Shown: in pieces, positions 1-64,000 of the stretch
Position numbering within the stretch: position 1 is the first letter of the stretch
How the letters are laid out: each line of letters opens with the position of its first letter
Assembly: GCA_913061265.1 (NCBI GenBank)
Contig: CAJXVS010000005.1
Span: 62,001-126,000, forward strand
Direction of reading: 5' to 3'
Source of the DNA: an uncultured Halobacteriovorax sp.
GTDB taxonomy: Bacteria > Bdellovibrionota > Bacteriovoracia > Bacteriovoracales > Bacteriovoracaceae
DNA length: 64,000 nucleotides
The notes under the pieces: generated by a model
The model's input: only the letters and a program-made list of their open reading frames with translations
What the model was told of the DNA's origin: nothing
The model's database searches: none
Made by a program: the position numbers and the translations under genes

Positions 1-1
1 G

Positions 2-76
2 CCATCTGTTTATGATTCAATAACTTTTAGGTTTGGTCTTAGAAGTGCCCGTCATAGTATTATGGTGAGAAAGTAA
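2..76 (+). CDS. C-terminal fragment of a gene entering from the left edge
   Basis: The frame beginning at base 2 is open from the window edge to a TAA at 74-76 and gives 24 residues ending in HSIMVRK. It stops 5 bases before the end of the convergent receiver gene, which is the tail-to-tail spacing seen repeatedly in this window, so it is probably the end of a real gene. The fragment is too short to assign a family, and a chance open frame at the edge cannot be excluded. Confidence 0.3.
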   Translation, partial: PSVYDSITFRFGLRSARHSIMVRK

Positions 77-81
77 TTGTA

Positions 82-786
82 TTAACTGTCGGAGTTGGCC
101 ACAAGCCAGCTCCTGACTGCACCAAGTAAGTCGTGATTATCAGGATTAAATTCTAAAAACGCTCTATACATACTTCTTTCAGTTTCCATCCATGTATCAG
201 TAACAAAAAGCCTTAAGACTTGATCTGGACTGCCAAGAATCTTTGATACCACATTTGATTTTATCTTTAAGAGGGTTCCTCTAGCTATAAGCGTAGGGCC
301 TTCAATAGTTACTCCAAACTCATTGATTGAAACAATCTTGTGAGTAATTTTCATACTAGAGCGTCTCTTCGATTCTGTGACTTCAAAATAAGGAAGGGGC
401 TGAAAAGGGTCTTTAACGTTTACGTACTGATTTATTTTATCGAGAAGGACTAAGTCATCAAGAGGCTTATGAATATAATCGTTAGCTCCAAGTTGAATTG
501 CCCTGGCAATATCTTTTTTATCATGACGGAAGCTTAAGACAAAAAGAGGGGTCTTAGAGCCTTTAGTCTTTCGTATGGCCTCAATTAATTGAAAGCCTGC
601 TCCGAAGGCCTCATCTAAGTTAAGATCTATTAAGCAAAGGGAAGGGTTTCTATGATGAAGCATTCTTAAGAAGTCTTTTGCATTAGTTGTAGTGATAACT
701 TCAAAGCCGTGCTTTTTCAGAATGACAGAGATAAGTCTATTAAAGTCTTCATCATCATCAATGGTTAGGATTAGGTTCTTTTCCAT
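82..786 (-). CDS. Response regulator: receiver plus PilZ-like domain
   Basis: The 234-residue cytoplasmic protein starts with a complete receiver domain: acidic triad D10-D12, phospho-acceptor D54, conserved S85 and K107 in an HKP motif. From about residue 140 to the end there is a beta-rich domain with an SINEFG segment resembling the second PilZ motif ((D/N)xSxxG). The RxxxR motif that contacts c-di-GMP is not clear; only a KRR sits nearby, so nucleotide binding is uncertain. The start codon shares one base with the upstream receiver gene stop (TAATG), so translation is probably coupled. It is the last gene of an Hpt-receiver-receiver operon, and phosphate probably reaches it from an unlinked hybrid kinase through the Hpt protein. 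Confidence 0.8.
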   Translation of the reverse strand: MEKNLILTIDDDEDFNRLISVILKKHGFEVITTTNAKDFLRMLHHRNPSLCLIDLNLDEAFGAGFQLIEAIRKTKGSKTPLFVLSFRHDKKDIARAIQLGANDYIHKPLDDLVLLDKINQYVNVKDPFQPLPYFEVTESKRRSSMKITHKIVSINEFGVTIEGPTLIARGTLLKIKSNVVSKILGSPDQVLRLFVTDTWMETERSMYRAFLEFNPDNHDLLGAVRSWLVANSDS

Positions 787-1511
787 TAGCTTTTTGTCAC
801 CCTCATGGCCCTAATCTTTTGGGCGGTCTTTTCATCAATTCCTATTAGGCTAAAACGAGTGCTAAAAGACCCAGCTCCGGTTGTTCGGCTGTTCTCAATG
901 GATCTGTAGCCAAGACCCTCGCCGCCCATCTTATTAATGAGGTCATTTTCAAACTCAATGACTGTTCCTTTAGGAAACTTTAAAGGTCCTTGCAAAATAC
1001 AAGAGAGCTCATTGATAGACCTTAAATTAATATCAGTCTCAACCTCAACATCAAAATTATTTTCAAAGGCAACTTGAAACTCATCTTTGTAGTCTCCTTC
1101 ATCGTTAAGAAAGAGAACTTCAGGACTTTGATAGTCCATGAATATTCTTCTTACTTTCTGGATGAGGATTTTTGAAACAATAGGCTTAAGCATATATTCA
1201 GAAGCACCAAGGGCCAATGATTGAAAGATAGTCTGTCTGTTGGCATCAGCGCTTATGACAAAGACTGGAATTTTTTTAAATTTGGGATGATCTTTTAGGT
1301 AGCGCTGAACATCGATTCCACTTTTCTCATCATTAAGTTTGATGTCTGTTATCACTAAGTGAGGGACAGACTCATCAAGTTTTTCAAGAGCCTCATCATA
1401 GTTCAATGCCTGAACAATGGTGACACCAATATTGGCCAAGATATTATTCATGAAAAATTGATACTGAGTATCATCATCAATAATTAAAATTTCTTTACCT
1501 TTAAGACTCAC
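786..1511 (-). CDS. Response regulator: receiver plus uncharacterised C-terminal domain
   Basis: The 241-residue protein has a full receiver domain (acidic D12-D14, phospho-acceptor D56, S87, K109 in LKP). Residues about 130-241 form a second domain without a recognisable DNA-binding or enzymatic signature. Its ILQGPLKFPKGTVIEF stretch resembles the corresponding part of the PilZ-like domain of the downstream gene (IEGPTLIARGTLLKI), so the two may be diverged paralogues. The ATG overlaps the end of the Hpt gene by 4 bases and its stop is coupled to the next gene. It is probably a phosphorelay output or adaptor protein. Confidence 0.78.
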   Translation of the reverse strand: MSLKGKEILIIDDDTQYQFFMNNILANIGVTIVQALNYDEALEKLDESVPHLVITDIKLNDEKSGIDVQRYLKDHPKFKKIPVFVISADANRQTIFQSLALGASEYMLKPIVSKILIQKVRRIFMDYQSPEVLFLNDEGDYKDEFQVAFENNFDVEVETDINLRSINELSCILQGPLKFPKGTVIEFENDLINKMGGEGLGYRSIENSRTTGAGSFSTRFSLIGIDEKTAQKIRAMRVTKS

Positions 1512-1810
1512 TTGTAAACGACCTCTAGGTTACTAAGATAGCTCTTATAAAGTTCAAACTGCTCTTTCACTTCCTCTAGGTTTTCATTTTGGCAGCAAGC
1601 TTCCATTTTTGCTCCAATTAAACCTAAGTCTGTAAAGCCGTAGGAGCCGGCGTTGCCAGCTAATTTATGAGAGATAACCTCAATCCCTTGGAAGTTTTTC
1701 TCTAAGAGGAAGGCATCAATCTCTTTAAGATCCTTTTGCCTATTATCTAAAAACATGGGGACAATCTCTTCAATGTCTTTGTCGATTTGAACTATTACTT
1801 TTTCAGTCAT
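1508..1810 (-). CDS. Histidine phosphotransfer (Hpt) protein
   Basis: This 100-residue, single-domain helical protein carries the Hpt signature HKLAGNAGSYGF, with H48 as the predicted phospho-accepting histidine. Stand-alone Hpt proteins move phosphate between the receiver of a hybrid kinase and downstream response regulators. It is the first gene of a three-gene operon with two receiver proteins, which are its likely partners. No kinase is encoded next to it, so the donor must lie elsewhere. About 125 bases of AT-rich DNA separate it from the divergent OmpR-type regulator; both promoters should lie there. Confidence 0.85.
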   Translation of the reverse strand: MTEKVIVQIDKDIEEIVPMFLDNRQKDLKEIDAFLLEKNFQGIEVISHKLAGNAGSYGFTDLGLIGAKMEACCQNENLEEVKEQFELYKSYLSNLEVVYK

Positions 1811-1934
1811 ATTATTATCACACCTTTTATTCTATGATTTTATCAATCAATTGAATTTTATTGTAGGAAACTTTTCAAAAAAACCTTAAAATTTAACTAA
1901 CTGACGTAATTAATAAAACCGGAATACTCAAGTA

Positions 1935-2624
1935 ATGAAAAAAATCCTAGTTGTTGATGATGACCAAGATATCTTTAACCTCGTTCATGCCTCACTTTCA
2001 GCAGAGTATGACCTGACTTGGGCTTCTGATATTAACTCGGCCAGAAGCGAATTCTCAAAAGAGGAATTTGACTTCATCATCCTCGATGAAATGCTTCCTG
2101 ATGGAAGAGGCAGCGAATTCTGTCACTATGTTAAACAAGAACTAAAGAGGCCAGATCTTCCTATTGTTATGTTAACGTCTCAAAAAGAACTAGAGAACAA
2201 ACTCAACGCTTTTCAATCCGGCGCTGATGATTATATCACCAAGCCCTTCGAACCCCTTGAGCTAAAGGCCAGGATTCAAGCTAGGCTAAGAACAAGTCAT
2301 TCGGGTGAAGCTAATATTATGGTCAAAGGGGACCTTCGTTTTGATCTCTCTACTCAGGCCTTATCTTTAGAAATCAGTGGAGTAGCAACTCCAGTTGATA
2401 TGACGCCTATCGAATTTAAGATCCTCTACTTAATGGCAAAGCAAGAAGGCACCGTCATGTCTAGAGAAGTTATCCTAACTGAGATATGGGGGAAGAGTAA
2501 CTTTGTCGTAGATAGAACGGTTGATCAGCATATTTCAAAGATCCGTAAAAAAATAAGTCCTAGTCAGTACACGATTAAGTCTTCTCATGGAAAAGGTTAC
2601 CGATTCCTAAAAGAAAGAGATTAA
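1935..2624 (+). CDS. OmpR/PhoB-family response regulator
   Basis: The 229-residue protein has an N-terminal receiver (D8-D10, phospho-acceptor D51, T in the LTSQ segment, K in TKPFEP) and a C-terminal winged helix, about residues 130-229, ending in the typical KSSHGKGYRF wing. It is expected to bind DNA as a dimer when phosphorylated. The start has only a weak ribosome site (GGAA, 1921-1924). The following gene starts at the base after its stop (TAAGTG), so the two are translationally linked. No kinase gene is adjacent. Confidence 0.9.
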   Translation: MKKILVVDDDQDIFNLVHASLSAEYDLTWASDINSARSEFSKEEFDFIILDEMLPDGRGSEFCHYVKQELKRPDLPIVMLTSQKELENKLNAFQSGADDYITKPFEPLELKARIQARLRTSHSGEANIMVKGDLRFDLSTQALSLEISGVATPVDMTPIEFKILYLMAKQEGTVMSREVILTEIWGKSNFVVDRTVDQHISKIRKKISPSQYTIKSSHGKGYRFLKERD

Positions 2625-3968
2625 GTGAAACGGGCCCTCTTTCTTTCAGACAATGAATTTATAAATGACCTCTATACTGTTAATCTTTCAACTTATGTCG
2701 ATACAGATCTTGAAATAGAAACTGACCCTCATAAGATTGAAGAGAGAATCCTCACTGGCAGTTTTGATCTTTTGGTCACTCTTTCAATGATAGGAGAAAT
2801 TGATGCTGGTAAGTCTTTAATAGAGATATCACAGAAGAAAAATCTCCCTCTTATCATCATTGGGGAGAAGTCTGAAGTTAGTAATACTCCTGATGTTGTT
2901 ACAATTCCAGGCAATTTAAATATTCAATTCTTTTTAAGAAGCGCCGCTAAGCTCTTAGGAGTAACAGCACAAGATATGGCCAACAAAGAAGTAGGTGAAT
3001 ACTATCCTATGGCCTTAAAGGTTCTTATAGGGCTTACAGAGGCTCCTTGTGATGTTTTTTATAAGATAAGTAAGCCAGGTCAAAAAGAAGAGTTTTCTTT
3101 AGTCTGGAGTAAGGGACAACCTATAGATAAAAAGTTTGATAAGTTTAAGGACTTAAAGATCTTTAGCCTCTTTATCCCTTCAAGTGAACGACTAAGCATA
3201 ACCAATCTGGTGACAACAAAAATTTCACAAAAAGTAAAAGATAAGAACCTCTCTCAAGGGGATCGTCTTGAAGCGGTTGAATCTGGCTTCGAGCTTATGG
3301 CCCAATCACTATTTTCAACTGAAGAAATAGCTGAAGAAGTCCTAGAGATATCAAACCAATGTGTTGAAGCAATAGGGGAAGTCTTAGAAGTTGATTCAAC
3401 TCTAGGAGAGTTACTCCAAAGCATGCTTAATAATAAGTCCCGCTTTATTTATATGCATTCAGTTTTAACTACTTATGTTTGCCATTATTTATTAAAGAAG
3501 ATCGCGTGGGGAAGTAAAGAGCATATTGAAAAAGTAAGCTATGTCCTCTTCTTTCACGATATGTTCTTAGTTCCAGTCTATAACGATCATGCTGATATTA
3601 AATACGAAGAAGACTTAATCTTCTCTCCCGATCTCAATGATGCTGAAAAAGATATTATCATCAATCATGCCAAGGAAGCTGGTAACGCTCTAAAGTCTCT
3701 TCCTAAGTGTCCATTAGGAGTTGATACCATCACTACTCAACATCACGGTGCTACTAATGGGATAGGCTTTGCTATGGACCCAGGAGATGATGTTTCACCA
3801 CTTGCAAAGGTTATCTTAATTGGTGAAGCTTTTGTTGATGAGTTCTTAAAAGCGAGAGACGAAGGGCTTGAACCTAATTGTAAAAAGATAGTTAGTGACC
3901 TTCTTGAAAGGTATACCAATAAAAGTTATCAAAAGATGTCTAAGCATTTAGAGACAATAAAACTTTAA
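2625..3968 (+). CDS. Degenerate receiver plus HD-GYP-like domain protein
   Basis: This 447-residue protein starts with GTG directly after the OmpR regulator stop. Residues 1-115 look like a receiver fold but lack the acidic cluster and phospho-acceptor (the expected Asp lies in LLVTLSMIG). The C-terminal 200 residues contain His-rich helices: MHSVLTTYVCH, FFHDM, IINHAKEAGN and QHHGATNGIGF. These match the order of HD-GYP metal ligands (H, HD, H, HH), but the GYP tripeptide is changed. HD-GYP proteins hydrolyse c-di-GMP; with these changes activity is uncertain and a binding or signalling role is possible. It is paralogous in architecture to the convergent gene that begins one base beyond its stop. 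Confidence 0.65.
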   Translation: MKRALFLSDNEFINDLYTVNLSTYVDTDLEIETDPHKIEERILTGSFDLLVTLSMIGEIDAGKSLIEISQKKNLPLIIIGEKSEVSNTPDVVTIPGNLNIQFFLRSAAKLLGVTAQDMANKEVGEYYPMALKVLIGLTEAPCDVFYKISKPGQKEEFSLVWSKGQPIDKKFDKFKDLKIFSLFIPSSERLSITNLVTTKISQKVKDKNLSQGDRLEAVESGFELMAQSLFSTEEIAEEVLEISNQCVEAIGEVLEVDSTLGELLQSMLNNKSRFIYMHSVLTTYVCHYLLKKIAWGSKEHIEKVSYVLFFHDMFLVPVYNDHADIKYEEDLIFSPDLNDAEKDIIINHAKEAGNALKSLPKCPLGVDTITTQHHGATNGIGFAMDPGDDVSPLAKVILIGEAFVDEFLKARDEGLEPNCKKIVSDLLERYTNKSYQKMSKHLETIKL

Positions 3969-3969
3969 T

Positions 3970-5310
3970 TTACTTCAGGATCTTCATCAAAGCATTATAA
4001 GATATTTTAAAATTTCCAAAATCATAAACCTGTAATTCTTCGATCGATTGATCTAAACAAAGACCAGAAAAACCATGATTGGCAAGCTCAGTAGTGAACC
4101 TTCTAATGAGAACGAAGAGGCAACTGATTGAGTTCATGTTATGAGTATACCTTTTCTCGGGAAGGGTGTGATGCTCTTGAATGATAAAACCGCAGTCTGG
4201 AAAGTTTGTAAACTCAGTAGAAACTTGAGCGGCAAGTTTAGGGTGTTCTTTAAATATCTTTAATGAATGTAGGTTAAACTCTTTTAAGCTTTCATCATTT
4301 TCATTTCTAACCAAACTTAAGTCGTCATACTTAAGTTTACAATCATGAAGAATACATGAAAGGCCTAACTTTTTTTGCGTCAAATCTGATTCCCAGCCCA
4401 TTTCCTTAGTTAGGTAATGACATAGATAAAGCATGTAAACTGCCTGCTCTCCAAGATCTCCATAGGTAATAGGAATATCACGAGCAAGGCTTTTAAAATC
4501 TCTGTATTGCAGGGCCACCGTTGAAGTCGCACTAATTATAAGTTCAGCAAGGTTAACTAAAGATTCATTTACACCTATTTCATTGATCATTTCGTGTATA
4601 AGAAAGGTACCGCAGATTTGAGAAGTCATTATTTTTTCAACTTCTATATCAGGAGTTGAAAGAACCGTTATGGCCTTCTCAATCGACTCTGTAAGAAACT
4701 TTATCTTTTCTGTTCTTTTTAAAAAAAGGTCTTTTACATTTTTCTTAGCAAGATTAACGATAGTCGATTCGGGGTAGCGTTTATTCTTTGTGATGACCTT
4801 CATATAATTATCGGTATAGACTTTAAAAAAAACGTCATACCCAACTTTTTCATAAAGATAGAAACTTTTTAATTTAACCGGAACATACTCATCTTCAGTT
4901 ACCTTTTTATGGCTCTCGGTAACGATTTCCAAATCGCTCCATTCAAGGCCTTTTTTTATCTTCTCAACAAAAATGTCATCGCTGTAAGGCTTTTCTAAGA
5001 CCTCATTGGTTAAGTAAAGATTAAAGAACTCACTTGTAAGAAGGTCTTTGACCTTATCTCCTGAACTTAAAAAGATGATAGGTTTCTGACCAGCAGCATC
5101 GACTAAGTCTTCGGCAATGGTTAGTTGCTCTTCTTTTTCAAGTAGATCATCAATGATGACAATTAATATAGGGGACTCATGAATTATAATATCGATGGCA
5201 TCAGAGCCATTTCTTGCACAAAAAAGTTCTACTTCGGGAAGCTTCTCACGCATGAGCGAGATGATTGAATTCCAGCTGTTTCTTTCACAGCAAATATAAA
5301 GGGCTTTCAC
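3970..5310 (-). CDS. Receiver-like plus degenerate HD-GYP-like domain protein
   Basis: The 446-residue protein starts with GTG. The N-terminal 120 residues are receiver-like: the phospho-acceptor region VIIDDLL, the FLSSG segment and a Lys in LEKPYS are present, but the usual acidic pair near residue 9 is replaced by CE. The C-terminal half has an HD (CILHDCK), a later EHPKLAAQV and EHHTLPEKRY, in the order of the HD-GYP ligands but without DGxGYP. It shares length and architecture with the gene at 2625-3968 and lies tail to tail with it, one base apart. A role in c-di-GMP signalling is plausible; catalysis is unproven. Confidence 0.62.
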   Translation of the reverse strand: MKALYICCERNSWNSIISLMREKLPEVELFCARNGSDAIDIIIHESPILIVIIDDLLEKEEQLTIAEDLVDAAGQKPIIFLSSGDKVKDLLTSEFFNLYLTNEVLEKPYSDDIFVEKIKKGLEWSDLEIVTESHKKVTEDEYVPVKLKSFYLYEKVGYDVFFKVYTDNYMKVITKNKRYPESTIVNLAKKNVKDLFLKRTEKIKFLTESIEKAITVLSTPDIEVEKIMTSQICGTFLIHEMINEIGVNESLVNLAELIISATSTVALQYRDFKSLARDIPITYGDLGEQAVYMLYLCHYLTKEMGWESDLTQKKLGLSCILHDCKLKYDDLSLVRNENDESLKEFNLHSLKIFKEHPKLAAQVSTEFTNFPDCGFIIQEHHTLPEKRYTHNMNSISCLFVLIRRFTTELANHGFSGLCLDQSIEELQVYDFGNFKISYNALMKILK

Positions 5311-5353
5311 TCTTCTATTTTAACCTAACACAAGGAAATTACCTAACTTTTAA

Positions 5354-6748
5354 CTAGGCTTTAGAAGTGCCGCTTGAGCCACTAATATTTACTCCAGAGA
5401 CTTTCACATAGCGCGGACAGGTTAAAGAGTTGGCAAGCCTTAGCCCATAGGTATTTGAGAGGTTAACATGCTCTAATTTAGAACTAAGCCATTCAATTTG
5501 ATTAAAGATATGATGAAAAGAATCATTGATCCTCAAATTATAAATATGATTTTGTAGTTTTCCATCTTCCAAAAGGAAGGTTCCAAAGCGACTTGTACCG
5601 GTGAATTCACCTTTGGCAGGGTTGGTAAAGTTCATATAGTGGATAAAAGGGATGTAAAGAGTTTTTGTTTTAGATTCTAAGGCCAAGTCTTCAAAGTTCG
5701 AAGGCCCGTCTCCTTTAGCGACTTTAAAACTAGAGACGCTAGAGCAGTTGTTTACCTCTACACCAAACTTGTCTGAAGTTTCTTTATCTGAGTGGTACAG
5801 TTCTTCAACTATTCCTGTTTTCACAGGTGTGCTTTTACTGCGGACGACTCCATTAAGTCCAAAAGGGCGGTGAAACAGGACTTCCTCATCATGGGGGTCA
5901 TCAGTGATATTAAAGTTCTCACCGAAGATTTTAGATCCTAGTTCATGGCAGTCTTTTTGAAGCATTCCCGTTTGATAAAGCCATTGATCACCACTTAGAG
6001 TTAACCAAGACATATAGGCCGTCATCTCTGCAAATGCGTCTGCATGAAAGATAACATCATATTTCCCAGGAGGAAGGTCTATTCTTTTTGTTTTAGATTT
6101 AATCTTCATCACTTTCTTTAAGTGATTAAATGTTTTTTCAGGATCATAGTCGCTAAGGCTTCTTCCGACCTGAGAGACTCTCAGTTCTTTTTTATCGTGA
6201 TCAAGAAGTTGAAGTACTAGTTCTATATTAAAATCAGTCCCTTCATAATAAGAAGGGATAGGTGAGATAGTGGAGATGATAGCGATATTATGAAAACCAG
6301 CACTAAAAGCACCAGAGACTTCAATATTATCATCTTTGAATCTTTCAAAGGCGTCTTTGAAATAGTTTACAGCAATAGCGGAATCAAACTCTTTAATCTT
6401 AGGATCAGCTTCTTCTTGCTCTATGTTTTCCGCCTGAGGGTTCTTGTTCTTTAAATGCGGGACTTCTGGCATAAGATCAATCTTACTGATGAGCTCATTG
6501 ATATATGTTTCTACTTTTGAAGTATCGCTTTCACTCGCTGTAAGAGAGCCACCGATAAAACGTTTACCTTTTTGAATACTAACTTGGAAGTTAGATCCTT
6601 CTTCACCCACATTCAGAGAAATCTGATTCCGGCCAGCGCGAATAAGGTGAGACTTTTCACCTCTATAAGTCAGGGAGATATCTAATCCTGAATCTTTATA
6701 ACTAGAGATGATTTTTTTAAGGCCTTCGAGGATCACTATTTTGTTCAT
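5354..6748 (-). CDS. tldE: TldE/PmbA-family protein, inactive partner of the TldD metalloprotease
   Basis: The 464-residue protein matches the PmbA/TldE family in length and in segments such as GVRVL-less N-terminal sheets, GLNGVVRSK and GEFTGTSRFGTFLLEDGK near the C-terminus. It lacks the HExxxH zinc motif, as expected for TldE, which forms a heterodimer with TldD. In E. coli the pair degrades unfolded peptides and matures peptides such as microcin B17. Here tldE follows tldD with a one-base TAATG overlap, which should favour equal synthesis of the two subunits. The natural substrate in this organism is not indicated by the neighbours. Confidence 0.88.
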   Translation of the reverse strand: MNKIVILEGLKKIISSYKDSGLDISLTYRGEKSHLIRAGRNQISLNVGEEGSNFQVSIQKGKRFIGGSLTASESDTSKVETYINELISKIDLMPEVPHLKNKNPQAENIEQEEADPKIKEFDSAIAVNYFKDAFERFKDDNIEVSGAFSAGFHNIAIISTISPIPSYYEGTDFNIELVLQLLDHDKKELRVSQVGRSLSDYDPEKTFNHLKKVMKIKSKTKRIDLPPGKYDVIFHADAFAEMTAYMSWLTLSGDQWLYQTGMLQKDCHELGSKIFGENFNITDDPHDEEVLFHRPFGLNGVVRSKSTPVKTGIVEELYHSDKETSDKFGVEVNNCSSVSSFKVAKGDGPSNFEDLALESKTKTLYIPFIHYMNFTNPAKGEFTGTSRFGTFLLEDGKLQNHIYNLRINDSFHHIFNQIEWLSSKLEHVNLSNTYGLRLANSLTCPRYVKVSGVNISGSSGTSKA

Positions 6749-8220
6749 TATTTATTCCCGACTGTTACTTGATCAAAACGGCATGCTGGAATGCCATGGG
6801 CAAGGTGCATGATCTGATTTGGTTGACCCTTTCCACAATTATAAACTTGTTGCAGTTGCCAAGTTGACTTGTCTCCAACCATATCAAGTGAATGCCAAAA
6901 GTTAAGGGAGTCACCTTTATAAGTTGGATTTCTAACTACTGAATCAACCTTACCGTCTTTGATCTTCCATCCAATCTCGCAGGCAAAATGAAAGTTCTCT
7001 CTATTTGAGCCAATTGACCAAGATCGGGGAGTCTCAACCATAAGACCATTTTCAGTCTTAGCGATAATCTCTTGAAGAGTTCCGTCGGAACCTGGGTCAA
7101 TATTTATATTGTTCATCCTTTCAATAGGAAGACAATTATAACTCTGGGCCCTACAAGCTCCACCACTTTCAGTGAAGATCTCTTTGCCCGCTTTATTATT
7201 AGCTTCAATGATCATTTGCCTAGAAGTAATAGCATTTCTTAAAATGCCACTTTCAATCATTTGAACATCAATACCTTTAACACCATCGTCGTCATAACCT
7301 TCGGTTCCTGGAGAGTTAGGAGTAACTCCAGAGGCCCTCGCATTTAACTTCTTACTGCCAAACTCGAGAGTGTTAAAGTGATCAAGGTCTACGTGAGAGC
7401 CACCGGCGTAACTTAATTCGTAACCTAAGATTCTATCAAGCTCTAAGGCATGACCTATTGTCTCATGGGTTTGAAGCGCCATCATCTCAGGCATTGGTAT
7501 CAAGGAGCAGACTTCTTCTTTTTGAATTGGTGCTTCTAAGACAGAGATGAGCTCTTCTTTAATTCTTTCTGGATGACCTAGGAATTGCTTCTCATCAAGT
7601 AAGTTCTCATACCCTACGGTAGAGTCCTTTAGGCTGTTTTGGTACATGATATAAGAGCGGCTTTGATTAAGGCCGTCTGAATCTTTTGCGTAGGCATAAA
7701 AAGATGGGTCAACCTCTAGGATGTTTTTCTCAATTTCAGATCCTTCAGTATCAAAGAAGAGAACATTTCTTTTACTAAAGCTCGCGCCTGCGCCAACAAA
7801 GTCAAAAGAAGCATGAGTGAGGTTTGCATTGATCTTTCTTAGCAGCTCAATCTTCTCTTCTAGGTTTACGTTAAAAGGATCGGTACCAATATTTGAAGAG
7901 TATGTATCTTTAAATGCTTTTTTTGGGCTTAAGGAAACTTTTTCTTGAATAAACAATGAAGCTGAACGAGCTTTATCAAGAGCTACCTTTGCCGTTGCCT
8001 TTAAGAGTTTTATGTCTTCACTACTAAAGAAGCCCCAGGCCCCATCACAAAGAACCCTTACGCCGTAGCCAGATTTACTTTCCATTTTATAGTTCTTCAT
8101 AAGCCCATCTCTAATATGAATACGTTCATTCATATCAAGAGCGTGGAAGCGAATATCGGCGTACTCGGCCCCTTGGGATTTTAGTTCTTCTAGAGTGTCT
8201 TTAATTTGTTGTTCTATCAT
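6748..8220 (-). CDS. tldD: TldD metalloprotease subunit
   Basis: The 490-residue protein shows the TldD zinc motif HETIGHALELDR (HExxxH) in its middle, a GSDGT motif and the C-terminal GxGQPxQ-like segment KGQPNQIMHLAHGIPAC. It should be the catalytic subunit of the cytoplasmic TldD/TldE peptidase. The length agrees with the family (about 480 residues). It is the first gene of a two-gene operon with tldE and is divergent from the LytM-like gene, with about 165 bases between them. Confidence 0.92.
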   Translation of the reverse strand: MIEQQIKDTLEELKSQGAEYADIRFHALDMNERIHIRDGLMKNYKMESKSGYGVRVLCDGAWGFFSSEDIKLLKATAKVALDKARSASLFIQEKVSLSPKKAFKDTYSSNIGTDPFNVNLEEKIELLRKINANLTHASFDFVGAGASFSKRNVLFFDTEGSEIEKNILEVDPSFYAYAKDSDGLNQSRSYIMYQNSLKDSTVGYENLLDEKQFLGHPERIKEELISVLEAPIQKEEVCSLIPMPEMMALQTHETIGHALELDRILGYELSYAGGSHVDLDHFNTLEFGSKKLNARASGVTPNSPGTEGYDDDGVKGIDVQMIESGILRNAITSRQMIIEANNKAGKEIFTESGGACRAQSYNCLPIERMNNINIDPGSDGTLQEIIAKTENGLMVETPRSWSIGSNRENFHFACEIGWKIKDGKVDSVVRNPTYKGDSLNFWHSLDMVGDKSTWQLQQVYNCGKGQPNQIMHLAHGIPACRFDQVTVGNK

Positions 8221-8384
8221 GAGCGGATTATAGAGAGGCGCTAATTAGCTGACAATAGTCTTTAAGTACACGATTTTACTTACTTCGTCGTGACGATGCA
8301 ATGCGTAAAGATTACAGACTCCCTATGATCGGGGACCTATCTATGCTTTTATGAGTCAAACCTTAACAAAGACGAAACAGAACT

Positions 8385-10034
8385 ATGAAAAAAGCTCTCC
8401 TCCTCCTTCTTGCGCTGATGACAAATTCAGCTTTCGCCACCCCACTTTTTTATTGGGATAATCAGGACAAACTTGTGCCTGCGAAGGGCTGCGGAATTGT
8501 AGAAGTTGAGACAAATAGGTTTCGTTTTTCACAGTACTTTGGAAAGAAAGTAAGCATCACTGAAAACCTACGTAACTATAAAGGTGTCCGCCAATCGCAT
8601 TTAGTTAATAATTCACTTGTTAAGTTAATGGACGGAAAAAGAAAGAAAGACTTTGAAAGTATGGAAGTCGTTGCCCGTAATCAACTCTCTGGTGTGAGAC
8701 CAAATAGATGGTTCTCTGAAAGAGGTGATAAAGGCTATCTTTATACAAGATCGTTATTACCCGCTGAAGATTATGTTCTTTCTTTAAGGAAAGGAACTCC
8801 TGAGACATCTCTTGGAGATATCAGAGAATCATTAGTCGGGACGATGTGGCATATTGCTGCGGAAGGAACTTATTATAAATTAGTTTGTGGAGAATTCGGA
8901 TCTCAAAGAGAGTACATCCTCTTTAGAGTCTATACTCCTGAGAACCTAGAGGAGCCTTCTGCTCTTGTTGGTGTATACTGGGATGAGACTTCTATCTTTA
9001 GATCTTACGAAGCCATCTCAAAGATTCAGGCGCATAAATTAATCCCTACAGTCTTAGAGCCTATAAGAGTGAACGATCTTTTAGCAGATGCTAACTCTGA
9101 CTATATTGGTGATCTCACTAGCTATCAAGATCCTTCAGAGGCCCTAGATACAAGACCAGAGGCGCCAGCCCCAGAGGTTATTGAGATTGAAGAAACTGAA
9201 GACGTAGAAGAAGTTGTTACAGGAAGCGTTGAAAATGTTGTTTGCATCGGAACTGATACTCTTAATGTTAGAGATATAGATCTTAGAAAAGTTCTCTTTA
9301 GCGCTGTTCGCGGCGAGAAAGTTAAAATCTTTCAAAGTTGGGATGGTGAGAACGAGCAAGTTAAAGAAATCAATGGATCGACTTATACTTTTATAAAAGC
9401 AGAGTTCCCTGATAGGGAAGCTAAGGATGAGACTGTTGGCTGGGTAGCTAAGAGTTTTGTTAAAGCAAAAAGCGATTGTAAGTGGATTAATAATAATACT
9501 TTTATTAGAAATCATAATGCGACAATCACAAGCATCGACGATGAAGATTGCTGTGAATTTCCCTTAGTAAAGAAGCCAACTCACGCTTATACAAGTGGAA
9601 TGAGAAAGTTTAAGGCCGGAAGATCTGGTGGACGCCTTCACGCTGCCTGTGATCTTTACCGTTATAAAGACGAGCCAGCTCTTGCTGTTGGACCTGGAGT
9701 TATTCTTAGAAACCTCTACTACTTTTACGAGGGGACTTACGCTCTAGAAGTTAGGCATGATGGTGGGTTCGTAGCAAGATATGGTGAACTAACAGGAACA
9801 AAACCAAGTAAGAATATAGCTAAGAATAAGCCTATAAGAATGGGTGACAGAGTTGGTTATATTGGCAAAGTAAATTCAAATTGTTGCCGTCCTATGTTAC
9901 ACTTTGAGCTATACAGCGGTAAGTTAACGGGCTCTCTAACTGATAGATCAAGCAGCGCTACTAGGCATCAAAGAAGAAAAGATCTTCTAGATCCAACTCC
10001 GTACTTACTAAAATGGGAAGACGGAAAGTTCTAA
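8385..10034 (+). CDS. Exported SH3-like plus degenerate LytM/M23 domain protein
   Basis: The protein has a signal peptide ending near NSAFA, a region of unknown fold to about residue 250, an acidic linker, an SH3b-like segment (about 285-365, with LNVRDIDL and GWVAKSF) and a C-terminal LytM/M23 domain. The zinc ligands of M23 enzymes are kept: H419 and D423 in GGRLHAACDL, and H506 in MLHFELY. The two catalytic histidines appear lost: the YxHL position reads YGEL (E468) and the HxH position reads MLH (M504). It is therefore probably not a peptidase but, like EnvC or NlpD, may bind peptidoglycan or activate an amidase. The next gene starts immediately at its stop (TAAATG). Confidence 0.75.
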   Translation: MKKALLLLLALMTNSAFATPLFYWDNQDKLVPAKGCGIVEVETNRFRFSQYFGKKVSITENLRNYKGVRQSHLVNNSLVKLMDGKRKKDFESMEVVARNQLSGVRPNRWFSERGDKGYLYTRSLLPAEDYVLSLRKGTPETSLGDIRESLVGTMWHIAAEGTYYKLVCGEFGSQREYILFRVYTPENLEEPSALVGVYWDETSIFRSYEAISKIQAHKLIPTVLEPIRVNDLLADANSDYIGDLTSYQDPSEALDTRPEAPAPEVIEIEETEDVEEVVTGSVENVVCIGTDTLNVRDIDLRKVLFSAVRGEKVKIFQSWDGENEQVKEINGSTYTFIKAEFPDREAKDETVGWVAKSFVKAKSDCKWINNNTFIRNHNATITSIDDEDCCEFPLVKKPTHAYTSGMRKFKAGRSGGRLHAACDLYRYKDEPALAVGPGVILRNLYYFYEGTYALEVRHDGGFVARYGELTGTKPSKNIAKNKPIRMGDRVGYIGKVNSNCCRPMLHFELYSGKLTGSLTDRSSSATRHQRRKDLLDPTPYLLKWEDGKF

Positions 10035-10853
10035 ATGAAAAAAGCTCTTGGCATCGTTTTAATTATAATTTTAAGTATCTCTTATTATTACTCAGTAAAC
10101 GGTCCAGCCGAACACTCTCATGATGAAGAAGCAGATCATGAGAGTACTCAAGAAAAAACCACCGATAAGAAGTCTCCCTTCGTTAAAGATGTAAAAAAGT
10201 CTCCTCTTAAAGTCACTAAGGCGCATAACCATAGTGTTAAAAAGCCTAACCTTGATAAGCCGGTTAAGGTTCCTGACTTTGAACCAGCAAGTGAAAATGA
10301 AGTATCCATGCTTAAGATGACTGAGCTGATAAGTGATACTATTAATAATAAAAAAGATTCAAAGGCCCTTAGATCTTCACTGATCTCTCTTGGCCTAAAA
10401 CCCATTACTTCTGTTGATAGTAATCCTTATACAGGCACAATGAAGATTGTAAGAACAGAGAAGAACCTTCCTGGAACACGCTACTTTCATACTCAAATCT
10501 TCACTGACGAAAATGGAGTAGAAACCATTCAGTACAGCGCAGTTGATGTTAGGGGTGGCCCGAATGCTTTTGAAAGAACGACTCTAGCAAGTGCTAAGTC
10601 TTTTAAGGTCAATGCAAAACCAGATTATCAAAAACCTGGTTTTAACAAATGGTCCCTAGGCGACGGTCGAAACCTTTGGATTAAAAAGATGGAAGCAAAG
10701 GATCTAAAAGATGATCCCTTCAATGCCTATTCTGCTGATGATGTTGGAACTATCAGAGTTGTTGTTGAACTAGAGATTCATCACGAAAGTGATGGAGAGA
10801 AACACCTAACTCCTGTTGAAGAAGATGAAGTAACCGAAGAAGAAGCTAACTAG
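10035..10853 (+). CDS. Membrane-anchored or exported protein of unknown function
   Basis: The 272-residue product has an N-terminal hydrophobic segment (residues 4-22), then a His/Asp/Glu/Lys-rich low-complexity linker to about residue 85 and a predicted folded domain (about 90-250) containing GTRYFHTQIFTD and NKWSLGDGRNLWIKK. The C-terminus is acidic. I do not recognise the family. It starts at the base after the LytM-like gene stop and is probably co-translated with it, so a shared envelope role is plausible. Its last 8 bases overlap the convergent HNH gene. Confidence 0.7.
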   Translation: MKKALGIVLIIILSISYYYSVNGPAEHSHDEEADHESTQEKTTDKKSPFVKDVKKSPLKVTKAHNHSVKKPNLDKPVKVPDFEPASENEVSMLKMTELISDTINNKKDSKALRSSLISLGLKPITSVDSNPYTGTMKIVRTEKNLPGTRYFHTQIFTDENGVETIQYSAVDVRGGPNAFERTTLASAKSFKVNAKPDYQKPGFNKWSLGDGRNLWIKKMEAKDLKDDPFNAYSADDVGTIRVVVELEIHHESDGEKHLTPVEEDEVTEEEAN

Positions 10854-11364
10854 CCAAGGCCCTGCTACCAGGGAGCCAATCAAACCATTCATCCGGGTCA
10901 TCGATCTTTAGGCGCAGGCATAATTGTGGTGACCAATCAGGTTGGATAGGTTTCTTATAGAGTTTGAATCCCGATTTCTTTAGGGACTTATCACTTTTTT
11001 TAGTATTACATCCCACGCAACAGGTAACGACGTTCTCCCAAGAAGTTGGGCCCCCTTTTGAGGAGGGGATAACGTGATCAAAGGTGAGCTCGTTGGCCGG
11101 GAGTTGAGTTAAGCAGTACTGACACTTAAAAGCGTCTCTCCAAAAAACATTGAGGCGGGTGAACTTAACTTTTTTCTGGGCTTTGTGTTTATTATTAAGG
11201 CGTAGGATTTTTGGAAGCTGAAAGGATTCGCTTACCGACCGTATTATATTGTCTTCATACTCTGTGACGATTTCGGCTCTTCCTGAGATCATTAGAATCA
11301 TGGCCTTTTGCCAGCCGACGATCTTAACGGGGAAGTACGTACTATCCAGCACTAACGTTCTCAT
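10846..11364 (-). CDS. HNH endonuclease-family protein
   Basis: The 172-residue protein has an N-terminal beta-rich segment (MRTLVLDSTYFPVKIVGWQ) followed by a zinc-bound HNH domain: CQYC, FDHVIPSSKGG, SWENVVTCC and CNTKKSD. The four Cys should bind structural zinc, and the DH, N and H/K residues form the beta-beta-alpha metal nuclease core. This compact arrangement is common as a chromosomal single-gene HNH protein of unknown biological role; nothing nearby suggests restriction-modification or an intron. The start is supported by GGAG 7 bases upstream, which lies inside a GGACT/AGTCC dyad at 11369-11380. Confidence 0.88.
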   Translation of the reverse strand: MRTLVLDSTYFPVKIVGWQKAMILMISGRAEIVTEYEDNIIRSVSESFQLPKILRLNNKHKAQKKVKFTRLNVFWRDAFKCQYCLTQLPANELTFDHVIPSSKGGPTSWENVVTCCVGCNTKKSDKSLKKSGFKLYKKPIQPDWSPQLCLRLKIDDPDEWFDWLPGSRALAS

Positions 11365-11487
11365 GCTTGGACTCCAGTCCTAATCGGCTACCTTCCGAAT
11401 AGGTTCTTATCTAATGGTACCACGGAGATTCCATTTTCGCTAACAAGCTGAAATGATAGAAGCATTTACCTCAAGTAAGAGGATTAA

Positions 11488-12432
11488 CTACTTGAAATGA
11501 TTTTTAATATCTGTGGTAACTCGGTCCCAAACCTTAGGACCCATGCTTGGCCTATCAACAATTAGATGATGATAAGTTTTCTTAAGAGTAGATCCTTCGT
11601 TTGAGATAGTTGAAAGCTTCCAATGATCGAGTGAGTTCTTTGAGATTCTATCTTTGATCTTTTTTAAACTAACCAATTCATCATCTGGGTCTACATAAAT
11701 AAGTGTTGGAATATTAAGTGAGTTTATATTCATGTCTTCTAAGCTTTCTTGAGAAAGTTTCATGGACTTATAAGAAGCTAAGCTAGTGCTTGGTTGGCTT
11801 CTGTATTCTTTTAGATTCTTACTTGGTAAACTTATTCTTCCCCCAATCCACCCAAGTTTTCCTGGGATCTTACTGTACCAATGAACATCAGAAGCCGGGG
11901 AGATGAGGACCATCTTTTTAATATGATGGAAGTCTTGAGTGTTTAAAAAATCTAACCCGATCAAGGCGCCTAAAGAAAAGCCTAGATAATATATGGGAAG
12001 AGATTCTTTTGAAGCTTTCTTGAGGGCCAAGCAATAATGAGCTTGAAATTCATTTCTCCAACCTTGATGAGAATTAAAAAGGCCTTCTCTTTTAGAACCA
12101 CGGTGACCACCAAGGCTTATGCGAAGAACTTCAATATTCTCTTCTGTTAAAACTTCAACGAGAGAATCCATCTTGCTTGGTCTTAAGTTAAGCCCATGGG
12201 CCACTAGGGCTATGGCCTTAGGTTTATCAGTCTTTGCCTCAACCCATTTTGAGGTCTCTTTAGGGTCATACTTAAACTCGTTATGATTGTTTAACTCTTC
12301 AAGTGTTGTTTGAACTTCATCACAAGTAGCGCCTGGGACAAACTTATAATCAAAACTATTAGGTCCTCTTTCGATGGCCATATTTTGGCAAGAGGCACAA
12401 AGAAGTATAAGAACGCAGATGAGTTTTTTCAT
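11488..12432 (-). CDS. Alpha/beta hydrolase, probable lipoprotein
   Basis: The 314-residue protein begins with a short signal sequence and a lipobox-like LCASC (C15), although Cys rather than Leu at the -3 position weakens the lipid-anchor call. The hydrolase core is clear: an oxyanion-type VAHGLNLRPS, the nucleophile elbow GFSLG with S153, an acid candidate in YVDPDDELV and the final His in TYHHLIVD. It resembles monoacylglycerol-lipase or serine-aminopeptidase-like hydrolases, so an extracytoplasmic lipase or esterase is likely. A perfect 9-bp hairpin abuts its start codon. It is monocistronic. Confidence 0.82.
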   Translation of the reverse strand: MKKLICVLILLCASCQNMAIERGPNSFDYKFVPGATCDEVQTTLEELNNHNEFKYDPKETSKWVEAKTDKPKAIALVAHGLNLRPSKMDSLVEVLTEENIEVLRISLGGHRGSKREGLFNSHQGWRNEFQAHYCLALKKASKESLPIYYLGFSLGALIGLDFLNTQDFHHIKKMVLISPASDVHWYSKIPGKLGWIGGRISLPSKNLKEYRSQPSTSLASYKSMKLSQESLEDMNINSLNIPTLIYVDPDDELVSLKKIKDRISKNSLDHWKLSTISNEGSTLKKTYHHLIVDRPSMGPKVWDRVTTDIKNHFK

Positions 12433-12458
12433 TTCCCAAGTATAGCGAAACTTGGGAA
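12433..12458 (-). promoter_or_regulatory. Hairpin directly upstream of the hydrolase start codon
   Basis: A perfect 9-bp inverted repeat (TTCCCAAGT at 12433-12441, ACTTGGGAA at 12450-12458) with an 8-base loop lies immediately before the ATG of the minus-strand hydrolase. In the mRNA the only purine-rich ribosome-site candidate, GGGAA, is part of the stem. This suggests control of translation initiation or an operator; it lacks a T-tract and does not look like a terminator. Confidence 0.5.
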
Positions 12459-12587
12459 TAGTTGCGATATGTGGACTGAATTAGTCGGTTAACAAATTCT
12501 TACAAAGCTCCTTAGGTTGGGACAACCTTAAATTATACTGCTTTAATTAAGTATTAGAGTATTGTTGCAATGTCAGGGAGGATGTTG

Positions 12588-13160
12588 ATGAAGTTAGCCC
12601 AGTATGGTGCTTTGGCACTATTGGTAGCAGTGGCCATGTTTTCGTTTGAATCAAAGGCCTTTATTCACGAGTTTAACGAAGAATTAGATGCCTTGATCGA
12701 TGGTCAGGCAACGATTCACCACGATATCCAAAAAGGTAAATATCATAAACGTGGTGATATAAAGATCACTAATCTTAAGCTTAACGAGAAACAATTCATT
12801 GTATCTTTAAGATATAAGATCAAACCTAAACTCTTTGTTCCTTTTCCTAAGAAACATCAATCAGGTGGTATGGATCAGATTCTTCCTATTGAGTTTGCAA
12901 CCCCAGAAGGTTACCAGCTCCTTGAAAGAGATGGTCAGCTTGAAAATGATCAGGCAACGCTCGTCTTTGAAGGGCGAGAGGATATTGGTAAGTATAAAGA
13001 TGCTTATAAAGTTAAGGTTTTACCAATCTCTGGAAAATGGTGGGCCTATATTTGGTATCATAGAGATGTTAAAGCGACAGGTTGGCTAAAAGTACAAATG
13101 ACTATTAAGAAGATCAAGTTCATTGGTGCTTATACGATTGTTTCTAAACTGAGAAAGTAG
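12588..13160 (+). CDS. Exported protein of unknown function
   Basis: The start at 12588 is chosen because AGGGAGG (12575-12581) lies 6 bases upstream and the product then has a clean signal peptide (KLAQYGALALLVAVAMF...KA); the in-frame ATGs at 12570 and 12582 would precede or abut this site. The mature part, about 165 residues, is Lys-rich and beta-rich with a WWAYIWYHRD segment. No family is recognised. It is a single gene, convergent with apaG one base beyond its stop. Confidence 0.7.
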   Translation: MKLAQYGALALLVAVAMFSFESKAFIHEFNEELDALIDGQATIHHDIQKGKYHKRGDIKITNLKLNEKQFIVSLRYKIKPKLFVPFPKKHQSGGMDQILPIEFATPEGYQLLERDGQLENDQATLVFEGREDIGKYKDAYKVKVLPISGKWWAYIWYHRDVKATGWLKVQMTIKKIKFIGAYTIVSKLRK

Positions 13161-13161
13161 A

Positions 13162-13578
13162 CTAAGCGTGAGCTTGTGGAAAAAAGGTTTCCGGTTTTCT
13201 TAAGAAAAAGAGGGGAATCGGAACCCAAAAATCAAGATCAGCTTCGTTTCTAAACTTAAACTTGCCTCTCATGTTTCCTGTAGGAGTCGTGATGGGGCAA
13301 AAGCTAGTATACTGATATGACTCACCTGGCTCAATAAATGGCTTTTCGCCAACAACACCTTCACCGCGAACTTCGTTCTCTTCTTTATTTCCATTTCTGA
13401 TCTGCCAATGGCGAGAGATTAACTGAACTTTTTGTTGACCGTGATTGGTGATCTTAATTGTATAGGCATAGAAGAAGTAATTATCAACTGGTGAAGACCT
13501 CTCTGGAATATAGAAAGGTGCCGCTTCAATTTGAAGCAGTTCGCTAGTTTCACTATACTGAAAGTTTTCTTTGCTCAA
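13162..13578 (-). CDS. apaG: ApaG (Co2+/Mg2+ efflux-associated protein)
   Basis: The 138-residue protein shows the ApaG core: YFFYAYTIKITNHG, VQLISRHWQI, the glycine-rich GEGVVGEKPFIEPGESYQYTS and TPTGNMRGKF. ApaG forms an immunoglobulin-like beta sandwich; in Enterobacteria its gene neighbours apaH and its mutation changes Co2+ resistance, but the biochemical role is unknown. The length is close to the family norm (about 125), with a slightly longer N-terminus. It stands alone and its own promoter should lie within 13579-13731. Confidence 0.93.
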   Translation of the reverse strand: MSKENFQYSETSELLQIEAAPFYIPERSSPVDNYFFYAYTIKITNHGQQKVQLISRHWQIRNGNKEENEVRGEGVVGEKPFIEPGESYQYTSFCPITTPTGNMRGKFKFRNEADLDFWVPIPLFFLRKPETFFPQAHA

Positions 13579-13731
13579 AACGTATCCCCTTACATTCGAA
13601 GCGCCATTAAAGACTTTGACCGCTATTACGTCAAGGAAACTTAACGTAGCTTTCTCGTTTCCAAGGACTTAGTGACGATAATGACTCAAAGCATTTTCCT
13701 TGATAGCTCTAAGCTCCTAAAATCTTGTTAA

Positions 13732-14652
13732 GTGAAAATCATGATTTGTTTTATATTCTTGGCCATCTTAACGGTGAATGCTGCAGAGCATAATCGGAAA
13801 GGAGAAACCCCAAACACGGTAGACTTAGTTCACGACCGAGTTTCTAAAACCGTATCTAGTTTTAGTTATCGAATAGATAAATTCTTTGGGTCAAAAAGGT
13901 CTGAAAATAGCGGCAATGGAACTCAGATCAAACTTGCTTATATTATTTCTAAAACTGAATCTGAAAAGCTTAACCATGGTGGGATTGTAAAATACAAGCT
14001 CAAGCTGCCTTACTTAGAAAGCCTTCTCAAAGTGTCTTTTAGTACTGATCCAAATGAGCCGGCAGATAAAAAAAAGGAAGAGACTAAGGAAGTTAAAGAG
14101 GAAGTCCTTCCTCCTGCAAAAAATATTGTCGTTAAAAGAAAGCCTCGTAGCTGGAGTATGAATGTTAATACGGGGATAAAGCTTGAGATACCACCGCAGT
14201 TCTTTACTAACCTAAGTATTAGGAAGTCACTCTTTCTTGGGAAGTGGGAGCTGCGTGGAGCTCAGGAGTTCTTTTGGTTTAGCCGAGATGGTTTTGGAGA
14301 AACCACAAGCTTTGATATAGATAGGCCTATTAGTAGGGCAGTTCTTTTCAGGCTTCGAAATTCTGCCACATGGACAGATTCAGAGGATAAATTCAGTTCG
14401 GCCCATGGCCCTATTGTTTTTTGGACTCTTGACGAAAAAAAAGCCGTCTCTTTTTCGGCCACGGCGAATGGGACCAGCAAGCCCTTTTGGTTAATTGAAA
14501 GTTATCAATCTTCAATCAATTACCGTCAGCTCCTCTATAAGAAGTGGTTTTATCTAGAGACAGGCCCGTCAATCGTTTATCAAAAGTCCGAAGATTGGAC
14601 CCCGGTCATGAGCTATTTCTTGAAGCTAGAAGTCATCTTTGGAAACTATTAA
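13732..14652 (+). CDS. Probable outer-membrane beta-barrel protein
   Basis: The 306-residue product begins with GTG and a signal peptide (ICFIFLAILTVNA). After a Lys/Glu-rich linker around residues 105-140, the C-terminal half consists of alternating hydrophobic/polar strands rich in aromatic residues (SIRKSLFLGKWELRGAQEFFWF, ATWTDSEDKF, YKKWFYLETGPSIVYQ) and ends in an aromatic residue (GNY), as outer-membrane barrels often do. The family is not recognised. It lies just upstream of the purine operon but is separated by a probable promoter region. Confidence 0.62.
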   Translation: MKIMICFIFLAILTVNAAEHNRKGETPNTVDLVHDRVSKTVSSFSYRIDKFFGSKRSENSGNGTQIKLAYIISKTESEKLNHGGIVKYKLKLPYLESLLKVSFSTDPNEPADKKKEETKEVKEEVLPPAKNIVVKRKPRSWSMNVNTGIKLEIPPQFFTNLSIRKSLFLGKWELRGAQEFFWFSRDGFGETTSFDIDRPISRAVLFRLRNSATWTDSEDKFSSAHGPIVFWTLDEKKAVSFSATANGTSKPFWLIESYQSSINYRQLLYKKWFYLETGPSIVYQKSEDWTPVMSYFLKLEVIFGNY

Positions 14653-14679
14653 GGACTCTTCGAAAAGGCCTTCGTCACA

Positions 14680-14706
14680 TTAGTTCAAACTAATAGTAAT
14701 TATTAG
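14680..14706. repeat. Two overlapping dyads upstream of the purine operon
   Basis: TTAGTT-CA-AACTAA (14680-14693) overlaps CTAATA-GTAAT-TATTAG (14690-14706). They lie between the barrel gene and purF, about 95-120 bases before the purF start. They could be an operator for purine control or a weak terminator of the upstream gene; no T-tract follows and no known purine riboswitch core is present. Confidence 0.35.
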
Positions 14707-14724
14707 ATTTATTTAATAAAGTAC

Positions 14725-14754
14725 TGGCCAAAGGAAAGGCAAATTCCCTACACT
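14725..14754 (+). promoter_or_regulatory. Candidate sigma-70-type promoter of the purine operon
   Basis: TGGCCA (14725-14730) and TACACT (14749-14754) are separated by 18 bases, each matching 4 of 6 consensus bases. Transcription would start near 14761 and give a leader of about 40 bases before purF. The match is weak and is offered because the position is right. Confidence 0.28.
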
Positions 14755-14800
14755 GATAGTGAGACAGATTTTACATCGCATCACAGCGCAAAGGATCATT

Positions 14801-16294
14801 ATGTGTGGAATAGTTGGGCTAGTTCACCCTAAAAGTGAGGAATTAGGGCTTAATAAAGCTTCTTACGAGGTCTATAGGGCCCTTCTCACTCTTCAGCATA
14901 GAGGCCAAGATGCCGCTGGGATCCTCTCTTATGACGAAGAATCTTCCCGCTTCAAGGGCGAAAAAGACTTAGGCCTAGTAAGCCAAGTCTTTGACCTAGA
15001 AAAACTTGAAAATCTAAAAGGATCCATGGCCATCGGTCATACCCGCTACGCTACTGTCGGCACTGATGGCAAGGGCGACTTACAGCCCATCGTCACAGGT
15101 TATCCTTTTGGCGTAGGCATGGTTCATAACGGAAACCTCGTTAACTACCATCAACTCGCCAAAGAACTTGCTGAAAAATATAATATTGCTCAACTTACTA
15201 ATAATGACGTGGAAGTCTTATTGAATCTTTGGTGTCATGGCATTCAAGAGCAGTTTCCTTTTGAAAAAGAAATTGAATTCTCTCATATTAAAACCAGTGC
15301 CATGAATATTCTTGAAAATGCAGTCGGTGCTTATGCTATTGCGGGCCTTCTCTCTGGAGTTGGTTTATTTGGTCTTAGGGATCCTAAAGGTATAAGACCT
15401 CTTATTCTTGGGAAAAAAGTTTGGGATGCCGAGAAAGACCTCGTTAGTTATTGTCTTGTTAGTGAGACGAACGCTCTAAATTTCCTTGGCTTTGATTATG
15501 TAAGAGATATTGAACCGGGTGAAGTCATCTTTATTAGAGAAGATGGAAAGATCTTTAGTGAAGTTCTTATGAAGCCCGAGAAGGCAGCTCCTTGTATGTT
15601 TGAGTGGGTTTACTTCTCAGCGGCAGAATCAAGTTTTGAAGGAAAATCAATCTATGGTGTAAGGCTGAACCTTGGGAGAGTCCTTGGTAAGCGTGCTCGT
15701 AAGTTGATAGAAAATAATGTGATCCACCCTGATATTGTCTGCCCTGTTCCTGATACTTCAAGAACCTCGGCTATCGCTTTATCTGAATCCCTAGGCCTGC
15801 CTTATCGTGAAGGCCTTATCAAGAACCGTTATACCCAAAGAAGCTTTATTCTTAATACTCAAGATAAGAGAGAAAAAGCAGTTGAGTTAAAACTCTCTCC
15901 CGTTCGCTCTGAAATCGAAGGAAAGAATATCCTTTTAGTAGACGATAGTATTGTCAGAGGAACGACCTCTAAGAAGATCATCCAACTTTTAAAAAGATAT
16001 GGGGCTAAAGAAATTACTTTGGCCATCACTTGTCCACCTCTTCGTCACGGATGCTTTTATGGAATTGATTTTCCAAAAGAGTCTGAACTTATCGCCAACG
16101 ATAAGACGCCTGAAGAGATAGCAGAGCATATAGGCGCGAATAGAGTCATCTTCTTAGATGAACAAGATCTTAAAGACGCCATCGGAAGAACTGAACTATG
16201 CATGGCCTGCGTGAATAAGAAATACCCAACATCAATAGAAGCGAGTGAAGAGTTTGCTCGCCAGCGAGAAATCAATAAAGAAGGTGCTGTATGA
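14801..16294 (+). CDS. purF: Amidophosphoribosyltransferase
   Basis: PurF makes 5-phosphoribosylamine from PRPP and glutamine, the first committed purine step. The start at 14801 is fixed by the mature N-terminus: MCGIVG places the glutaminase nucleophile Cys at position 2, and AAGGA lies 5 bases upstream; an in-frame GTG at 14759 would add a 14-residue leader with no ribosome site. The protein then has 497 residues with an N-terminal Ntn glutaminase domain (HTRYATVG, MVHNGNLVN, TNNDVEVL) and a C-terminal phosphoribosyltransferase domain with the PRPP loop VDDSIVRGTT. It heads the operon and overlaps purE by 4 bases. Confidence 0.96.
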   Translation: MCGIVGLVHPKSEELGLNKASYEVYRALLTLQHRGQDAAGILSYDEESSRFKGEKDLGLVSQVFDLEKLENLKGSMAIGHTRYATVGTDGKGDLQPIVTGYPFGVGMVHNGNLVNYHQLAKELAEKYNIAQLTNNDVEVLLNLWCHGIQEQFPFEKEIEFSHIKTSAMNILENAVGAYAIAGLLSGVGLFGLRDPKGIRPLILGKKVWDAEKDLVSYCLVSETNALNFLGFDYVRDIEPGEVIFIREDGKIFSEVLMKPEKAAPCMFEWVYFSAAESSFEGKSIYGVRLNLGRVLGKRARKLIENNVIHPDIVCPVPDTSRTSAIALSESLGLPYREGLIKNRYTQRSFILNTQDKREKAVELKLSPVRSEIEGKNILLVDDSIVRGTTSKKIIQLLKRYGAKEITLAITCPPLRHGCFYGIDFPKESELIANDKTPEEIAEHIGANRVIFLDEQDLKDAIGRTELCMACVNKKYPTSIEASEEFARQREINKEGAV

Positions 16295-17019
16295 AAGCTT
16301 TAGTTTTATTTGGAAGTGAATCTGATAAGTTAGTCTACAATCCGTTAGTTGCTGACTTAGAGAAAAATTATGAAGTTGAGTTTAAGGTATTAAGTGCTCA
16401 TAGAGACCCTGAGGCTCTACGTTCTAAAATGATGATGGACGATTTTGATTTCGTCGTCGCAGGAGCAGGGCTTGCAGCTCATCTTCCTGGAGTGGCGGCG
16501 GCCATGACAAAGAAGCCTGTTTTTGGAATTGCTGTCGAAGCGCAATTTGGTGGAATGGACGCGGTTATGTCAATTAGCCAAATGCCTTACGGTATTCCTG
16601 TAGGAAGTCTTCCTCCTGGGGATAATACTTCTATGTTTGATTTTCTAGAGAAGATTCAATCTCTTTCCCTCGAAGAAAAAAAGATGATCAATGTCCTTAT
16701 TGAACCTAACCTTTTAAATTATGAATACGTAAATAAAGAGCTAGATCGTTTAAAGGTCTTAGCTTCACAGAAGAATGTGGAGCTCCTTATTAACTCTAAA
16801 GAAGCTCTTGATTCAAAAAATCTTTGTATTCAATTTGTTCATGACGGTGAAGATATCAATACGCAAAAAGCGGCCTTACATATTCCTCTTATGGATGACA
16901 GTGTTAGGAAGAAAACAAACTCTGCTATGACTGTTCAAAACTGGATAGAGAAAGGTGGACTTTGGTTTGGTGTTAATAATAGTAGAAATGCACTTCTTTT
17001 CTTAGAGAAGTGGAATTAA
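16291..17019 (+). CDS. purE: PurE, class I-like N5-CAIR mutase with a large insertion
   Basis: The first 107 residues are a class I PurE core: GSESD (8-12), SAHR (35-38), AGAGLAAHLPG (57-67) and SISQMPYGIPVG (94-105). In ordinary PurE (about 165 residues) this is followed almost at once by the C-terminal helix. Here about 115 residues intervene before the GVNNSRNALLFLEKW tail (about 227-241), giving 242 residues. Class I PurE converts N5-CAIR to CAIR and depends on PurK, which is absent from this operon and window. The inserted domain is not recognised. The gene is coupled to purF by ATGA overlap and lies 12 bases before purC. Confidence 0.88.
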   Translation: MKALVLFGSESDKLVYNPLVADLEKNYEVEFKVLSAHRDPEALRSKMMMDDFDFVVAGAGLAAHLPGVAAAMTKKPVFGIAVEAQFGGMDAVMSISQMPYGIPVGSLPPGDNTSMFDFLEKIQSLSLEEKKMINVLIEPNLLNYEYVNKELDRLKVLASQKNVELLINSKEALDSKNLCIQFVHDGEDINTQKAALHIPLMDDSVRKKTNSAMTVQNWIEKGGLWFGVNNSRNALLFLEKWN

Positions 17020-17031
17020 TAAGAGGATATT

Positions 17032-18159
17032 ATGGAAAAAGCACAACTACTTTTTGAAGGTTCTGTAAAAAATGTTTTAAAAGTCCCACAGTCTGGGGAT
17101 TTTATCTTTGAATTCTCTGATCGCTTTAGTGTTTTTGATTGGGGAGCCATGCCTGATACTTTAGATGGAAAAGGCGTAGCCTTAGCCTCTATGGCCAATT
17201 TCTTCTTTGAATACTTAGGGGATAAGAAGTCTTGGATTGATTGGGAAATAAGTGATCATTTAAAAGCATTCTCTCGTAAGCCACTTTTAGAAAAATTTAA
17301 ATGTTATGGAATGAGGCATCACGGAATAGGTCTAGGTACTGATAAGAATCAATACAAGATCAAAGCTGTTGACGTAATTAAACCTGAATATAAAGGTAAT
17401 GGAGAGTGGGATTATAGTGCTTATAGAGAAAAACCTGAAGAGTGTTTAGTTCCTCTAGAGGTCATCTTTAGATTTGGTGTTCCAAGAGGCTCTAGCCTGC
17501 TTAAGAGAACGACTAATCCTGAATATGTTAAAGAGTTAGGCCTTAAGCAAACTCCCCTTATCGGAGAGAAATTTACTCTACCGGTTATTGAATTTTCAAC
17601 TAAGTTAGAACCAAGTGATAGGTTTACTTCCTACGAAGGGGCCAAAGACATCGCTGGTCTTAGCGAAGAAGAGTTCGAAAACCTAAAGGACTTTGTTTCT
17701 TTAGTCGCTCTTAGAATTAAAGATATCTTTAGCGAGATTGACGTTGAACTTTGGGATGGGAAATTTGAATTTGCTTTTAGCAAGAAGAACTCTAGAGGTG
17801 AACGTGGGTTCACTCTCGTAGATTCAATTGGGCCCGATGAATTAAGGCTTATGTATAAAGGCAATCAATTATCAAAAGAAACTCTTAGAAAATTCTATAG
17901 AAAGTCATCTTGGTATGAAGATGTAGAAAAATCAAAGGTTCTCGCTGATGAACGCGGTGAAAAAGATTGGAAAGACCTTTGTGTTAAAGAATTTAAGACA
18001 GAGCCACCTGCGCTTGATCCAGGCTTAAAGAACTCATGTGAGCAAATGTATAAGTCACTCGCACAAAGTTTAAATGAGAAGTTCCTAGGAAAGAAGATCT
18101 TTGATGAGTGTTGGGATTTAGATCAAGTTAATAACTCTATGACGAGCCAGAGGCATTAG
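17032..18159 (+). CDS. purC: SAICAR synthetase
   Basis: PurC joins CAIR and aspartate using ATP to give SAICAR. The 375-residue product has the family start LFEGSVKNV, the SDRFSVFDWGAMPD segment, VPLEVIFRF...GS (the substrate loop) and FVLVDSIGPDELR-like FTLVDSIGPDE. It is much longer than E. coli PurC (237 residues) and longer than yeast Ade1 (306); extra length is spread through the protein and at the C-terminus, so it is a divergent long form. The ribosome site AGAGGA precedes the ATG. purD follows 2 bases after the stop. Confidence 0.9.
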   Translation: MEKAQLLFEGSVKNVLKVPQSGDFIFEFSDRFSVFDWGAMPDTLDGKGVALASMANFFFEYLGDKKSWIDWEISDHLKAFSRKPLLEKFKCYGMRHHGIGLGTDKNQYKIKAVDVIKPEYKGNGEWDYSAYREKPEECLVPLEVIFRFGVPRGSSLLKRTTNPEYVKELGLKQTPLIGEKFTLPVIEFSTKLEPSDRFTSYEGAKDIAGLSEEEFENLKDFVSLVALRIKDIFSEIDVELWDGKFEFAFSKKNSRGERGFTLVDSIGPDELRLMYKGNQLSKETLRKFYRKSSWYEDVEKSKVLADERGEKDWKDLCVKEFKTEPPALDPGLKNSCEQMYKSLAQSLNEKFLGKKIFDECWDLDQVNNSMTSQRH

Positions 18160-18161
18160 TC

Positions 18162-19451
18162 ATGAAAGTTCTTATCTTAGGTGCAGGAGGAAGAGAACAT
18201 GCTATGGCATGGAAGCTTTCCAAAAACGCTAAGATTGATGAAGTTGTCGTCATGCCAGGGAACTCCGGCATGACTATGACACCCAAAGTGACGAGGCTAG
18301 AAGGTTCTTGGAAGAAGAAGGACGAGTTTTTAAGCCTAGTTAAAAAAGAAAACCCTAGTTATGTCATCATAGGACCTGAAGCGCCACTAGCAGAAGGAGT
18401 CTCTGATTGGCTCCGTGAAGCAAAGATCCCTGTGGTAGGCCCGAGTGCAAAAGCGGCGGAACTTGAATCATCAAAGGTTTTCGCTAAAAAGTTCATGAGC
18501 CGAAATAATATTCCGACAGCAGAGTTTAAAATTGTAGATTCCGTAAAAGATGGCCTTAATTATTTAGATTCCCTTAATTTTGAAAATGGAATTGTGGTTA
18601 AGGCAGACGCCTTAGCTGGCGGGAAGGGCGTTGTTGTTACAAGAGATCTCTTAGAGGCTAAAAAGACAGTTGTTGATTTCTTAGAATCTAGTGAGTGCCA
18701 AGTAAATACGACTGATCTTCTTTTTGAAAAAAGATTGGATGGTAAAGAGCTCTCTGCCTTTGCTTTATGTGATGGTGATCATTACGCCACCCTAGGTTAT
18801 GCCTGTGATTATAAGAGAGTCTATGAAAATGATCTAGGTCCTAATACTGGTGGCATGGGTGGGTACTTACCAACTGATTGGCCGAGCCCAACTATTAAAA
18901 AAGAAATTGATAATATTATCTCAAAGACTTTAAAGGGTATGAAAAATGAGGGGCGTGAGTTCTCGGGTTTTTTATTCGTAGGTCTTATGATTGATGGAGA
19001 TGATGTAAACGTCATTGAATACAATGTAAGGATGGGAGACCCTGAAACCCAGATCCTTCTCCCTCTTTTAGATGAGCGTTTTGATGGCGCTCTTTTTGAT
19101 GTAGCGAATTCAAGACTTACTGAAAATAGTGACTTAACTCCTATTGATAAGAGTTGTGTGCATATTGTTCTAACTAGTGGAGGTTATCCTTCAACTGATG
19201 GAACGCCATTAGAGTTAAATAATACAATCGATTACCCATCTAAATATCATGATCAAGATGAAGATCTTTTTTTATTTTTCGCAGGGGTTAACAGCTCTTC
19301 GGACTCATCACTAGTAAATACTGGTGGTAGGGTCTTAGGCCTCTCTGCAATAGCGAAGACAACAGAAGAAGCGCGGGCCCTCGCTTATAAAAATATAGAG
19401 GCCTTTAACTTTAAGGGGATGCACTATCGAAAAGATATTGCCAGTATCTAA
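18162..19451 (+). CDS. purD: Phosphoribosylamine-glycine ligase (GAR synthetase)
   Basis: The 429-residue protein is a canonical ATP-grasp GAR synthetase, the same length as E. coli PurD. It shows LILGAGGREHAMAWKL at the N-terminus, IGPEAPLAEG, VGPSAKAAELESSK, KADALAGGKGV in the ATP-grasp domain, GPNTGGMGGYLP and EYNVRMGDPETQ with metal-binding residues. It attaches glycine to phosphoribosylamine made by PurF. Its 3' end overlaps the purN start by 14 bases. Confidence 0.96.
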   Translation: MKVLILGAGGREHAMAWKLSKNAKIDEVVVMPGNSGMTMTPKVTRLEGSWKKKDEFLSLVKKENPSYVIIGPEAPLAEGVSDWLREAKIPVVGPSAKAAELESSKVFAKKFMSRNNIPTAEFKIVDSVKDGLNYLDSLNFENGIVVKADALAGGKGVVVTRDLLEAKKTVVDFLESSECQVNTTDLLFEKRLDGKELSAFALCDGDHYATLGYACDYKRVYENDLGPNTGGMGGYLPTDWPSPTIKKEIDNIISKTLKGMKNEGREFSGFLFVGLMIDGDDVNVIEYNVRMGDPETQILLPLLDERFDGALFDVANSRLTENSDLTPIDKSCVHIVLTSGGYPSTDGTPLELNNTIDYPSKYHDQDEDLFLFFAGVNSSSDSSLVNTGGRVLGLSAIAKTTEEARALAYKNIEAFNFKGMHYRKDIASI

Positions 19452-20064
19452 TTTTAAAGTCGCTATCATGGCCTCCGGCTCTGGTAGCAATGCAGAGAAC
19501 CTGCTCTCTTACGCCGCTGAAAGCGGACTCTTTAGCGTTGAATGTGTCATCACTGATCAGCCCGGAGCCGGAGTGATCTCTCGCTGTGAGAAGTTTGGAG
19601 TTGATTGTTATGTTGTTCCTTTTGAGAAAAAAGATGCTGATGAAGCATTTTCTCAAGTTAAGTTAAGGCAAGAGCAAAAGGTCATGGCCATCTTAAATGA
19701 AAAGAAAGTCGAATGGGTTTTCTTAGCTGGTTATATGCGTATTCTTAGCTCTAAGTTTATCAAGCAGTTCTCATTAATCGATAAAGAAAAAAGTAAAATT
19801 GTTAATATCCACCCCGCTCTTCTTCCTCAATTTCCAGGCATCAATGCTTATGAACAAGCATGGGAAGCTGGGGTCTCAGTGAGTGGAGTAACTGTTCATC
19901 ACGTCGATGAAGGCATTGATACCGGTAATATTATAGCTCAAGAAGAATTTGAAAGATCTAAGAACGATGATTTTTCAAGCTTTAAAAAGCGTGGACTAAA
20001 TCTCGAATACAAACTTTATAAAAAAGCAGTGGAAAAACTTTTCCAGGATAACCTCTATGAATAA
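19438..20064 (+). CDS. purN: Glycinamide ribonucleotide formyltransferase
   Basis: The 208-residue PurN transfers formyl from 10-formyl-tetrahydrofolate to GAR. It has VAIMASGSGSNAENLL, the catalytic NIHPALLPQFPG (Asn, His) and VHHVDEGIDTG with the catalytic Asp. A TTG start at 19438, inside the end of purD, is the best choice, since the first ATG (19468) would remove the first beta strand. The ribosome site is weak, consistent with coupling to purD. It overlaps the purL start by 8 bases. Confidence 0.93.
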   Translation: MPVSNFKVAIMASGSGSNAENLLSYAAESGLFSVECVITDQPGAGVISRCEKFGVDCYVVPFEKKDADEAFSQVKLRQEQKVMAILNEKKVEWVFLAGYMRILSSKFIKQFSLIDKEKSKIVNIHPALLPQFPGINAYEQAWEAGVSVSGVTVHHVDEGIDTGNIIAQEEFERSKNDDFSSFKKRGLNLEYKLYKKAVEKLFQDNLYE

Positions 20065-23000
20065 CTCTAGGATCGAAGTCACAAATAAATTTCAAGGTCA
20101 TCATCTTCTGGGTTGGACCTCAGAAGTGAGAGATGTCTTAAAGTTTAATTTAGAAAGAATAGAAGAATCAAAATTCTACCTCTTAGAAACAGATTCAAAA
20201 GTAGAGGAGTCTATTTCTCGAGAAGTTCTAAGTGATCCTGTCTTGGATATTTTTGAAGATAAAAACTGGGTAAACTCAAAAGCAAGTTTTGCAGTTGAAG
20301 TTGGTTTTAAGCCAGGTGTTACAGATAATCTTTCTAAGTCTGTTATTGATGCTTTTCAATTATTTGAGATCGAATCAAAGATTTCAACGGGTAAGATTTA
20401 TTGGCTTTTTGGTAAGTTAGATAGAGTCGAGGCAGAACAAGTTAGTAGAGAAATACTGGCCAACCCTCTTCTTAACTCAATAAAAGTAATGACTACTAAT
20501 GAGTATTTAGAAAAAGATCGTTTTTCAAATTCTGTCTTACCGGTTGTAAAGATTGAGGGCGCAGGTGAAGTTCAGGCCGTTGATTTAGAGATGAGTGATA
20601 AGGAGCTAGCAGCTCTTTCAATAGAAAGATGTCTGGCCCTTACCACAGACGAACTTCATGAAATAAAGAATTTTTATAAAAAAGAAGAAGTTATACAAGC
20701 GAGATCTCTTGCGGGACTACCGAATTGCCCAACTGATGTTGAGCTAGAAGTCTTGGCGCAAACATGGTCGGAGCATTGTAAGCATAAGATCTTTGCTGCC
20801 AATATTGAATACAAAGAGTCAGTAGAGCCTAAGTATGGACCTAAACTAGGTAGTTTTAAGGTCGATAGTTTATTTAAAGAATACATAAAAGATACTACTG
20901 AAAAGATTAAAAAAGACAGAGGCCTTGAATGGCTTATCTCCGTTTTTTCTGACAACGCTGGTATCGTCCGATTTGATAAGAATGTAGATCTTTGCTTTAA
21001 GGCTGAGACTCATAATTCTCCGAGCGCTCTTGATCCTTACGGCGGGGCCTTAACGGGAATCTTAGGAGTGAACAGAGATATTCTTGGATGTGGGCTTGGT
21101 GCAAGACCTATCGCTAATACAGATGTCTTTTGCTTTGCTCCTTCAAATCTTGGTGATCATGATCATGGAAAGTCTCTTCCTGTTGGACCTAAACCTCCTA
21201 GAAGAACAATAGAGGGTGTGCATAAGGGTGTAGAGGACGGTGGTAATAAAAGCGGTGTTCCCACTGTTAATGGAGCCTTTTTCTTTGATAATAATTATGC
21301 TGGTAAGCCACTAGTCTTCTGCGGAACAGTTGGGGTTATGCCTCAAGTTTTAAAAGATGGAAGAACAACTGAAGGAAAAGGGCAAAAACCAGGGGATCGT
21401 ATTTATATGGTCGGTGGAGCAATTGGAGCGGATGGTATTCACGGCGCTACTTTTAGCTCTTTAGAATTAGATGAAAACTCACCAGCAACAGCCGTTCAAA
21501 TTGGCGACCCTATTACTCAAAAGAGAGTCATGGACTTTATGATGGAGGCCAGAGATAGATGCCTTTTTACTTCTGTTACTGATAATGGGGCCGGTGGCCT
21601 TAGTAGTAGTGTAGGGGAAATGGCAGAACTTCCTGGTGGAGCAACTGTTAATTTAGAGAAAGCTCCTACAAAGTATCCTGGTTTAAAACCTTATGAGCTC
21701 TTTATCTCTGAGAGTCAGGAGAGAATGACCTTTAGTGTTGAATCCTCTAGCGCTTCGGAGTTTGAAAAACTAGCATTAGAGTACTCTGTGGAGGCCACAG
21801 ACATAGGGGAATTCACTGATAGTGGAAGTCTCGATATCTTTTATGGAAGTGAACTGTGCGCCAAGATTGATCTAGACTTTCTTCATAATGGACTTCCTCA
21901 GATGAACTTAAAGAGTTCTTGGGATGGAGAGATTTATAAAAGAGACAATTGGGCGAGGGTTGAACTTCCTGCTGCTTATAATGGAGTGGTAAATCAAAGT
22001 CAGATGGAAGAGCATCTCAAAAATGTTTTAAAGAGACCAACAATTGCTTCAAAGGAAGAATATGTTCGCCGCTTTGATCATGAAGTTGGAGGCGCTACAC
22101 ATATAAAGCCTTTTGGTGGTGAAAATGGAAACGCTCCCAATGATAGTGGAGTTATTTGGCTAGGCCCTCATGGGGGAGAGATGGATAATGCCGTCGCTAT
22201 TGGCTGCGGTATTGCTCCTCGAATTAGTCTTTATGATACATACCTTATGGCCCAGTTCGCAGTGGATGAGGCCTTTAGAAATATTGTCTCTAGCGGTGCT
22301 GACCCAGAGCAAGTCTGTCTTTTAGATAATTTTTGTTGGCCTGATCCTATTTTCCATAAAGACAAGAATATTGATGGAGATCATAAACTGGCTCAACTAG
22401 TACGGGCCTGCAAGGGGCTCTCAGATATTTGTGAGGCCTATGGGTCTCCATTAGTGAGCGGAAAAGATTCTATGAAGAATGATTTTCGTGGAAAAAATGG
22501 CCATGGAGAAGATATTAAAGTCAGCGTTCTTCCTACTCTTTTAATAAGCGCCATTGGTAAGTTAAACATCAATTCGTCTAAACAAACGGCGCTTCAAAAA
22601 GAAGGGGATCAAGTCTTTCTTTTAGGCGGGCTAGGAAGTGGTCTTTTAGGATCTGAATTTTTAGAAACAACCCAATTAGAAGAGACCACGCTTCCGAGTA
22701 TTGATTTAAAAAAGAACTTCGAACTTTATAAAAATATTCATCAAGGGCATATTCAGAAGGTATTCTCATCCTTACATGATGTCTCTGAAGGTGGCATGGC
22801 CGTAAGCCTCTCTGAATCTTGCTTCGGTGGAGATTTGGGAATGAGTATTACTCTTCCGGATGATTCTAATCCATTAGAAGCTCTCTTTAACGAAACTCCT
22901 GGACGCTTTATCGTATCGGTTAAGAAGGATGAAACAAAGCGCTTTAAAGCCTTGTTCAAAGAAGCCATTCTCTTAGGAGAAGTAACAAGTGACTCAACCT

Positions 23001-23083
23001 TAAAGATAGGTTTTCAAGATAAGAAATTGATAGATATTAGCACAGAGTCTCTTAAAGAGACTTGGAGGACACCAATATGTTAG
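20057..23083 (+). CDS. purL: FGAM synthase subunit PurSL (PurS-like modules fused to PurL)
   Basis: The 1008-residue protein converts FGAR to FGAM with ammonia supplied by PurQ. Residues about 215-1008 are PurL: SEHCKHKIFAAN, KAETHNSPSALDPYGGA, GDRIYMVGG and the second AIRS-like half with SGKDSMKND. The first 170 residues contain two short alpha/beta modules; the second, FAVEVGFKPGVTDNLSKSV, resembles PurS. It therefore looks like a large-type PurL without the C-terminal glutaminase, which is provided by the separate purQ downstream. No free-standing purS is present. It overlaps purN by 8 bases and purQ by 7. Confidence 0.93.
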   Translation: MNNSRIEVTNKFQGHHLLGWTSEVRDVLKFNLERIEESKFYLLETDSKVEESISREVLSDPVLDIFEDKNWVNSKASFAVEVGFKPGVTDNLSKSVIDAFQLFEIESKISTGKIYWLFGKLDRVEAEQVSREILANPLLNSIKVMTTNEYLEKDRFSNSVLPVVKIEGAGEVQAVDLEMSDKELAALSIERCLALTTDELHEIKNFYKKEEVIQARSLAGLPNCPTDVELEVLAQTWSEHCKHKIFAANIEYKESVEPKYGPKLGSFKVDSLFKEYIKDTTEKIKKDRGLEWLISVFSDNAGIVRFDKNVDLCFKAETHNSPSALDPYGGALTGILGVNRDILGCGLGARPIANTDVFCFAPSNLGDHDHGKSLPVGPKPPRRTIEGVHKGVEDGGNKSGVPTVNGAFFFDNNYAGKPLVFCGTVGVMPQVLKDGRTTEGKGQKPGDRIYMVGGAIGADGIHGATFSSLELDENSPATAVQIGDPITQKRVMDFMMEARDRCLFTSVTDNGAGGLSSSVGEMAELPGGATVNLEKAPTKYPGLKPYELFISESQERMTFSVESSSASEFEKLALEYSVEATDIGEFTDSGSLDIFYGSELCAKIDLDFLHNGLPQMNLKSSWDGEIYKRDNWARVELPAAYNGVVNQSQMEEHLKNVLKRPTIASKEEYVRRFDHEVGGATHIKPFGGENGNAPNDSGVIWLGPHGGEMDNAVAIGCGIAPRISLYDTYLMAQFAVDEAFRNIVSSGADPEQVCLLDNFCWPDPIFHKDKNIDGDHKLAQLVRACKGLSDICEAYGSPLVSGKDSMKNDFRGKNGHGEDIKVSVLPTLLISAIGKLNINSSKQTALQKEGDQVFLLGGLGSGLLGSEFLETTQLEETTLPSIDLKKNFELYKNIHQGHIQKVFSSLHDVSEGGMAVSLSESCFGGDLGMSITLPDDSNPLEALFNETPGRFIVSVKKDETKRFKALFKEAILLGEVTSDSTLKIGFQDKKLIDISTESLKETWRTPIC

Positions 23084-23835
23084 GGCCTAAAGTTCTCGTC
23101 TTAACTGGCGAAGGAATCAATTGTGAACGTGAAACAGCTTTTGCTTTTGAAAAAGCTGGAGCTGTCCCTTCGATTCAAACCTTAAATGAAGTGATTAAGA
23201 ATCCTGCAGCTCTAAGAGAGTTTGATATCTTGGCCATTCCTGGCGGCTTTAGTTATGGAGATGAGATTGGAAGTGGTCATGTTTTTTCACTAAAACTTAA
23301 GAAGCATCTTGGTGCTGAGATAAAAGAATTCATCAATGATAAAAAGCCAATCATTGGAATCTGTAATGGGTTTCAAGTTCTTGTAAAACTCGGACTCTTT
23401 GACCATTCTAGTGATCGCCAGATTGGTCTTGCTCCTAATACAAGTGGCGCCTTTATGAACAAGTGGTCACGGGTGATTCCTCATGAAAAAAATAATTGTA
23501 TTTGGGTAAAGGGTCTCGATAAAGCATTCTCGCTTCCTGTTCGCCACGGTGAAGGGCGTGTTGTTCTAAAAGAGGATCAAGTTTACTCAGACCTTGTGGA
23601 GCGAGGACAGATTGTTCTTTCCTATGAAAGTGATATCAATGGCTCTTATAAGAACATCGCGGGTCTTTGTGATGAAACAGGACTGGTCTTTGGACTTATG
23701 CCTCATCCTGAGGCGGATCTTTTTAAGGCCACTTCACCAGAAGGTAGTGAGAACCCACTTGATTTCTCTGTAGGGTATGAAATTTTTAAGAACTCAGTAA
23801 ATTATAGTCAAAGTATTCAAGGAAAGAACTTATGA
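23077..23835 (+). CDS. purQ: FGAM synthase glutaminase subunit PurQ
   Basis: PurQ is the class I glutamine amidotransferase that feeds ammonia to PurL. The start is set at ATG 23077, preceded by GGAGGA (23064-23069) at 7 bases; a TTG at 23062 would precede the site. The 252-residue product has VLVLTGEGINCERET, the nucleophile Cys in GICNGFQVL, PVRHGEGR and the HPE dyad in MPHPEADLF. It overlaps the end of purL by 7 bases and purH by 4 (ATGA). Confidence 0.95.
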   Translation: MLGPKVLVLTGEGINCERETAFAFEKAGAVPSIQTLNEVIKNPAALREFDILAIPGGFSYGDEIGSGHVFSLKLKKHLGAEIKEFINDKKPIIGICNGFQVLVKLGLFDHSSDRQIGLAPNTSGAFMNKWSRVIPHEKNNCIWVKGLDKAFSLPVRHGEGRVVLKEDQVYSDLVERGQIVLSYESDINGSYKNIAGLCDETGLVFGLMPHPEADLFKATSPEGSENPLDFSVGYEIFKNSVNYSQSIQGKNL

Positions 23836-25412
23836 GTGAACTTCGAAAGATCAAGAGGGCCTTAATATCTGTTAGTGATAAGAAAGGTCTTGAAAGGCTT
23901 GGTCTTGGTTTAAAGAAACTTGGTGTTGAGATTATCAGCAGTGGTGGAACTGGTGCTTTCCTTAAAGATAAAGGAATTGACTTCACTCCAGTAGAGAAGA
24001 TTACGGGAAATCCTGAAGCTTTCTCTGGAAGAATGAAGACCATAAGTTTTCAAATCGGTTCTTCTTTATTATTTAGACGAACTCATAGTAAAGATATTAT
24101 GGAAGCGGCTGAGCTTGGGATCGAACCTATTGATCTTGTTGTTTGTAACCTCTATCCCTTTGATGAAGTTGTTAAAAGAGGCGGGAAGTTTGAAGAGCTT
24201 ATTGAAAACATTGATATAGGTGGCCCGACTATGATCAGGGCAGCGGCTAAGAATCACGAAGCAGTTTGTACTTGTACGAATGTGGCGCAATACGACTTAC
24301 TTTTAGAGGCCATCGAGGACTCTAATGGAAATACAGACCTAAGTCTTAGAAAGAACTTTGCTATGGACGCCTTTCGGCATACGGCAGCCTATGACGGTAT
24401 GATTGCTAATGTTTTAGAAAAAGAATTCGGCGCTGAAAATAGAACCCTAACTCTTGCAGCAAGAAACTCAAGTCCCTTAAGATACGGAGAGAATCCTCAT
24501 CAAAGAGGTTGGGTTTATCAAGACTTTACTAAAGAAGGCCTGGCCCATGCTAATCCCGTTCAAGGTAAGGCCATGAGCTATAATAATCTATTAGATGCAG
24601 ACGCTGCCTTAAGATGCACTAGTGATCTACATTCTCTTTGTACTGATGAATATAAGTATGCTGTCTCTGTGGTTAAGCATTTGAATCCTTGTGGCGCTTC
24701 AATGGGAAGAGATCCTCTTGAGGCCTTACAAATGGCCTGGGATGGAGATCCTATTAGTGCCTTTGGAAGCATTATTTGTTTTAACCGCCCGGTAAACTTA
24801 GAAGTCGCCAATTGGTTAAGTTCTAAATTTGTGGAAGTAATCATTGCTCCAGAGTTCTCCTCTGATGCTCTTGATGTTTTTAGTAAGAAAAAGAATCTTC
24901 GCTTATTAAAATCTCATATGCTCTCTCCTGATCGATCTGAAATGATGGTGAGAAGTATAAGTGGTGGCTGGGTCGTCCAAAATGAAGACCTAGGCGTAGA
25001 TTTAGAATTTCAATCAATGACTGAAAAAAAGTTTTCTCAAAATAATATCCCTCTCGCACAATTTGGAATCTATGTTGGAAAGCATTTAAGAAGTAATGCC
25101 ATCGCTTTAGTTAAAGAAATGGATAACGGTCTCGCCTTAATCGGTGCTGGGATGGGAAATCCGAATAGGCTTATTAGCCTAACTCAGGCCACTGATAAGG
25201 CAAATGATAATGGTCATAGTGTTCTTGAAGAAGCGATTCTTATCTCGGACGCTTTCTTTCCTTTTCAAGATACCGTGGAAGCGGCTCATGAAAAGGGCAT
25301 ACTCAATATTGTTCAACCAGGTGGAAGCATAAGAGACGAGGAAGTAGTATCGAGGGCCAATGAACTTGGCGTAACAATGGCCTTTACAGGTCGTAGGCAC
25401 TTTAGGCACTAG
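23832..25412 (+). CDS. purH: Bifunctional AICAR transformylase / IMP cyclohydrolase
   Basis: The 526-residue PurH catalyses the last two steps to IMP. The N-terminal MGS-like cyclohydrolase domain has SVSDKKGLERL, ISSGGTGAFL, CNLYPFDEVV and ENIDIGGPTMIRAAAKN. The usual KTLHPKxHGG loop is replaced by KTISFQIGSS (the Lys is kept), an unusual variant. The C-terminal transformylase domain keeps KHLNPCGAS and ends in the family tail MAFTGRRHFRH. The order of domains and length match the family, and it is coupled to purQ by an ATGA overlap. Confidence 0.95.
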   Translation: MSELRKIKRALISVSDKKGLERLGLGLKKLGVEIISSGGTGAFLKDKGIDFTPVEKITGNPEAFSGRMKTISFQIGSSLLFRRTHSKDIMEAAELGIEPIDLVVCNLYPFDEVVKRGGKFEELIENIDIGGPTMIRAAAKNHEAVCTCTNVAQYDLLLEAIEDSNGNTDLSLRKNFAMDAFRHTAAYDGMIANVLEKEFGAENRTLTLAARNSSPLRYGENPHQRGWVYQDFTKEGLAHANPVQGKAMSYNNLLDADAALRCTSDLHSLCTDEYKYAVSVVKHLNPCGASMGRDPLEALQMAWDGDPISAFGSIICFNRPVNLEVANWLSSKFVEVIIAPEFSSDALDVFSKKKNLRLLKSHMLSPDRSEMMVRSISGGWVVQNEDLGVDLEFQSMTEKKFSQNNIPLAQFGIYVGKHLRSNAIALVKEMDNGLALIGAGMGNPNRLISLTQATDKANDNGHSVLEEAILISDAFFPFQDTVEAAHEKGILNIVQPGGSIRDEEVVSRANELGVTMAFTGRRHFRH

Positions 25413-25422
25413 AGAGGAAGTT

Positions 25423-26403
25423 ATGGATTATAAAGAAGCTGGCGTTGATATTGAGAAAGGCGACGCATTTGTTGAAAAGATAAAATCAAAGGTGAAGAAA
25501 ACCTATGGCGCTAGAGTTCTAGAAGGTGTCGGCGGTTTTGCTTGCCTCTATGATATGGGTGAAGACAGAATCCTTGCAGCAGGAACAGATGGTGTTGGGA
25601 CAAAACTAATGCTTGCTCAGAAGCTTGGGATTCATAATACAGTTGGCATTGATCTAGTGGCCATGTGTACTAATGATGTTCTTTGCACTGGCGCTAAGCC
25701 GCTTTTCTTTATGGATTACTTGGCCACAGGAAAGCTAGACGTAGAGGCTGCCGCTTCGATTGTTGAGGGCGTGGTAGAGGGTTGTCTTCAATCTAAAGCG
25801 GCCTTAATAGGCGGAGAGACGGCAGAGATGCCTGGTATGTATCAAAATGGCGAATATGACTTAGCTGGCTTTTGTGTTGGTGAAGTATATAAGAAAAATC
25901 TTTTAGGCGGAGATAAAGTAAAAGAAGGGCATACCCTTATAGCTTTAGGTTCAAGTGGAGCTCATAGCAATGGTTTTTCTCTTCTTAGAAAACTTATTAA
26001 AGATGATGAGACCTCCCTCTTAGAGATGGCGCTGACCCCTACAAAGATCTATGAAGAAGAGCTAAGGCCCTTGATTGAAAAAGGACTTATAAGCTCTGCC
26101 GCTCATATTACTGGTGGCGGTCTTACTAATATCGCAAGAGTTAATAAGAACTTTGATTATAAGATCAACTTTCTTCCTGGTCTTGATGATATTTCTCCCA
26201 TCTTTAGTATATTAAAGAAGAGATCGAATCTTGAAGATAAGGAACTCTATAGAACCTTTAATATGGGAATGGGGATTGTTTTATCTACCGATAAGCCTGA
26301 TGAAGTGATGGCCCTTTTAGATAAAAGATCTTCTTGGGTCATAGGCGAAGTCGTAAAGGGAGCAGGATCTGTTAATGTTGAATGCTTAGGCTTTAACTAT
26401 TAG
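25423..26403 (+). CDS. purM: AIR synthetase (phosphoribosylformylglycinamidine cyclo-ligase)
   Basis: PurM closes the imidazole ring of FGAM to AIR using ATP. The 326-residue protein carries YKEAGVDIEKGD, ATGDGVGTKL-type AAGTDGVGTKLMLA, GIDLVAMCTNDVLCTGAKPLFFMDY, GGETAEMPGMY and HITGGGLTNIARV, all diagnostic. It is slightly shorter than E. coli PurM (345). AGAGGA precedes the ATG. It is the last gene of the operon and its final 11 bases overlap the convergent unknown gene. Confidence 0.96.
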   Translation: MDYKEAGVDIEKGDAFVEKIKSKVKKTYGARVLEGVGGFACLYDMGEDRILAAGTDGVGTKLMLAQKLGIHNTVGIDLVAMCTNDVLCTGAKPLFFMDYLATGKLDVEAAASIVEGVVEGCLQSKAALIGGETAEMPGMYQNGEYDLAGFCVGEVYKKNLLGGDKVKEGHTLIALGSSGAHSNGFSLLRKLIKDDETSLLEMALTPTKIYEEELRPLIEKGLISSAAHITGGGLTNIARVNKNFDYKINFLPGLDDISPIFSILKKRSNLEDKELYRTFNMGMGIVLSTDKPDEVMALLDKRSSWVIGEVVKGAGSVNVECLGFNY

Positions 26404-26908
26404 GTCTAATTTTGATAAGAAGGGGAATCTTGCAATCAAAGTTCACCTTCTTAGAAAAGCAATTCATAGACTCAACTTTAAGTGAGTTCCAATCAACCAA
26501 ATCTGAATTGATCTTATTTTTCTTTAAAATTGAAACTATTCTTTCTCTATAGATAGACAAGAATTGTTCTTTATTACCCGTAAGTTGAATCTTATAGGCC
26601 TTCCCTTTCTTTCTTTTATAGGGAAAAGATTTTACTCTATAACTAGTTTTTCCTTCGCTGCTAGTAGGATGGATCATGACCATCTTACCGCCCTTAAGCA
26701 TCATATTTGCTTCAGGGTTGATTTTATGACTTATTGATCTTTTCTTATTTGTAATAGATGACTTCTCGCTGGTAAGACCGTAAGTCCCCCAGATCTTTTT
26801 ACTTCTCTTATACTTATTTTCTATAACGATCCGCCACTCTTTCTCTCTAGGAGCTGAGTGGGCATTAAGACTAAAGAATAGAGACATTATACTGATCCAT
26901 TTCATCAA
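26393..26908 (-). CDS. Small exported basic protein of unknown function
   Basis: The 171-residue product has a signal peptide ending near NAHSA and a mature domain of about 150 residues that is strongly basic (many Lys/Arg) and beta-rich, with two Cys near the C-terminus (MNCF, DCKI) that could form a disulfide. No family is recognised. It overlaps purM tail to tail by 11 bases and faces the upstream region of the glycosyltransferase gene. Confidence 0.6.
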   Translation of the reverse strand: MMKWISIMSLFFSLNAHSAPREKEWRIVIENKYKRSKKIWGTYGLTSEKSSITNKKRSISHKINPEANMMLKGGKMVMIHPTSSEGKTSYRVKSFPYKRKKGKAYKIQLTGNKEQFLSIYRERIVSILKKNKINSDLVDWNSLKVESMNCFSKKVNFDCKIPLLIKIRPNS

Positions 26909-27007
26909 GTATCTTATTGCACGAGTGAGGCCAGTCGTAGCGCTGTAAGTCTCCGAATTGACGTTATCAAGTTAAGAAAAATTGTCTAAAATTTTAACAC
27001 TTGAACG

Positions 27008-27034
27008 TCAAATTTAGTGACAGTTAACCGATAA
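27008..27034 (+). promoter_or_regulatory. Candidate sigma-28 (FliA)-type promoter
   Basis: TCAAATTT (27008-27015), 11 bases, ACCGATAA (27027-27034) closely follows the FliA consensus TAAAGTTT-N11-GCCGATAA. It lies 45 bases upstream of the glycosyltransferase start. If real, it would tie this gene and the following kinase-like gene to motility-phase expression. Confidence 0.4.
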
Positions 27035-27079
27035 GATTAAGGTAGTCAGTTTTAGGCTAAGTAGGCATGGAGGCCAGGC

Positions 27080-28246
27080 TTGAAGATTTTGCATATTGGG
27101 AAATACTATTACCCCTTTAGAGGCGGAATGGAATCGGTGGTTCAAGACCTTTGTGAAGGGCTTGCTAGCTCTGATCAAGATGTTGAAGTGCTCTGTAGCG
27201 AAACAGGTTTCAAGGGAAAAACCGAAACCATCAATAATGTAAAAGTGACGAAGCTCTCTCGGCTAGGAACTTTATTTTCTCAAAGCTTAAATCCAACTCT
27301 TTTCTTTAAGCTTTTTTTTATGGCAAAGAAGTATGATGTTATCCATCTGCACTACCCAAATCCTTTAGCAGAATTTGCCTCACTTTTTATACCAAAGAAC
27401 AAGCCTCTTATTGTGACTTATCATTCTGACGTTATTAGACAAAAGTTTCTTCTTCCTTTTTATAAACCTCTTCAAAAAAGAATCCTTGAGCGTGCAGATA
27501 AAATTATTGTGCCCACAACGAATCATATAACTTGCTCTGATATTCTTCCTGATTTTGAAAAAAAGTGTGAAGTCATTCCTTTTGGATTAAAGACTTGTAA
27601 CATGCCAGAGCGTAATGACCTTGATGAAAAGGTGGCTTCTCTTAAAGAAAAATATGGAAGCTTCGCTTTATTTGTCGGTAGGCTAGTAGGTTATAAAGGT
27701 CTCGATATTTTAATCAAAGCGAGCCAGGATATTACAGGCTCTGTTCTTATTGTTGGGAAGGGTCCTGAAAATGAGAAGTTAAGAATTTTAGTGAAGAAAT
27801 TAGGCCTGCAGGATAGAATAAAGATCCTCGGGCGAGTAGAGGACCTTGAAGAATTTTGGTCTTATTTTTATGCCAGTGAATTCTTTGTTCTTCCTTCAAT
27901 AAGCTCTAATGAAAACTTTGGTATTGTTCAACTTGAGGCCATGTATTGCTCAAAGGCCGTTATAGCGACTAATCTAAGCTCCGGAGTGCCTCTAGTAGGG
28001 GAAAAAGGGAAGACTAGCTTACTTGTTAACCCGAGTGACTGCGATCAGCTCTCAAAGGCCATGGAGATGCTCTTTCAAAATAAAGAGCTTAGCATCAAGA
28101 TGGGTAAGGCGGGACGGGAGAGGTTCGATCAACTTTATACCTTTGAAAAAATGATAGATTCGCATATCGATGTTTATCAAAAGGCCATAAAAACTGATCA
28201 TACTACTCAGATAGATGGGCAGACTCTGAAGCGAAAGGTTTCCTAA
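27080..28246 (+). CDS. Family 4 glycosyltransferase
   Basis: The 388-residue GT-B enzyme has the GT4 N-terminal motif GKYYYPFRGGMESVV, VIHLHYPNPLA, and the C-terminal nucleotide-sugar domain with VGRLVGYKGLDILIKA, IVGKGPENEKL and the catalytic-site E-x7-E region SISSNENFGIVQLEAM. It should transfer a sugar from a nucleotide donor to a lipid or polysaccharide acceptor; the specific product cannot be inferred. It starts with TTG, supported by GGAGG 6 bases upstream. It is not in a polysaccharide cluster, and the next gene, 27 bases on, is a kinase-like protein. Confidence 0.9.
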   Translation: MKILHIGKYYYPFRGGMESVVQDLCEGLASSDQDVEVLCSETGFKGKTETINNVKVTKLSRLGTLFSQSLNPTLFFKLFFMAKKYDVIHLHYPNPLAEFASLFIPKNKPLIVTYHSDVIRQKFLLPFYKPLQKRILERADKIIVPTTNHITCSDILPDFEKKCEVIPFGLKTCNMPERNDLDEKVASLKEKYGSFALFVGRLVGYKGLDILIKASQDITGSVLIVGKGPENEKLRILVKKLGLQDRIKILGRVEDLEEFWSYFYASEFFVLPSISSNENFGIVQLEAMYCSKAVIATNLSSGVPLVGEKGKTSLLVNPSDCDQLSKAMEMLFQNKELSIKMGKAGRERFDQLYTFEKMIDSHIDVYQKAIKTDHTTQIDGQTLKRKVS

Positions 28247-28273
28247 TATAGCTCTCTTTGTTAGTATAGTTAC

Positions 28274-29005
28274 ATGAGCGAAGACAATAAAAAGAAAGAT
28301 TTAAAAGATAAGGACCTCTCCGCCGAGATTTCTATGCTTTATAACCTGACTGAGATTGCTCAATCAGTGGCCTATGAAATCAACAATCCTTTAATGATCA
28401 TTGAAGGCTATTCTAAAAAGATTAAAAAGAATCATGGGCAATCTGAATATAGCGATTTATCAAAAGATGTGGACGCTATTAAAAAATCAAGTGAAAGAAT
28501 TAATTCGATTGTTAAGAATTTACTAACCTATTCACAAGAGAATTTAATCCTTCCTCTAGAGAGGATATGCTTTGTTGCTCTCGTTGATAAAGCCATTCTT
28601 TTAGTTAAGAAAGAGAATATTTATTTTAAGGGCAGTATTGAGTTCGACTCAAATGGTAGTGAAGAAGTTGAAGTTAACTTTTCACTTTGCGTACAAGCTA
28701 TTATAAATGTTCTTAAAAGAAGTCTTACTCATTTAAGTTCAATAGAAAACCCAGAGATTAACCTTAGTTTTAGAAAATCAGGAAAGTATATTGAACTTGT
28801 TATCAAAGATAATGGTAAAAAGTTAGACGAAGAAGTTCAATCTCATATGTTTTATGAGACTTTTTCAACAAATATTGATTCTGGGAACTTAGGTATGGGG
28901 CTAAACTCTAGCTTTAATATCGCAAAGAAATTTAAGGGTCAGCTCTACTTTGATGATAGCTATGCTGAGAACGCCTTTATCCTCAGTTTTAATTCATTGA
29001 ACTAA
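28274..29005 (+). CDS. Histidine-kinase-like protein lacking the phospho-accepting His
   Basis: This 243-residue soluble protein has a HisKA-type dimerisation helix and a HATPase-like domain. In the H-box the usual HEINNPL reads YEINNPL, with Tyr at position 34. The ATP-binding boxes are also weakened: the N-box reads INVLKRS, the G1 box reads DNGKK rather than DxGxG, and G2 reads NLGMGL. It has no sensor domain or membrane segment. It is probably a pseudokinase acting as a scaffold or regulator of another kinase. It follows the glycosyltransferase by 27 bases and overlaps the convergent permease gene by 17. Confidence 0.75.
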   Translation: MSEDNKKKDLKDKDLSAEISMLYNLTEIAQSVAYEINNPLMIIEGYSKKIKKNHGQSEYSDLSKDVDAIKKSSERINSIVKNLLTYSQENLILPLERICFVALVDKAILLVKKENIYFKGSIEFDSNGSEEVEVNFSLCVQAIINVLKRSLTHLSSIENPEINLSFRKSGKYIELVIKDNGKKLDEEVQSHMFYETFSTNIDSGNLGMGLNSSFNIAKKFKGQLYFDDSYAENAFILSFNSLN

Positions 29006-29735
29006 AAACCTTATAAAGAATTCTGCATCCTGCTGCCAATAACGCGGTCTTAAAGATGATCTTAAAAAGCTTCTCATCAACATTATTTAACAACATGATC
29101 CCTAACTTTGTTCCAATGACTGCACAAATGGTAAGTCCAATAATTGGTGAGCTGTACTCAAGGTAATTAAAACCTAGGTAGAGAAAGGCGGGAAGTTTTA
29201 CCAAATGACCCATGACCTGAACGCTGCTTTTTGTGGCAATGATCTGTTCTTTATTAAAATCATCTCTTAAGAAAAAAGGCGCCATAAACGGGCCTGTCGC
29301 TCCTATTAGTGGACCTAAGAGGCCAACACCAAAGCCAATAAAGATAAAGGCTGGAAGAGGGATCATTAGGCTAGGGAGCTTCTTAGGCTTAAAGACTGCG
29401 TAGAAGATAAGAGCGGCAATAAGAAGAAGGGGAATGGTGTTAGATTCTAGGGTCTTAATAATCAATATGGAGAGGAATGAGCCTAATGGAAGGCCGAGGC
29501 AAAACCATTTAAAGATCTTCCAATTAATATCAGAGCGTAAGAACCAGGCCCTCGTAGAGTTACTTATTAACTGGATGACTCCATGAATAGGTATAAGGAT
29601 TGGAAAGGGAAGAAAGAGGGTCATTATAGAAAGGAGGACTATTCCCCCTGCCATGCCAGCAACGGCAGAGATGATACTTGTAAGAGCAGCACTTACTCCT
29701 AAAAGAATCCATACCCAAAGCTCTAATCCAAGCAT
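28989..29735 (-). CDS. TauE/SafE-family permease (sulfite/anion exporter-like)
   Basis: The 248-residue integral membrane protein has about eight hydrophobic segments and the family repeat features: AGMAGGIVLLSIMTLFLPF near the N-terminus and GLLGPLIGATGPFMAPFFL in the middle. Members export or import sulfite, taurine-derived anions or other small organic anions; the substrate here is unknown. It is coupled to rlmK by a TAATG junction. Confidence 0.85.
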   Translation of the reverse strand: MLGLELWVWILLGVSAALTSIISAVAGMAGGIVLLSIMTLFLPFPILIPIHGVIQLISNSTRAWFLRSDINWKIFKWFCLGLPLGSFLSILIIKTLESNTIPLLLIAALIFYAVFKPKKLPSLMIPLPAFIFIGFGVGLLGPLIGATGPFMAPFFLRDDFNKEQIIATKSSVQVMGHLVKLPAFLYLGFNYLEYSSPIIGLTICAVIGTKLGIMLLNNVDEKLFKIIFKTALLAAGCRILYKVFSSMN

Positions 29736-30655
29736 TAAGCTTTCCTAGTGATCATATAGCTTTGATGTATCTTCTTATCTCTAAAGTCATCAGGAATCGA
29801 GCTTCCTTGTAGGTCCTCGATTTCAAAGTCTTCTAGTTCTTCAGTGTTAATCTTAAAGTCTCGTTTATTATTACTAAACAGGATAAAACCACCAGGCCTT
29901 AAACATTTAGCAACCTTTCTAATCATCCAGCCATGATCTTTTTGTACATCCCAGTCCTGTTCCATTTTTTTTGAATTACTAAAAGTAGGTGGATCTAAAA
30001 GAATAACGTCATAAGTGTGAGAATGTGTTTTTATAAATTCAAGGATATCAGCAGACATGAACTCATGTTGATTGGCATCGATATCATTGATCTTATAGTT
30101 TTCTCTTCCCCAGTCTAGATACTTTGCTGAGAGGTCGACATTCGTCGTCTTAACTCCAGCAGTAGCCGCAGCCACTCCTAGGGAACAAGTGTAACTAAAA
30201 AGGTTTAAGAGAGACATTCCCTCTTCTAGTTCAAGTAACTTTGAACGAAGTGGCCGATGATCTAAGAAGAGCCCAGTGTCTAGGAAATCGCTTAAGTTAA
30301 CTACAAAGTTAAGAGGACCTTCTTTGATGATCATCTTCTCTTCGATAGCATCAACTTTAACGTATTGAGTATTACCTTTTTGACGAACTCTTTCTTTATG
30401 AAATTGATTCTCGATATCAAAGCCTAGTTCAGTTAAGGCGCTGATCAATTCTGTCTTATGTTCATTTTTCTTGGGGTCTTGGTCGATGTCTTTTAAGCGG
30501 TGCCAGATAACAGCGCAGTCTTTATAAACATCAATGATATAAGGATAATCAGGGATATCCTTATCATAGATTCTATAAGCCTCAATATTATTCTTAGAGG
30601 CCCATTTCTTTAAGTGCTTATAGTTTTTCTTTAATCTGCCTAGGATGGCAGACAT
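29735..30655 (-). CDS. rlmK: RlmK-like 23S rRNA methyltransferase
   Basis: The 306-residue protein matches the C-terminal (RlmK) half of E. coli RlmKL, which makes m7G2069 in 23S rRNA. Diagnostic parts are LKKNYKHLKKWASKNNIEAYRIYD at the start, the beta-hairpin-like FVVNLSDFLDTGLFLDHRPLR, the SAM-binding LLNLFSYTCSLGVAAA and motif IV DPPTFSNSKKM. The RlmL half is absent, so this is a stand-alone enzyme. It begins directly after the papain-like gene stop (TAAATG) and is coupled to the permease gene. Confidence 0.88.
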   Translation of the reverse strand: MSAILGRLKKNYKHLKKWASKNNIEAYRIYDKDIPDYPYIIDVYKDCAVIWHRLKDIDQDPKKNEHKTELISALTELGFDIENQFHKERVRQKGNTQYVKVDAIEEKMIIKEGPLNFVVNLSDFLDTGLFLDHRPLRSKLLELEEGMSLLNLFSYTCSLGVAAATAGVKTTNVDLSAKYLDWGRENYKINDIDANQHEFMSADILEFIKTHSHTYDVILLDPPTFSNSKKMEQDWDVQKDHGWMIRKVAKCLRPGGFILFSNNKRDFKINTEELEDFEIEDLQGSSIPDDFRDKKIHQSYMITRKA

Positions 30656-31768
30656 TTACTCAAACCTAATTTGAATGGCATGATTAGAGAGTTGCTCTAG
30701 CCATGCGTACTCGCGAAGAATGACAGGAGCATTAAGATGTTGCTCTTCACCTCGAGTTAATGGATCATAGTCATAGAGAGGCTGCTCTTTATTGGGGTAG
30801 ATGCTATCTCTAACGTAAAAGACACCACGAGGCTTACAGCCACCATCTTTTAGATAACTCTTTTGAACGCTTGCTCCACGCCTTCTAAAGTTCTTAGCTT
30901 TTCTTAACAGTTTTGCTTTAGTGCTCTCTTCATTTACTTGACTGGCTTCTTCAACAATCTCATCAGCTCTTTTATTCATCTTCTCGTCGTACTTACTAAC
31001 AAAAGGACAAGATTCTGTGCTGGCATGATCATTGAATCCAACAACTAAAGTAGCGTGCCAAAAACCAACATGATTATAGATGACAACTACTGGGGCTTTA
31101 TTCTTTTTAAGGGCATCTTTTACTTTTGAAGTAATATCTTTAGGAGCAGTTCCTACATTCCATTGATTCTTTGCAGGGTCAGCAAAGATTACATCGCGTT
31201 TTAATTTTGGGATTTTGATCTTTGGAAGAGAGTTGAGTGAAGTTAGCTCTACGATCCAATTGTAACGGGTACCATAAAAGGCTCCTTGATCTTCTTCGCG
31301 CGCCTTAACTCTCTTCCCATTAACAGTTTTGTACCACCCCTTTGTAAAAGGAAAGTCTCTGTTTTTATAAGTGATTCCAGTAGCGTTTATGCGCTCAATT
31401 GTATCAGTGCGCCAGTTCTCAATAGCGTTCTCTCCGATAGAGGCTTTTTGAAGATTCATAAAGTATCTTTCAGAGAGGTTTGTTTTCTGTCTTCTTTTTT
31501 TACTCATAAGAACTTCAAGAGCTCCTGTATGGCTCATGAATAAACAAGAGCCGGCGTTATCCTGATAAGGAGCGCCAATAACAAAAGGAACAAGGTCGTT
31601 AAAGCCACGATCAAAGCTTGAATTATTAGGGATGATCGCTTTTGAAGTTACTGACTCAGTTTTATCATCGGAGTATTTAATTCCTTCAATAAGATGGGAC
31701 TCAACTTCATCAGCGAATGAGAATTGAATAAGGGCCATGAGGCTTAAAACTAGAGTGATTCCTTTCAC
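30656..31768 (-). CDS. Exported papain-like (C1-type) protein, catalytic Asn replaced by Asp
   Basis: GTG at 31768 is preferred over an in-frame ATG at 31825 because AAGGA precedes it by 6 bases and the product starts with a typical signal peptide (KGITLVLSLMALIQFSFA). The 370-residue protein has the papain features Q69 and C75 in QDNAGSC and H238 in WHATLVVGF. The third catalytic position, normally KNSWG, reads RDSIY (D321). Between them is a charged helical insertion (about 245-300). It may be a divergent protease or an inactive relative. A second exported papain-like protein with intact residues lies at 36881-37897. Confidence 0.72.
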   Translation of the reverse strand: MKGITLVLSLMALIQFSFADEVESHLIEGIKYSDDKTESVTSKAIIPNNSSFDRGFNDLVPFVIGAPYQDNAGSCLFMSHTGALEVLMSKKRRQKTNLSERYFMNLQKASIGENAIENWRTDTIERINATGITYKNRDFPFTKGWYKTVNGKRVKAREEDQGAFYGTRYNWIVELTSLNSLPKIKIPKLKRDVIFADPAKNQWNVGTAPKDITSKVKDALKKNKAPVVVIYNHVGFWHATLVVGFNDHASTESCPFVSKYDEKMNKRADEIVEEASQVNEESTKAKLLRKAKNFRRRGASVQKSYLKDGGCKPRGVFYVRDSIYPNKEQPLYDYDPLTRGEEQHLNAPVILREYAWLEQLSNHAIQIRFE

Positions 31769-31869
31769 GAATATTCCTTTAAATAAGTAGGTCAGTAGTG
31801 GATCAAATGATGCGGCTAATGGCACGATTTAGCGCGTTAACATATTGATTTTATATGACAAGGAAATTA

Positions 31870-31883
31870 AATACTCAAGTATT
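31870..31883. repeat. AATACT-CA-AGTATT palindrome in a divergent promoter region
   Basis: A perfect 14-bp inverted repeat lies between the papain-like gene (minus) and the secreted-protein gene at 31971 (plus). The core ATACTCAAGT recurs in the leaders of the OmpR regulator (1924-1933) and of mepA (minus strand, 48343-48352). It may be a regulator binding site. Confidence 0.35.
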
Positions 31884-31970
31884 AATCCCAGTTCCCGATG
31901 AGAAGACGAGTACCCTCATTTTTGAGAACAATAAACCGGTTTGTGAGAGAACCAAACAAAGGGACGTAAT

Positions 31971-32954
31971 ATGAGAAAGTTTTTGGCGTTCGTCGCCATC
32001 TGGAGGCTTATTGCCTTCGCCTCTCCGGCATTTGCTGAAGATAACGATCGAAATAAAAGTATTGGTTCGGGAGCAAAGTACCTAGTCGATATGATTATAA
32101 GTGATGCTGGTGTCGCATCTGCTCTTTCTAAGAGTGGGATTCGCGGACAAGCTGCATCACATGTAAAGAGGTCGGTGAAAAATTCATTAGTCGCCCTTTA
32201 TGGTGGATCGACATTGCCAACAAAAAGACAACTAGCGAAAGCTTTAAGTGGTCTTCCTTCAAAAGGAAAAGACGGACGAATCGTTCGTGAGCTTAAGGTC
32301 CTTTTAAATAAGAAGGGTGGAGAGTTAACTAAGGGGGATTTTGTTGATGCTGTTAACAATCTCATTTATCTAGCAAATCGTTATGGACTAAAGTCTAGTT
32401 CTGTTTTGGCTTGTGCCCAATGTGTAAGTGAAAACCTCTCTAAAAATGGCTTTAAATTCACAATGGAATTAGTTGAAAATAGACAGTCCAAACAAGTTCT
32501 GACCTCTGTTCTTCCTCAAGATCCTACTTCTTTAAGCAAGTATGTCACTAGAGAGATGAAGAAATTTGGTGGTACTGGTCGTGACTTTGATAAAATGGTT
32601 TCTTCTGAGGAAGAAAGGGCCCTTGCTCTTTTTCTTGGTCTAGAAAAGTATGGATCAAAGGCACAGAAAGAATTTATAAAGGCTGTAAAAGAGATCTCTA
32701 CAGGTAGTAAAGGTATTAAGCTAGTGGATCAAAGTAATCCTCATAAGCTTTGGAAACTTTTTGCTGATGATGCCTCTCAAGCAGAGCTTGAAGGTTGGAC
32801 TACACTTCTTAGAGAAGTTAGCCAGGAAGCTAAAAAGAGTAAAATTTCTAAGAAAGATGCCTTTTACAAATTATTAACTAAAAAAGCAGGCGACGACGCT
32901 AATATGACATCGAGAATCGATACATTAAAAGCAAAACGTTGTTTTTTCCAATAA
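31971..32954 (+). CDS. Secreted helical protein of unknown function
   Basis: The 327-residue product has a signal peptide ending near SPAFA and a mature part that is almost entirely helical and Lys/Ser-rich, with a CAQC motif near residue 148 that could be redox active or form a disulfide. No family is recognised. It is followed after 13 bases by the amidoligase-like lipoprotein gene, which has a strong ribosome site, so the two form an operon. It may be a partner or substrate of that lipoprotein. Confidence 0.65.
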   Translation: MRKFLAFVAIWRLIAFASPAFAEDNDRNKSIGSGAKYLVDMIISDAGVASALSKSGIRGQAASHVKRSVKNSLVALYGGSTLPTKRQLAKALSGLPSKGKDGRIVRELKVLLNKKGGELTKGDFVDAVNNLIYLANRYGLKSSSVLACAQCVSENLSKNGFKFTMELVENRQSKQVLTSVLPQDPTSLSKYVTREMKKFGGTGRDFDKMVSSEEERALALFLGLEKYGSKAQKEFIKAVKEISTGSKGIKLVDQSNPHKLWKLFADDASQAELEGWTTLLREVSQEAKKSKISKKDAFYKLLTKKAGDDANMTSRIDTLKAKRCFFQ

Positions 32955-32967
32955 AGGGAGGTGCTGT

Positions 32968-35900
32968 ATGAAAAAATCAATTTTTCTAAAATACTTTAAT
33001 TTAAATACTGTCATCGCTTCTGTGTTGGCATTAAGTTTATCTGTAGGTTGTACCCAAAAAGGTAAACGTGGCGTAGCAGACGAAGGGGCTCAGTCAGCTT
33101 TTGATATCTACTCGCAGCTTCAAGAATCTGCTACTAGCTTTAATGCAAAAGCAGTAATGGTAAATGGAGATATGGCGCAAACGGGCCTTACTGAAGGTGT
33201 TGGAGTTTCATGGGGTGCTGAAAAAGAAGCCTCCTCAGCCCTAATCACTAGAGTCATGGGACCTCCAAGCGACAAGTTTCAGTCAATGGTTAATGGTTTA
33301 GAGGAATCTAAAAGAAAAGAATTTCTTTCAGATTTTCTAGATAATTATATGAAAAATGCCAACGGCTATAGAACTTTCAAAACTGAAGAAGGGGTCGTTG
33401 TCGATCTTGCCTCTGATGTAAAAGATATCAATGGTGATTCTAAGCTTATTAACTTAGATGAACTTCGTGGCGTCGATTACAAAACAGCAGATCTTTCTGT
33501 CTTAGAAGCTAAGTTTACAAAATGGCTCGAGATGACAGACGGAAAACCAATGACGTTTGTTAAACCTTCGGTTCAGTCTAAACTCTTTAAAGGTCAGTTG
33601 CCTGGTTTAGACAGCAGTAATAATATTAAAAAAGCTGCGAGTTATACAAGTTGGGTTCCGAATTTTGGTTTACCTGAAAAGTATGTAGCAGCTTCTCATG
33701 GCCATGGTGGCGGTGTAGGTGGTGGTTGGGAGATTAATTTTCTTCCTCAAAAAACATATGGAGAGTTCGAAGAATTCATTGCATGGTTTAGACAAAGCTT
33801 AAAAAATGCAGGAAAACTTTTCCAAGCCCCAGGTCACCATAGAATGGTTTTTATTAAACATCCTGAGCTAGATGAAGCAAAGCTTTCAGAAGTTTATAAA
33901 GCAATTCAAGCATTGATTGTTGTTGATGGTATTCAAGGAAAGACGGGGATTGAAAAGGCTAATTATAAGCAAGTTCAAACTGACTCTGCCCTTACTAGTC
34001 TCTCCACTAGCCGTGGTGTGATTCGTCTTGAAGGTTCACAGTGGGGAGAGAATACCCGCGCCGTTGAATTTAGAGCAGGTACCAAAGATATTAAGGCCTC
34101 TCGTTTTTATCAGACGGTTTTAGCATCTCGAGTTGCGACTAATGACTTCTCAGGTATTGCTGATGTTGGTTCTTGGACTCTTAACAGTGGTCAAGCACCT
34201 TCAGCAAGCGGACTAGCAGAGAAATTTGGTGTAACTGAAGATATAGCGCAAAAGGCACTAGATAATCTTCAGGCAGCTAATATCAAAACGACTTTTCAAC
34301 TTCCTTTTTGGAACTGGATTGATGAGAACAATCCTTTTATTGGAAACCCAAAAAGACAGATGTTAAAATCGATTACTAAAGATTTTATTATCCAAGCAGC
34401 TGCTATTGAGTCTGATCATGAAGTTGTAGGCCGTGAGCTTATGAGAAGATGGACAAAATCTTCAAACTTAGGTCAAGAACTTCGTCAGTATTTAAAGCCT
34501 AAAAGAGGCCTTAATTTAACTGAAGATCTACTTCACTTTAATGCTCCTGAGGGAAGACCTCTAGTTGCATCAGCAGTTGACGTTAACAATATTGACTTAG
34601 GTATTGAGTACTCAGGTCGTCTTCCGCTTAAGTTAGATGCTAACTTTACAGCTGATAGACTAGCTGATGGTCAAAAAGCTTGGATCTCTACAAACATCGA
34701 TTTAACAATGATTGAAAGAGAATCTCTTATTAAGCAAGTCGCTAAAGATTTAGCTACTGAATTAGGAAGTGATATAGAGCCGGTTAAAATGGTAGATGCT
34801 GGTGGTCACGGACATGGTTTAGAGCTTTCTTATGAAGTAAGAGATACTCAGAACAGAAAGTGGATTGTTGAATGGGATGGTATTGGACGATCTTACGATT
34901 CAAGTGGAAATGTGATTGAAGGTTCTGCTCGAGCGGGTTCAATTGAAATCCCAACTCCAAAATTTGTTCCAGAGCCAGCAGAGATGGAAGCAGTCTTTAA
35001 GGCCATGGCCAAGAATAATATTATGCCAAATATTATGAGTGGTGGTGGGCATATTAATATTGACCTTGCAGCCTTTGACGGAAAACCAAAACAATTAGCT
35101 AGATTTATGTCTATTTTCCATGAGCATCGTGGTGTTATCGCCTTGATGTTTCAACATGTGAATAGATTAAAAGCTGGTGCGCCTATTGAGATTAGCGAGA
35201 CGCTTTCTTCAGCCCTTAAAAACTTTACAGGTACAGAAGAAGAGTTAAAGAAGCTTCTCTATAACGAGCAGTACTACAATACTCGCTACGGAAGAAAGTC
35301 TCGGTATATTCAACTAGAGATGTCATCTTATTTCCAAGATGTTATTCCTGAAGAATTTATTACGGAAGACTTTGATATTAAATCGCCTACAGACCCGTGG
35401 CGTAGACAATTCAGAGTTGACCCTAGAATTAGAAAAGCTGAGTTTAGAATGTTCAATGCTCCAAGAGATGCTGCGGAATCTGCTCTTCAGATTAGACTTG
35501 TGAAGGCCATGCTTTCTAAAGCTCTTAATGAAGACGGTGAACTCTCAGGGGCTGTTCAGAAGGTTAAGCATGAGGATTATCTAGGTAATACTGATAAAGC
35601 CTATTCTGACCTTCAAAAGCTTTGTGATGATTTAGGACTAAGTATCGATGATTATAGGCCAGCCGTTGCGGAAGGAATCAGTGATACAGATTTAGCGACT
35701 AGATCAATCTTTTTTGAGTCACTAGAAGCGAAGCACGCGCTTCATCCAAAGCAGCCTTCTTGGGGGCAAGCTGTAAGCTCTAGAGCTGAGCCAATTGGTT
35801 CAGAAGGAAGACACTGGAGTGCAGGTCCAGCTGACGCTCACAATACGATGACTCATGATGAGAGAATTCAGGCCATTAATCAGGCTGACGCTCTTAGAGA

Positions 35901-35982
35901 TGGTATCGTTCCGGACAGAGTTGTGCCAGGTCACTTTAGAAGAACGGATAGTTGTTTAGATGCGGTTGGTCCGTTTATCTAA
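32968..35982 (+). CDS. Large lipoprotein with two tandem amidoligase-like domains
   Basis: The 1004-residue protein has a lipoprotein signal (lipobox LSVGC, Cys at about residue 28). Residues about 540-850 follow the pattern of GS-like amidoligases (Amidoligase_2): GIEYS (E547), VEWDG (635-638), SIEIPTP (E660), GGGHINID (H695, N697, D699) and AEFRMFN (E825, R827). A shorter relative lies at about 245-400 with GWEINFLPQ (E255), PGHHRMVF (H290, H291) and AVEFRAGT (E367, R369). Known members ligate amines to carboxylates using ATP; a lipid-anchored extracytoplasmic form is unexpected, and ATP supply is a problem. It could be a peptidoglycan-related binding or ligase protein. The domain call is from motif pattern only. 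GGGAGG precedes the ATG by 7 bases. Confidence 0.55.
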   Translation: MKKSIFLKYFNLNTVIASVLALSLSVGCTQKGKRGVADEGAQSAFDIYSQLQESATSFNAKAVMVNGDMAQTGLTEGVGVSWGAEKEASSALITRVMGPPSDKFQSMVNGLEESKRKEFLSDFLDNYMKNANGYRTFKTEEGVVVDLASDVKDINGDSKLINLDELRGVDYKTADLSVLEAKFTKWLEMTDGKPMTFVKPSVQSKLFKGQLPGLDSSNNIKKAASYTSWVPNFGLPEKYVAASHGHGGGVGGGWEINFLPQKTYGEFEEFIAWFRQSLKNAGKLFQAPGHHRMVFIKHPELDEAKLSEVYKAIQALIVVDGIQGKTGIEKANYKQVQTDSALTSLSTSRGVIRLEGSQWGENTRAVEFRAGTKDIKASRFYQTVLASRVATNDFSGIADVGSWTLNSGQAPSASGLAEKFGVTEDIAQKALDNLQAANIKTTFQLPFWNWIDENNPFIGNPKRQMLKSITKDFIIQAAAIESDHEVVGRELMRRWTKSSNLGQELRQYLKPKRGLNLTEDLLHFNAPEGRPLVASAVDVNNIDLGIEYSGRLPLKLDANFTADRLADGQKAWISTNIDLTMIERESLIKQVAKDLATELGSDIEPVKMVDAGGHGHGLELSYEVRDTQNRKWIVEWDGIGRSYDSSGNVIEGSARAGSIEIPTPKFVPEPAEMEAVFKAMAKNNIMPNIMSGGGHINIDLAAFDGKPKQLARFMSIFHEHRGVIALMFQHVNRLKAGAPIEISETLSSALKNFTGTEEELKKLLYNEQYYNTRYGRKSRYIQLEMSSYFQDVIPEEFITEDFDIKSPTDPWRRQFRVDPRIRKAEFRMFNAPRDAAESALQIRLVKAMLSKALNEDGELSGAVQKVKHEDYLGNTDKAYSDLQKLCDDLGLSIDDYRPAVAEGISDTDLATRSIFFESLEAKHALHPKQPSWGQAVSSRAEPIGSEGRHWSAGPADAHNTMTHDERIQAINQADALRDGIVPDRVVPGHFRRTDSCLDAVGPFI

Positions 35983-36004
35983 GCTATTGTTTAAAATAAA
36001 CTAG

Positions 36005-36039
36005 AAAAAAAGAGGGCTCCAAGTGGAGCCCTTTTTTTT
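36005..36039. terminator. Bidirectional rho-independent terminator
   Basis: GGGCTCC (36014-36020), loop AAGT, GGAGCCC (36025-36031), flanked by an A-tract (36005-36012) and a T-tract (36032-36039). It sits between the lipoprotein gene (plus) and rplY (minus) and can stop transcription from both. Confidence 0.93.
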
Positions 36040-36061
36040 AGTATTGAATTTAAAAGATGTT

Positions 36062-36697
36062 TTAAGAAGCTTCTTTAATTTCTGTGTCTTCAGAAGCTTC
36101 TTCAGATGTCGCTTCAACAGATTCAGCAGCTGTTTCTGTCGGCTCTTCAACAACAACTTTAGGAGCATGACAGCTTAATAGGTTAGTCTCTGGATCAATA
36201 GTCCAAGCACAACCTTTTGGAGTAGGGACATCACCTAGGTGAATCTGTCCGTTAAGCTCTACTGAGCTTAGATCTACTTCAACGAACTCAGGAATATCTT
36301 TCGGTAGTCCTTCTACGTCAATATGATCAACCATTAAGTTAAGAACACCACCATCTTTAATTCCTGGGGCCTCTCCAACATAATGGATTGGAACACTAAC
36401 TGTTGTTTTTTGACCAGCTTTAAGCTTATGAAAAGAAACATGCATCATATGACTTCCAAGAGCATCTTTTTGAAGATCATCTAGGTTGCAAAGATGTTTT
36501 TTTCCACCAACTTCAATTTCAAAGACTGAACCTGACTGATGAAGAAATTTCTTTAAATCTTGCGCTTTAACTTTAAGCGAAACTGAATCAATTCCCTTAC
36601 CGAAGATAACTCCAGGGATCCATCCTTCACTTCTAAGTGAACTTGGTTTTGAGTCGTTACGATTTGGTCTGCTTTCTACCTTTAGGCACTGGTACAT
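36062..36697 (-). CDS. rplY: 50S ribosomal protein L25, CTC form
   Basis: The 211-residue protein combines the L25 domain (SLRSEGWIPGVIFGKG, residues about 20-90) with the C-terminal TL5/CTC beta domain (VPIHYVGEAPGIKDGGVLNL, VEGLPKDIPEFVEVDLS) and an acidic tail rich in Glu/Ser/Thr. L25 binds 5S rRNA. A Cys-rich variation (NLLSCHAPK) replaces the usual end of the CTC domain. It stands alone, without the pth gene that often accompanies it, and shares a terminator with the convergent lipoprotein gene. Confidence 0.94.
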   Translation of the reverse strand: MYQCLKVESRPNRNDSKPSSLRSEGWIPGVIFGKGIDSVSLKVKAQDLKKFLHQSGSVFEIEVGGKKHLCNLDDLQKDALGSHMMHVSFHKLKAGQKTTVSVPIHYVGEAPGIKDGGVLNLMVDHIDVEGLPKDIPEFVEVDLSSVELNGQIHLGDVPTPKGCAWTIDPETNLLSCHAPKVVVEEPTETAAESVEATSEEASEDTEIKEAS

Positions 36698-36880
36698 AAT
36701 CCTTCCTTGGTTTGTGTACTTATTATTACTAACAATCTTACCGCATTTCTGAATTTTTTTCAGCAGGGCTTAGGCATATTGTATAAGAAGCAGATTATAG
36801 GTGGTATTCAGCAAATTCTTCCGGAGTAGCTGACCGTTTGTGTCGTGCAATTTGGGAAGGATCAGGTTCCAATACTCTTT

Positions 36881-37897
36881 ATGAAAAATTCACTCCTTAT
36901 CTTATTGATTTTACTATTTTCTTCTCCTGTTATTGCAGGAGATTCAAGCTCTGATACGCTAAAGATCATGAGTTATATGACTGAAGTTAAGAGCCAAAGA
37001 AGCCGTGGTACTTGCACGATCTTCTCAACTACTGGTCTTCTTGAAGCGCTTCTTATTAAAAAAGGATTAGCCGCTAAAGATATCGACCTCTCTGAAGAGT
37101 GGTTAGAGTACTTGGCCATGAGTAATCAAAATGATGAAGGCTCTACTGTTAATAGAAATATTAAAAAACTTCGCTTCTTTGGAATGACGACAGAAAAGCT
37201 ATGGCCTTATGTGGGAGAGAAGTGGACAGACCTAGATTCTAATCCATTGGCCAGATCACGCTGCGAATCTCTTAGTGGTGATAAGCTTTTAAGTTGTTTA
37301 TTTGGTCATCAAAACCCTGAGCTTCTACGAGGAGAGGATAATTATGTTCTTGAGATGGATGAAGAATTCTTTCATATAAGAGAAGACGCTAAGACTTTTA
37401 TGAATGATATGAACCTTAGAAGTAGGATTACTAAATCTAAGAGTTATCAAATAGAAATGAGTGAGGCCAAGAGGCTTCTTCTTAAAGGCACTCCGGTTAT
37501 CGCTGGTATAAAGCTTTATTACGGTTCATGGAATCATTCAAAAACTGATAAGTTTGGTATTCAAAAGCGTGATAAGTCACTTTGGTATAAAGGTGTCGTT
37601 GGTTACCCAGAAGCTGGCTCTAAAGACCGTAGGATCTGTGATGAAAGAGGCGGTGGGCATTCAATAATCATCGTAGGCTTTGATGATAAAAAGACTATCA
37701 CCTCAAGACTCTTGATGGATGACGGGTCTTGGAAAACAACGACTTATAAAGGCGTTTACTATTTTAAGAATTCTTGGGGCGTAAAAGGCTTTGGGCGTGA
37801 TTTTAAGTTTAACGGAGAACCTAAGCCAGGTTACGGTATGGTTACTCAGAAATACTTGAACAATCTAGGCCGGTTCTATCACCTTCCTTTAAAATAA
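36881..37897 (+). CDS. Exported papain-like cysteine protease
   Basis: The start at ATG 36881 gives a typical signal peptide (KNSLLILLILLFSSPVIAG); an in-frame GTG at 36845 would only add 12 residues in front of it. Neither has a convincing ribosome site. The 338-residue protein keeps all C1 papain residues: Q39 and C45 in QRSRGTC, H260 in GGGHSIIIVGF and N297 in FKNSWGVKGFG. The Trp usually after the catalytic Cys is replaced by Thr. It is probably an active secreted protease. A lipoprotein gene follows after 24 bases and may be co-transcribed. Confidence 0.83.
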   Translation: MKNSLLILLILLFSSPVIAGDSSSDTLKIMSYMTEVKSQRSRGTCTIFSTTGLLEALLIKKGLAAKDIDLSEEWLEYLAMSNQNDEGSTVNRNIKKLRFFGMTTEKLWPYVGEKWTDLDSNPLARSRCESLSGDKLLSCLFGHQNPELLRGEDNYVLEMDEEFFHIREDAKTFMNDMNLRSRITKSKSYQIEMSEAKRLLLKGTPVIAGIKLYYGSWNHSKTDKFGIQKRDKSLWYKGVVGYPEAGSKDRRICDERGGGHSIIIVGFDDKKTITSRLLMDDGSWKTTTYKGVYYFKNSWGVKGFGRDFKFNGEPKPGYGMVTQKYLNNLGRFYHLPLK

Positions 37898-37921
37898 TTT
37901 TCATTTTCCGATAAGAATAGG

Positions 37922-39409
37922 GTGAGACACCTTATTCTTATTATTCCACTTTTTCTCTTTTTAAGCTCTTGTTCTCATGATTTGGGTCGGAGCTTTGCCT
38001 CTACTAAGATGGCGAGTTCTTGCTTTGAAGAGGTAAGAAGGTCGTGCCATGAAAAACACCCTTATACCGAGATAAAAAAAGGCTTCTTTGAACTTCAGTA
38101 CAAGTATCTTAATAAAAAGAATAAGGTTCATATTCTATATAATGACTGCTTTGCAAAAAGAAGTCTTTCTTGCAGTGAAAAGCATGGAAGCCCAGAGTCC
38201 ACGAAGAGGTTTAATCAACTAGTAAAAAACCTTAAGACAGAAGAGTCCTTAAATCAGGTTAATGAAAATACTCTTTTTAATAATTTATCGATTCCTTTTC
38301 TGGATCTAAGCACTAAGGATATTAAGAAAGTTTGGCAGACTGTCTTTCTTATAAAGAAGTCATTTTTAAAAGTGAGGGATGCCTTAGGCTTTGTTAAAGA
38401 TAAATCAATTAATGGAATGCATGGTGTAGGAGTTAGCGCTAGTGGAACGGCACTTCTAGGAATTGGTGGAACACTTCAACTTGAGGCCGTCATTCATAAT
38501 AGAAAGATGGCGCTCTTTTGCGCACCAGGAGTTACGGCTCAAACTGATATAGGTGTCTCTTTAGACTTTGGAGTATTTAAGACTTTAGGCTGCAGAGATA
38601 ATCAAGACTATCAAGGAAAGTTTCTTAGCTTTACAGCAGGAGTAAGCGGTGAGGCCATAGGTCTTCCTTTTAATGTTGGCGCTAACTACGCTCTAGGTCT
38701 TGGGCTCTCTGAATTTTTAGAGGCCATGGCCCGTGAGAAAAAGGCGGGGAGGCTTGATCTCTTTAGGTTGACCGCGGAGACTAGTCTCTTTAGCGCAAAA
38801 AGTTTTGAGTTGATGGCAAGGCTTGGGATGAATCCAAATGATCAGTTCTCCTACTTAATCATCTCAAAGATGATCGCTCTAAGTCTTGGTGAAAAGGAAG
38901 TGCTTAATGAATTCAATCATTCCTTTGATGAGTTTAAAAACTTCACCAAAGAAGATGGAGTAGACAAGACCCTTAACTTAAAACCCTTGGCCCATCATAT
39001 AAAGAGCTTTTTAAAATTTATCCTTATCATGGAAGAAACTTATGCTATGGATCTTAGTCAGTTTAAAATGGTGGTGACCGAACTTGATAAGAGTATCTCT
39101 AGCTGCGATGCTATTGGGCTAACAGGGGGGCTTAGTCTAACTCTCTCCCCAGTCAATGTTGGATCTATCATTTATCAATATACAATGTTAACGGAAATTG
39201 ATCTCGATGATGTTTTCTATCTCGCGGGTTTTGCTCCTGCGAATCTCTTTAGGTTGAACTTATCACCTATCGAGAAGGAGCGTTTTACTAAAGCAGTCTC
39301 AGGCATTCTCAAGATCATTCCTGATCTTTGGTTTAATCAATGCCTAAGTCATGCGGCTGATAACTTTTCTAAAGATGGAGAGAACCTCTTTCGCATCCTT
39401 ACTGATTAG
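37922..39409 (+). CDS. Lipoprotein of unknown function
   Basis: The 495-residue protein begins with GTG and a lipoprotein signal (LFLFLSSC, Cys at about 17). The N-terminal 90 residues contain several Cys (CFEEVRRSC, NDCFAKRSLSC) that may pair. A central glycine-rich stretch (GVGVSASGTALLGIGGTLQLEA, FTAGVSGEAIGLPFNVGANYALG) resembles beta-barrel or porin-like strands, while the last 200 residues are helical. No family is recognised. A CCGATAA sequence at 37908-37914 just upstream could be a sigma-28-like -10 element, but the start would then be nearly leaderless. Confidence 0.65.
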   Translation: MRHLILIIPLFLFLSSCSHDLGRSFASTKMASSCFEEVRRSCHEKHPYTEIKKGFFELQYKYLNKKNKVHILYNDCFAKRSLSCSEKHGSPESTKRFNQLVKNLKTEESLNQVNENTLFNNLSIPFLDLSTKDIKKVWQTVFLIKKSFLKVRDALGFVKDKSINGMHGVGVSASGTALLGIGGTLQLEAVIHNRKMALFCAPGVTAQTDIGVSLDFGVFKTLGCRDNQDYQGKFLSFTAGVSGEAIGLPFNVGANYALGLGLSEFLEAMAREKKAGRLDLFRLTAETSLFSAKSFELMARLGMNPNDQFSYLIISKMIALSLGEKEVLNEFNHSFDEFKNFTKEDGVDKTLNLKPLAHHIKSFLKFILIMEETYAMDLSQFKMVVTELDKSISSCDAIGLTGGLSLTLSPVNVGSIIYQYTMLTEIDLDDVFYLAGFAPANLFRLNLSPIEKERFTKAVSGILKIIPDLWFNQCLSHAADNFSKDGENLFRILTD

Positions 39410-41007
39410 TCTCTATAATCTGAGTTCTTATAGAACTTCACTTCTTCGTTCTTGTCCATGGCAAGTTTTAGATCCCATTCAGAACGAACAGAAAAACAAA
39501 CCCTAGCTTTACCGTCGTAACAAATATTTGATCCATTTGCTGAGATAAATGAATCTTTTATTTTTTCATTTGGAAACTTAAGCCAACGGATTCCAATAAA
39601 AGGATAATGCTCGTAAGCTCCTTGAACATTATACTCGTCTTCAAGGCGGGCCTTAACAACTTCAAACTGAAGCATACCAACGGCCCCAAGAATCTTTTCG
39701 TTAATAGTATGCCTTGTGAAAAGCTGAACCGTTCCTTCTTCAGATAATTGCTGAAGGCCCTTATCAAGCTGCTTTCCTTTCATAGGATCTTTTAAGAGAA
39801 CCTTGTTGAAAATCTCAGGAGCAAAAGAGGGGATACCTGTGATTTGAATTTGTTCACCTTCAGTAAAGGTGTCCCCAATTTGAAACTTTCCCGTATCGTG
39901 AAGACCAATGATATCTCCAGGAAGAGCAAATTCAGTGATTTCTCTGTCTTGAGCTTGAAACATTAAAGGAGATGGAATTTTTATATCTTTTCCAGATCTT
40001 ACATGATGAATCTTCTGACCTCTTACAAACTTACCTGAACAGACTCTCATAAAGGCCACGCGGTCTCTATGGCGCTTATCCATATTGGCCTGAATCTTGA
40101 AGATAAATCCACTAAACTTAGGCTCATTTGGCTCTACAGTTCTTGTGGCAGCTGCTTCGTCGTATGGAGGAAGCTTAACTTCTTTAGATAAAGGCCCTGG
40201 AGCATTTGTTGCAATGGAATCAAGAACTTCTTTAACACCAAAGTTATTAAGAGCTGATCCAAAAAAGACTGGAGTCATGATTCCCGCGAGGAATTCTTCT
40301 TCATCAAATTCAGGGATAAGACCAGCGATCATCTCTAGATCATTGATTAGTTTTTCTTGGAGAGTGTCCCCTATAAAATCAATAATTGTTTGAGAAGTTA
40401 AGTCACTAGCATCAATTACTTTTGGACTATTTGGATCGTTCTTATCTTCAAAGACCTGAATGGTCTTATTTCTAATATCGTAAACACCTTTAAAATCAAC
40501 GCCATCACCAATAGGCCAAGTCATAGGCACGCATTGAATCGAACAATTCTCTTCAACATTCTCAAGAAGCTCAAAAGCGTCAAGAGAATCTCGGTCAAAT
40601 TTATTCATAAAGGTAATAATAGGAGTGTCGCGCATACGGCAAACTTCCATTAATTTCTTAGTCTGCTCTTCCACGCCTTTTGCTGAATCGATCATCATAA
40701 GAACCGATTCAACGGCCGTCAGGGTACGGTAAGTATCTTCAGAGAAGTCCTTATGCCCTGGAGTATCAAGAAGGTGCATGGCCCTTTCAGCGTATGGAAA
40801 ACTCATGACAGAGGAAGTAATTGAGATCCCTCTTTCTTTTTCCATCTCCATCCAATCACTCTTGGCGTAGTTCCCTTGCTTAGACTTCACCATCCCGGCC
40901 TCGCGAATAACTTGCCCAAACCAAAGCAACTTCTCAGTCATGGTCGTTTTACCAGCATCGGGGTGAGAGATAATAGCGAATGTTGCGCGTTTAGAATTTA
41001 AGTCCAT
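39406..41007 (-). CDS. prfC: Peptide chain release factor 3
   Basis: The 533-residue GTPase has the RF3 G motifs: SHPDAGKTTMTEKLL (G1), EKERGISITSSVM (G2), LLDTPGHKDFSEDTYR (G3) and NKFDRD (G4), followed by the RF3-specific C-terminal domain with GAVGMLQFEVVKARLEDEY. RF3 recycles RF1 and RF2 from the ribosome after termination. Its length is near E. coli RF3 (529). It is monocistronic and overlaps the convergent lipoprotein gene by 4 bases. Confidence 0.97.
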   Translation of the reverse strand: MDLNSKRATFAIISHPDAGKTTMTEKLLWFGQVIREAGMVKSKQGNYAKSDWMEMEKERGISITSSVMSFPYAERAMHLLDTPGHKDFSEDTYRTLTAVESVLMMIDSAKGVEEQTKKLMEVCRMRDTPIITFMNKFDRDSLDAFELLENVEENCSIQCVPMTWPIGDGVDFKGVYDIRNKTIQVFEDKNDPNSPKVIDASDLTSQTIIDFIGDTLQEKLINDLEMIAGLIPEFDEEEFLAGIMTPVFFGSALNNFGVKEVLDSIATNAPGPLSKEVKLPPYDEAAATRTVEPNEPKFSGFIFKIQANMDKRHRDRVAFMRVCSGKFVRGQKIHHVRSGKDIKIPSPLMFQAQDREITEFALPGDIIGLHDTGKFQIGDTFTEGEQIQITGIPSFAPEIFNKVLLKDPMKGKQLDKGLQQLSEEGTVQLFTRHTINEKILGAVGMLQFEVVKARLEDEYNVQGAYEHYPFIGIRWLKFPNEKIKDSFISANGSNICYDGKARVCFSVRSEWDLKLAMDKNEEVKFYKNSDYRD

Positions 41008-41147
41008 AGGTCTTCCAAAAAAGTGAGATAAGTAGGTATAAGCTAAGGCCTTTATTTAGTAAATTGCGCTGCGCGATAGGTAGGGCCTAATTTAGGCTTT
41101 ATACTCAGCTGGATTCCGTGGTCAATTGATGGATTTGAGGATTATAT

Positions 41148-41588
41148 ATGAGGGACTGCTCTATACAAAAAATGATAAAGATAATCTTGTTTATTTTATT
41201 CTTCACACCGTACGCAAGGGCCAACAAGGCTATGCAAGAGTCTATGCAGGGTAGGGTCAACAAAGATATTTTCAATAATAATTCCTACCACTGCAAGGTT
41301 CAAACTAGTAAGCGAACTTCTAAGATGACCCTCTCATTTCAGAGGGGAAATTTTAAGTTTTCCCACTTAGGAAAAGACAAGAAAGTCGAAACTTTTTGGT
41401 ATGGAAGTTACAAATTAGTTAAGGCTGGTGTTGTTCTTTTTAGGACAAAGGAATTTCGAATGACTGATGATTACGGGGATCAAATTAAAAAAGATGGGGA
41501 GCTTGTCTTTAAAGTTAAAGGAAACGCCTCTTTGTTTCACCTAAGCCATGAAGACGTTAAGTACTCATGTGCTCGTTCTCGATCTTAA
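41148..41588 (+). CDS. Small exported protein of unknown function
   Basis: The 146-residue product has a hydrophobic N-terminus (KMIKIILFILFFTPYARA) acting as a signal peptide. The mature domain, about 110 residues, is basic and beta-rich, with two Cys (YHCKVQ, YSCARS) that could form a disulfide linking its two ends. GAGG upstream supports ATG 41148; an ATG at 41172 would also leave the signal peptide. No family is recognised. Confidence 0.62.
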   Translation: MRDCSIQKMIKIILFILFFTPYARANKAMQESMQGRVNKDIFNNNSYHCKVQTSKRTSKMTLSFQRGNFKFSHLGKDKKVETFWYGSYKLVKAGVVLFRTKEFRMTDDYGDQIKKDGELVFKVKGNASLFHLSHEDVKYSCARSRS

Positions 41589-41672
41589 GTAAATAAAGGG
41601 AGAATAATGCAGTCCTTGTTTTAAGCAATAAATCTGCCATAAATAATTCTAATTACGGCTTCATACGGTCTT

Positions 41673-41716
41673 TCGGGTGGTTTATGTACCCGATAGTTCC
41701 CCGATTTATACCCGAT
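41673..41716. promoter_or_regulatory. Phased ACCCGAT-type operator array
   Basis: Three CCCGAT copies start at 41689, 41700 and 41711, exactly 11 bases apart, and an inverted copy TCGGGT lies at 41673-41678, pairing with ACCCGA at 41688-41693. One-turn spacing puts the copies on the same face of the helix. The array is about 57 bases upstream of the XRE regulator gene, its likely target. Confidence 0.6.
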
Positions 41717-41772
41717 CGGCCATCACATATCTAAATAGATTTGAATTATTATAAGGGTAAAGGAGATCTATT

Positions 41773-42087
41773 ATGAAACATTTCGGAAATATCGCTCAGT
41801 TAGTAAAAGACTCAAGACAAAACCATCCTAAAGGATACTCTCAGAGTGAGCTCTCGTATGCCATGGGATATAAGAACGGCCAGTTCATCAGTAATATTGA
41901 AAGAGGCTTATGTTCAACGCCGCTTAAGTCTTTATATAGGTTGAGTCATGTTCTTCAGATTGATAAAGAAGTTTTAAAGAAGGCCATAATAGAAGATATG
42001 GCGAAAACTCTTGATTATCATTTAGAAAAAGAGATGACTGAAGATAGAGTTGAGTCAACTTCGAAGACTGTTCTCTTAGAGGCTTAA
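41773..42087 (+). CDS. XRE/Cro-type helix-turn-helix regulator
   Basis: The 104-residue protein has an HTH_3 domain in residues 5-65 (YSQSELSYAMGYKNGQFISNIERGLCSTPLKSLYRLSHVL, split here by its two helices) and a charged helical tail. It should bind DNA as a dimer. AAAGGAG precedes the ATG. Repeated ACCCGAT sites upstream suggest autoregulation. Its end overlaps the convergent GAF-LuxR gene by 12 bases. There is no toxin gene beside it, so it does not look like an antitoxin. Confidence 0.85.
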   Translation: MKHFGNIAQLVKDSRQNHPKGYSQSELSYAMGYKNGQFISNIERGLCSTPLKSLYRLSHVLQIDKEVLKKAIIEDMAKTLDYHLEKEMTEDRVESTSKTVLLEA

Positions 42088-43038
42088 TTCCTCTAAGAAA
42101 ACTTTTAGGTTAACTGACTTTCCTGTTAAGTTAAGTTTCTTTCTAATATTTTTCTTATGCGTCTCAACAGTACTAAAAGAAATCTTTAAGAGATCGGCTA
42201 TCTCTTTGCCTTGATAGCCGGCGCTAATTTTCTGACATACCTTAACTTCAGTAGGGCTTAGTTTAACCTTGAACTGAGCTAATTTTTGATAAAAGCCAGA
42301 GCTTAGATTATCAACTCCCACCTCGAGTTGGTTGATAGTCTCAATAGGAACGTGTTTGTTCTTTTTTAACTCAACGATGATGGGCTTAATCGTTTTTTCA
42401 ATATTAGTGGCGATGTTTTCTTTAGTCGTTTTTTTCTCTTCTTCAAAGCGAGAAAGAATATTCTTTAAGGCAATATTAGACTCTTCTAATTCCTGGCTTT
42501 TTTCCTCTAAGTTTCTCTTTCCTTCTTTCATCTCTCCTATAATAAAGGCTTGAGAAAGGAGGTCAGAAAGGACCCCAGCGAAGCTTATCTCTTCTAAGGT
42601 CCATTGCCTTTGCTGACCTATATGTTCCAGGCAAAAGACTCCAATTATTTCATCCCCATTTCTGATCGCTGAGTCGAGCATAGAGGAGGCACCGATCTTT
42701 TCAATATAGACTTCAATCAATTCTTGTAGGTCTTCATTTTCAAAAACATTATGGGCCACAATGGAGCGCTTAGATCTTAAGGCTCCTGTGTAGATAGGAA
42801 AATCTGATGAGTGAATGGTCACATTATTTTGAATTCTATTATTATCTAAAAGGATATAGCTGTTTAAGGTGTCAAAGCTTTCATCAAAGAACCAAACCCC
42901 AACTCGCCTAATGTTAAAAAGTGAGGATACTTTTCCTACTACTGATCGGGCCAGGCCATTGAGATTGCCGCTAGTAAAGTCCTTGGACTTTGTAAGCTCT
43001 GAAATAAAATCATACTGCTCTTTTAGAGTCTTTTCCAT
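42076..43038 (-). CDS. GAF-domain LuxR-type transcriptional regulator
   Basis: The 320-residue protein has a GAF domain (about 25-165, with VGVWFFDESFDTLNSY and GVFCLEHIGQQRQWTLEE), a long coiled coil (about 165-250, Glu/Lys-rich heptads) and a C-terminal LuxR HTH (about 255-318, LSPTEVKVCQKISAGYQGKEIA and FSTVETHKKNIRKKL). GAF domains bind small molecules or respond to redox; the ligand is unknown. It probably activates or represses genes elsewhere. It is convergent with the XRE gene. Confidence 0.85.
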   Translation of the reverse strand: MEKTLKEQYDFISELTKSKDFTSGNLNGLARSVVGKVSSLFNIRRVGVWFFDESFDTLNSYILLDNNRIQNNVTIHSSDFPIYTGALRSKRSIVAHNVFENEDLQELIEVYIEKIGASSMLDSAIRNGDEIIGVFCLEHIGQQRQWTLEEISFAGVLSDLLSQAFIIGEMKEGKRNLEEKSQELEESNIALKNILSRFEEEKKTTKENIATNIEKTIKPIIVELKKNKHVPIETINQLEVGVDNLSSGFYQKLAQFKVKLSPTEVKVCQKISAGYQGKEIADLLKISFSTVETHKKNIRKKLNLTGKSVNLKVFLEELSL

Positions 43039-43217
43039 TATGAGATTTTACTCCAATGCCTATTAAAATTAAAGGATTAGGGAGAATATGAGTGGTCCTA
43101 GTTAGTGGGCAGATAAGAATCTGAAAGAGCTAATAACAGAGCTTTAAATTACAGTACTTTAGACGATTATATTTGCCTTTCTTATATTCTAAAGCCTTCC
43201 CATGTTAAGATAATGCC

Positions 43218-45680
43218 ATGAGATTAAAGGCTTTATTCCTCTTATTCACTTTGCTTTTTGCTCTTAAGTTACACTCAATGACAGGAGCTCCTGGTGATGA
43301 AATTGAGGTCAAGCAGAAGATCGATCAGTGGTATCAGCAAATAGGTTTTGAGCCTGATGAGGTTTCTCCTGAAGTCTTTGAGACGGCCGTAAGAGGCTGG
43401 TTTAAGTATACAAAAGATGGAACCATTCCAGCAAAAAATGTCATGTCTATTGTTAATTATAAATTAAGCCGAAAAACAAAAAGATGGTTCATCTTTCAAA
43501 TTGGTAATAATCCAAAGATGTTAAGGCAGGAATACGTCGCTCATGGTTATGGGTCTCAACTAGATTCAAATGAAGGAGCCGCAACTTTTGGTAACGTAAT
43601 AGGTAGTGGGAAAAGCTCCAGAGGATTTGTAAAGGTTGGAAGCTACTATAATGGTAAATATGGAAAATCTATTAAGCTTCATGGCCTTGAAAATGGGGTT
43701 AATCATAAGATGCTCCATAGGACTAACTCAGATGGAACGGTCGCCGGCCGTGCCGTCGTGATTCATGGGGGAGACTATGCGAGGACCTCCTTTTCAGCAG
43801 GGTGTTTGACTCTTTATAATAATGTCAAAAAACTAGTTTATGATTTAGTTGTGGATGGAACACTTATCTATGCTAGTGACGAAGAAAGCCATGCAAGCTA
43901 CCCCTTTATGGGCGGAAGGGGAAGCGTTGCCTCCGAAGACTTTGCTTCAGTCCCAGGGGGAGATAACCTCGCAGGCCCTGATACAGACCCTGAACATAAA
44001 GGCGTTGAAAGCCTGCTTAATCTTCAAGGAAAGGGCACCCCAACTGGCGTCTTTGACATGAGTGGTTCTGAGCACTCTGCCTTTGGAACTGAAAACGCCC
44101 TGCCTACACTGAAGCAGGCTATGAGTTTAGGTGAAGACGAAGGAGAGGGAAATACCTTTGATCAAAGTGCTTCAAGTGGTGAAGTAGGAAATCAAGGAAC
44201 TCCTTTCAATGGGTCTGACTTGTTTCAAGATTGCCAAAAAAGAGTTTGCGCCCCTGCAAAATACTCTGACGTTATTGAAGAGACGAGAAAAGAAGGTGGC
44301 GATCCTGGCAAGTACTTTGCCTGTGGTCTTGTGGCCATGGATGAAAGATTAAATAACGAAGTAGAAAATCCTTATGATGCCATAAAGGCCTCTTCAGCTT
44401 CTGAATGGAAGTTATTAGGGGAGCAATGTATTGCCCAGGCACGAATGATGAAGACGGCAAACTTTGAAGGAAGTGAGCATAACAAGCCTCTTATTTATAA
44501 AAGTATTGATGGCAAGTATATCTGTGTAAAGGACTCACCAGAGGCAGTGGATTTTGAGGCCTGTAAAGAAGCAGCTGATATTCATTCAAGATCTCTTATC
44601 GATAGGCAACAGCAATTAGAAAATCAAAATAAAAGCTCTAAAGAAGAAAGTAAAAAAATGCTTGAGCAGTTTAAAAAAGGGGATGGCATTCAAATGATGG
44701 CACCAGTTGTTGCTGAGACTTTGAAGAAAAATGAAGCTGGAAGAGTAGAGGAGAGATCAATCCAGCAGCAAGAGGCCCTGTCTAGCTCTTCAAGCGCTCT
44801 AAATGCAATGCCTAATAGAGAGTCCATCTTAAAGGATTGCCGCCTTTATATGAAAGGTAAGAACTTTCTAGCAAAAGAGACTGCAGAGTACATGAGTATT
44901 CTAGATGCTCCTAATAAAACTATTCCAAAGCACCCTGACCCTTGTGGGGCGGTTATCCGAAAGGGTAATACAAATATGATTCAAAATACACCTGCTAGAA
45001 TTCAAGGAATGAAGATCCTAGAGAAGATTGGTTATAAAATAGATTCTTTAAATGAAAAAGAAAGGGTCTTGTTAAATCAAGGTGCTCTTACCAGGTTAGC
45101 TAATTTAAAAGGAGGATCCCCATCGGCCTCGAGGTTTGATTCTCACGAACTAGGTAAGTTTAAAGGCTCTGATGCCCATAAGTTTGGCTTTGGTAAGGCC
45201 GTCTCTATTGGTGATAAAGATTGTCTTGGGACTGGCTGCACTTACTCTGGTGGTGGGGGGCTTAAAAGTAAATCTCAAAGCTCTAGAAAAAGAAATGAGT
45301 CCATTATCTTAAATAACGATGTAACTAAATTTGCTATGTATTCTCCTCCTACTTCAGCAAAAATCTTAGGCAGTGATAAAGTTAGTGGTAGTGAGAAATC
45401 AAGGAAGAGTGGTATCTTTCAAGAAGGTTTTTACAAGAATGTTTATCTGGCCTTAGATGGAAACTATCCCGTCTCGAAACTAAGCCCAAGTCAGAAAAAA
45501 GAATATAACTCCCTTGTGGAGTATAAGTTTAATGAGAAAAAGAGGCGGCTGCGGAGTTCTTCTAAAACTATAGAGCTTACTGTAAAAAACAAAAAAGTAG
45601 GATCAGAGATTTGGTTTGATAAAAAGATGGACCTCTTTAAGATTATTTCTAATAGGTATCAAAAAGTATTTTCTAAATAA
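43218..45680 (+). CDS. Exported L,D-transpeptidase-family protein with long C-terminal extension
   Basis: The 820-residue protein has a signal peptide and, in residues about 70-225, a YkuD_2-type L,D-transpeptidase domain: FIFQIGNN, VAHGYGSQLDSNEG, KSSRGFVKVGSYYNGKYGKSIKLHGLE, the catalytic HGG (H183) and SAGC (C196). Such enzymes form 3-3 or protein crosslinks in peptidoglycan. Family members are usually near 200-250 residues; here about 590 further residues follow, with Cys-rich and Ser-rich segments and no recognised domain. Upstream there is no strong ribosome site. A GC-rich hairpin follows the stop. Confidence 0.8.
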   Translation: MRLKALFLLFTLLFALKLHSMTGAPGDEIEVKQKIDQWYQQIGFEPDEVSPEVFETAVRGWFKYTKDGTIPAKNVMSIVNYKLSRKTKRWFIFQIGNNPKMLRQEYVAHGYGSQLDSNEGAATFGNVIGSGKSSRGFVKVGSYYNGKYGKSIKLHGLENGVNHKMLHRTNSDGTVAGRAVVIHGGDYARTSFSAGCLTLYNNVKKLVYDLVVDGTLIYASDEESHASYPFMGGRGSVASEDFASVPGGDNLAGPDTDPEHKGVESLLNLQGKGTPTGVFDMSGSEHSAFGTENALPTLKQAMSLGEDEGEGNTFDQSASSGEVGNQGTPFNGSDLFQDCQKRVCAPAKYSDVIEETRKEGGDPGKYFACGLVAMDERLNNEVENPYDAIKASSASEWKLLGEQCIAQARMMKTANFEGSEHNKPLIYKSIDGKYICVKDSPEAVDFEACKEAADIHSRSLIDRQQQLENQNKSSKEESKKMLEQFKKGDGIQMMAPVVAETLKKNEAGRVEERSIQQQEALSSSSSALNAMPNRESILKDCRLYMKGKNFLAKETAEYMSILDAPNKTIPKHPDPCGAVIRKGNTNMIQNTPARIQGMKILEKIGYKIDSLNEKERVLLNQGALTRLANLKGGSPSASRFDSHELGKFKGSDAHKFGFGKAVSIGDKDCLGTGCTYSGGGGLKSKSQSSRKRNESIILNNDVTKFAMYSPPTSAKILGSDKVSGSEKSRKSGIFQEGFYKNVYLALDGNYPVSKLSPSQKKEYNSLVEYKFNEKKRRLRSSSKTIELTVKNKKVGSEIWFDKKMDLFKIISNRYQKVFSK

Positions 45681-45681
45681 A

Positions 45682-45697
45682 GGCGAGAGTCCTCGCC
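45682..45697. terminator. Intergenic hairpin between convergent genes
   Basis: GGCGAG-AGTC-CTCGCC forms a 6-bp GC-rich stem immediately after the L,D-transpeptidase stop and before the stop of the convergent protease gene. There is no clear T-tract on either side, so it may be a weak bidirectional terminator or a 3'-end stabiliser. Confidence 0.4.
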
Positions 45698-45698
45698 A

Positions 45699-46808
45699 TT
45701 AATTAAAGACTTTCTTTAGTACAGAGTGCATAGCGGCTTTTGCCTCACTAAAAATCTCGACTATAGTAGCGCGCATTGTAGTAAGAGAGTCGCTACTATC
45801 AACGTTTAAATCTTGAGTCATACTGAGGCTTAAATCACTATTAACTGTAAGCCTAATTTGATCTGGATTTTGTCCCTGAAGACCATTAGCGGCCACTTCA
45901 TCATTAATAAACTGGTTGATGTCTACTTCCTGAGTTCCAATACTATGAACGGAGCAAGTTGCTTCTTCCTTAGTTGTTAGGCAGGCTGTGTTTACGGCCA
46001 CTCCCATATAAGTAAGAGGGGCATGTTTAAGGCCTAGTTGCTCTAACAATTCTGCAAGAACAGAGACCTCTATCTTTTGATGAATGACACCAATCATATT
46101 CCCATCCATATTAAAAAGACCGGAGCCTGAATTTCCACCGATGACATTACAGGCATCGCCTGAAAGAAGAGCATTTCCAGAGTTCTCATTTCCGCCAACT
46201 GAAAGAAGGCTTTTATGTGAGATGGTGCAGTCTTTTCTTTGAATAGTTCCAACCATTCCAAGTTCTGGGTGTGGGTTCATGGTAAAGGCGACAGTCTTTG
46301 TACCTTCAAAGAACTGATTAGTTATAATTTGAGTATCAAATCTTTGGTGGATTGAATTCTCTATTGATATGACCGCAAGGTCTGGTTGACCTTCTTGCAT
46401 AGGGAAGACTCTTATGACGCTTTTACACTTTATATCTTCTGAAGGAAGATTGTCAGTTCTTGGAAATTGAACCAGCATCTGTTTATCACAAGCATCACCT
46501 TCTTTTAAATTATCTGGAATACAATGAGAGTTTGTGATGATGAAGTTATTGTTAACTAAGGTGCCTGAACAAACAGCTAGTCCATAACCATCTTCTTGTT
46601 TGCTCCAGAAGGTAAGTTTGGCAACGTTAGTTGGGCAGCCGTTGGTTTGATCAGCGCAAAAGACGGAACTATCTAAGAGGGCAGCTTGAAGTTCTTCAAG
46701 GTTAGGAAAGACTTGTTTATTATCTACTGGTGTCCCGCCGCTCTTGCTTCCGCCGCAACTTGAAAGGATAAGGATCAATAATAAGAAAAAAGGGCTTAAA
46801 CGCTTCAC
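45699..46808 (-). CDS. Trypsin-like serine protease lipoprotein
   Basis: The 369-residue protein begins with GTG after GGAG and has a lipobox (ILSSC, Cys at about 18). The chymotrypsin-fold triad is present: H95 in TNSHC, D143 in PDLAVI and S227 in GGNSGSG. The protease domain ends near residue 270; the remaining 100 residues have no recognised fold. It should be an active lipid-anchored protease in the periplasm or on the surface. Specificity cannot be predicted. Confidence 0.86.
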   Translation of the reverse strand: MKRLSPFFLLLILILSSCGGSKSGGTPVDNKQVFPNLEELQAALLDSSVFCADQTNGCPTNVAKLTFWSKQEDGYGLAVCSGTLVNNNFIITNSHCIPDNLKEGDACDKQMLVQFPRTDNLPSEDIKCKSVIRVFPMQEGQPDLAVISIENSIHQRFDTQIITNQFFEGTKTVAFTMNPHPELGMVGTIQRKDCTISHKSLLSVGGNENSGNALLSGDACNVIGGNSGSGLFNMDGNMIGVIHQKIEVSVLAELLEQLGLKHAPLTYMGVAVNTACLTTKEEATCSVHSIGTQEVDINQFINDEVAANGLQGQNPDQIRLTVNSDLSLSMTQDLNVDSSDSLTTMRATIVEIFSEAKAAMHSVLKKVFN

Positions 46809-46901
46809 AGGCTCTCCAAAGTGATAAAAGCCTAGAATAGAGCAATAGGGGGAGTTACTCGATAAGAATGAAATATTTACTTAACTTTAGAGAGGCTAAA
46901 C

Positions 46902-46926
46902 GGCGAAAATGGAGAGTTATTTCGCC
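46902..46926 (-). terminator. Hairpin downstream of the mepA operon
   Basis: GGCGAAA (46902-46908) and TTTCGCC (46920-46926) form a 7-bp stem with an 11-base loop, 4 bases beyond the stop of the minus-strand gene. On that strand only GTTT follows, so it is a candidate terminator with a weak U-tract. Confidence 0.42.
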
Positions 46927-46930
46927 ATGA

Positions 46931-47470
46931 CTAATGCAAGAGAGGGGAATCGATGATTCTCTCAAAGCTCTTGGTACTGCCAGAGCTTTCTTGGTACTTT
47001 ACGATGAACTTAAACTTCCAGATATGAGTGTCTTTAGGAGCTTTCTCCATCATCTTTCTTATATTAAAGGTCTTAATAACAGCTAAGTCTTTCTTAAAAC
47101 TTAAGTCTTTCTTTCCTGAATAGTTTGGCTTCTTGTCCCAGGTTAATTTTGCGCTTTGAGCGTTATGGCCTTCATGTCCGTCTCCTCCAGGGAGCTTATC
47201 AGGGCCTAGGGCACGGTAAATTTCGACTTTAAAGACGATGAGGTCACTACAGTCTCCCGAGGTGGGAAAGTTGAGTGAGGCCTCCATAGGAGGGTCTGGT
47301 GTGAACTTCGTTACTTTGTCATAGATAATCTTATATTCTTTTGATTTAGGATTTCCTATTGGCTCTCCTTCCATATCTTCAAAGTAACTTTTATCAGTTA
47401 ATACTTTGCAGCTACTAGCAACAGCATTGAAGTTAAATAGAGTGAATAGAGTTATCAGTATCAATTTCAT
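46931..47470 (-). CDS. Exported protein of unknown function coupled to mepA
   Basis: ATG 47470 is chosen because it shares one base with the mepA stop (TAATG), the coupled arrangement common here; a TTG at 47482 would add four residues. The 179-residue product has a signal peptide (KLILITLFTLFNFNAVA) and a beta-rich mature domain with Cys near both the start and middle (SSCKVL, GDCSDL) and a His-rich GGDGHEGHN loop that could bind metal. No family is recognised. The context suggests a partner of the MepA endopeptidase. Confidence 0.65.
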   Translation of the reverse strand: MKLILITLFTLFNFNAVASSCKVLTDKSYFEDMEGEPIGNPKSKEYKIIYDKVTKFTPDPPMEASLNFPTSGDCSDLIVFKVEIYRALGPDKLPGGDGHEGHNAQSAKLTWDKKPNYSGKKDLSFKKDLAVIKTFNIRKMMEKAPKDTHIWKFKFIVKYQESSGSTKSFERIIDSPLLH

Positions 47471-48369
47471 TAATCGTTCCAACTAAAATGTATATGATCA
47501 TCATGACCAGTGCAATACTGGGTAATATTCTTGTTCAAACCCGTTTTAGCTTTGTAATAGGCATTAACTCTACTACGAAGAGTGGCATCGTTGACAAGGA
47601 TTGTTCTTACCTTCTTAGGGTCTACATCAATAAGCGCCTTTAGCATCTTAAAGGTATTATCTTGAGAGTAACATGAAGAATCTGTAACTCTACATTGAGT
47701 AGCTTCTCCATTTGGACCTAAAAGTCTTAGGTCAACGTCTCTTCCGTTTCTGTGGGATTGGTGAGGAGGGCTTTTTCCGCCGCCTTTTCTTGAGATATCT
47801 CCCACTCCCATGACTAGTTTTTGCTTTGCAAGAAGTTTCCCTGCAGCCCTTAAACGCCAAACAGTTCTTTCAGTTCCGTAGACAACTTTGTCTCCATCTT
47901 TATATCTGTAGTAACCGTACTTAGCGGCGTCATCAGTTCCTCTATTGGCATCAGGAAGTTGAGTGTTTACGCTTCCTCCTGCTGTTGGGGGATCGCCCAC
48001 TTCCGAATCAAGATAAGCACGCTGCTCTTCTGTCATCTTTGAATCAAGTTCTGGTCCAAGATCTACTTCGCCTGCGGCGCCGCCACAAGTGAGGCCTTCA
48101 GTCGGTCCGCCCATAAGGCTGTTTAACCTTGTGGAGAAGTCAGAACCGTTAGTCGAGAAGGTAGGCGAGCTGTTATAACTATTTAAGCGAGAGACATAAG
48201 CGCTATCGGCCGTCTTACTTTGGCCATAAAGACTTGGAGTATCAGTGGTTAAGCTTTGATCCTCACAAGCAAAGAATGTAAATGGCATTGCCATGACTAG
48301 GCATAGTTTCTTAAAGTCTCTCACAATCCAATTATCGGATAAACTTGAGTATTCCCTTAGTATTTTCAT
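47470..48369 (-). CDS. mepA: MepA-like murein endopeptidase (M74), exported
   Basis: MepA enzymes are zinc LAS peptidases that cut D-Ala-mDAP and related peptidoglycan crosslinks. The 299-residue protein keeps the family motifs: SHRNGRDVDL (H206 and D213 as zinc ligands) and GHDDHIHFSW (H292 and H294). The N-terminus is unclear: with ATG 48369 the hydrophobic stretch starts late; an internal GTG (codon 16) would give a short signal ending in FFAC, a poor lipobox. A Ser/Gly-rich linker (about 40-140) precedes the catalytic domain. It is first in a two-gene operon. Confidence 0.88.
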   Translation of the reverse strand: MKILREYSSLSDNWIVRDFKKLCLVMAMPFTFFACEDQSLTTDTPSLYGQSKTADSAYVSRLNSYNSSPTFSTNGSDFSTRLNSLMGGPTEGLTCGGAAGEVDLGPELDSKMTEEQRAYLDSEVGDPPTAGGSVNTQLPDANRGTDDAAKYGYYRYKDGDKVVYGTERTVWRLRAAGKLLAKQKLVMGVGDISRKGGGKSPPHQSHRNGRDVDLRLLGPNGEATQCRVTDSSCYSQDNTFKMLKALIDVDPKKVRTILVNDATLRSRVNAYYKAKTGLNKNITQYCTGHDDHIHFSWND

Positions 48370-48442
48370 GATTATGGTAAGTTAGCTCTAAAAAAAGGTA
48401 AATTTCCTGGCAATAAAAATGGGCGGATTCTCAGAATTTTGT

Positions 48443-49639
48443 TTAGCGGCTCGCTTCTAACATGATATTTCTGGGACTTAGAGACCTGTCAAAGACCTCT
48501 GAGATTTTCACTTTTAGGCCTTGTTCTTCAAGGTATATGGCGCGGTCGAGGATGATATAGAGTTCAATAAGTCTTCCTAGAAGGAGTCTTATAACGTCGG
48601 CGTTAAAGTTATCCTTGAAGAGTGCATTGGTTCTTTCATGAGCATAGAAATCTTCTAGGTCTAAGGCGGGGATATCTTTCAGTTCAGAATAGGCATCAAT
48701 GCTTTTGGCATAAACAGAAAAGGCGGCTTGATAGAGTTTTGGGGCGGTATTTCCTAGGGGCATGAATGGTTTTTTAAAGCGATCAAACATAAAGTAATGC
48801 AAGCTATAGCGGTGGCGCTTAAAGTTTTTTCTTTTAATTATATCTTCAGCAGTAATTTTTTTAGCAGAACGCGAAGCTAAATGCAGAGCATTTGTCGTCA
48901 GCTCTAATTTATTCGTAAGAGACTCCTGGCTTAAGTAAAGACCATCAATGATCTTATGATAACAACAGCCGAATAAGATCAACTCATGAGGGTTCTTTTT
49001 GAATGCTCGAAGGATATGAGTGCTTAGGTCCCCACAGCTATGAAGGCCAACTAAGAGTTTCTCTGAACTTTCATGAAGATCACTTGATGAATCAACATTT
49101 AGATTTTGAAACACTACTTGGGTATCTTTAAGACTTTCCATTCTTTGTAATTTAAGCCTGCCTTTTTCAAGGAGAGTTAAATCCTGATCAATGCATACAG
49201 ACCTTTTCTTAGTTCCGTGCACGGCCATTAAACTGGTATGACCAATGCCTCCGCCTATATCTACGATGAGGTTACTTGAAGATTCATTTAATTTGCTTTT
49301 TAGGAGGCTTAGTTCATGGATTTTCTTTTTATTTAATCCATTTGTGATCTCTTTTGGGAGCGCAGTGCTTGTAAAATTCGCCAGAGGAATTGTTGAGAGA
49401 AGCCTAATTGTTTTAAGGTATGCTTTGAATTCTTGATTCAGAACCAAATCTTCATGGGGGCCTGATTCAAGTTTTGAGAGTTTTTCATCATCCCAGGAAC
49501 GCATCTCTAAAAGCCACTCTTGCATGAATCCTGGGTAGGAAGTAGGGTATTTTTTTAAGAACTCAAGAGAATGAACTTCTTGATATTGGCTTAAGAAGGT
49601 TTTTATCTCTATAAACCTAGTCTTTAAGTCAAAGCTCAT
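48443..49639 (-). CDS. METTL25/RRNAD1-like methyltransferase
   Basis: The 398-residue protein has a SAM-binding Rossmann motif I, IVDIGGGIGHTSL (about 125-137), an acidic end of beta 2 (CIDQD), and the motifs LVGLHSCGDLSTHILRAF (about 195-212) and LFGCCYHKI (about 218-226). The HxCGDL and GCCY pair is characteristic of the METTL25/RRNAD1 family, best known in eukaryotes. The substrate is unknown. Its ATG overlaps the stop of a radical SAM gene by 4 bases, so the two enzymes probably act together. Confidence 0.75.
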   Translation of the reverse strand: MSFDLKTRFIEIKTFLSQYQEVHSLEFLKKYPTSYPGFMQEWLLEMRSWDDEKLSKLESGPHEDLVLNQEFKAYLKTIRLLSTIPLANFTSTALPKEITNGLNKKKIHELSLLKSKLNESSSNLIVDIGGGIGHTSLMAVHGTKKRSVCIDQDLTLLEKGRLKLQRMESLKDTQVVFQNLNVDSSSDLHESSEKLLVGLHSCGDLSTHILRAFKKNPHELILFGCCYHKIIDGLYLSQESLTNKLELTTNALHLASRSAKKITAEDIIKRKNFKRHRYSLHYFMFDRFKKPFMPLGNTAPKLYQAAFSVYAKSIDAYSELKDIPALDLEDFYAHERTNALFKDNFNADVIRLLLGRLIELYIILDRAIYLEEQGLKVKISEVFDRSLSPRNIMLEASR

Positions 49640-50493
49640 TTTTTAAACCTATTAATATAGCTGCATTTTTGACAGAGCTCCTCACAGAGCTTGTTGTTCT
49701 GAAACCCCTCTCTCATCTTAACAGCGCGCTCAGAATCTAGGATTGTTGAAAGGGGTGTCTTGTGTGAGTTACCTAAATTAATGATGGCCTCCTTATCAAG
49801 ACAGCAAGGGGAGACATCTCCATTAGAGTGAATCGCCACATGTTTTAAAAGGCCATGGCACCTACCAGCCTCACCTTGCACAGGTAGGTCTAGGGAAGGC
49901 CATTCAAATCTAGAATCAAAATGTAAGTAGAGTCTATTCCATATTCTTTTAGACTTAATGGCCCCAACTTCAATATTTCTATTAATGTTGATGCTAAGGT
50001 ATTTTTCTATGTACTGATAGATCTCCTCGTTATCTGAATCTTGAGATTCTTGATTCCAGAGTCTGAAGTTCAAATAAAGCTCTTCACGTATAACTGAAGC
50101 TTCTTTGGCAAACCTGAGAAGAGGAAGAAGATAGCTATCAAGAGGTCTATTTGGAAAATTATCTTTGAAGGCCTGTAGAGAGAAGTTGATCTGTCTTATG
50201 ATCTTAGTATCTAGGAGAAGGTCTTTATATTTTTCTAGAAGAAGACCATTAGTTGTGAGCTGCACTAAAGTTTTATGCTTCTCACAAAGCTTTAAGATCT
50301 CTTTAAATTGGGGATGGGCCAAGGGCTCTCCCATGAGATGTAAGCAAACTTCTTTTGTTAATGGGTTAGCTTGTATAAGAATATTCTCAAATTCTTCTAA
50401 GCTCATGATCTTCTTGTCCATCTCTACTACAGGACAGAAACTGCACTGAACATTGCAAAGGTTTGAAATTTCAATATAGATTCGATCCAGCAA
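49636..50493 (-). CDS. Radical SAM protein with SPASM-like C-terminal cysteines
   Basis: The 285-residue enzyme has the radical SAM cluster motif CNVQCSFC (residues 13-20), a GEP motif in LMGEPLAHP and a C-terminal Cys set (GRCHG, SPCCLD, CEELCQKC) like a SPASM or twitch domain that binds an auxiliary Fe-S cluster. Such proteins often modify peptides or cofactors. It begins with TTG, supported by AAGGAG 5 bases upstream. It is first in a two-gene operon with a METTL25-like methyltransferase. No small precursor-peptide gene is visible next to it. Confidence 0.85.
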   Translation of the reverse strand: MLDRIYIEISNLCNVQCSFCPVVEMDKKIMSLEEFENILIQANPLTKEVCLHLMGEPLAHPQFKEILKLCEKHKTLVQLTTNGLLLEKYKDLLLDTKIIRQINFSLQAFKDNFPNRPLDSYLLPLLRFAKEASVIREELYLNFRLWNQESQDSDNEEIYQYIEKYLSININRNIEVGAIKSKRIWNRLYLHFDSRFEWPSLDLPVQGEAGRCHGLLKHVAIHSNGDVSPCCLDKEAIINLGNSHKTPLSTILDSERAVKMREGFQNNKLCEELCQKCSYINRFKK

Positions 50494-50609
50494 AAGAGCT
50501 CCTTCAATGCCTCTTATAGCTCAGGGCATAGTCTCAGTAAACTGCTAGTCTTTGCTTTGCGTCGTCTAACCTAAATTGAACATATCTCAATGTTAAAAGC
50601 TACATTACT

Positions 50610-52151
50610 ATGTTATACAAGAGCATTATTAGCCCCTGTGAGTTTATGAAAAACGCTATCATCAAAACTATTTTAGTCTTCCTCATCCTGAGCTCGTTCT
50701 CTGCTTTATTTATTAGTAAAGGTTTTGAAAGAGATTTAGTCGGTATAAAAGAGCAGGCCCTTGATATCTCGGCTTTGCAATCAGAGAAAATTGAAATTTA
50801 CTTAAAAGATATTTTTATAAAGATAGGTTTATGGCAAAAATACTTTGAAAGTTGGCCACAGTTCTCAGAGACTGAATATAGAACCTATGCAAGATACTTT
50901 ACTTTATTGGCCCCCACGGTTCAAGCCTTCAATTATGTAGATTCTAATAGTTATGTCCTTCATACATATCCGGCTAAAATTAATTTAAAGGCGCATGGTC
51001 AAAATCTCAAAGAGCATCCAGACAAAGAGATTCGAAAACTTTTCCTAGAAGGCATAGGTAAGCGTAATATCGTTTTTTCTCCGCCAGTTGATATATTACA
51101 AGGAGGAAAGGCCATCGTCTTTTACGCTCCTGTTAATTTTAAAAATGGAGACTATGGCTGGCAAAATATTGTCATTAGGATTGATAAACTCTTATCGTCT
51201 TTTTTAACTTCTGATGCGAAAAGATACTCAAGTATTTCAATTATAGATAAGTCTACTAAACGTTATTTTCATAAAGGTTTCGAGTCTACGGTTGAGGATA
51301 ATATTGTAAGGACTGAACTGGCCTTTGAGGGAAGGGTGCTACTCTTTGAGTCTGATATAAGTTCTTTTAAAAACCGGCTTATTCAAAAATACACTGATTT
51401 TTTATTGTATATAGTCTTTATTATCTTTTTGTTATGCCTCTCGCTTTATTTTTACTTTAGAAAGATAGATGAAGTTCAAAGTTCTCTTGTAAACGCTAAG
51501 AGTGAAAAAAACCTATTAAGGATTATGTTTCATGACCTCTCAAATCCTCTAGCAGTGGTTCAGCTTTATGCTTATGACCTTTCCGAGAAAAACCCAGAAG
51601 AGGCCTCTTTAACTAAAATGCTGAAAAGAATTAAGCAGATGATTGAGATCATCTCTTCAATCCGGCATTTGGATTATCTTAGTAGAGATGTATCAGACAT
51701 GGAGAAAAAGAGGATCAACTTTAAGGAACTTTTGGAGGATCTTCTTCAAATTAATCAAGACCTTATCTTAAGGAAAAGGTTAAAGATTGAGGTTAAAAAT
51801 CAAAAAAACTTAGAGCTTATGTTGAGGATTCCTTATGAATTGTTAAAAAATGAGATCATCAATAACCTTTTAGGTAACGCTATTAAGTTCTCTAAAGATG
51901 ATACAACTATCTATATAGAAGTCTTAGAAGATAAACTTATAATAACCAATAGCAGTATTCCTATTAGCCCTGATGTCCTTGAAGATTTAAACATGATTAG
52001 ACCGACAGAGAGCCGTAGAGTAAATCATTCTACCAAAGGCCATGGACTTGGTTTTTTTATCGCAAAGATCCTTTCTAAGAAGTTCAATCTAGCCCTTAGT
52101 ATTGAGCAGGATAAAGAAAAGGGTGAAGTCTATACAGTCCTTAATTATTAA
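50610..52151 (+). CDS. Membrane sensor histidine kinase
   Basis: The 513-residue protein has an N-terminal membrane helix (about 15-36), a periplasmic sensor of about 220 residues resembling CHASE/Cache-type domains (FNYVDSNSYVLHTYPAK, NIVFSPPVDILQGGKAIVFYAPV), a second membrane helix (about 265-288), a HisKA domain with H308 in FHDLSNPL and a HATPase domain with an intact N-box (NEIINNLLGNAIKFS) and G2 (GHGLGFFIAK). The G1 box reads TNSSIPI and lacks the usual Asp. ATG 50646 is an alternative start. No response regulator is adjacent. Confidence 0.82.
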   Translation: MLYKSIISPCEFMKNAIIKTILVFLILSSFSALFISKGFERDLVGIKEQALDISALQSEKIEIYLKDIFIKIGLWQKYFESWPQFSETEYRTYARYFTLLAPTVQAFNYVDSNSYVLHTYPAKINLKAHGQNLKEHPDKEIRKLFLEGIGKRNIVFSPPVDILQGGKAIVFYAPVNFKNGDYGWQNIVIRIDKLLSSFLTSDAKRYSSISIIDKSTKRYFHKGFESTVEDNIVRTELAFEGRVLLFESDISSFKNRLIQKYTDFLLYIVFIIFLLCLSLYFYFRKIDEVQSSLVNAKSEKNLLRIMFHDLSNPLAVVQLYAYDLSEKNPEEASLTKMLKRIKQMIEIISSIRHLDYLSRDVSDMEKKRINFKELLEDLLQINQDLILRKRLKIEVKNQKNLELMLRIPYELLKNEIINNLLGNAIKFSKDDTTIYIEVLEDKLIITNSSIPISPDVLEDLNMIRPTESRRVNHSTKGHGLGFFIAKILSKKFNLALSIEQDKEKGEVYTVLNY

Positions 52152-52247
52152 CGCGATGAGTTGTTTTTGGGTAATCATTACAGCCCCCCTAGGCAAAGCC
52201 TCCTGCAAGTCATAGTTTTTGTTTAATTTCTAATTTAGCGAGGATCT

Positions 52248-53105
52248 ATGAAAAACTTAAACTTAGTTATCTTTACGACAGCTGTCTTATTATCCGGGGG
52301 CCTAAGAGCTGCTAGTTCAACTTCTACGAACCATGGCGAAGGGCTTCCTTCTGTTGTTGGTGAAAAGGCATTTGCTACTCAGTACAGAGAAGATTTTATG
52401 AGTAAGCACGGTATTACTAGTTATGAAAAATACGGAATTACTCATTTTCAAAATAATAAGATTGGTCTTGGTTTAGTTAAATCTGCCAATAGAAAGGAAA
52501 ATGTTTTTAAGCATATTCTTAGTAAGACTTCTAAAACAAAGATGAAGTGGAATAGTGGAAAACAACTTATTGAAAGATTAGAAGAATATAGTGATTCAGT
52601 TACTTGTATACCTAAGGTTGTCTCAGCATCACATGGTTGGGCCTCACGTAAAGGTGGAGGGGATTGGCATGGTCTCTCAGGAAGAACAAGAAATAATGGT
52701 TTCTATGCTTCTGAAGAATCTAGGCCAAAGAAATGGGGAGCTAGCAGAACCTCTGAAGACCTCGCCTCTGAAGTTAAAAAAGGCAATATAAAGTTTTGTA
52801 ATAAATGTATTATCCAATTCTATGCCTGCAATGTTTCAACTAAATTTGCAAAGTCAGTAGCTAAGGCCTCAGGCTGTCAGGTTGTTCTTGCAACAGGCAA
52901 AGCATCACCCCTCTATAGAAGTTCAGAAACTCAGTTAGACGTTGATCAAATGTATAATGGTCATCAGTACTGGCAAAGTGGAGCGGCCTTTTGGGACGAT
53001 CGTGGTGTCTCATCTTGGTATAGAGTTACTCCAAAGAAGACTCCTTATGGGGAGATCATCGAATTCGTTGAAGAGAACCTTGGTGATACTTACTTAGCTC
53101 TTTAA
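52248..53105 (+). CDS. Secreted caspase-like (clan CD) cysteine peptidase candidate
   Basis: The 285-residue product has a signal peptide ending near LRAAS. The mature protein has a His in SASHGW (H129) and a Cys in QFYACN (C194) after a hydrophobic strand, followed by a second strand motif GCQVVLATG. This H(G) then strand-AC(N) order is the hallmark of clan CD peptidases and of the related DUF4347-type domains; overall similarity to known families is weak. It could be an active secreted endopeptidase. AGCGAGGA precedes the ATG. A terminator follows directly. Confidence 0.5.
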   Translation: MKNLNLVIFTTAVLLSGGLRAASSTSTNHGEGLPSVVGEKAFATQYREDFMSKHGITSYEKYGITHFQNNKIGLGLVKSANRKENVFKHILSKTSKTKMKWNSGKQLIERLEEYSDSVTCIPKVVSASHGWASRKGGGDWHGLSGRTRNNGFYASEESRPKKWGASRTSEDLASEVKKGNIKFCNKCIIQFYACNVSTKFAKSVAKASGCQVVLATGKASPLYRSSETQLDVDQMYNGHQYWQSGAAFWDDRGVSSWYRVTPKKTPYGEIIEFVEENLGDTYLAL

Positions 53106-53115
53106 AGATAACCTA

Positions 53116-53151
53116 CGCCAATACTCGGGTTAGTTAATGTATTGGCGTTTT
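53116..53151 (+). terminator. Rho-independent terminator
   Basis: CGCCAATAC (53116-53124) and GTATTGGCG (53139-53147) form a perfect 9-bp stem with a 14-base loop followed by TTTTA. It lies 10 bases after the caspase-like gene. Confidence 0.8.
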
Positions 53152-53168
53152 ATCACCGATTAGAATTG

Positions 53169-54566
53169 GTGAGAAAACTAAAGAATAGAACCCTACTTAT
53201 TATCAGTCTGCTTCTTCTAGGCAATGCCTTCGCCGCAGATCCACCACCACCAATATTGACGAGTTCAAGCTTGAAGGCCGTAGGCTCAATTAAAGATGTT
53301 CCTTCAGGGACTTATCTCCGCCTGGTCAATTTCAAGAAGAATTATGATGGATGGTTTCACGAGGTTAAACTCGTTGATGAAAACAATAAACAAATCAAGG
53401 ATGGAACCTTAAAGATCTCTCAGGAGTACCTTAATAAGGACCTTAAAAATAAGATCACAAACAACCTCCAGTTTATAGATGAGTTATCTCAAAAGACTAT
53501 TACAGGGTATCCTGATCAGCAGTATATAATTGTCAGTTCTGTAAATAAAGGCTGGAGGACTTACTCCATTCAGTTTGTTGATGATGACGGTGCTTTGGTT
53601 GATCATAAAGGAATTCCTGTCAGTGGACCTAGAACCTATAAAATCTCCCAGAAGTACATTGATTCAGACCGCTTAAAATCGCAGGTGGTAGCCCTTGGGA
53701 CTATCCAAAAAGAGGCGACAAGGTTAAAGGCGCTTAAAGATGACTGCCTTAAGGCGACAGCGCCTAAAACGAGTGTAAGGCCAAAGCTAAGACCTAAGAA
53801 CTTAGTTAAGATAGCGGCGCCTTCTGGAAGTTCTTATAAATACCTTACTGATCAGAGAACAAGTTTAAGAGCCGGTGGTAACAGGTCTTGCATGAATAAA
53901 AAAGAAAAGATCCAGCGTGAGTTTCTTAAGAAGCATCCCTATGGAAAGCTTTCCCTAGATGGAAGGGCAAATAAAATACGATCAGAAGCAAAGTTGGTTC
54001 TAGATGGAATAAAAAAAGCATCTGGTACTAAGGACTCTAAAAATAGAAGCCGTTATAAGAACTTTGTAAATGGTCATTATATAGACCCAATTGTTACGCC
54101 TGCCGTGATTTCTTGCTTGGCCTATCAAGAGACAAAAGGGAACCTTAATCCTTACGCAGTTAACTACACTCTTTGTAATAAAAAAATGGCCAGCACGGCA
54201 CATGGTCTCGGTCAGATCACGAGGTCTACAATGAATGGATTGAGTGGAAATCCTGATGGTGATATGATGCCGTTAAATTCGCCATTTTCTTCAAAGTATA
54301 AAGGAAAATCAGTCAGAGAAATTCACTCTCAGATGAGCGGGGATGTTGGCATGCAGTTTGAGATTCTTGTTAGGATATTAAGCAGTAATGCTAAGCATAT
54401 ACGCTGGAAGAATAAATCTCTCTCTGAAGCAGAAATTCTCAAAAGGGCCATCATCCAATATGATAGAGATAGTCAAAGTAAGTATATTAAAAACGTTGTT
54501 GATAATTGTATTCCATGTTTTAAAAAAGGTGGATCGGGTAGCTCATGTTACAAAACTGTAAAATAA
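53169..54566 (+). CDS. Exported lytic-transglycosylase-like (SLT) protein
   Basis: GTG 53169 is chosen because the upstream TTG at 53142 lies inside a terminator stem; the product then has a good signal peptide (RKLKNRTLLIISLLLLGNAFA). Residues about 20-195 contain two similar beta-rich repeats (YLRLVNFKKNYDGWFHEVKLVD and YIIVSSVNKGWRTYSIQFVD, each followed by ISQ-Y). The C-terminal half is SLT-like: catalytic Glu E321 in AYQETKGNLNP, AHGLGQITRSTM and QYDRDSQSKY. It should cleave peptidoglycan glycan strands. The next gene overlaps its end by 22 bases. Confidence 0.72.
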   Translation: MRKLKNRTLLIISLLLLGNAFAADPPPPILTSSSLKAVGSIKDVPSGTYLRLVNFKKNYDGWFHEVKLVDENNKQIKDGTLKISQEYLNKDLKNKITNNLQFIDELSQKTITGYPDQQYIIVSSVNKGWRTYSIQFVDDDGALVDHKGIPVSGPRTYKISQKYIDSDRLKSQVVALGTIQKEATRLKALKDDCLKATAPKTSVRPKLRPKNLVKIAAPSGSSYKYLTDQRTSLRAGGNRSCMNKKEKIQREFLKKHPYGKLSLDGRANKIRSEAKLVLDGIKKASGTKDSKNRSRYKNFVNGHYIDPIVTPAVISCLAYQETKGNLNPYAVNYTLCNKKMASTAHGLGQITRSTMNGLSGNPDGDMMPLNSPFSSKYKGKSVREIHSQMSGDVGMQFEILVRILSSNAKHIRWKNKSLSEAEILKRAIIQYDRDSQSKYIKNVVDNCIPCFKKGGSGSSCYKTVK

Positions 54567-54976
54567 CTCTTCTTATTATTCTTATAGGGACTCCATTTAT
54601 CGCTATAGGAGCCCCTAGTAAGCCTGTGTTAGGTAATGCTGAAGGCTGCACTGTAGAGAAGGTTAAGATTGAGAAGTCTTTTAAGACTTCTTTGAAATGT
54701 GGAAGTTTTAAGTATGAAACTGAACAAGAATTCTTAGATAATAAGTTCATTAAATGGGCCACTTTAAAAACAAAGAAAGACACCCTTGTTGTGTTGATCT
54801 TTACTAAGGGAGTTCATGGGGAAAAGGCTGAAGTCTTTAGCTTAAAGAATAAGAAAAAGATAAAGAGCATCGCTTCATCGTGGCCAATTGAATTATCTAA
54901 AAAAAGAATGGAATACAAATTAGATTCAAATGAAAAAGGTGAGTTTCCCTCTCATTTTTATGATTTTAAAGACTAA
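54545..54976 (+). CDS. Small exported protein of unknown function
   Basis: The 143-residue product has a signal peptide ending near FIAIGA and a mature domain of about 120 residues, basic and beta-rich, with two Cys close to the N-terminus (EGCTVE, LKCGSF). It overlaps the transglycosylase-like gene by 22 bases in a different frame and is therefore probably translated with it. It may be an inhibitor or partner of that enzyme, but this rests only on position. Confidence 0.6.
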   Translation: MLQNCKITLLIILIGTPFIAIGAPSKPVLGNAEGCTVEKVKIEKSFKTSLKCGSFKYETEQEFLDNKFIKWATLKTKKDTLVVLIFTKGVHGEKAEVFSLKNKKKIKSIASSWPIELSKKRMEYKLDSNEKGEFPSHFYDFKD

Positions 54977-55007
54977 CAAAAATATCTCTTAAATGATCAT
55001 TCTCAAT

Positions 55008-58000
55008 TTAAAAAGGCCTTGGGGCCTGAACTTCTGGTGGTCTTCCAAATAAAAGATCTATCAAGCTTCCATTAGTATTGGCATGAATGGATATTGGTGA
55101 AAAATCATTCTCTTTTAAAAACTTTCTAATGGGCGGTGTGTACTTATAGCTTCCCCAGCTATGTCCAGCAAAGCGCCTTCCGGCCACGGCCTCTTGTTGT
55201 TGCATGGTTGTAAAACTAGGAAGTATCCCATGAATCTCGCCCATAACAAAGATGGCCTTAGGACCCATGACTTGCCTTAAGACATCAAGTCCATATTTTT
55301 GAACTTTAAAGAGGTAGAGAAACTCAGCAAAGAGAGTTGTTAACTTCTTTGGGTCTTTCTCTGCTTTAATTATCTTTGATCTAAGCTTTGTAAACCTGTC
55401 TAGGTAAGTATTCTCCTTACAAAGACCAGCTCTTCGCGCCCTTAGGCATCTTCTTTCAAATTTTCTAAAAAAGTGAGAGAGCTCACTTTGCTTTAATTCG
55501 CGAAGCCTTTTTACTAGTTCCTTACCCTTAACAAAGATTCTCGTCTTAGCATGGAGTTTTCTATAAATGGGTACTTCCTCTTTTGAAGGAAGAACATAGT
55601 CTCTAAAGAATTCTTTCTTATCTGACTTTGAGAATTTATCATTCAAGCGGTCAATAAACTTTAAAAGATTCTTTTTCTTAAGTCTTCTCTTATAAAAGGT
55701 GAACTCTAAAAGACCTGTCATCCTCTCTAAGTCTTCTGCATCAGTCTCTACCCAAACACTGGCCGTATTCTCTTGAAGAACTGAGGTATGAGAGAGATCA
55801 CTTATAAAGTTAACTCTTTCAACGCCGCCTAGCTGGCTAGATTCTCTAAAGGCGCGGTAGAATCTTCTTTTAACACCGTTTCTGAGTGTTACATCAATCT
55901 CAGATTCACCGCTACTCACATTACTTCCAAACAAGAAGAGGAACTTTGAATAGAGTCTTCGTACTTTGGCCTTTCCAATAATTGAGTACTTTCTTCTTGC
56001 AAGGGCCGGGATATTGTCGCTTCCTTCATTTAGAAGCATATTAAAAGCGATGAGTTCATTTTCTTTATTTTCTCTATAACGGCTTCCTAGTAATTCATAA
56101 ACAGGAAGGTCAAATTCATAATACTCTGATTCATATGTGTAGTTGTTAAAAGAAAAATTCAGACCCAAGATAGGGGCTTTAAACATGATAAAATCAGAGA
56201 GACCATAATTGACGCCGGCAGAGATGCCTTTGCTTCTAATCTTTTCTTGAAGAACATAAAGCTGCCCGAAGTTGTCTCTTCCAAAATAGGCTGGATTTGA
56301 TTTTTGCCAGGAATAGTGAATTGAAGCGTCAAGTTGAAGTCCATTTACTAAAGATGATGTACTTGCCCCAATATTAAAGCCGTAAGAATCACTTACTTTA
56401 AAGACTTCTCCTTTCTTAAGAAGCTCTGGAATAGCCTTTTTATAGCGGTAAAAATACTTAAAGATCTCAAAAGGTTTTAGAAATCCTTTTTTCCAATCAT
56501 TGGCAAAATGAATATATTCAAAATCTCTCTGCCAAACTTTAAGACCAGCACCCACACTAACAGGGAAGTCCTTCATAACCTTGCTAAGAAATCCTGTGCC
56601 TACCCCTATCTTGATAGAGAGCTTGTCTTTAACTACCCAAACCTGATTATTCTCAGGTCCACGGTCTACTCTTTGAGAGTTCTTTGAAACACTTCTATTA
56701 AAATTAATTCCAAAGTTACTCATGATCTTATTAAAATTGAAGTTCTTAGTATTCTCTCCATCCCAGAGGCTATTTTCATCATTAGCGCCTAGCTCTATAC
56801 GGCTTGAGATTCTTCCCATGATCTTTCCAGCAATAAGCTCTGTGTTTAAAAAACTACTAACGGCGTCAAGAATGATAGGGAGTAGCCCTAAGTGAGATCG
56901 ATTATTATTAGTATAGCCTTCAAAGTTATCAACGATGACTTCACCGTCTTCAATAACTCCAGGAACAGAGTAAGTGTCTAGATCTGGAGTTTCGTAGTAT
57001 TCAAATTCATCTTCAAGATCAAAGGCCTTGATGATCTCATTTCTTCTGTTAAAGATCTTATAGATATACATTTGCTCTACTGGCTTTGGATAAGAGGCCT
57101 TTTTAAAAGCATTTTCAATATCTGTTCTCTTTAGGTTCGCGATTCGTCTGGCCATCCATTTAACATCAGACCAAGTCGTTCCCTGGAACTTCTTTTGATC
57201 TTGCATCACATCGGCCCACCAGATATGAACGCCGCCATTCTTCTTTTGACTTAGCATTGATTTATTAAAAGAATTAACACCGTAGCGAAAAGCGCCTTTA
57301 ACTGTTGTTACTAGATCAGAGAAATTAACCTGGTGGTGAAGAGAGTAGCCAACATCTTGCATTGAATAAAGGATCCGAGGCTCAGAATCAATATTTTCAA
57401 TAAGAACCTTATGGTTACCGGCCTTTGTATCAAACATATTCACGAAACCATACCAGAGGATAAGGGATCTATGCTCTCTTCTATTGAAATGATCCCAACC
57501 TTCAGGATGATATCCCTCTAGTCTTTCAACCCCTTCAAACGAGCTTTCTATAGCGACGTCTCTTAAGATTACCCATTGCTCTTTTTCATCACTTGAGCTT
57601 CTTGATTCTATATAATTAGCAACATCTCTATTATCTTGGCGGTACTTTCTTCTCCACTTAGCGATAAATGCTTCGTAAGTATTCTTGCCAAGATAGAGCT
57701 TAACCTTTGCTCTATTAATGATGGGGTCTTGGTGCATGCCAAGGCTTTTAGCTAGTTCTGAAGTGGCCACTTCGCTATGAACCTCAAAGCCCATCTTCAC
57801 TTTAACTTTATAGGTCTTTCCATCTCTTTCAAAAGAAGCCTGCATCTTTGGAGAGCCAGAGCTTCCGTACTTAATCTTTCTAAAGGTTAGCTTTTCATCT
57901 TCTGTTGGAAAAATAACCTTATGTTTTACTTCTGGGTTAGGAACCAGGTCCATAAGGGGGTTCTTAACAGGGTTTAATATTGATATATCAATATGACAGG

Positions 58001-58670
58001 ATTTTAGTTTTCTAATCTCAGTTTCAAGAAGGATATGATCTTTATTATATGTGCTTGATAAGCATGCATTGATCTTGTCTATTATTTTAGAGCCAACCAC
58101 TAAGTTATTGGCCTCAGCTTTTACTTCTTTAGTAGGAGAGTAACCATAACCTGTTAACCCAAGGACTCTCGTGACGGGGCTGATATCATGATGCCAGATA
58201 TTTCTAATGGCCTCTGGAAGATAATACATCTTATAGAGTTCAATGAACTCGTCGATGGTGCCATCGATCATTTGCTCAGGAGACTCTGACTTTACTAATT
58301 GAATCGCCTTTTTAATTTTTGGAATTAAATAAAGGTTGTATCCTTTTATAAGGCCATTTTTCTTTTCATCTAACTCTTTAAGAGCAGCTTTCTTTGCGTC
58401 CTTAAACCCTTCAAGCTCTAGTTCAAGTTTTTCTATTAACTTTGTTTCATAGGCATCAGAGATAAGGTGTTTTCTTTCTTTTTTAAGCCTCTTTAAAAAC
58501 TTCTCAAAGGTAGCTATATCGTATAGACCTTGATCATTCTTTAAATGTCTTGAAATAAAGTCTTCAGCGATTGATACATGATTTTCATGTAAGGGTGCGT
58601 GATTGGTATTACCAAAGCTATTAAAGCTAACAATAAAGGCCGTAAAGACCACTAAAGTGATATTTCTCAT
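55008..58670 (-). CDS. Very large secreted protein with kinase-like motifs
   Basis: The 1220-residue protein has a signal peptide (RNITLVVFTAFIVSFNSFG). After a helical region (about 60-150), residues about 260-450 have kinase-fold hints: a Lys/Glu pair (KVKMGFEVHSEVATSELA), then FDTKAGN (D414, N419) and MQDVGYS (D439), reminiscent of the catalytic and metal-binding loops of FAM20C-like or CotH-like secreted kinases. Residues about 600-930 have many amphipathic strands (LDASIHYSWQK, ISAGVNYGLSDF) and could form a barrel or sheet. The last 250 residues are helical and basic. The family is not recognised. Confidence 0.55.
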   Translation of the reverse strand: MRNITLVVFTAFIVSFNSFGNTNHAPLHENHVSIAEDFISRHLKNDQGLYDIATFEKFLKRLKKERKHLISDAYETKLIEKLELELEGFKDAKKAALKELDEKKNGLIKGYNLYLIPKIKKAIQLVKSESPEQMIDGTIDEFIELYKMYYLPEAIRNIWHHDISPVTRVLGLTGYGYSPTKEVKAEANNLVVGSKIIDKINACLSSTYNKDHILLETEIRKLKSCHIDISILNPVKNPLMDLVPNPEVKHKVIFPTEDEKLTFRKIKYGSSGSPKMQASFERDGKTYKVKVKMGFEVHSEVATSELAKSLGMHQDPIINRAKVKLYLGKNTYEAFIAKWRRKYRQDNRDVANYIESRSSSDEKEQWVILRDVAIESSFEGVERLEGYHPEGWDHFNRREHRSLILWYGFVNMFDTKAGNHKVLIENIDSEPRILYSMQDVGYSLHHQVNFSDLVTTVKGAFRYGVNSFNKSMLSQKKNGGVHIWWADVMQDQKKFQGTTWSDVKWMARRIANLKRTDIENAFKKASYPKPVEQMYIYKIFNRRNEIIKAFDLEDEFEYYETPDLDTYSVPGVIEDGEVIVDNFEGYTNNNRSHLGLLPIILDAVSSFLNTELIAGKIMGRISSRIELGANDENSLWDGENTKNFNFNKIMSNFGINFNRSVSKNSQRVDRGPENNQVWVVKDKLSIKIGVGTGFLSKVMKDFPVSVGAGLKVWQRDFEYIHFANDWKKGFLKPFEIFKYFYRYKKAIPELLKKGEVFKVSDSYGFNIGASTSSLVNGLQLDASIHYSWQKSNPAYFGRDNFGQLYVLQEKIRSKGISAGVNYGLSDFIMFKAPILGLNFSFNNYTYESEYYEFDLPVYELLGSRYRENKENELIAFNMLLNEGSDNIPALARRKYSIIGKAKVRRLYSKFLFLFGSNVSSGESEIDVTLRNGVKRRFYRAFRESSQLGGVERVNFISDLSHTSVLQENTASVWVETDAEDLERMTGLLEFTFYKRRLKKKNLLKFIDRLNDKFSKSDKKEFFRDYVLPSKEEVPIYRKLHAKTRIFVKGKELVKRLRELKQSELSHFFRKFERRCLRARRAGLCKENTYLDRFTKLRSKIIKAEKDPKKLTTLFAEFLYLFKVQKYGLDVLRQVMGPKAIFVMGEIHGILPSFTTMQQQEAVAGRRFAGHSWGSYKYTPPIRKFLKENDFSPISIHANTNGSLIDLLFGRPPEVQAPRPF

Positions 58671-58811
58671 ATTTCCCCAAACCGCATGTTTTGAATCTGG
58701 AGGTTATACGAATTTAAAATTGATTTGAAGTGAGAATGGGGATTCAGGTAAAATTTACTAAACAGATCTTGGGTAAAATAAAATGATAACTCTTTGATAT
58801 TTAATATATAT

Positions 58812-58838
58812 AAGGCCAAGAGAAGATCTCCTGGCCTT
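58812..58838 (-). terminator. Hairpin after the beta-helix gene
   Basis: AAGGCCA...TGGCCTT with an inner GAGA-AGA-TCTC extension forms a long, nearly continuous stem 6 bases beyond the stop of the minus-strand beta-helix gene. The downstream side on that strand is AT-rich (TATATATATT) rather than a pure U-tract. Confidence 0.6.
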
Positions 58839-58844
58839 TGAATC

Positions 58845-59813
58845 TTATTGATTATCGATAAGTAAGAAATCAAGTATCGAGTTAGACTCTTCAGGAAGGT
58901 CAATTGATGAGAACTTAATATCGTTTGAACTTGATAAAATAAGACCTGCGATATCATTTCCATTAGTTGTAATTTTACGGCCTTTAAACTCAGTGCCAAC
59001 TCTATCGTTAGCGATCTTGATACCCACACCACTATTAATTGAGCTTACTCTTCTCATGATGACTTTATTAATATCATAAAGGTGAACACCTTCTCCTGCG
59101 TTGTTTCCAAACTGAGAGTCCTTGATCTTAACTAGTGGAGACTCGTAAGCGAAAACCTGAGTTCCTTGAATATCTGAATTTGAGAGGTCAAGGTTTACAA
59201 TAACTGTTTTTTCGAATGATTGAAGTAGTAGACCATTGGATGAACCAGTAAAATCATTGTCTAGAAGACCATTGATTCTTATCTTCTTGGCCGTTAAATA
59301 AAGAGCGTATTCTTTAGAGTTTGAAAAGTTTGAATTAACAAACCTTGGTGTGTAGTCACAATTCGGTGAGTTCACTCTTACTGCGTAGTCATTATCGCTT
59401 AGATCAGAATTACTAACTCTAACTCTGTCGCAATCGTAATCATCAGATGTATAGTAATCAACACCAATAAACATATCTCTTGCGGTTGTTTTATTAACAA
59501 CTAATTTTCTAACATTATAACCCATGATTCCAATGGCACCAGGAGCACCCGAGAGGTCTAGGTTTTTAATCTTAATAAGTCCGCCTTCAGCGTAGATACC
59601 TACTGAAGTATTCGGAGTATTGATTGAGTGACCTTTAGCATTTAAGACAGCGTCTCCCTTAATCTCAAGGGCCGCAAAGCCACTATAACTAGAGCAATCA
59701 AGGTCTGCTTCCATGACAGTATCGACTTCAATTGAATCACCACATTCAAGGGCGTTTGCTGATGCTGAGTAAGTTCCTAATAGTAATGCTGAAAGTAGTA
59801 GTAAGTTCTTCAT
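58845..59813 (-). CDS. Exported right-handed beta-helix protein
   Basis: The 322-residue product has a signal peptide (KNLLLLSALLLGTYSASA) and a mature part of about 12 short repeats of the parallel beta-helix type, rich in Asn, Asp, Ser and Gly (IYAEGGLIKIKNLDLSG, VSNSDLSDNDYAVRV, SQFGNNAGEGVHL). Such proteins bind or cleave polysaccharides; no catalytic residues are evident, so binding or a structural role is as likely. GGGAGA precedes the ATG. It is divergent from the first 5'-nucleotidase gene. Confidence 0.8.
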   Translation of the reverse strand: MKNLLLLSALLLGTYSASANALECGDSIEVDTVMEADLDCSSYSGFAALEIKGDAVLNAKGHSINTPNTSVGIYAEGGLIKIKNLDLSGAPGAIGIMGYNVRKLVVNKTTARDMFIGVDYYTSDDYDCDRVRVSNSDLSDNDYAVRVNSPNCDYTPRFVNSNFSNSKEYALYLTAKKIRINGLLDNDFTGSSNGLLLQSFEKTVIVNLDLSNSDIQGTQVFAYESPLVKIKDSQFGNNAGEGVHLYDINKVIMRRVSSINSGVGIKIANDRVGTEFKGRKITTNGNDIAGLILSSSNDIKFSSIDLPEESNSILDFLLIDNQ

Positions 59814-59873
59814 TCTCTCTCCCGATTTGATTTAAAAGATACTTTAGATAAAGCAAGGAGAGTGCCAAGATGA

Positions 59874-59916
59874 GAGGCCGTAAATTCCTGAAGATTTGAA
59901 TTAGAGACCGTGAATT
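59874..59916. repeat. Two direct repeats in the divergent region before the nucleotidases
   Basis: GAGGCCGTAAATT (59874-59886) and GAGACCGTGAATT (59904-59916) match at 11 of 13 bases and are 30 bases apart, close to three helical turns. They lie near the beta-helix promoter side of the 285-base gap 59814-60098, which contains no gene. Confidence 0.38.
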
Positions 59917-60033
59917 ATTTTTACACTGCCTAAAGATTAGACAAAAAGAGAGAAAACTTTCTGTTTTTACTCAATAATATTAATGGACCGAGAAGATTAA
60001 GCTAAAAAACAATGTAAAAAAAACCCTCTTATA

Positions 60034-60068
60034 TTAACCCCTTGGCCTTTAATCCCTATACGGGTTAA
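60034..60068. repeat. TTAACCC/GGGTTAA dyad upstream of the first nucleotidase
   Basis: TTAACCC (60034-60040) and GGGTTAA (60062-60068) are inverted copies 21 bases apart, ending 30 bases before the GTG start. They could be an operator or a leader hairpin. Confidence 0.35.
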
Positions 60069-60098
60069 ACCATAAAGGAATAAAACATTGAGGTATTT

Positions 60099-61808
60099 GT
60101 GGGTCTATATATAAGGCTATTGGCTTTAATAGTAGTGGTGACATTCTTAGCTGTAAGGGCAGAGGCAAAGGATCTTATGATTCTTCACACCAATGACCTT
60201 CACGCTTTCTTATCAAGCACAGTACAGAAAAAAGATAAAGGTGGCTACGCTACGATCAAGGCCATGATCGATGAAGAAAAGCAAAAAGCACTCGATCAAG
60301 GAATGGAAGTCTTAGTCTTAGATGCAGGAGATTTTCTAGAAGGTTCTCTTTATTATATGGCCGATAATGCCAGAAGTACTTTTGATATCATGAACAAGAT
60401 GGGTTACGACGCTATTACTGTTGGAAACCATGACTGGCTGATGGGTACAAAGGATCTCAATAAACTCTTAAAAGAAGTACCGCCGACCTTTGCTTACTTA
60501 GGGGCAAACTTTAAAGTAAGTCATCCCATCTATAGAGACATAAAGAAAACAGTAAAAGATTATATTATTAAAGAAATTGGCGGCATGAAAGTGGCCATCA
60601 TGGGAATAACGACTGACGAGCTCTTTTATTCATGGCGTTTTGAAAATGGAAAGATCTATGACCCGGTTAAGACAAGTCAAAAGCTGGCAAAGAAGCTTAA
60701 GAAAGAACATGGCGTAGATTATGTCATCTCTTTAAATCATACAGGCCTTTGGAAAGATAAGAAGATTATTGAAAAATCTAAAGACATCGACTTTATCGTT
60801 GGTGGGCATAGTCATTCAACTCTAAGAAAGGTTTATTATCACCCGAACAAGAAAGGCAGAAAGATAGGAATCGTTCAAGCTGGTCAGCATGGCAATTATC
60901 TTGGAAGACTTACTCTTAAGCTGGAAAAAGGAGAGGAGCTAAAAGTTACTAACTATAAGCTTCTTCCTGTTATTAAAAAGAATATTAAAGAAGATAACGT
61001 CATTAGGGACTTTGTAAGCTCTACTGACATAAAGCTTGGTCAAAAATACGGAAGAGATTGGCTTGATGAAATTATCGGGACTACAGTTATCGACCTGACT
61101 AATAAGGCAGATAGATTAACTTATTGGAGTGCCTTTATTGCCGACGCCATGAGAGAGTCCGTTAAGGCAGACGTAGCTGTCCATGTACCGAATTTAACGG
61201 GGACAGGACTTTCTAAAGGGCCTATTAGTAGAGAAGACATGATCAACGCCTATCCAAGGTTCTTTGATTTTGAAGATAAAGATGGATGGAACTTATACAC
61301 AGCAGATATCTACGGCGCTTTATTGAAGAGTGTTATTAGGGCCGCCCTAAAATATCAACGGGCCATGGTCTTTAGCGGTGTTAGTTTTGATCTTGTTGAT
61401 AGAGAAAACAATCCTTATGTAATAGATCTTAACTTTCTAGGTCATGATGTTGAAAATCCTCAGAATGAAACGGGTGATTGGTTAGAAGGGTATTACGGCG
61501 TTAGCGGAAAACTACGCGTGACCAATATCCTTATCGATGGAAAGCCAATTGTAGCTACGAAAAAGTATAGGATCGCTCTTCCTGAAGGACTTGTTATTGG
61601 AGGTCTTGGGATCTCTCGCTCGGTTGCTTATATTCTTAGAAAGATGAAGGCGAGCAAGATGACTATGTGGAAGGCCTTAGAAAACAAGATAAAGTCGACT
61701 AGAATTCTCGGCGCTGACTTAGGCGTTTATGATGGATCAACCAAAAATAAAGGACTTAAGACATCTGACTGGGGTCAAAACCGCACCTTCGTTCCGAACC
61801 GCTTGTAA
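60099..61808 (+). CDS. Exported 5'-nucleotidase / metallophosphoesterase (UshA-like), copy 1
   Basis: The 569-residue protein begins with GTG after GAGG and has a signal peptide (VVVTFLAVRAEA). The metallophosphoesterase domain has all motifs: HTNDLHAF, DAGDFLEG, GNHDW, an N/H pair in SLNHTGLW and GGHSHS, then AGQHGNYLGRL. The second half (about 335-540) matches the 5_nucleotid_C substrate domain. It should dephosphorylate nucleotides in the periplasm so that nucleosides can be taken up. A paralogue follows immediately (61924-63510). Confidence 0.9.
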   Translation: MGLYIRLLALIVVVTFLAVRAEAKDLMILHTNDLHAFLSSTVQKKDKGGYATIKAMIDEEKQKALDQGMEVLVLDAGDFLEGSLYYMADNARSTFDIMNKMGYDAITVGNHDWLMGTKDLNKLLKEVPPTFAYLGANFKVSHPIYRDIKKTVKDYIIKEIGGMKVAIMGITTDELFYSWRFENGKIYDPVKTSQKLAKKLKKEHGVDYVISLNHTGLWKDKKIIEKSKDIDFIVGGHSHSTLRKVYYHPNKKGRKIGIVQAGQHGNYLGRLTLKLEKGEELKVTNYKLLPVIKKNIKEDNVIRDFVSSTDIKLGQKYGRDWLDEIIGTTVIDLTNKADRLTYWSAFIADAMRESVKADVAVHVPNLTGTGLSKGPISREDMINAYPRFFDFEDKDGWNLYTADIYGALLKSVIRAALKYQRAMVFSGVSFDLVDRENNPYVIDLNFLGHDVENPQNETGDWLEGYYGVSGKLRVTNILIDGKPIVATKKYRIALPEGLVIGGLGISRSVAYILRKMKASKMTMWKALENKIKSTRILGADLGVYDGSTKNKGLKTSDWGQNRTFVPNRL

Positions 61809-61871
61809 ATTTTTCCACATCGAGAAATATTGGCTGGAAGTAAAAAGGTCAACAATGATATTGTCGATAAG

Positions 61872-61890
61872 CAGTTATAGGAAATAACTG
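61872..61890. repeat. Perfect inverted repeat upstream of the second nucleotidase
   Basis: CAGTTAT-AGGAA-ATAACTG is a perfect 7-bp dyad 33 bases before the start, directly after a GTCGATAA sequence (61863-61870). It could be an operator or a leader hairpin controlling the second gene separately from the first. Confidence 0.45.
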
Positions 61891-61923
61891 TAGTGAGAAG
61901 TCTAACCTTAGGATGAGGTCCCA

Positions 61924-63510
61924 ATGAAAGCCATTTATATTGTCTTGTTTAATCTAATCTTTTTATTCTCTACAGCTCTCGAAGCCAAATTGGTTCAGAT
62001 CCTTCATACCAATGATATTCACTCCTATTTTGATCATGTTGAGCATGATGAAGATCAAGGGGGCTATGCCCGCCTTAAGACTATGATCGAATTCTATAAA
62101 GCAGAAGCTTTAAAAAAAGGAATAAAGACTATAGTCGTAGATGCCGGTGACTTTATGGAAGGAAACTTCTTTTATATGGCAAAGAATGGAAGAAGAAGCT
62201 TCGAGATGCATAATAAGATTGGCTACGATATCTCAGTCATTGGAAACCATGATTATCTTATGGGTACCGATGAGATGGATTCAATCCTCAATGACGTTAA
62301 CCCAAAATTTAAATATTTAGGAGCAAACTTTCACGCAGACTCTCGTTATAAAGGCATCAATAAGTTTGTTAAGCCTTACCATGAGATGACGATTGAGGGG
62401 GTCAAGGTTGCCTTCTTAGGCCTTACAACAGATGAAATCGTGTTTCGCTGGAGGGTCTATAATGGAGGCATTAGAAAGCCTCTCAAAGACGGCGTTAAGT
62501 TTGATAAGATCTTAAAAGACAGGGGTAATGAAGTCATCATTGGACTGACTCATATAGGCCTAGAGAAAGATAAGTTACTGGCCTCTAAAACAAAGAACCT
62601 AGACCTCATCATTGGCGGTCACTCTCATGACTTTCTTTATAAGCCTCACTATGAAAAGAATAAAGATAAAAAAAGGATCCCTATTGTTCAGGCCGGGGCT
62701 CACGCTGCAGTTCTCGGGCGAATGATCATCGATATAGAAAAATCAGGTTTTAAAGGTATCAAAGAATATGAACTCATTCCTATTAGAGGTGTGCAGGAAG
62801 ATGAAGAGATTGCTGACGCTGTTGAAGTGGCTAGAGAAGACTTAGAAAACCAATATGGGCATAATCATCTCTACGAAGAAGTAGGATTCTCTCAACTTGA
62901 AGCAGGGGATGATGCTAAGATTTGGAACGCTTATACAACTGACGCTATTTTAGAGAGTACAGGCTCTGACGTCTCCATACACACCACAAGCATGGGGGGG
63001 CCATATTTTCCAATTGGATCAGTCACTAGATTTGATCTGTATAACTCTCATCCTAGATGGTTTGATTTTAATGATGATAAGGGCTGGTTTGTTTATAGGG
63101 CCACTATTAGAGGTTATTGGATCAAATGGATGTTTAAAGCTGTCATGAACTTAGGCATTCCTTTAACATTCTCTGGGATTGATTTTGAATGGAAGAAGAA
63201 TATCTTTGGGAAGTTCACAGTAAAGAATCTCCGTATCAAGGGGAAAAAGATAAAGAGTTTTAAGAATTATGAATTGGCCTTACCAGAGGGCATTGTTAGA
63301 GGAGGCTTTAGGATTTCTCCTTTAGTAGGTCTCTTATTAAAGAAAGCTCATAGGACTCCTATCACAGTGGTTAGCGCCATAGAGAAGAAGCTCCAGACTG
63401 GGGAGCCTATTGATAAGTACTACCTTGAAGAACCTAAGTTTGAAATATTTGGAAGAAAGAAGTCGAGCACTAAAAGAGAGAGGGTCTTTTTCCCTGGAGT
63501 TAAGCGTTAG
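61924..63510 (+). CDS. Exported 5'-nucleotidase / metallophosphoesterase (UshA-like), copy 2
   Basis: The 528-residue paralogue has a signal peptide (FNLIFLFSTALEA) and the same motifs: HTNDIHSYF, DAGDFMEG, GNHDYLMG, LTHIGLEKD, GGHSHDF and AGAHAAVLGR. It is clearly homologous over its full length to the preceding gene but shorter by about 40 residues, with diverged C-terminal substrate domain (HPRWFDFNDDKGW versus YPRFFDFEDKDGW). A tandem duplication followed by specialisation is likely. GAGG precedes the ATG. Its end overlaps the convergent lipoprotein gene by 4 bases. Confidence 0.9.
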   Translation: MKAIYIVLFNLIFLFSTALEAKLVQILHTNDIHSYFDHVEHDEDQGGYARLKTMIEFYKAEALKKGIKTIVVDAGDFMEGNFFYMAKNGRRSFEMHNKIGYDISVIGNHDYLMGTDEMDSILNDVNPKFKYLGANFHADSRYKGINKFVKPYHEMTIEGVKVAFLGLTTDEIVFRWRVYNGGIRKPLKDGVKFDKILKDRGNEVIIGLTHIGLEKDKLLASKTKNLDLIIGGHSHDFLYKPHYEKNKDKKRIPIVQAGAHAAVLGRMIIDIEKSGFKGIKEYELIPIRGVQEDEEIADAVEVAREDLENQYGHNHLYEEVGFSQLEAGDDAKIWNAYTTDAILESTGSDVSIHTTSMGGPYFPIGSVTRFDLYNSHPRWFDFNDDKGWFVYRATIRGYWIKWMFKAVMNLGIPLTFSGIDFEWKKNIFGKFTVKNLRIKGKKIKSFKNYELALPEGIVRGGFRISPLVGLLLKKAHRTPITVVSAIEKKLQTGEPIDKYYLEEPKFEIFGRKKSSTKRERVFFPGVKR

Positions 63511-63818
63511 TAGTGATCTTTTTTAAACTTAACTTCAGAGTCGCTTACTTCGTGAATCTGGCAGCCAAATCTAGGGTTGTCATTTAAGATGCCAACGGCC
63601 TTCTTACCAAGGCCTCTGGCCTCAACAGTTTTATCAGTCCAGTTCACCTTAAACTTTGCAAGAGTCCTTGATTCTTTAGTCACTTCTTTACAAAAGGAGA
63701 TGCTTTGCTCTGCTACAAATAAGCAAGAGCACATCTCTTTAGCTAAGCCCATTGAGGGCGCTTCGTTGTATTTACATGAAGTGATCAAGAGGATGCTTAG
63801 GAGGAGCAGTCTTTTCAT
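63507..63818 (-). CDS. Small lipoprotein of unknown function
   Basis: The 103-residue product has a lipoprotein signal (SILLITSC, Cys at 15) and a mature domain of about 88 residues with four Cys (MCSCLF, SFCKEV, GCQIH). The ATG is coupled to the stop of the upstream hydrolase gene (TAATG). No family is recognised. Confidence 0.75.
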   Translation of the reverse strand: MKRLLLLSILLITSCKYNEAPSMGLAKEMCSCLFVAEQSISFCKEVTKESRTLAKFKVNWTDKTVEARGLGKKAVGILNDNPRFGCQIHEVSDSEVKFKKDHY

Positions 63819-64000
63819 TAGTAGACCCCTCTGCCAGATTTCTTCTTTTCAATATTAAAATCTAAGCCCATGGCATCAAAGAGAAGCTTATACATAGTAT
63901 CTCTTTTTACTTTTTGTTTTGGTTTTCTGCCATCACTTCCCATTCTTAAAATAATCATATTAAGTGAAGGAATCACGCCCATAGTTTGACCACGAAAACC
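63818..64000 (-). CDS. C-terminal fragment of a serine hydrolase (beta-lactamase family), partial
   Basis: The frame is open from the right edge of the window to a TAA that overlaps the lipoprotein ATG. The 60 residues begin GFRGQTMGVIPSLNMIILRMG, split as a strand, a turn and a strand, which is the typical last beta-hairpin of class C beta-lactamase-like serine hydrolases (G-x-x-G-Q...P...vvVR). The catalytic residues would lie outside the window. Confidence 0.65.
   Translation of the reverse strand, partial: GFRGQTMGVIPSLNMIILRMGSDGRKPKQKVKRDTMYKLLFDAMGLDFNIEKKKSGRGVY

Follow-up and report, generated by a model that had tools for sequence, protein, structure and literature searches.

Gene Organization of the Locus

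The window, that is, the whole stretch of 64,000 nucleotides that was analysed, comes from an uncultured Halobacteriovorax sp. All ORFs named in the preliminary description were found in the ORF list at the coordinates given there. The gene for C1a, an exported papain-like protein, is located on the minus strand (30656..31768), and its orthologs begin at the same GTG as this ORF. The plus strand carries HEL (31971..32954), coding for a secreted all-helical protein, and AMD (32968..35982), coding for an exported and probably lipidated protein of 1004 aa with a glutamine synthetase (GS)-like amidoligase fold, as judged from the ORF, the Pfam match and a structural model. Downstream, rplY, encoding ribosomal protein L25/Ctc (36062..36697, minus strand), stands as a bystander between AMD and C1b, the gene for an exported, intact papain-like protease (36881..37897, plus strand). 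The same gene order was found in L064, a locus of the window's genus (contig of G001, a MAG labelled Halobacteriovorax sp. SP2999), and the AMD protein of this locus is 81% identical to that of the window.

Sequence and Predicted Structure of AMD

The four proteins AMD, HEL, C1a and C1b have N-termini of the export type, with a hydropathy of 2.2–2.7 against 0.0–1.4 in seven cytosolic genes of the window; for AMD alone, the value is 2.48 against 0.01–1.43 in these controls. In some relatives the N-terminal hydropathy is lower (1.2–1.9), yet the N-terminus is still hydrophobic. The signal segment of AMD (32968..33051, plus strand), recognized by hydropathy and sequence, ends with the lipobox-like LSVG-C (Cys28), and a lipobox also fits the N-termini in L059, L060, L063 and L064. 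In most other members it is absent or non-standard, and many of them have a signal-like segment of a non-lipoprotein kind, so lipidation is not a feature of the AMD family. Thus, the earlier designation of AMD as a lipoprotein suits the window, where lipid anchoring is likely, and a few relatives, and it does not extend to the family: as predicted from the N-termini, export is general among relatives of AMD and lipid anchoring is not. The C-terminal tail (35920..35982, plus strand; ..RTDSCLDAVGPFI) has a Cys that family comparison revealed as conserved. Every untruncated AMD-family protein in the neighbourhood listing contains a Cys within the last ~20 residues, and two more distant members (family f3) have none in the tail.

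Region 2 of AMD (residues 530–860; 34555..35547, plus strand) contains the Amidoligase_2, or GS-like, domain, here called domain 2. The Pfam profile Amidoligase_2 (PF12224) covers residues 589–790 with 23.4 bits at a cut-off of 22, and it matches 34 of 35 family members at E<=1. The AlphaFold (AF2) model, built with 35 sequences, has a mean pLDDT of 85.7 and a pTM of 0.86. Its best 50 fold matches in PDB are GS-fold enzymes only (glutamine synthetases or GS-fold ligases, among them YbdK and PafA), with a best E of 1.5e-3, none below 1e-3, and probabilities of 0.5–1.0. The best viral fold matches (BFVD) are phage amidoligases (7e-6). The TM-scores of these matches are modest (TMt about 0.2–0.55), as is to be expected for a query of 1004 residues. 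The profile of domain 2 also matched other Amidoligase_2 proteins with a probability of 92% (E 5.6e-7), and in a comparison with a smaller Amidoligase_2 set the motifs IE.TP, GG.HI.I and EFR.FN lined up. Consequently, the GS-like fold proposed in the preliminary description was recovered for domain 2 at least, and residues ~540–860 are assigned, by sequence and model, to a predicted glutamine-synthetase-like amidoligase domain. The sole PDB sequence match of AMD, to an ADP-ribosyltransferase, was weak and was rejected as implausible.

Domain 2 contains the motifs GIEYS, GHGH, VEWDGIGR, IEIPTPK, GGGHINID and KAEFRMF; the corresponding motifs of other Amidoligase_2 proteins are IEITSP, GGIHIH and IEFRLFN. 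Residues of active-site type are strongly conserved. E547, E583, H614, H616, E635, D637, R641, E660, H695 and R721 are invariant in the 35 members. In the GGxHxH/N motif, G692, G693 and H695 are invariant and N697 is kept in 34/35, as are both E825 and R827 of the ExR motif. The E-x-E metal pair is absent from the first strand of domain 2, which reads G-I-E547-Y-S/T, with Ser in 25 and Thr in 10 of the 35 members. Since the second Glu is replaced by Ser or Thr throughout, ordinary ligase chemistry should not be assumed for this domain.

Region 1 (residues 62–400; 33151..34167, plus strand) is a candidate first GS-like domain, proposed from motifs and from the order of strands and helices in the model. 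It contains the motifs GAEKE, GGWEINF, PGHHRMVF and EFRAGTK. Its motifs and strands follow the order G-x-E-x-E ... WE ... PGH ... ExR (~80–395), which is nearly invariant: E255, H290, E367 and R369 are kept in all members and E85/E87 in 34/35. In the AlphaFold model, its strand and helix order resembles that of domain 2. No Pfam match to Amidoligase_2 was found in this region among 28 members, and hhalign comparisons of its profile with those of domain 2 and other amidoligases stayed at the noise level. Based on motif order, invariant residues and strand and helix order, region 1 is a likely candidate for a further amidoligase domain; the earlier reading of two amidoligase domains therefore holds for domain 2 and lacks Pfam and profile support for region 1. 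An internal duplication giving rise to the two domains was rejected, as the profile–profile comparison was not significant.

Papain-like Proteins and HEL

C1b (residues numbered from the 350-aa ORF starting at 36845) resembles the papain family Peptidase_C1, scoring 31.3 bits at a cut-off of 20.7, and matches cathepsin/falcipain. The full catalytic set of Gln51, Cys57, His272 and Asn309 is invariant in its orthologs, which bears out its earlier description as an intact papain-like protease.

C1a (residues numbered from the 389-aa ORF starting at 31825) also carries an N-terminal hydrophobic segment, and its N-terminal half is related to C1b (hhalign probability 93%, E 3e-7). Unlike the papain family, it scores below the Peptidase_C1 cut-off (14.8 bits, cut-off 20.7) and has Asp340 in place of the catalytic Asn, with Cys and His kept. 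The changed Asn had been noticed before, and it proved to be Asp in all orthologs covering the site; Gln88, Cys94, His257 and Asp340 are invariant in 16 aligned orthologs. This strict conservation of Cys, His and Asp suggests a Cys-His-Asp variant, and on the same ground the idea of a dead protease was set aside. Asp often occupies the third catalytic position in other families of cysteine peptidases. C1a is therefore probably active, judging by these residues, though not a standard Peptidase_C1.

The model of HEL (pLDDT 82.8) is mostly helical and its N-terminus has signal-type hydropathy, in agreement with the secreted helical protein expected from the sequence. Both C148-x-x-C151 and a C-terminal Cys, here Cys324 (..RCFFQ), are invariant. 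HEL could be assigned to no Pfam family, its model matched no fold in PDB, and a relationship between HEL and AMD was rejected after their comparison showed none.

Conservation of the Neighbourhood

The close clade was defined as 20 loci with an AMD identity of at least 50% and upstream sequence present. HEL lies directly upstream of AMD in all 20, at a spacing of 9–53 bp, which suggests that HEL and AMD may form one operon. C1a is placed divergently beyond HEL in 18 of the 20 loci, the exceptions being L037 and L060. Downstream, C1b is linked to AMD in 8 of the 21 loci having downstream sequence and adjoins it in five. No rplY intervenes between AMD and C1b in L032, L033, L056, L058 and L080. 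An rplY between AMD and C1b was found only in the window's genus; this is explained most simply by a late insertion, and the separation was therefore not counted against an association of AMD with C1b.

Synteny of the purH-purM-...-prfC block extends to many relatives and accounts for part of the neighbourhood conservation. The C1a-HEL-AMD trio is kept where the flanking genes differ (L061–L063). Among 97 relatives, a strong C1a was present in 9 of 10 genomes with a close AMD against 4 of 87 others, a contrast inflated by relatedness. Homologs of C1a and of C1b were also found elsewhere, in the absence of AMD; C1a occurs in the genomes G008, G047 and G085, which have no AMD, and C1b is unlinked to AMD in G013 and G057. 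In distant AMD orthologs (<=43% identity) the neighbours are different and do not include papain-like genes, and several of these orthologs continue at the C-terminus into a fused helical, HEAT-like region of some 700–1160 residues. The loss of neighbourhood in close relatives, which would have spoken against the proposed association, was thus not seen. The association stood for HEL-AMD and for C1a and was weaker for C1b, and it was not kept in the distant orthologs.

Amidoligase_2 Proteins in Other Bdellovibrionota

When 144 Bdellovibrionota genomes were searched for Amidoligase_2, several families besides AMD came to light. A signal-like or lipobox N-terminus was found in at least 11 inspected proteins (L134–L139, L143–L147), and the protein of L140 probably has such a start as well; some others are cytoplasmic (L111). 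The 11 proteins are similar to AMD in the signal-like N-terminus and the Amidoligase_2 domain, and several also have a C-terminal Cys. They differ from it in having a single GS domain, a mostly intact E-x-E and no papain-like neighbours, and they are not detectably members of the AMD family. A scan for the Q..G.C motif and the C1a/C1b profiles found no papain-like neighbours of these exported amidoligases.

In four of these proteins (L136, L139, L144 and L145), an R2K ATP-grasp-like domain follows the amidoligase domain; the R2K match is above the cut-off only in L136 (38.2 vs 26.3 bits), slightly under it in L145 and weaker in L139 and L144. The presence of further exported families in the phylum, four of their proteins with R2K, suggests that ligase-type enzymes may have been exported repeatedly in Bdellovibrionota. 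No report of exported amidoligases, or of these genes in Bdellovibrio-like organisms, was found in a literature search that took in few subscription papers. The occurrence of several exported amidoligase families in one phylum is a more surprising finding than the AMD locus itself.

Proposed Function of the AMD Locus

Amidoligase_2-type GS-like COOH-NH2 ligases were reportedly described by Iyer et al. in 2009. AMD is similar to Amidoligase_2 (PF12224) in its GS-like fold, in the IE..TP, GGxHxxxD and ExR motifs and in a score above the cut-off. In contrast to that family, AMD is exported, has one confirmed and one candidate domain per chain, has the second Glu of E-x-E replaced in domain 2, has the additional motifs GHGH and VEWDGIGR, and is accompanied by a helical partner and papain-like neighbours. 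The group of glutamine synthetase, YbdK (GCS2) and PafA-Dop provides its best PDB fold matches, at an identity of about 10% and a TMt of 0.2–0.38; these enzymes are cytoplasmic. In the RimK/RimB and Rlo systems, an ATP-dependent amide ligase is paired with a protease able to reverse or tune it (PMC12239564). This pairing, together with the export of the protease in Rlo, resembles the AMD locus, whereas the systems have no GS-like domain, their ligase is a cytoplasmic ATP-grasp enzyme and their protease is aspartic (PMC12239564).

An exported protein of amidoligase fold, accompanied by an exported helical partner and usually also by an exported papain-like protein, gives a hint of peptide modification beyond the cytoplasm. 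Our preferred explanation, held tentatively and at somewhat less than an even chance, is that AMD is an exported enzyme of the GS-fold amidoligase group, which acts extracytoplasmically with HEL and with one or two papain-like proteins in the Halobacteriovorax-like clade. From sequence and model, we infer that AMD may catalyse a ligation. Acting on peptides or proteins in the envelope of the predator or in the prey compartment, it would form or exchange an amide bond at a carboxyl group of its substrate, and C1a and C1b may mature, trim or undo its product. With the Glu of domain 2 lost, the chemistry would be left to domain 1, which keeps E-x-E, or to a changed metal site (GHGH). This loss and the supply of ATP are the dominant uncertainties of AMD as a ligase. 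Outside the cytoplasm ATP is not normally present, and ATP-dependent ligases are expected inside it. It is possible that AMD uses ATP freed on the release of prey contents. An ATP transport system has been reported for Bdellovibrio (Ruby and McCabe 1986, cited in PMC4834554); this makes extracytoplasmic ATP during predation conceivable.

Two other explanations of AMD dispense with ATP-driven ligation. The depupylase Dop has a GS fold and cleaves an isopeptide bond. AMD may likewise be a hydrolase or transferase which, alongside the exported proteases, takes off or exchanges amide-linked groups on proteins of the envelope or the prey. Such an enzyme would need no stoichiometric ATP outside the cell, and it accords with the match to the Pup ligase PafA, the sister of Dop, with the adjoining protease genes and with the replaced catalytic Glu of domain 2. 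No sequence feature points to hydrolysis, however, and related exported Amidoligase_2 proteins bear ATP-grasp-like ligase domains, so we regard this explanation as rather improbable. The altered E-x-E and the lack of ATP outside the cytoplasm would also suit a GS-fold protein that has no catalytic activity and serves in the envelope as a scaffold or for binding, HEL being its structural partner, as would the scaffold-like appearance of HEL and the fused helical regions and the conserved C-terminal Cys tail. We consider a scaffold unlikely, because dozens of charged residues in the enzymatic motifs are invariant across about 40% identity and domain 1 keeps E-x-E.

A further question is whether the papain-like genes belong to the system or are chance, syntenic neighbours with unrelated roles, such as general prey digestion, the functional unit being HEL-AMD only. 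The purH-purM-...-prfC block, syntenic as a whole in many relatives, favours chance, and so do the position of C1b, not beside AMD in most loci and unlinked to it in two genomes, the homologs of both proteins in genomes without AMD, and the exported amidoligases that have no papain-like neighbour. Against this, C1a accompanies HEL-AMD in nearly all close loci, even in altered surroundings, C1b directly follows AMD in five, and a strong C1a is concentrated in genomes with a close AMD, to a degree that relatedness inflates. On balance, a chance neighbourhood is a real possibility, though we lean against it.

Returning to the interpretation of AMD as an exported amidoligase-group enzyme, we can extend it to the phylum with considerable doubt. 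Predatory Bdellovibrionota may possess a set of ATP-dependent peptide ligases, both GS-like and GS-like with ATP-grasp, that work outside the cytoplasm with ATP released from the prey. Within the Halobacteriovorax clade, AMD-HEL with the papain-like proteins would be the most conserved cluster of this set. That these ligases target envelope or prey peptides in predation is part of the same proposal and is similarly doubtful. A conserved exported family with a ligase fold, along with the further exported families of this predatory phylum, some of them with an ATP-grasp-like domain, would imply either the use of extracellular ATP in predation or another chemistry of the fold in that place. What is new here is best read as a family of GS-like amidoligases that is exported and has a helical partner of its own.

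HEL has a paralog in this genome (G000:C4) and also in many relatives. The paralog is flanked by two giant exported proteins, about 1350 and 1580 residues long, that belong to no known family. Comparison of these giants with AMD, with the helical region fused to distant AMD orthologs and with the two papain-like proteins gave no relation. This gene order suggests that HEL-type proteins accompany large exported proteins as partners.

C-terminal cysteine tails

A short C-terminal tail with a conserved Cys was common to AMD, the exported amidoligase-like protein (32968-35982), and HEL, the secreted helical protein encoded directly upstream (31971-32954). In the ORF sample, the last 18 residues included a Cys in 39% of the proteins with a signal segment and in 23% of those without one, and against this background the near-universal C-terminal Cys of AMD stands out. 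Eight AMD orthologs (L066, L069, L070, L072, L074, L075, L077 and L084) were fused to a helical, HEAT-like C-terminal region of about 700-1160 aa, and the tail with its Cys lay at the end of the extended protein.

Other exported amidoligases of Bdellovibrionota

Further Amidoligase_2 proteins of Bdellovibrionota (L134, L135, L137, L138, L143, L146 and L147) began with signal peptides or lipoboxes, and several ended with a C-terminal Cys; none was matched by the AMD-family profile. At four other loci, one exported protein combined Amidoligase_2 with an R2K ATP-grasp-like domain (L136:6924-10451, L139:7820-10216, L144:5859-8357 and L145:6568-8847), the R2K match exceeding the Pfam cut-off only in L136. 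These four are predicted to be double ligases located outside the cytoplasm.

Additional genes and paralogs

Just downstream of C1b, the exported papain-like protease (36881-37897), a gene for a lipoprotein-like protein of 495 aa without a Pfam family (37922-39409) was kept only inside the genus (59% in L064, Halobacteriovorax sp. SP2999). The window's genome carried a second papain-like C1b paralog (L091, G000:C8:80196-81275), adjoined by metabolic genes, not by an amidoligase. In the window's genome (L090:3295-13344, G000:C4) and at L092, L096, L098, L099 and L100, a HEL paralog was flanked by two giant exported proteins, one of about 1350 aa and one of about 1580 aa, that belong to no known family. 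In the larger neighbour (about 1580 aa), the stretch at about residues 1000-1060 formed a hydrophobic hairpin rich in Gly.
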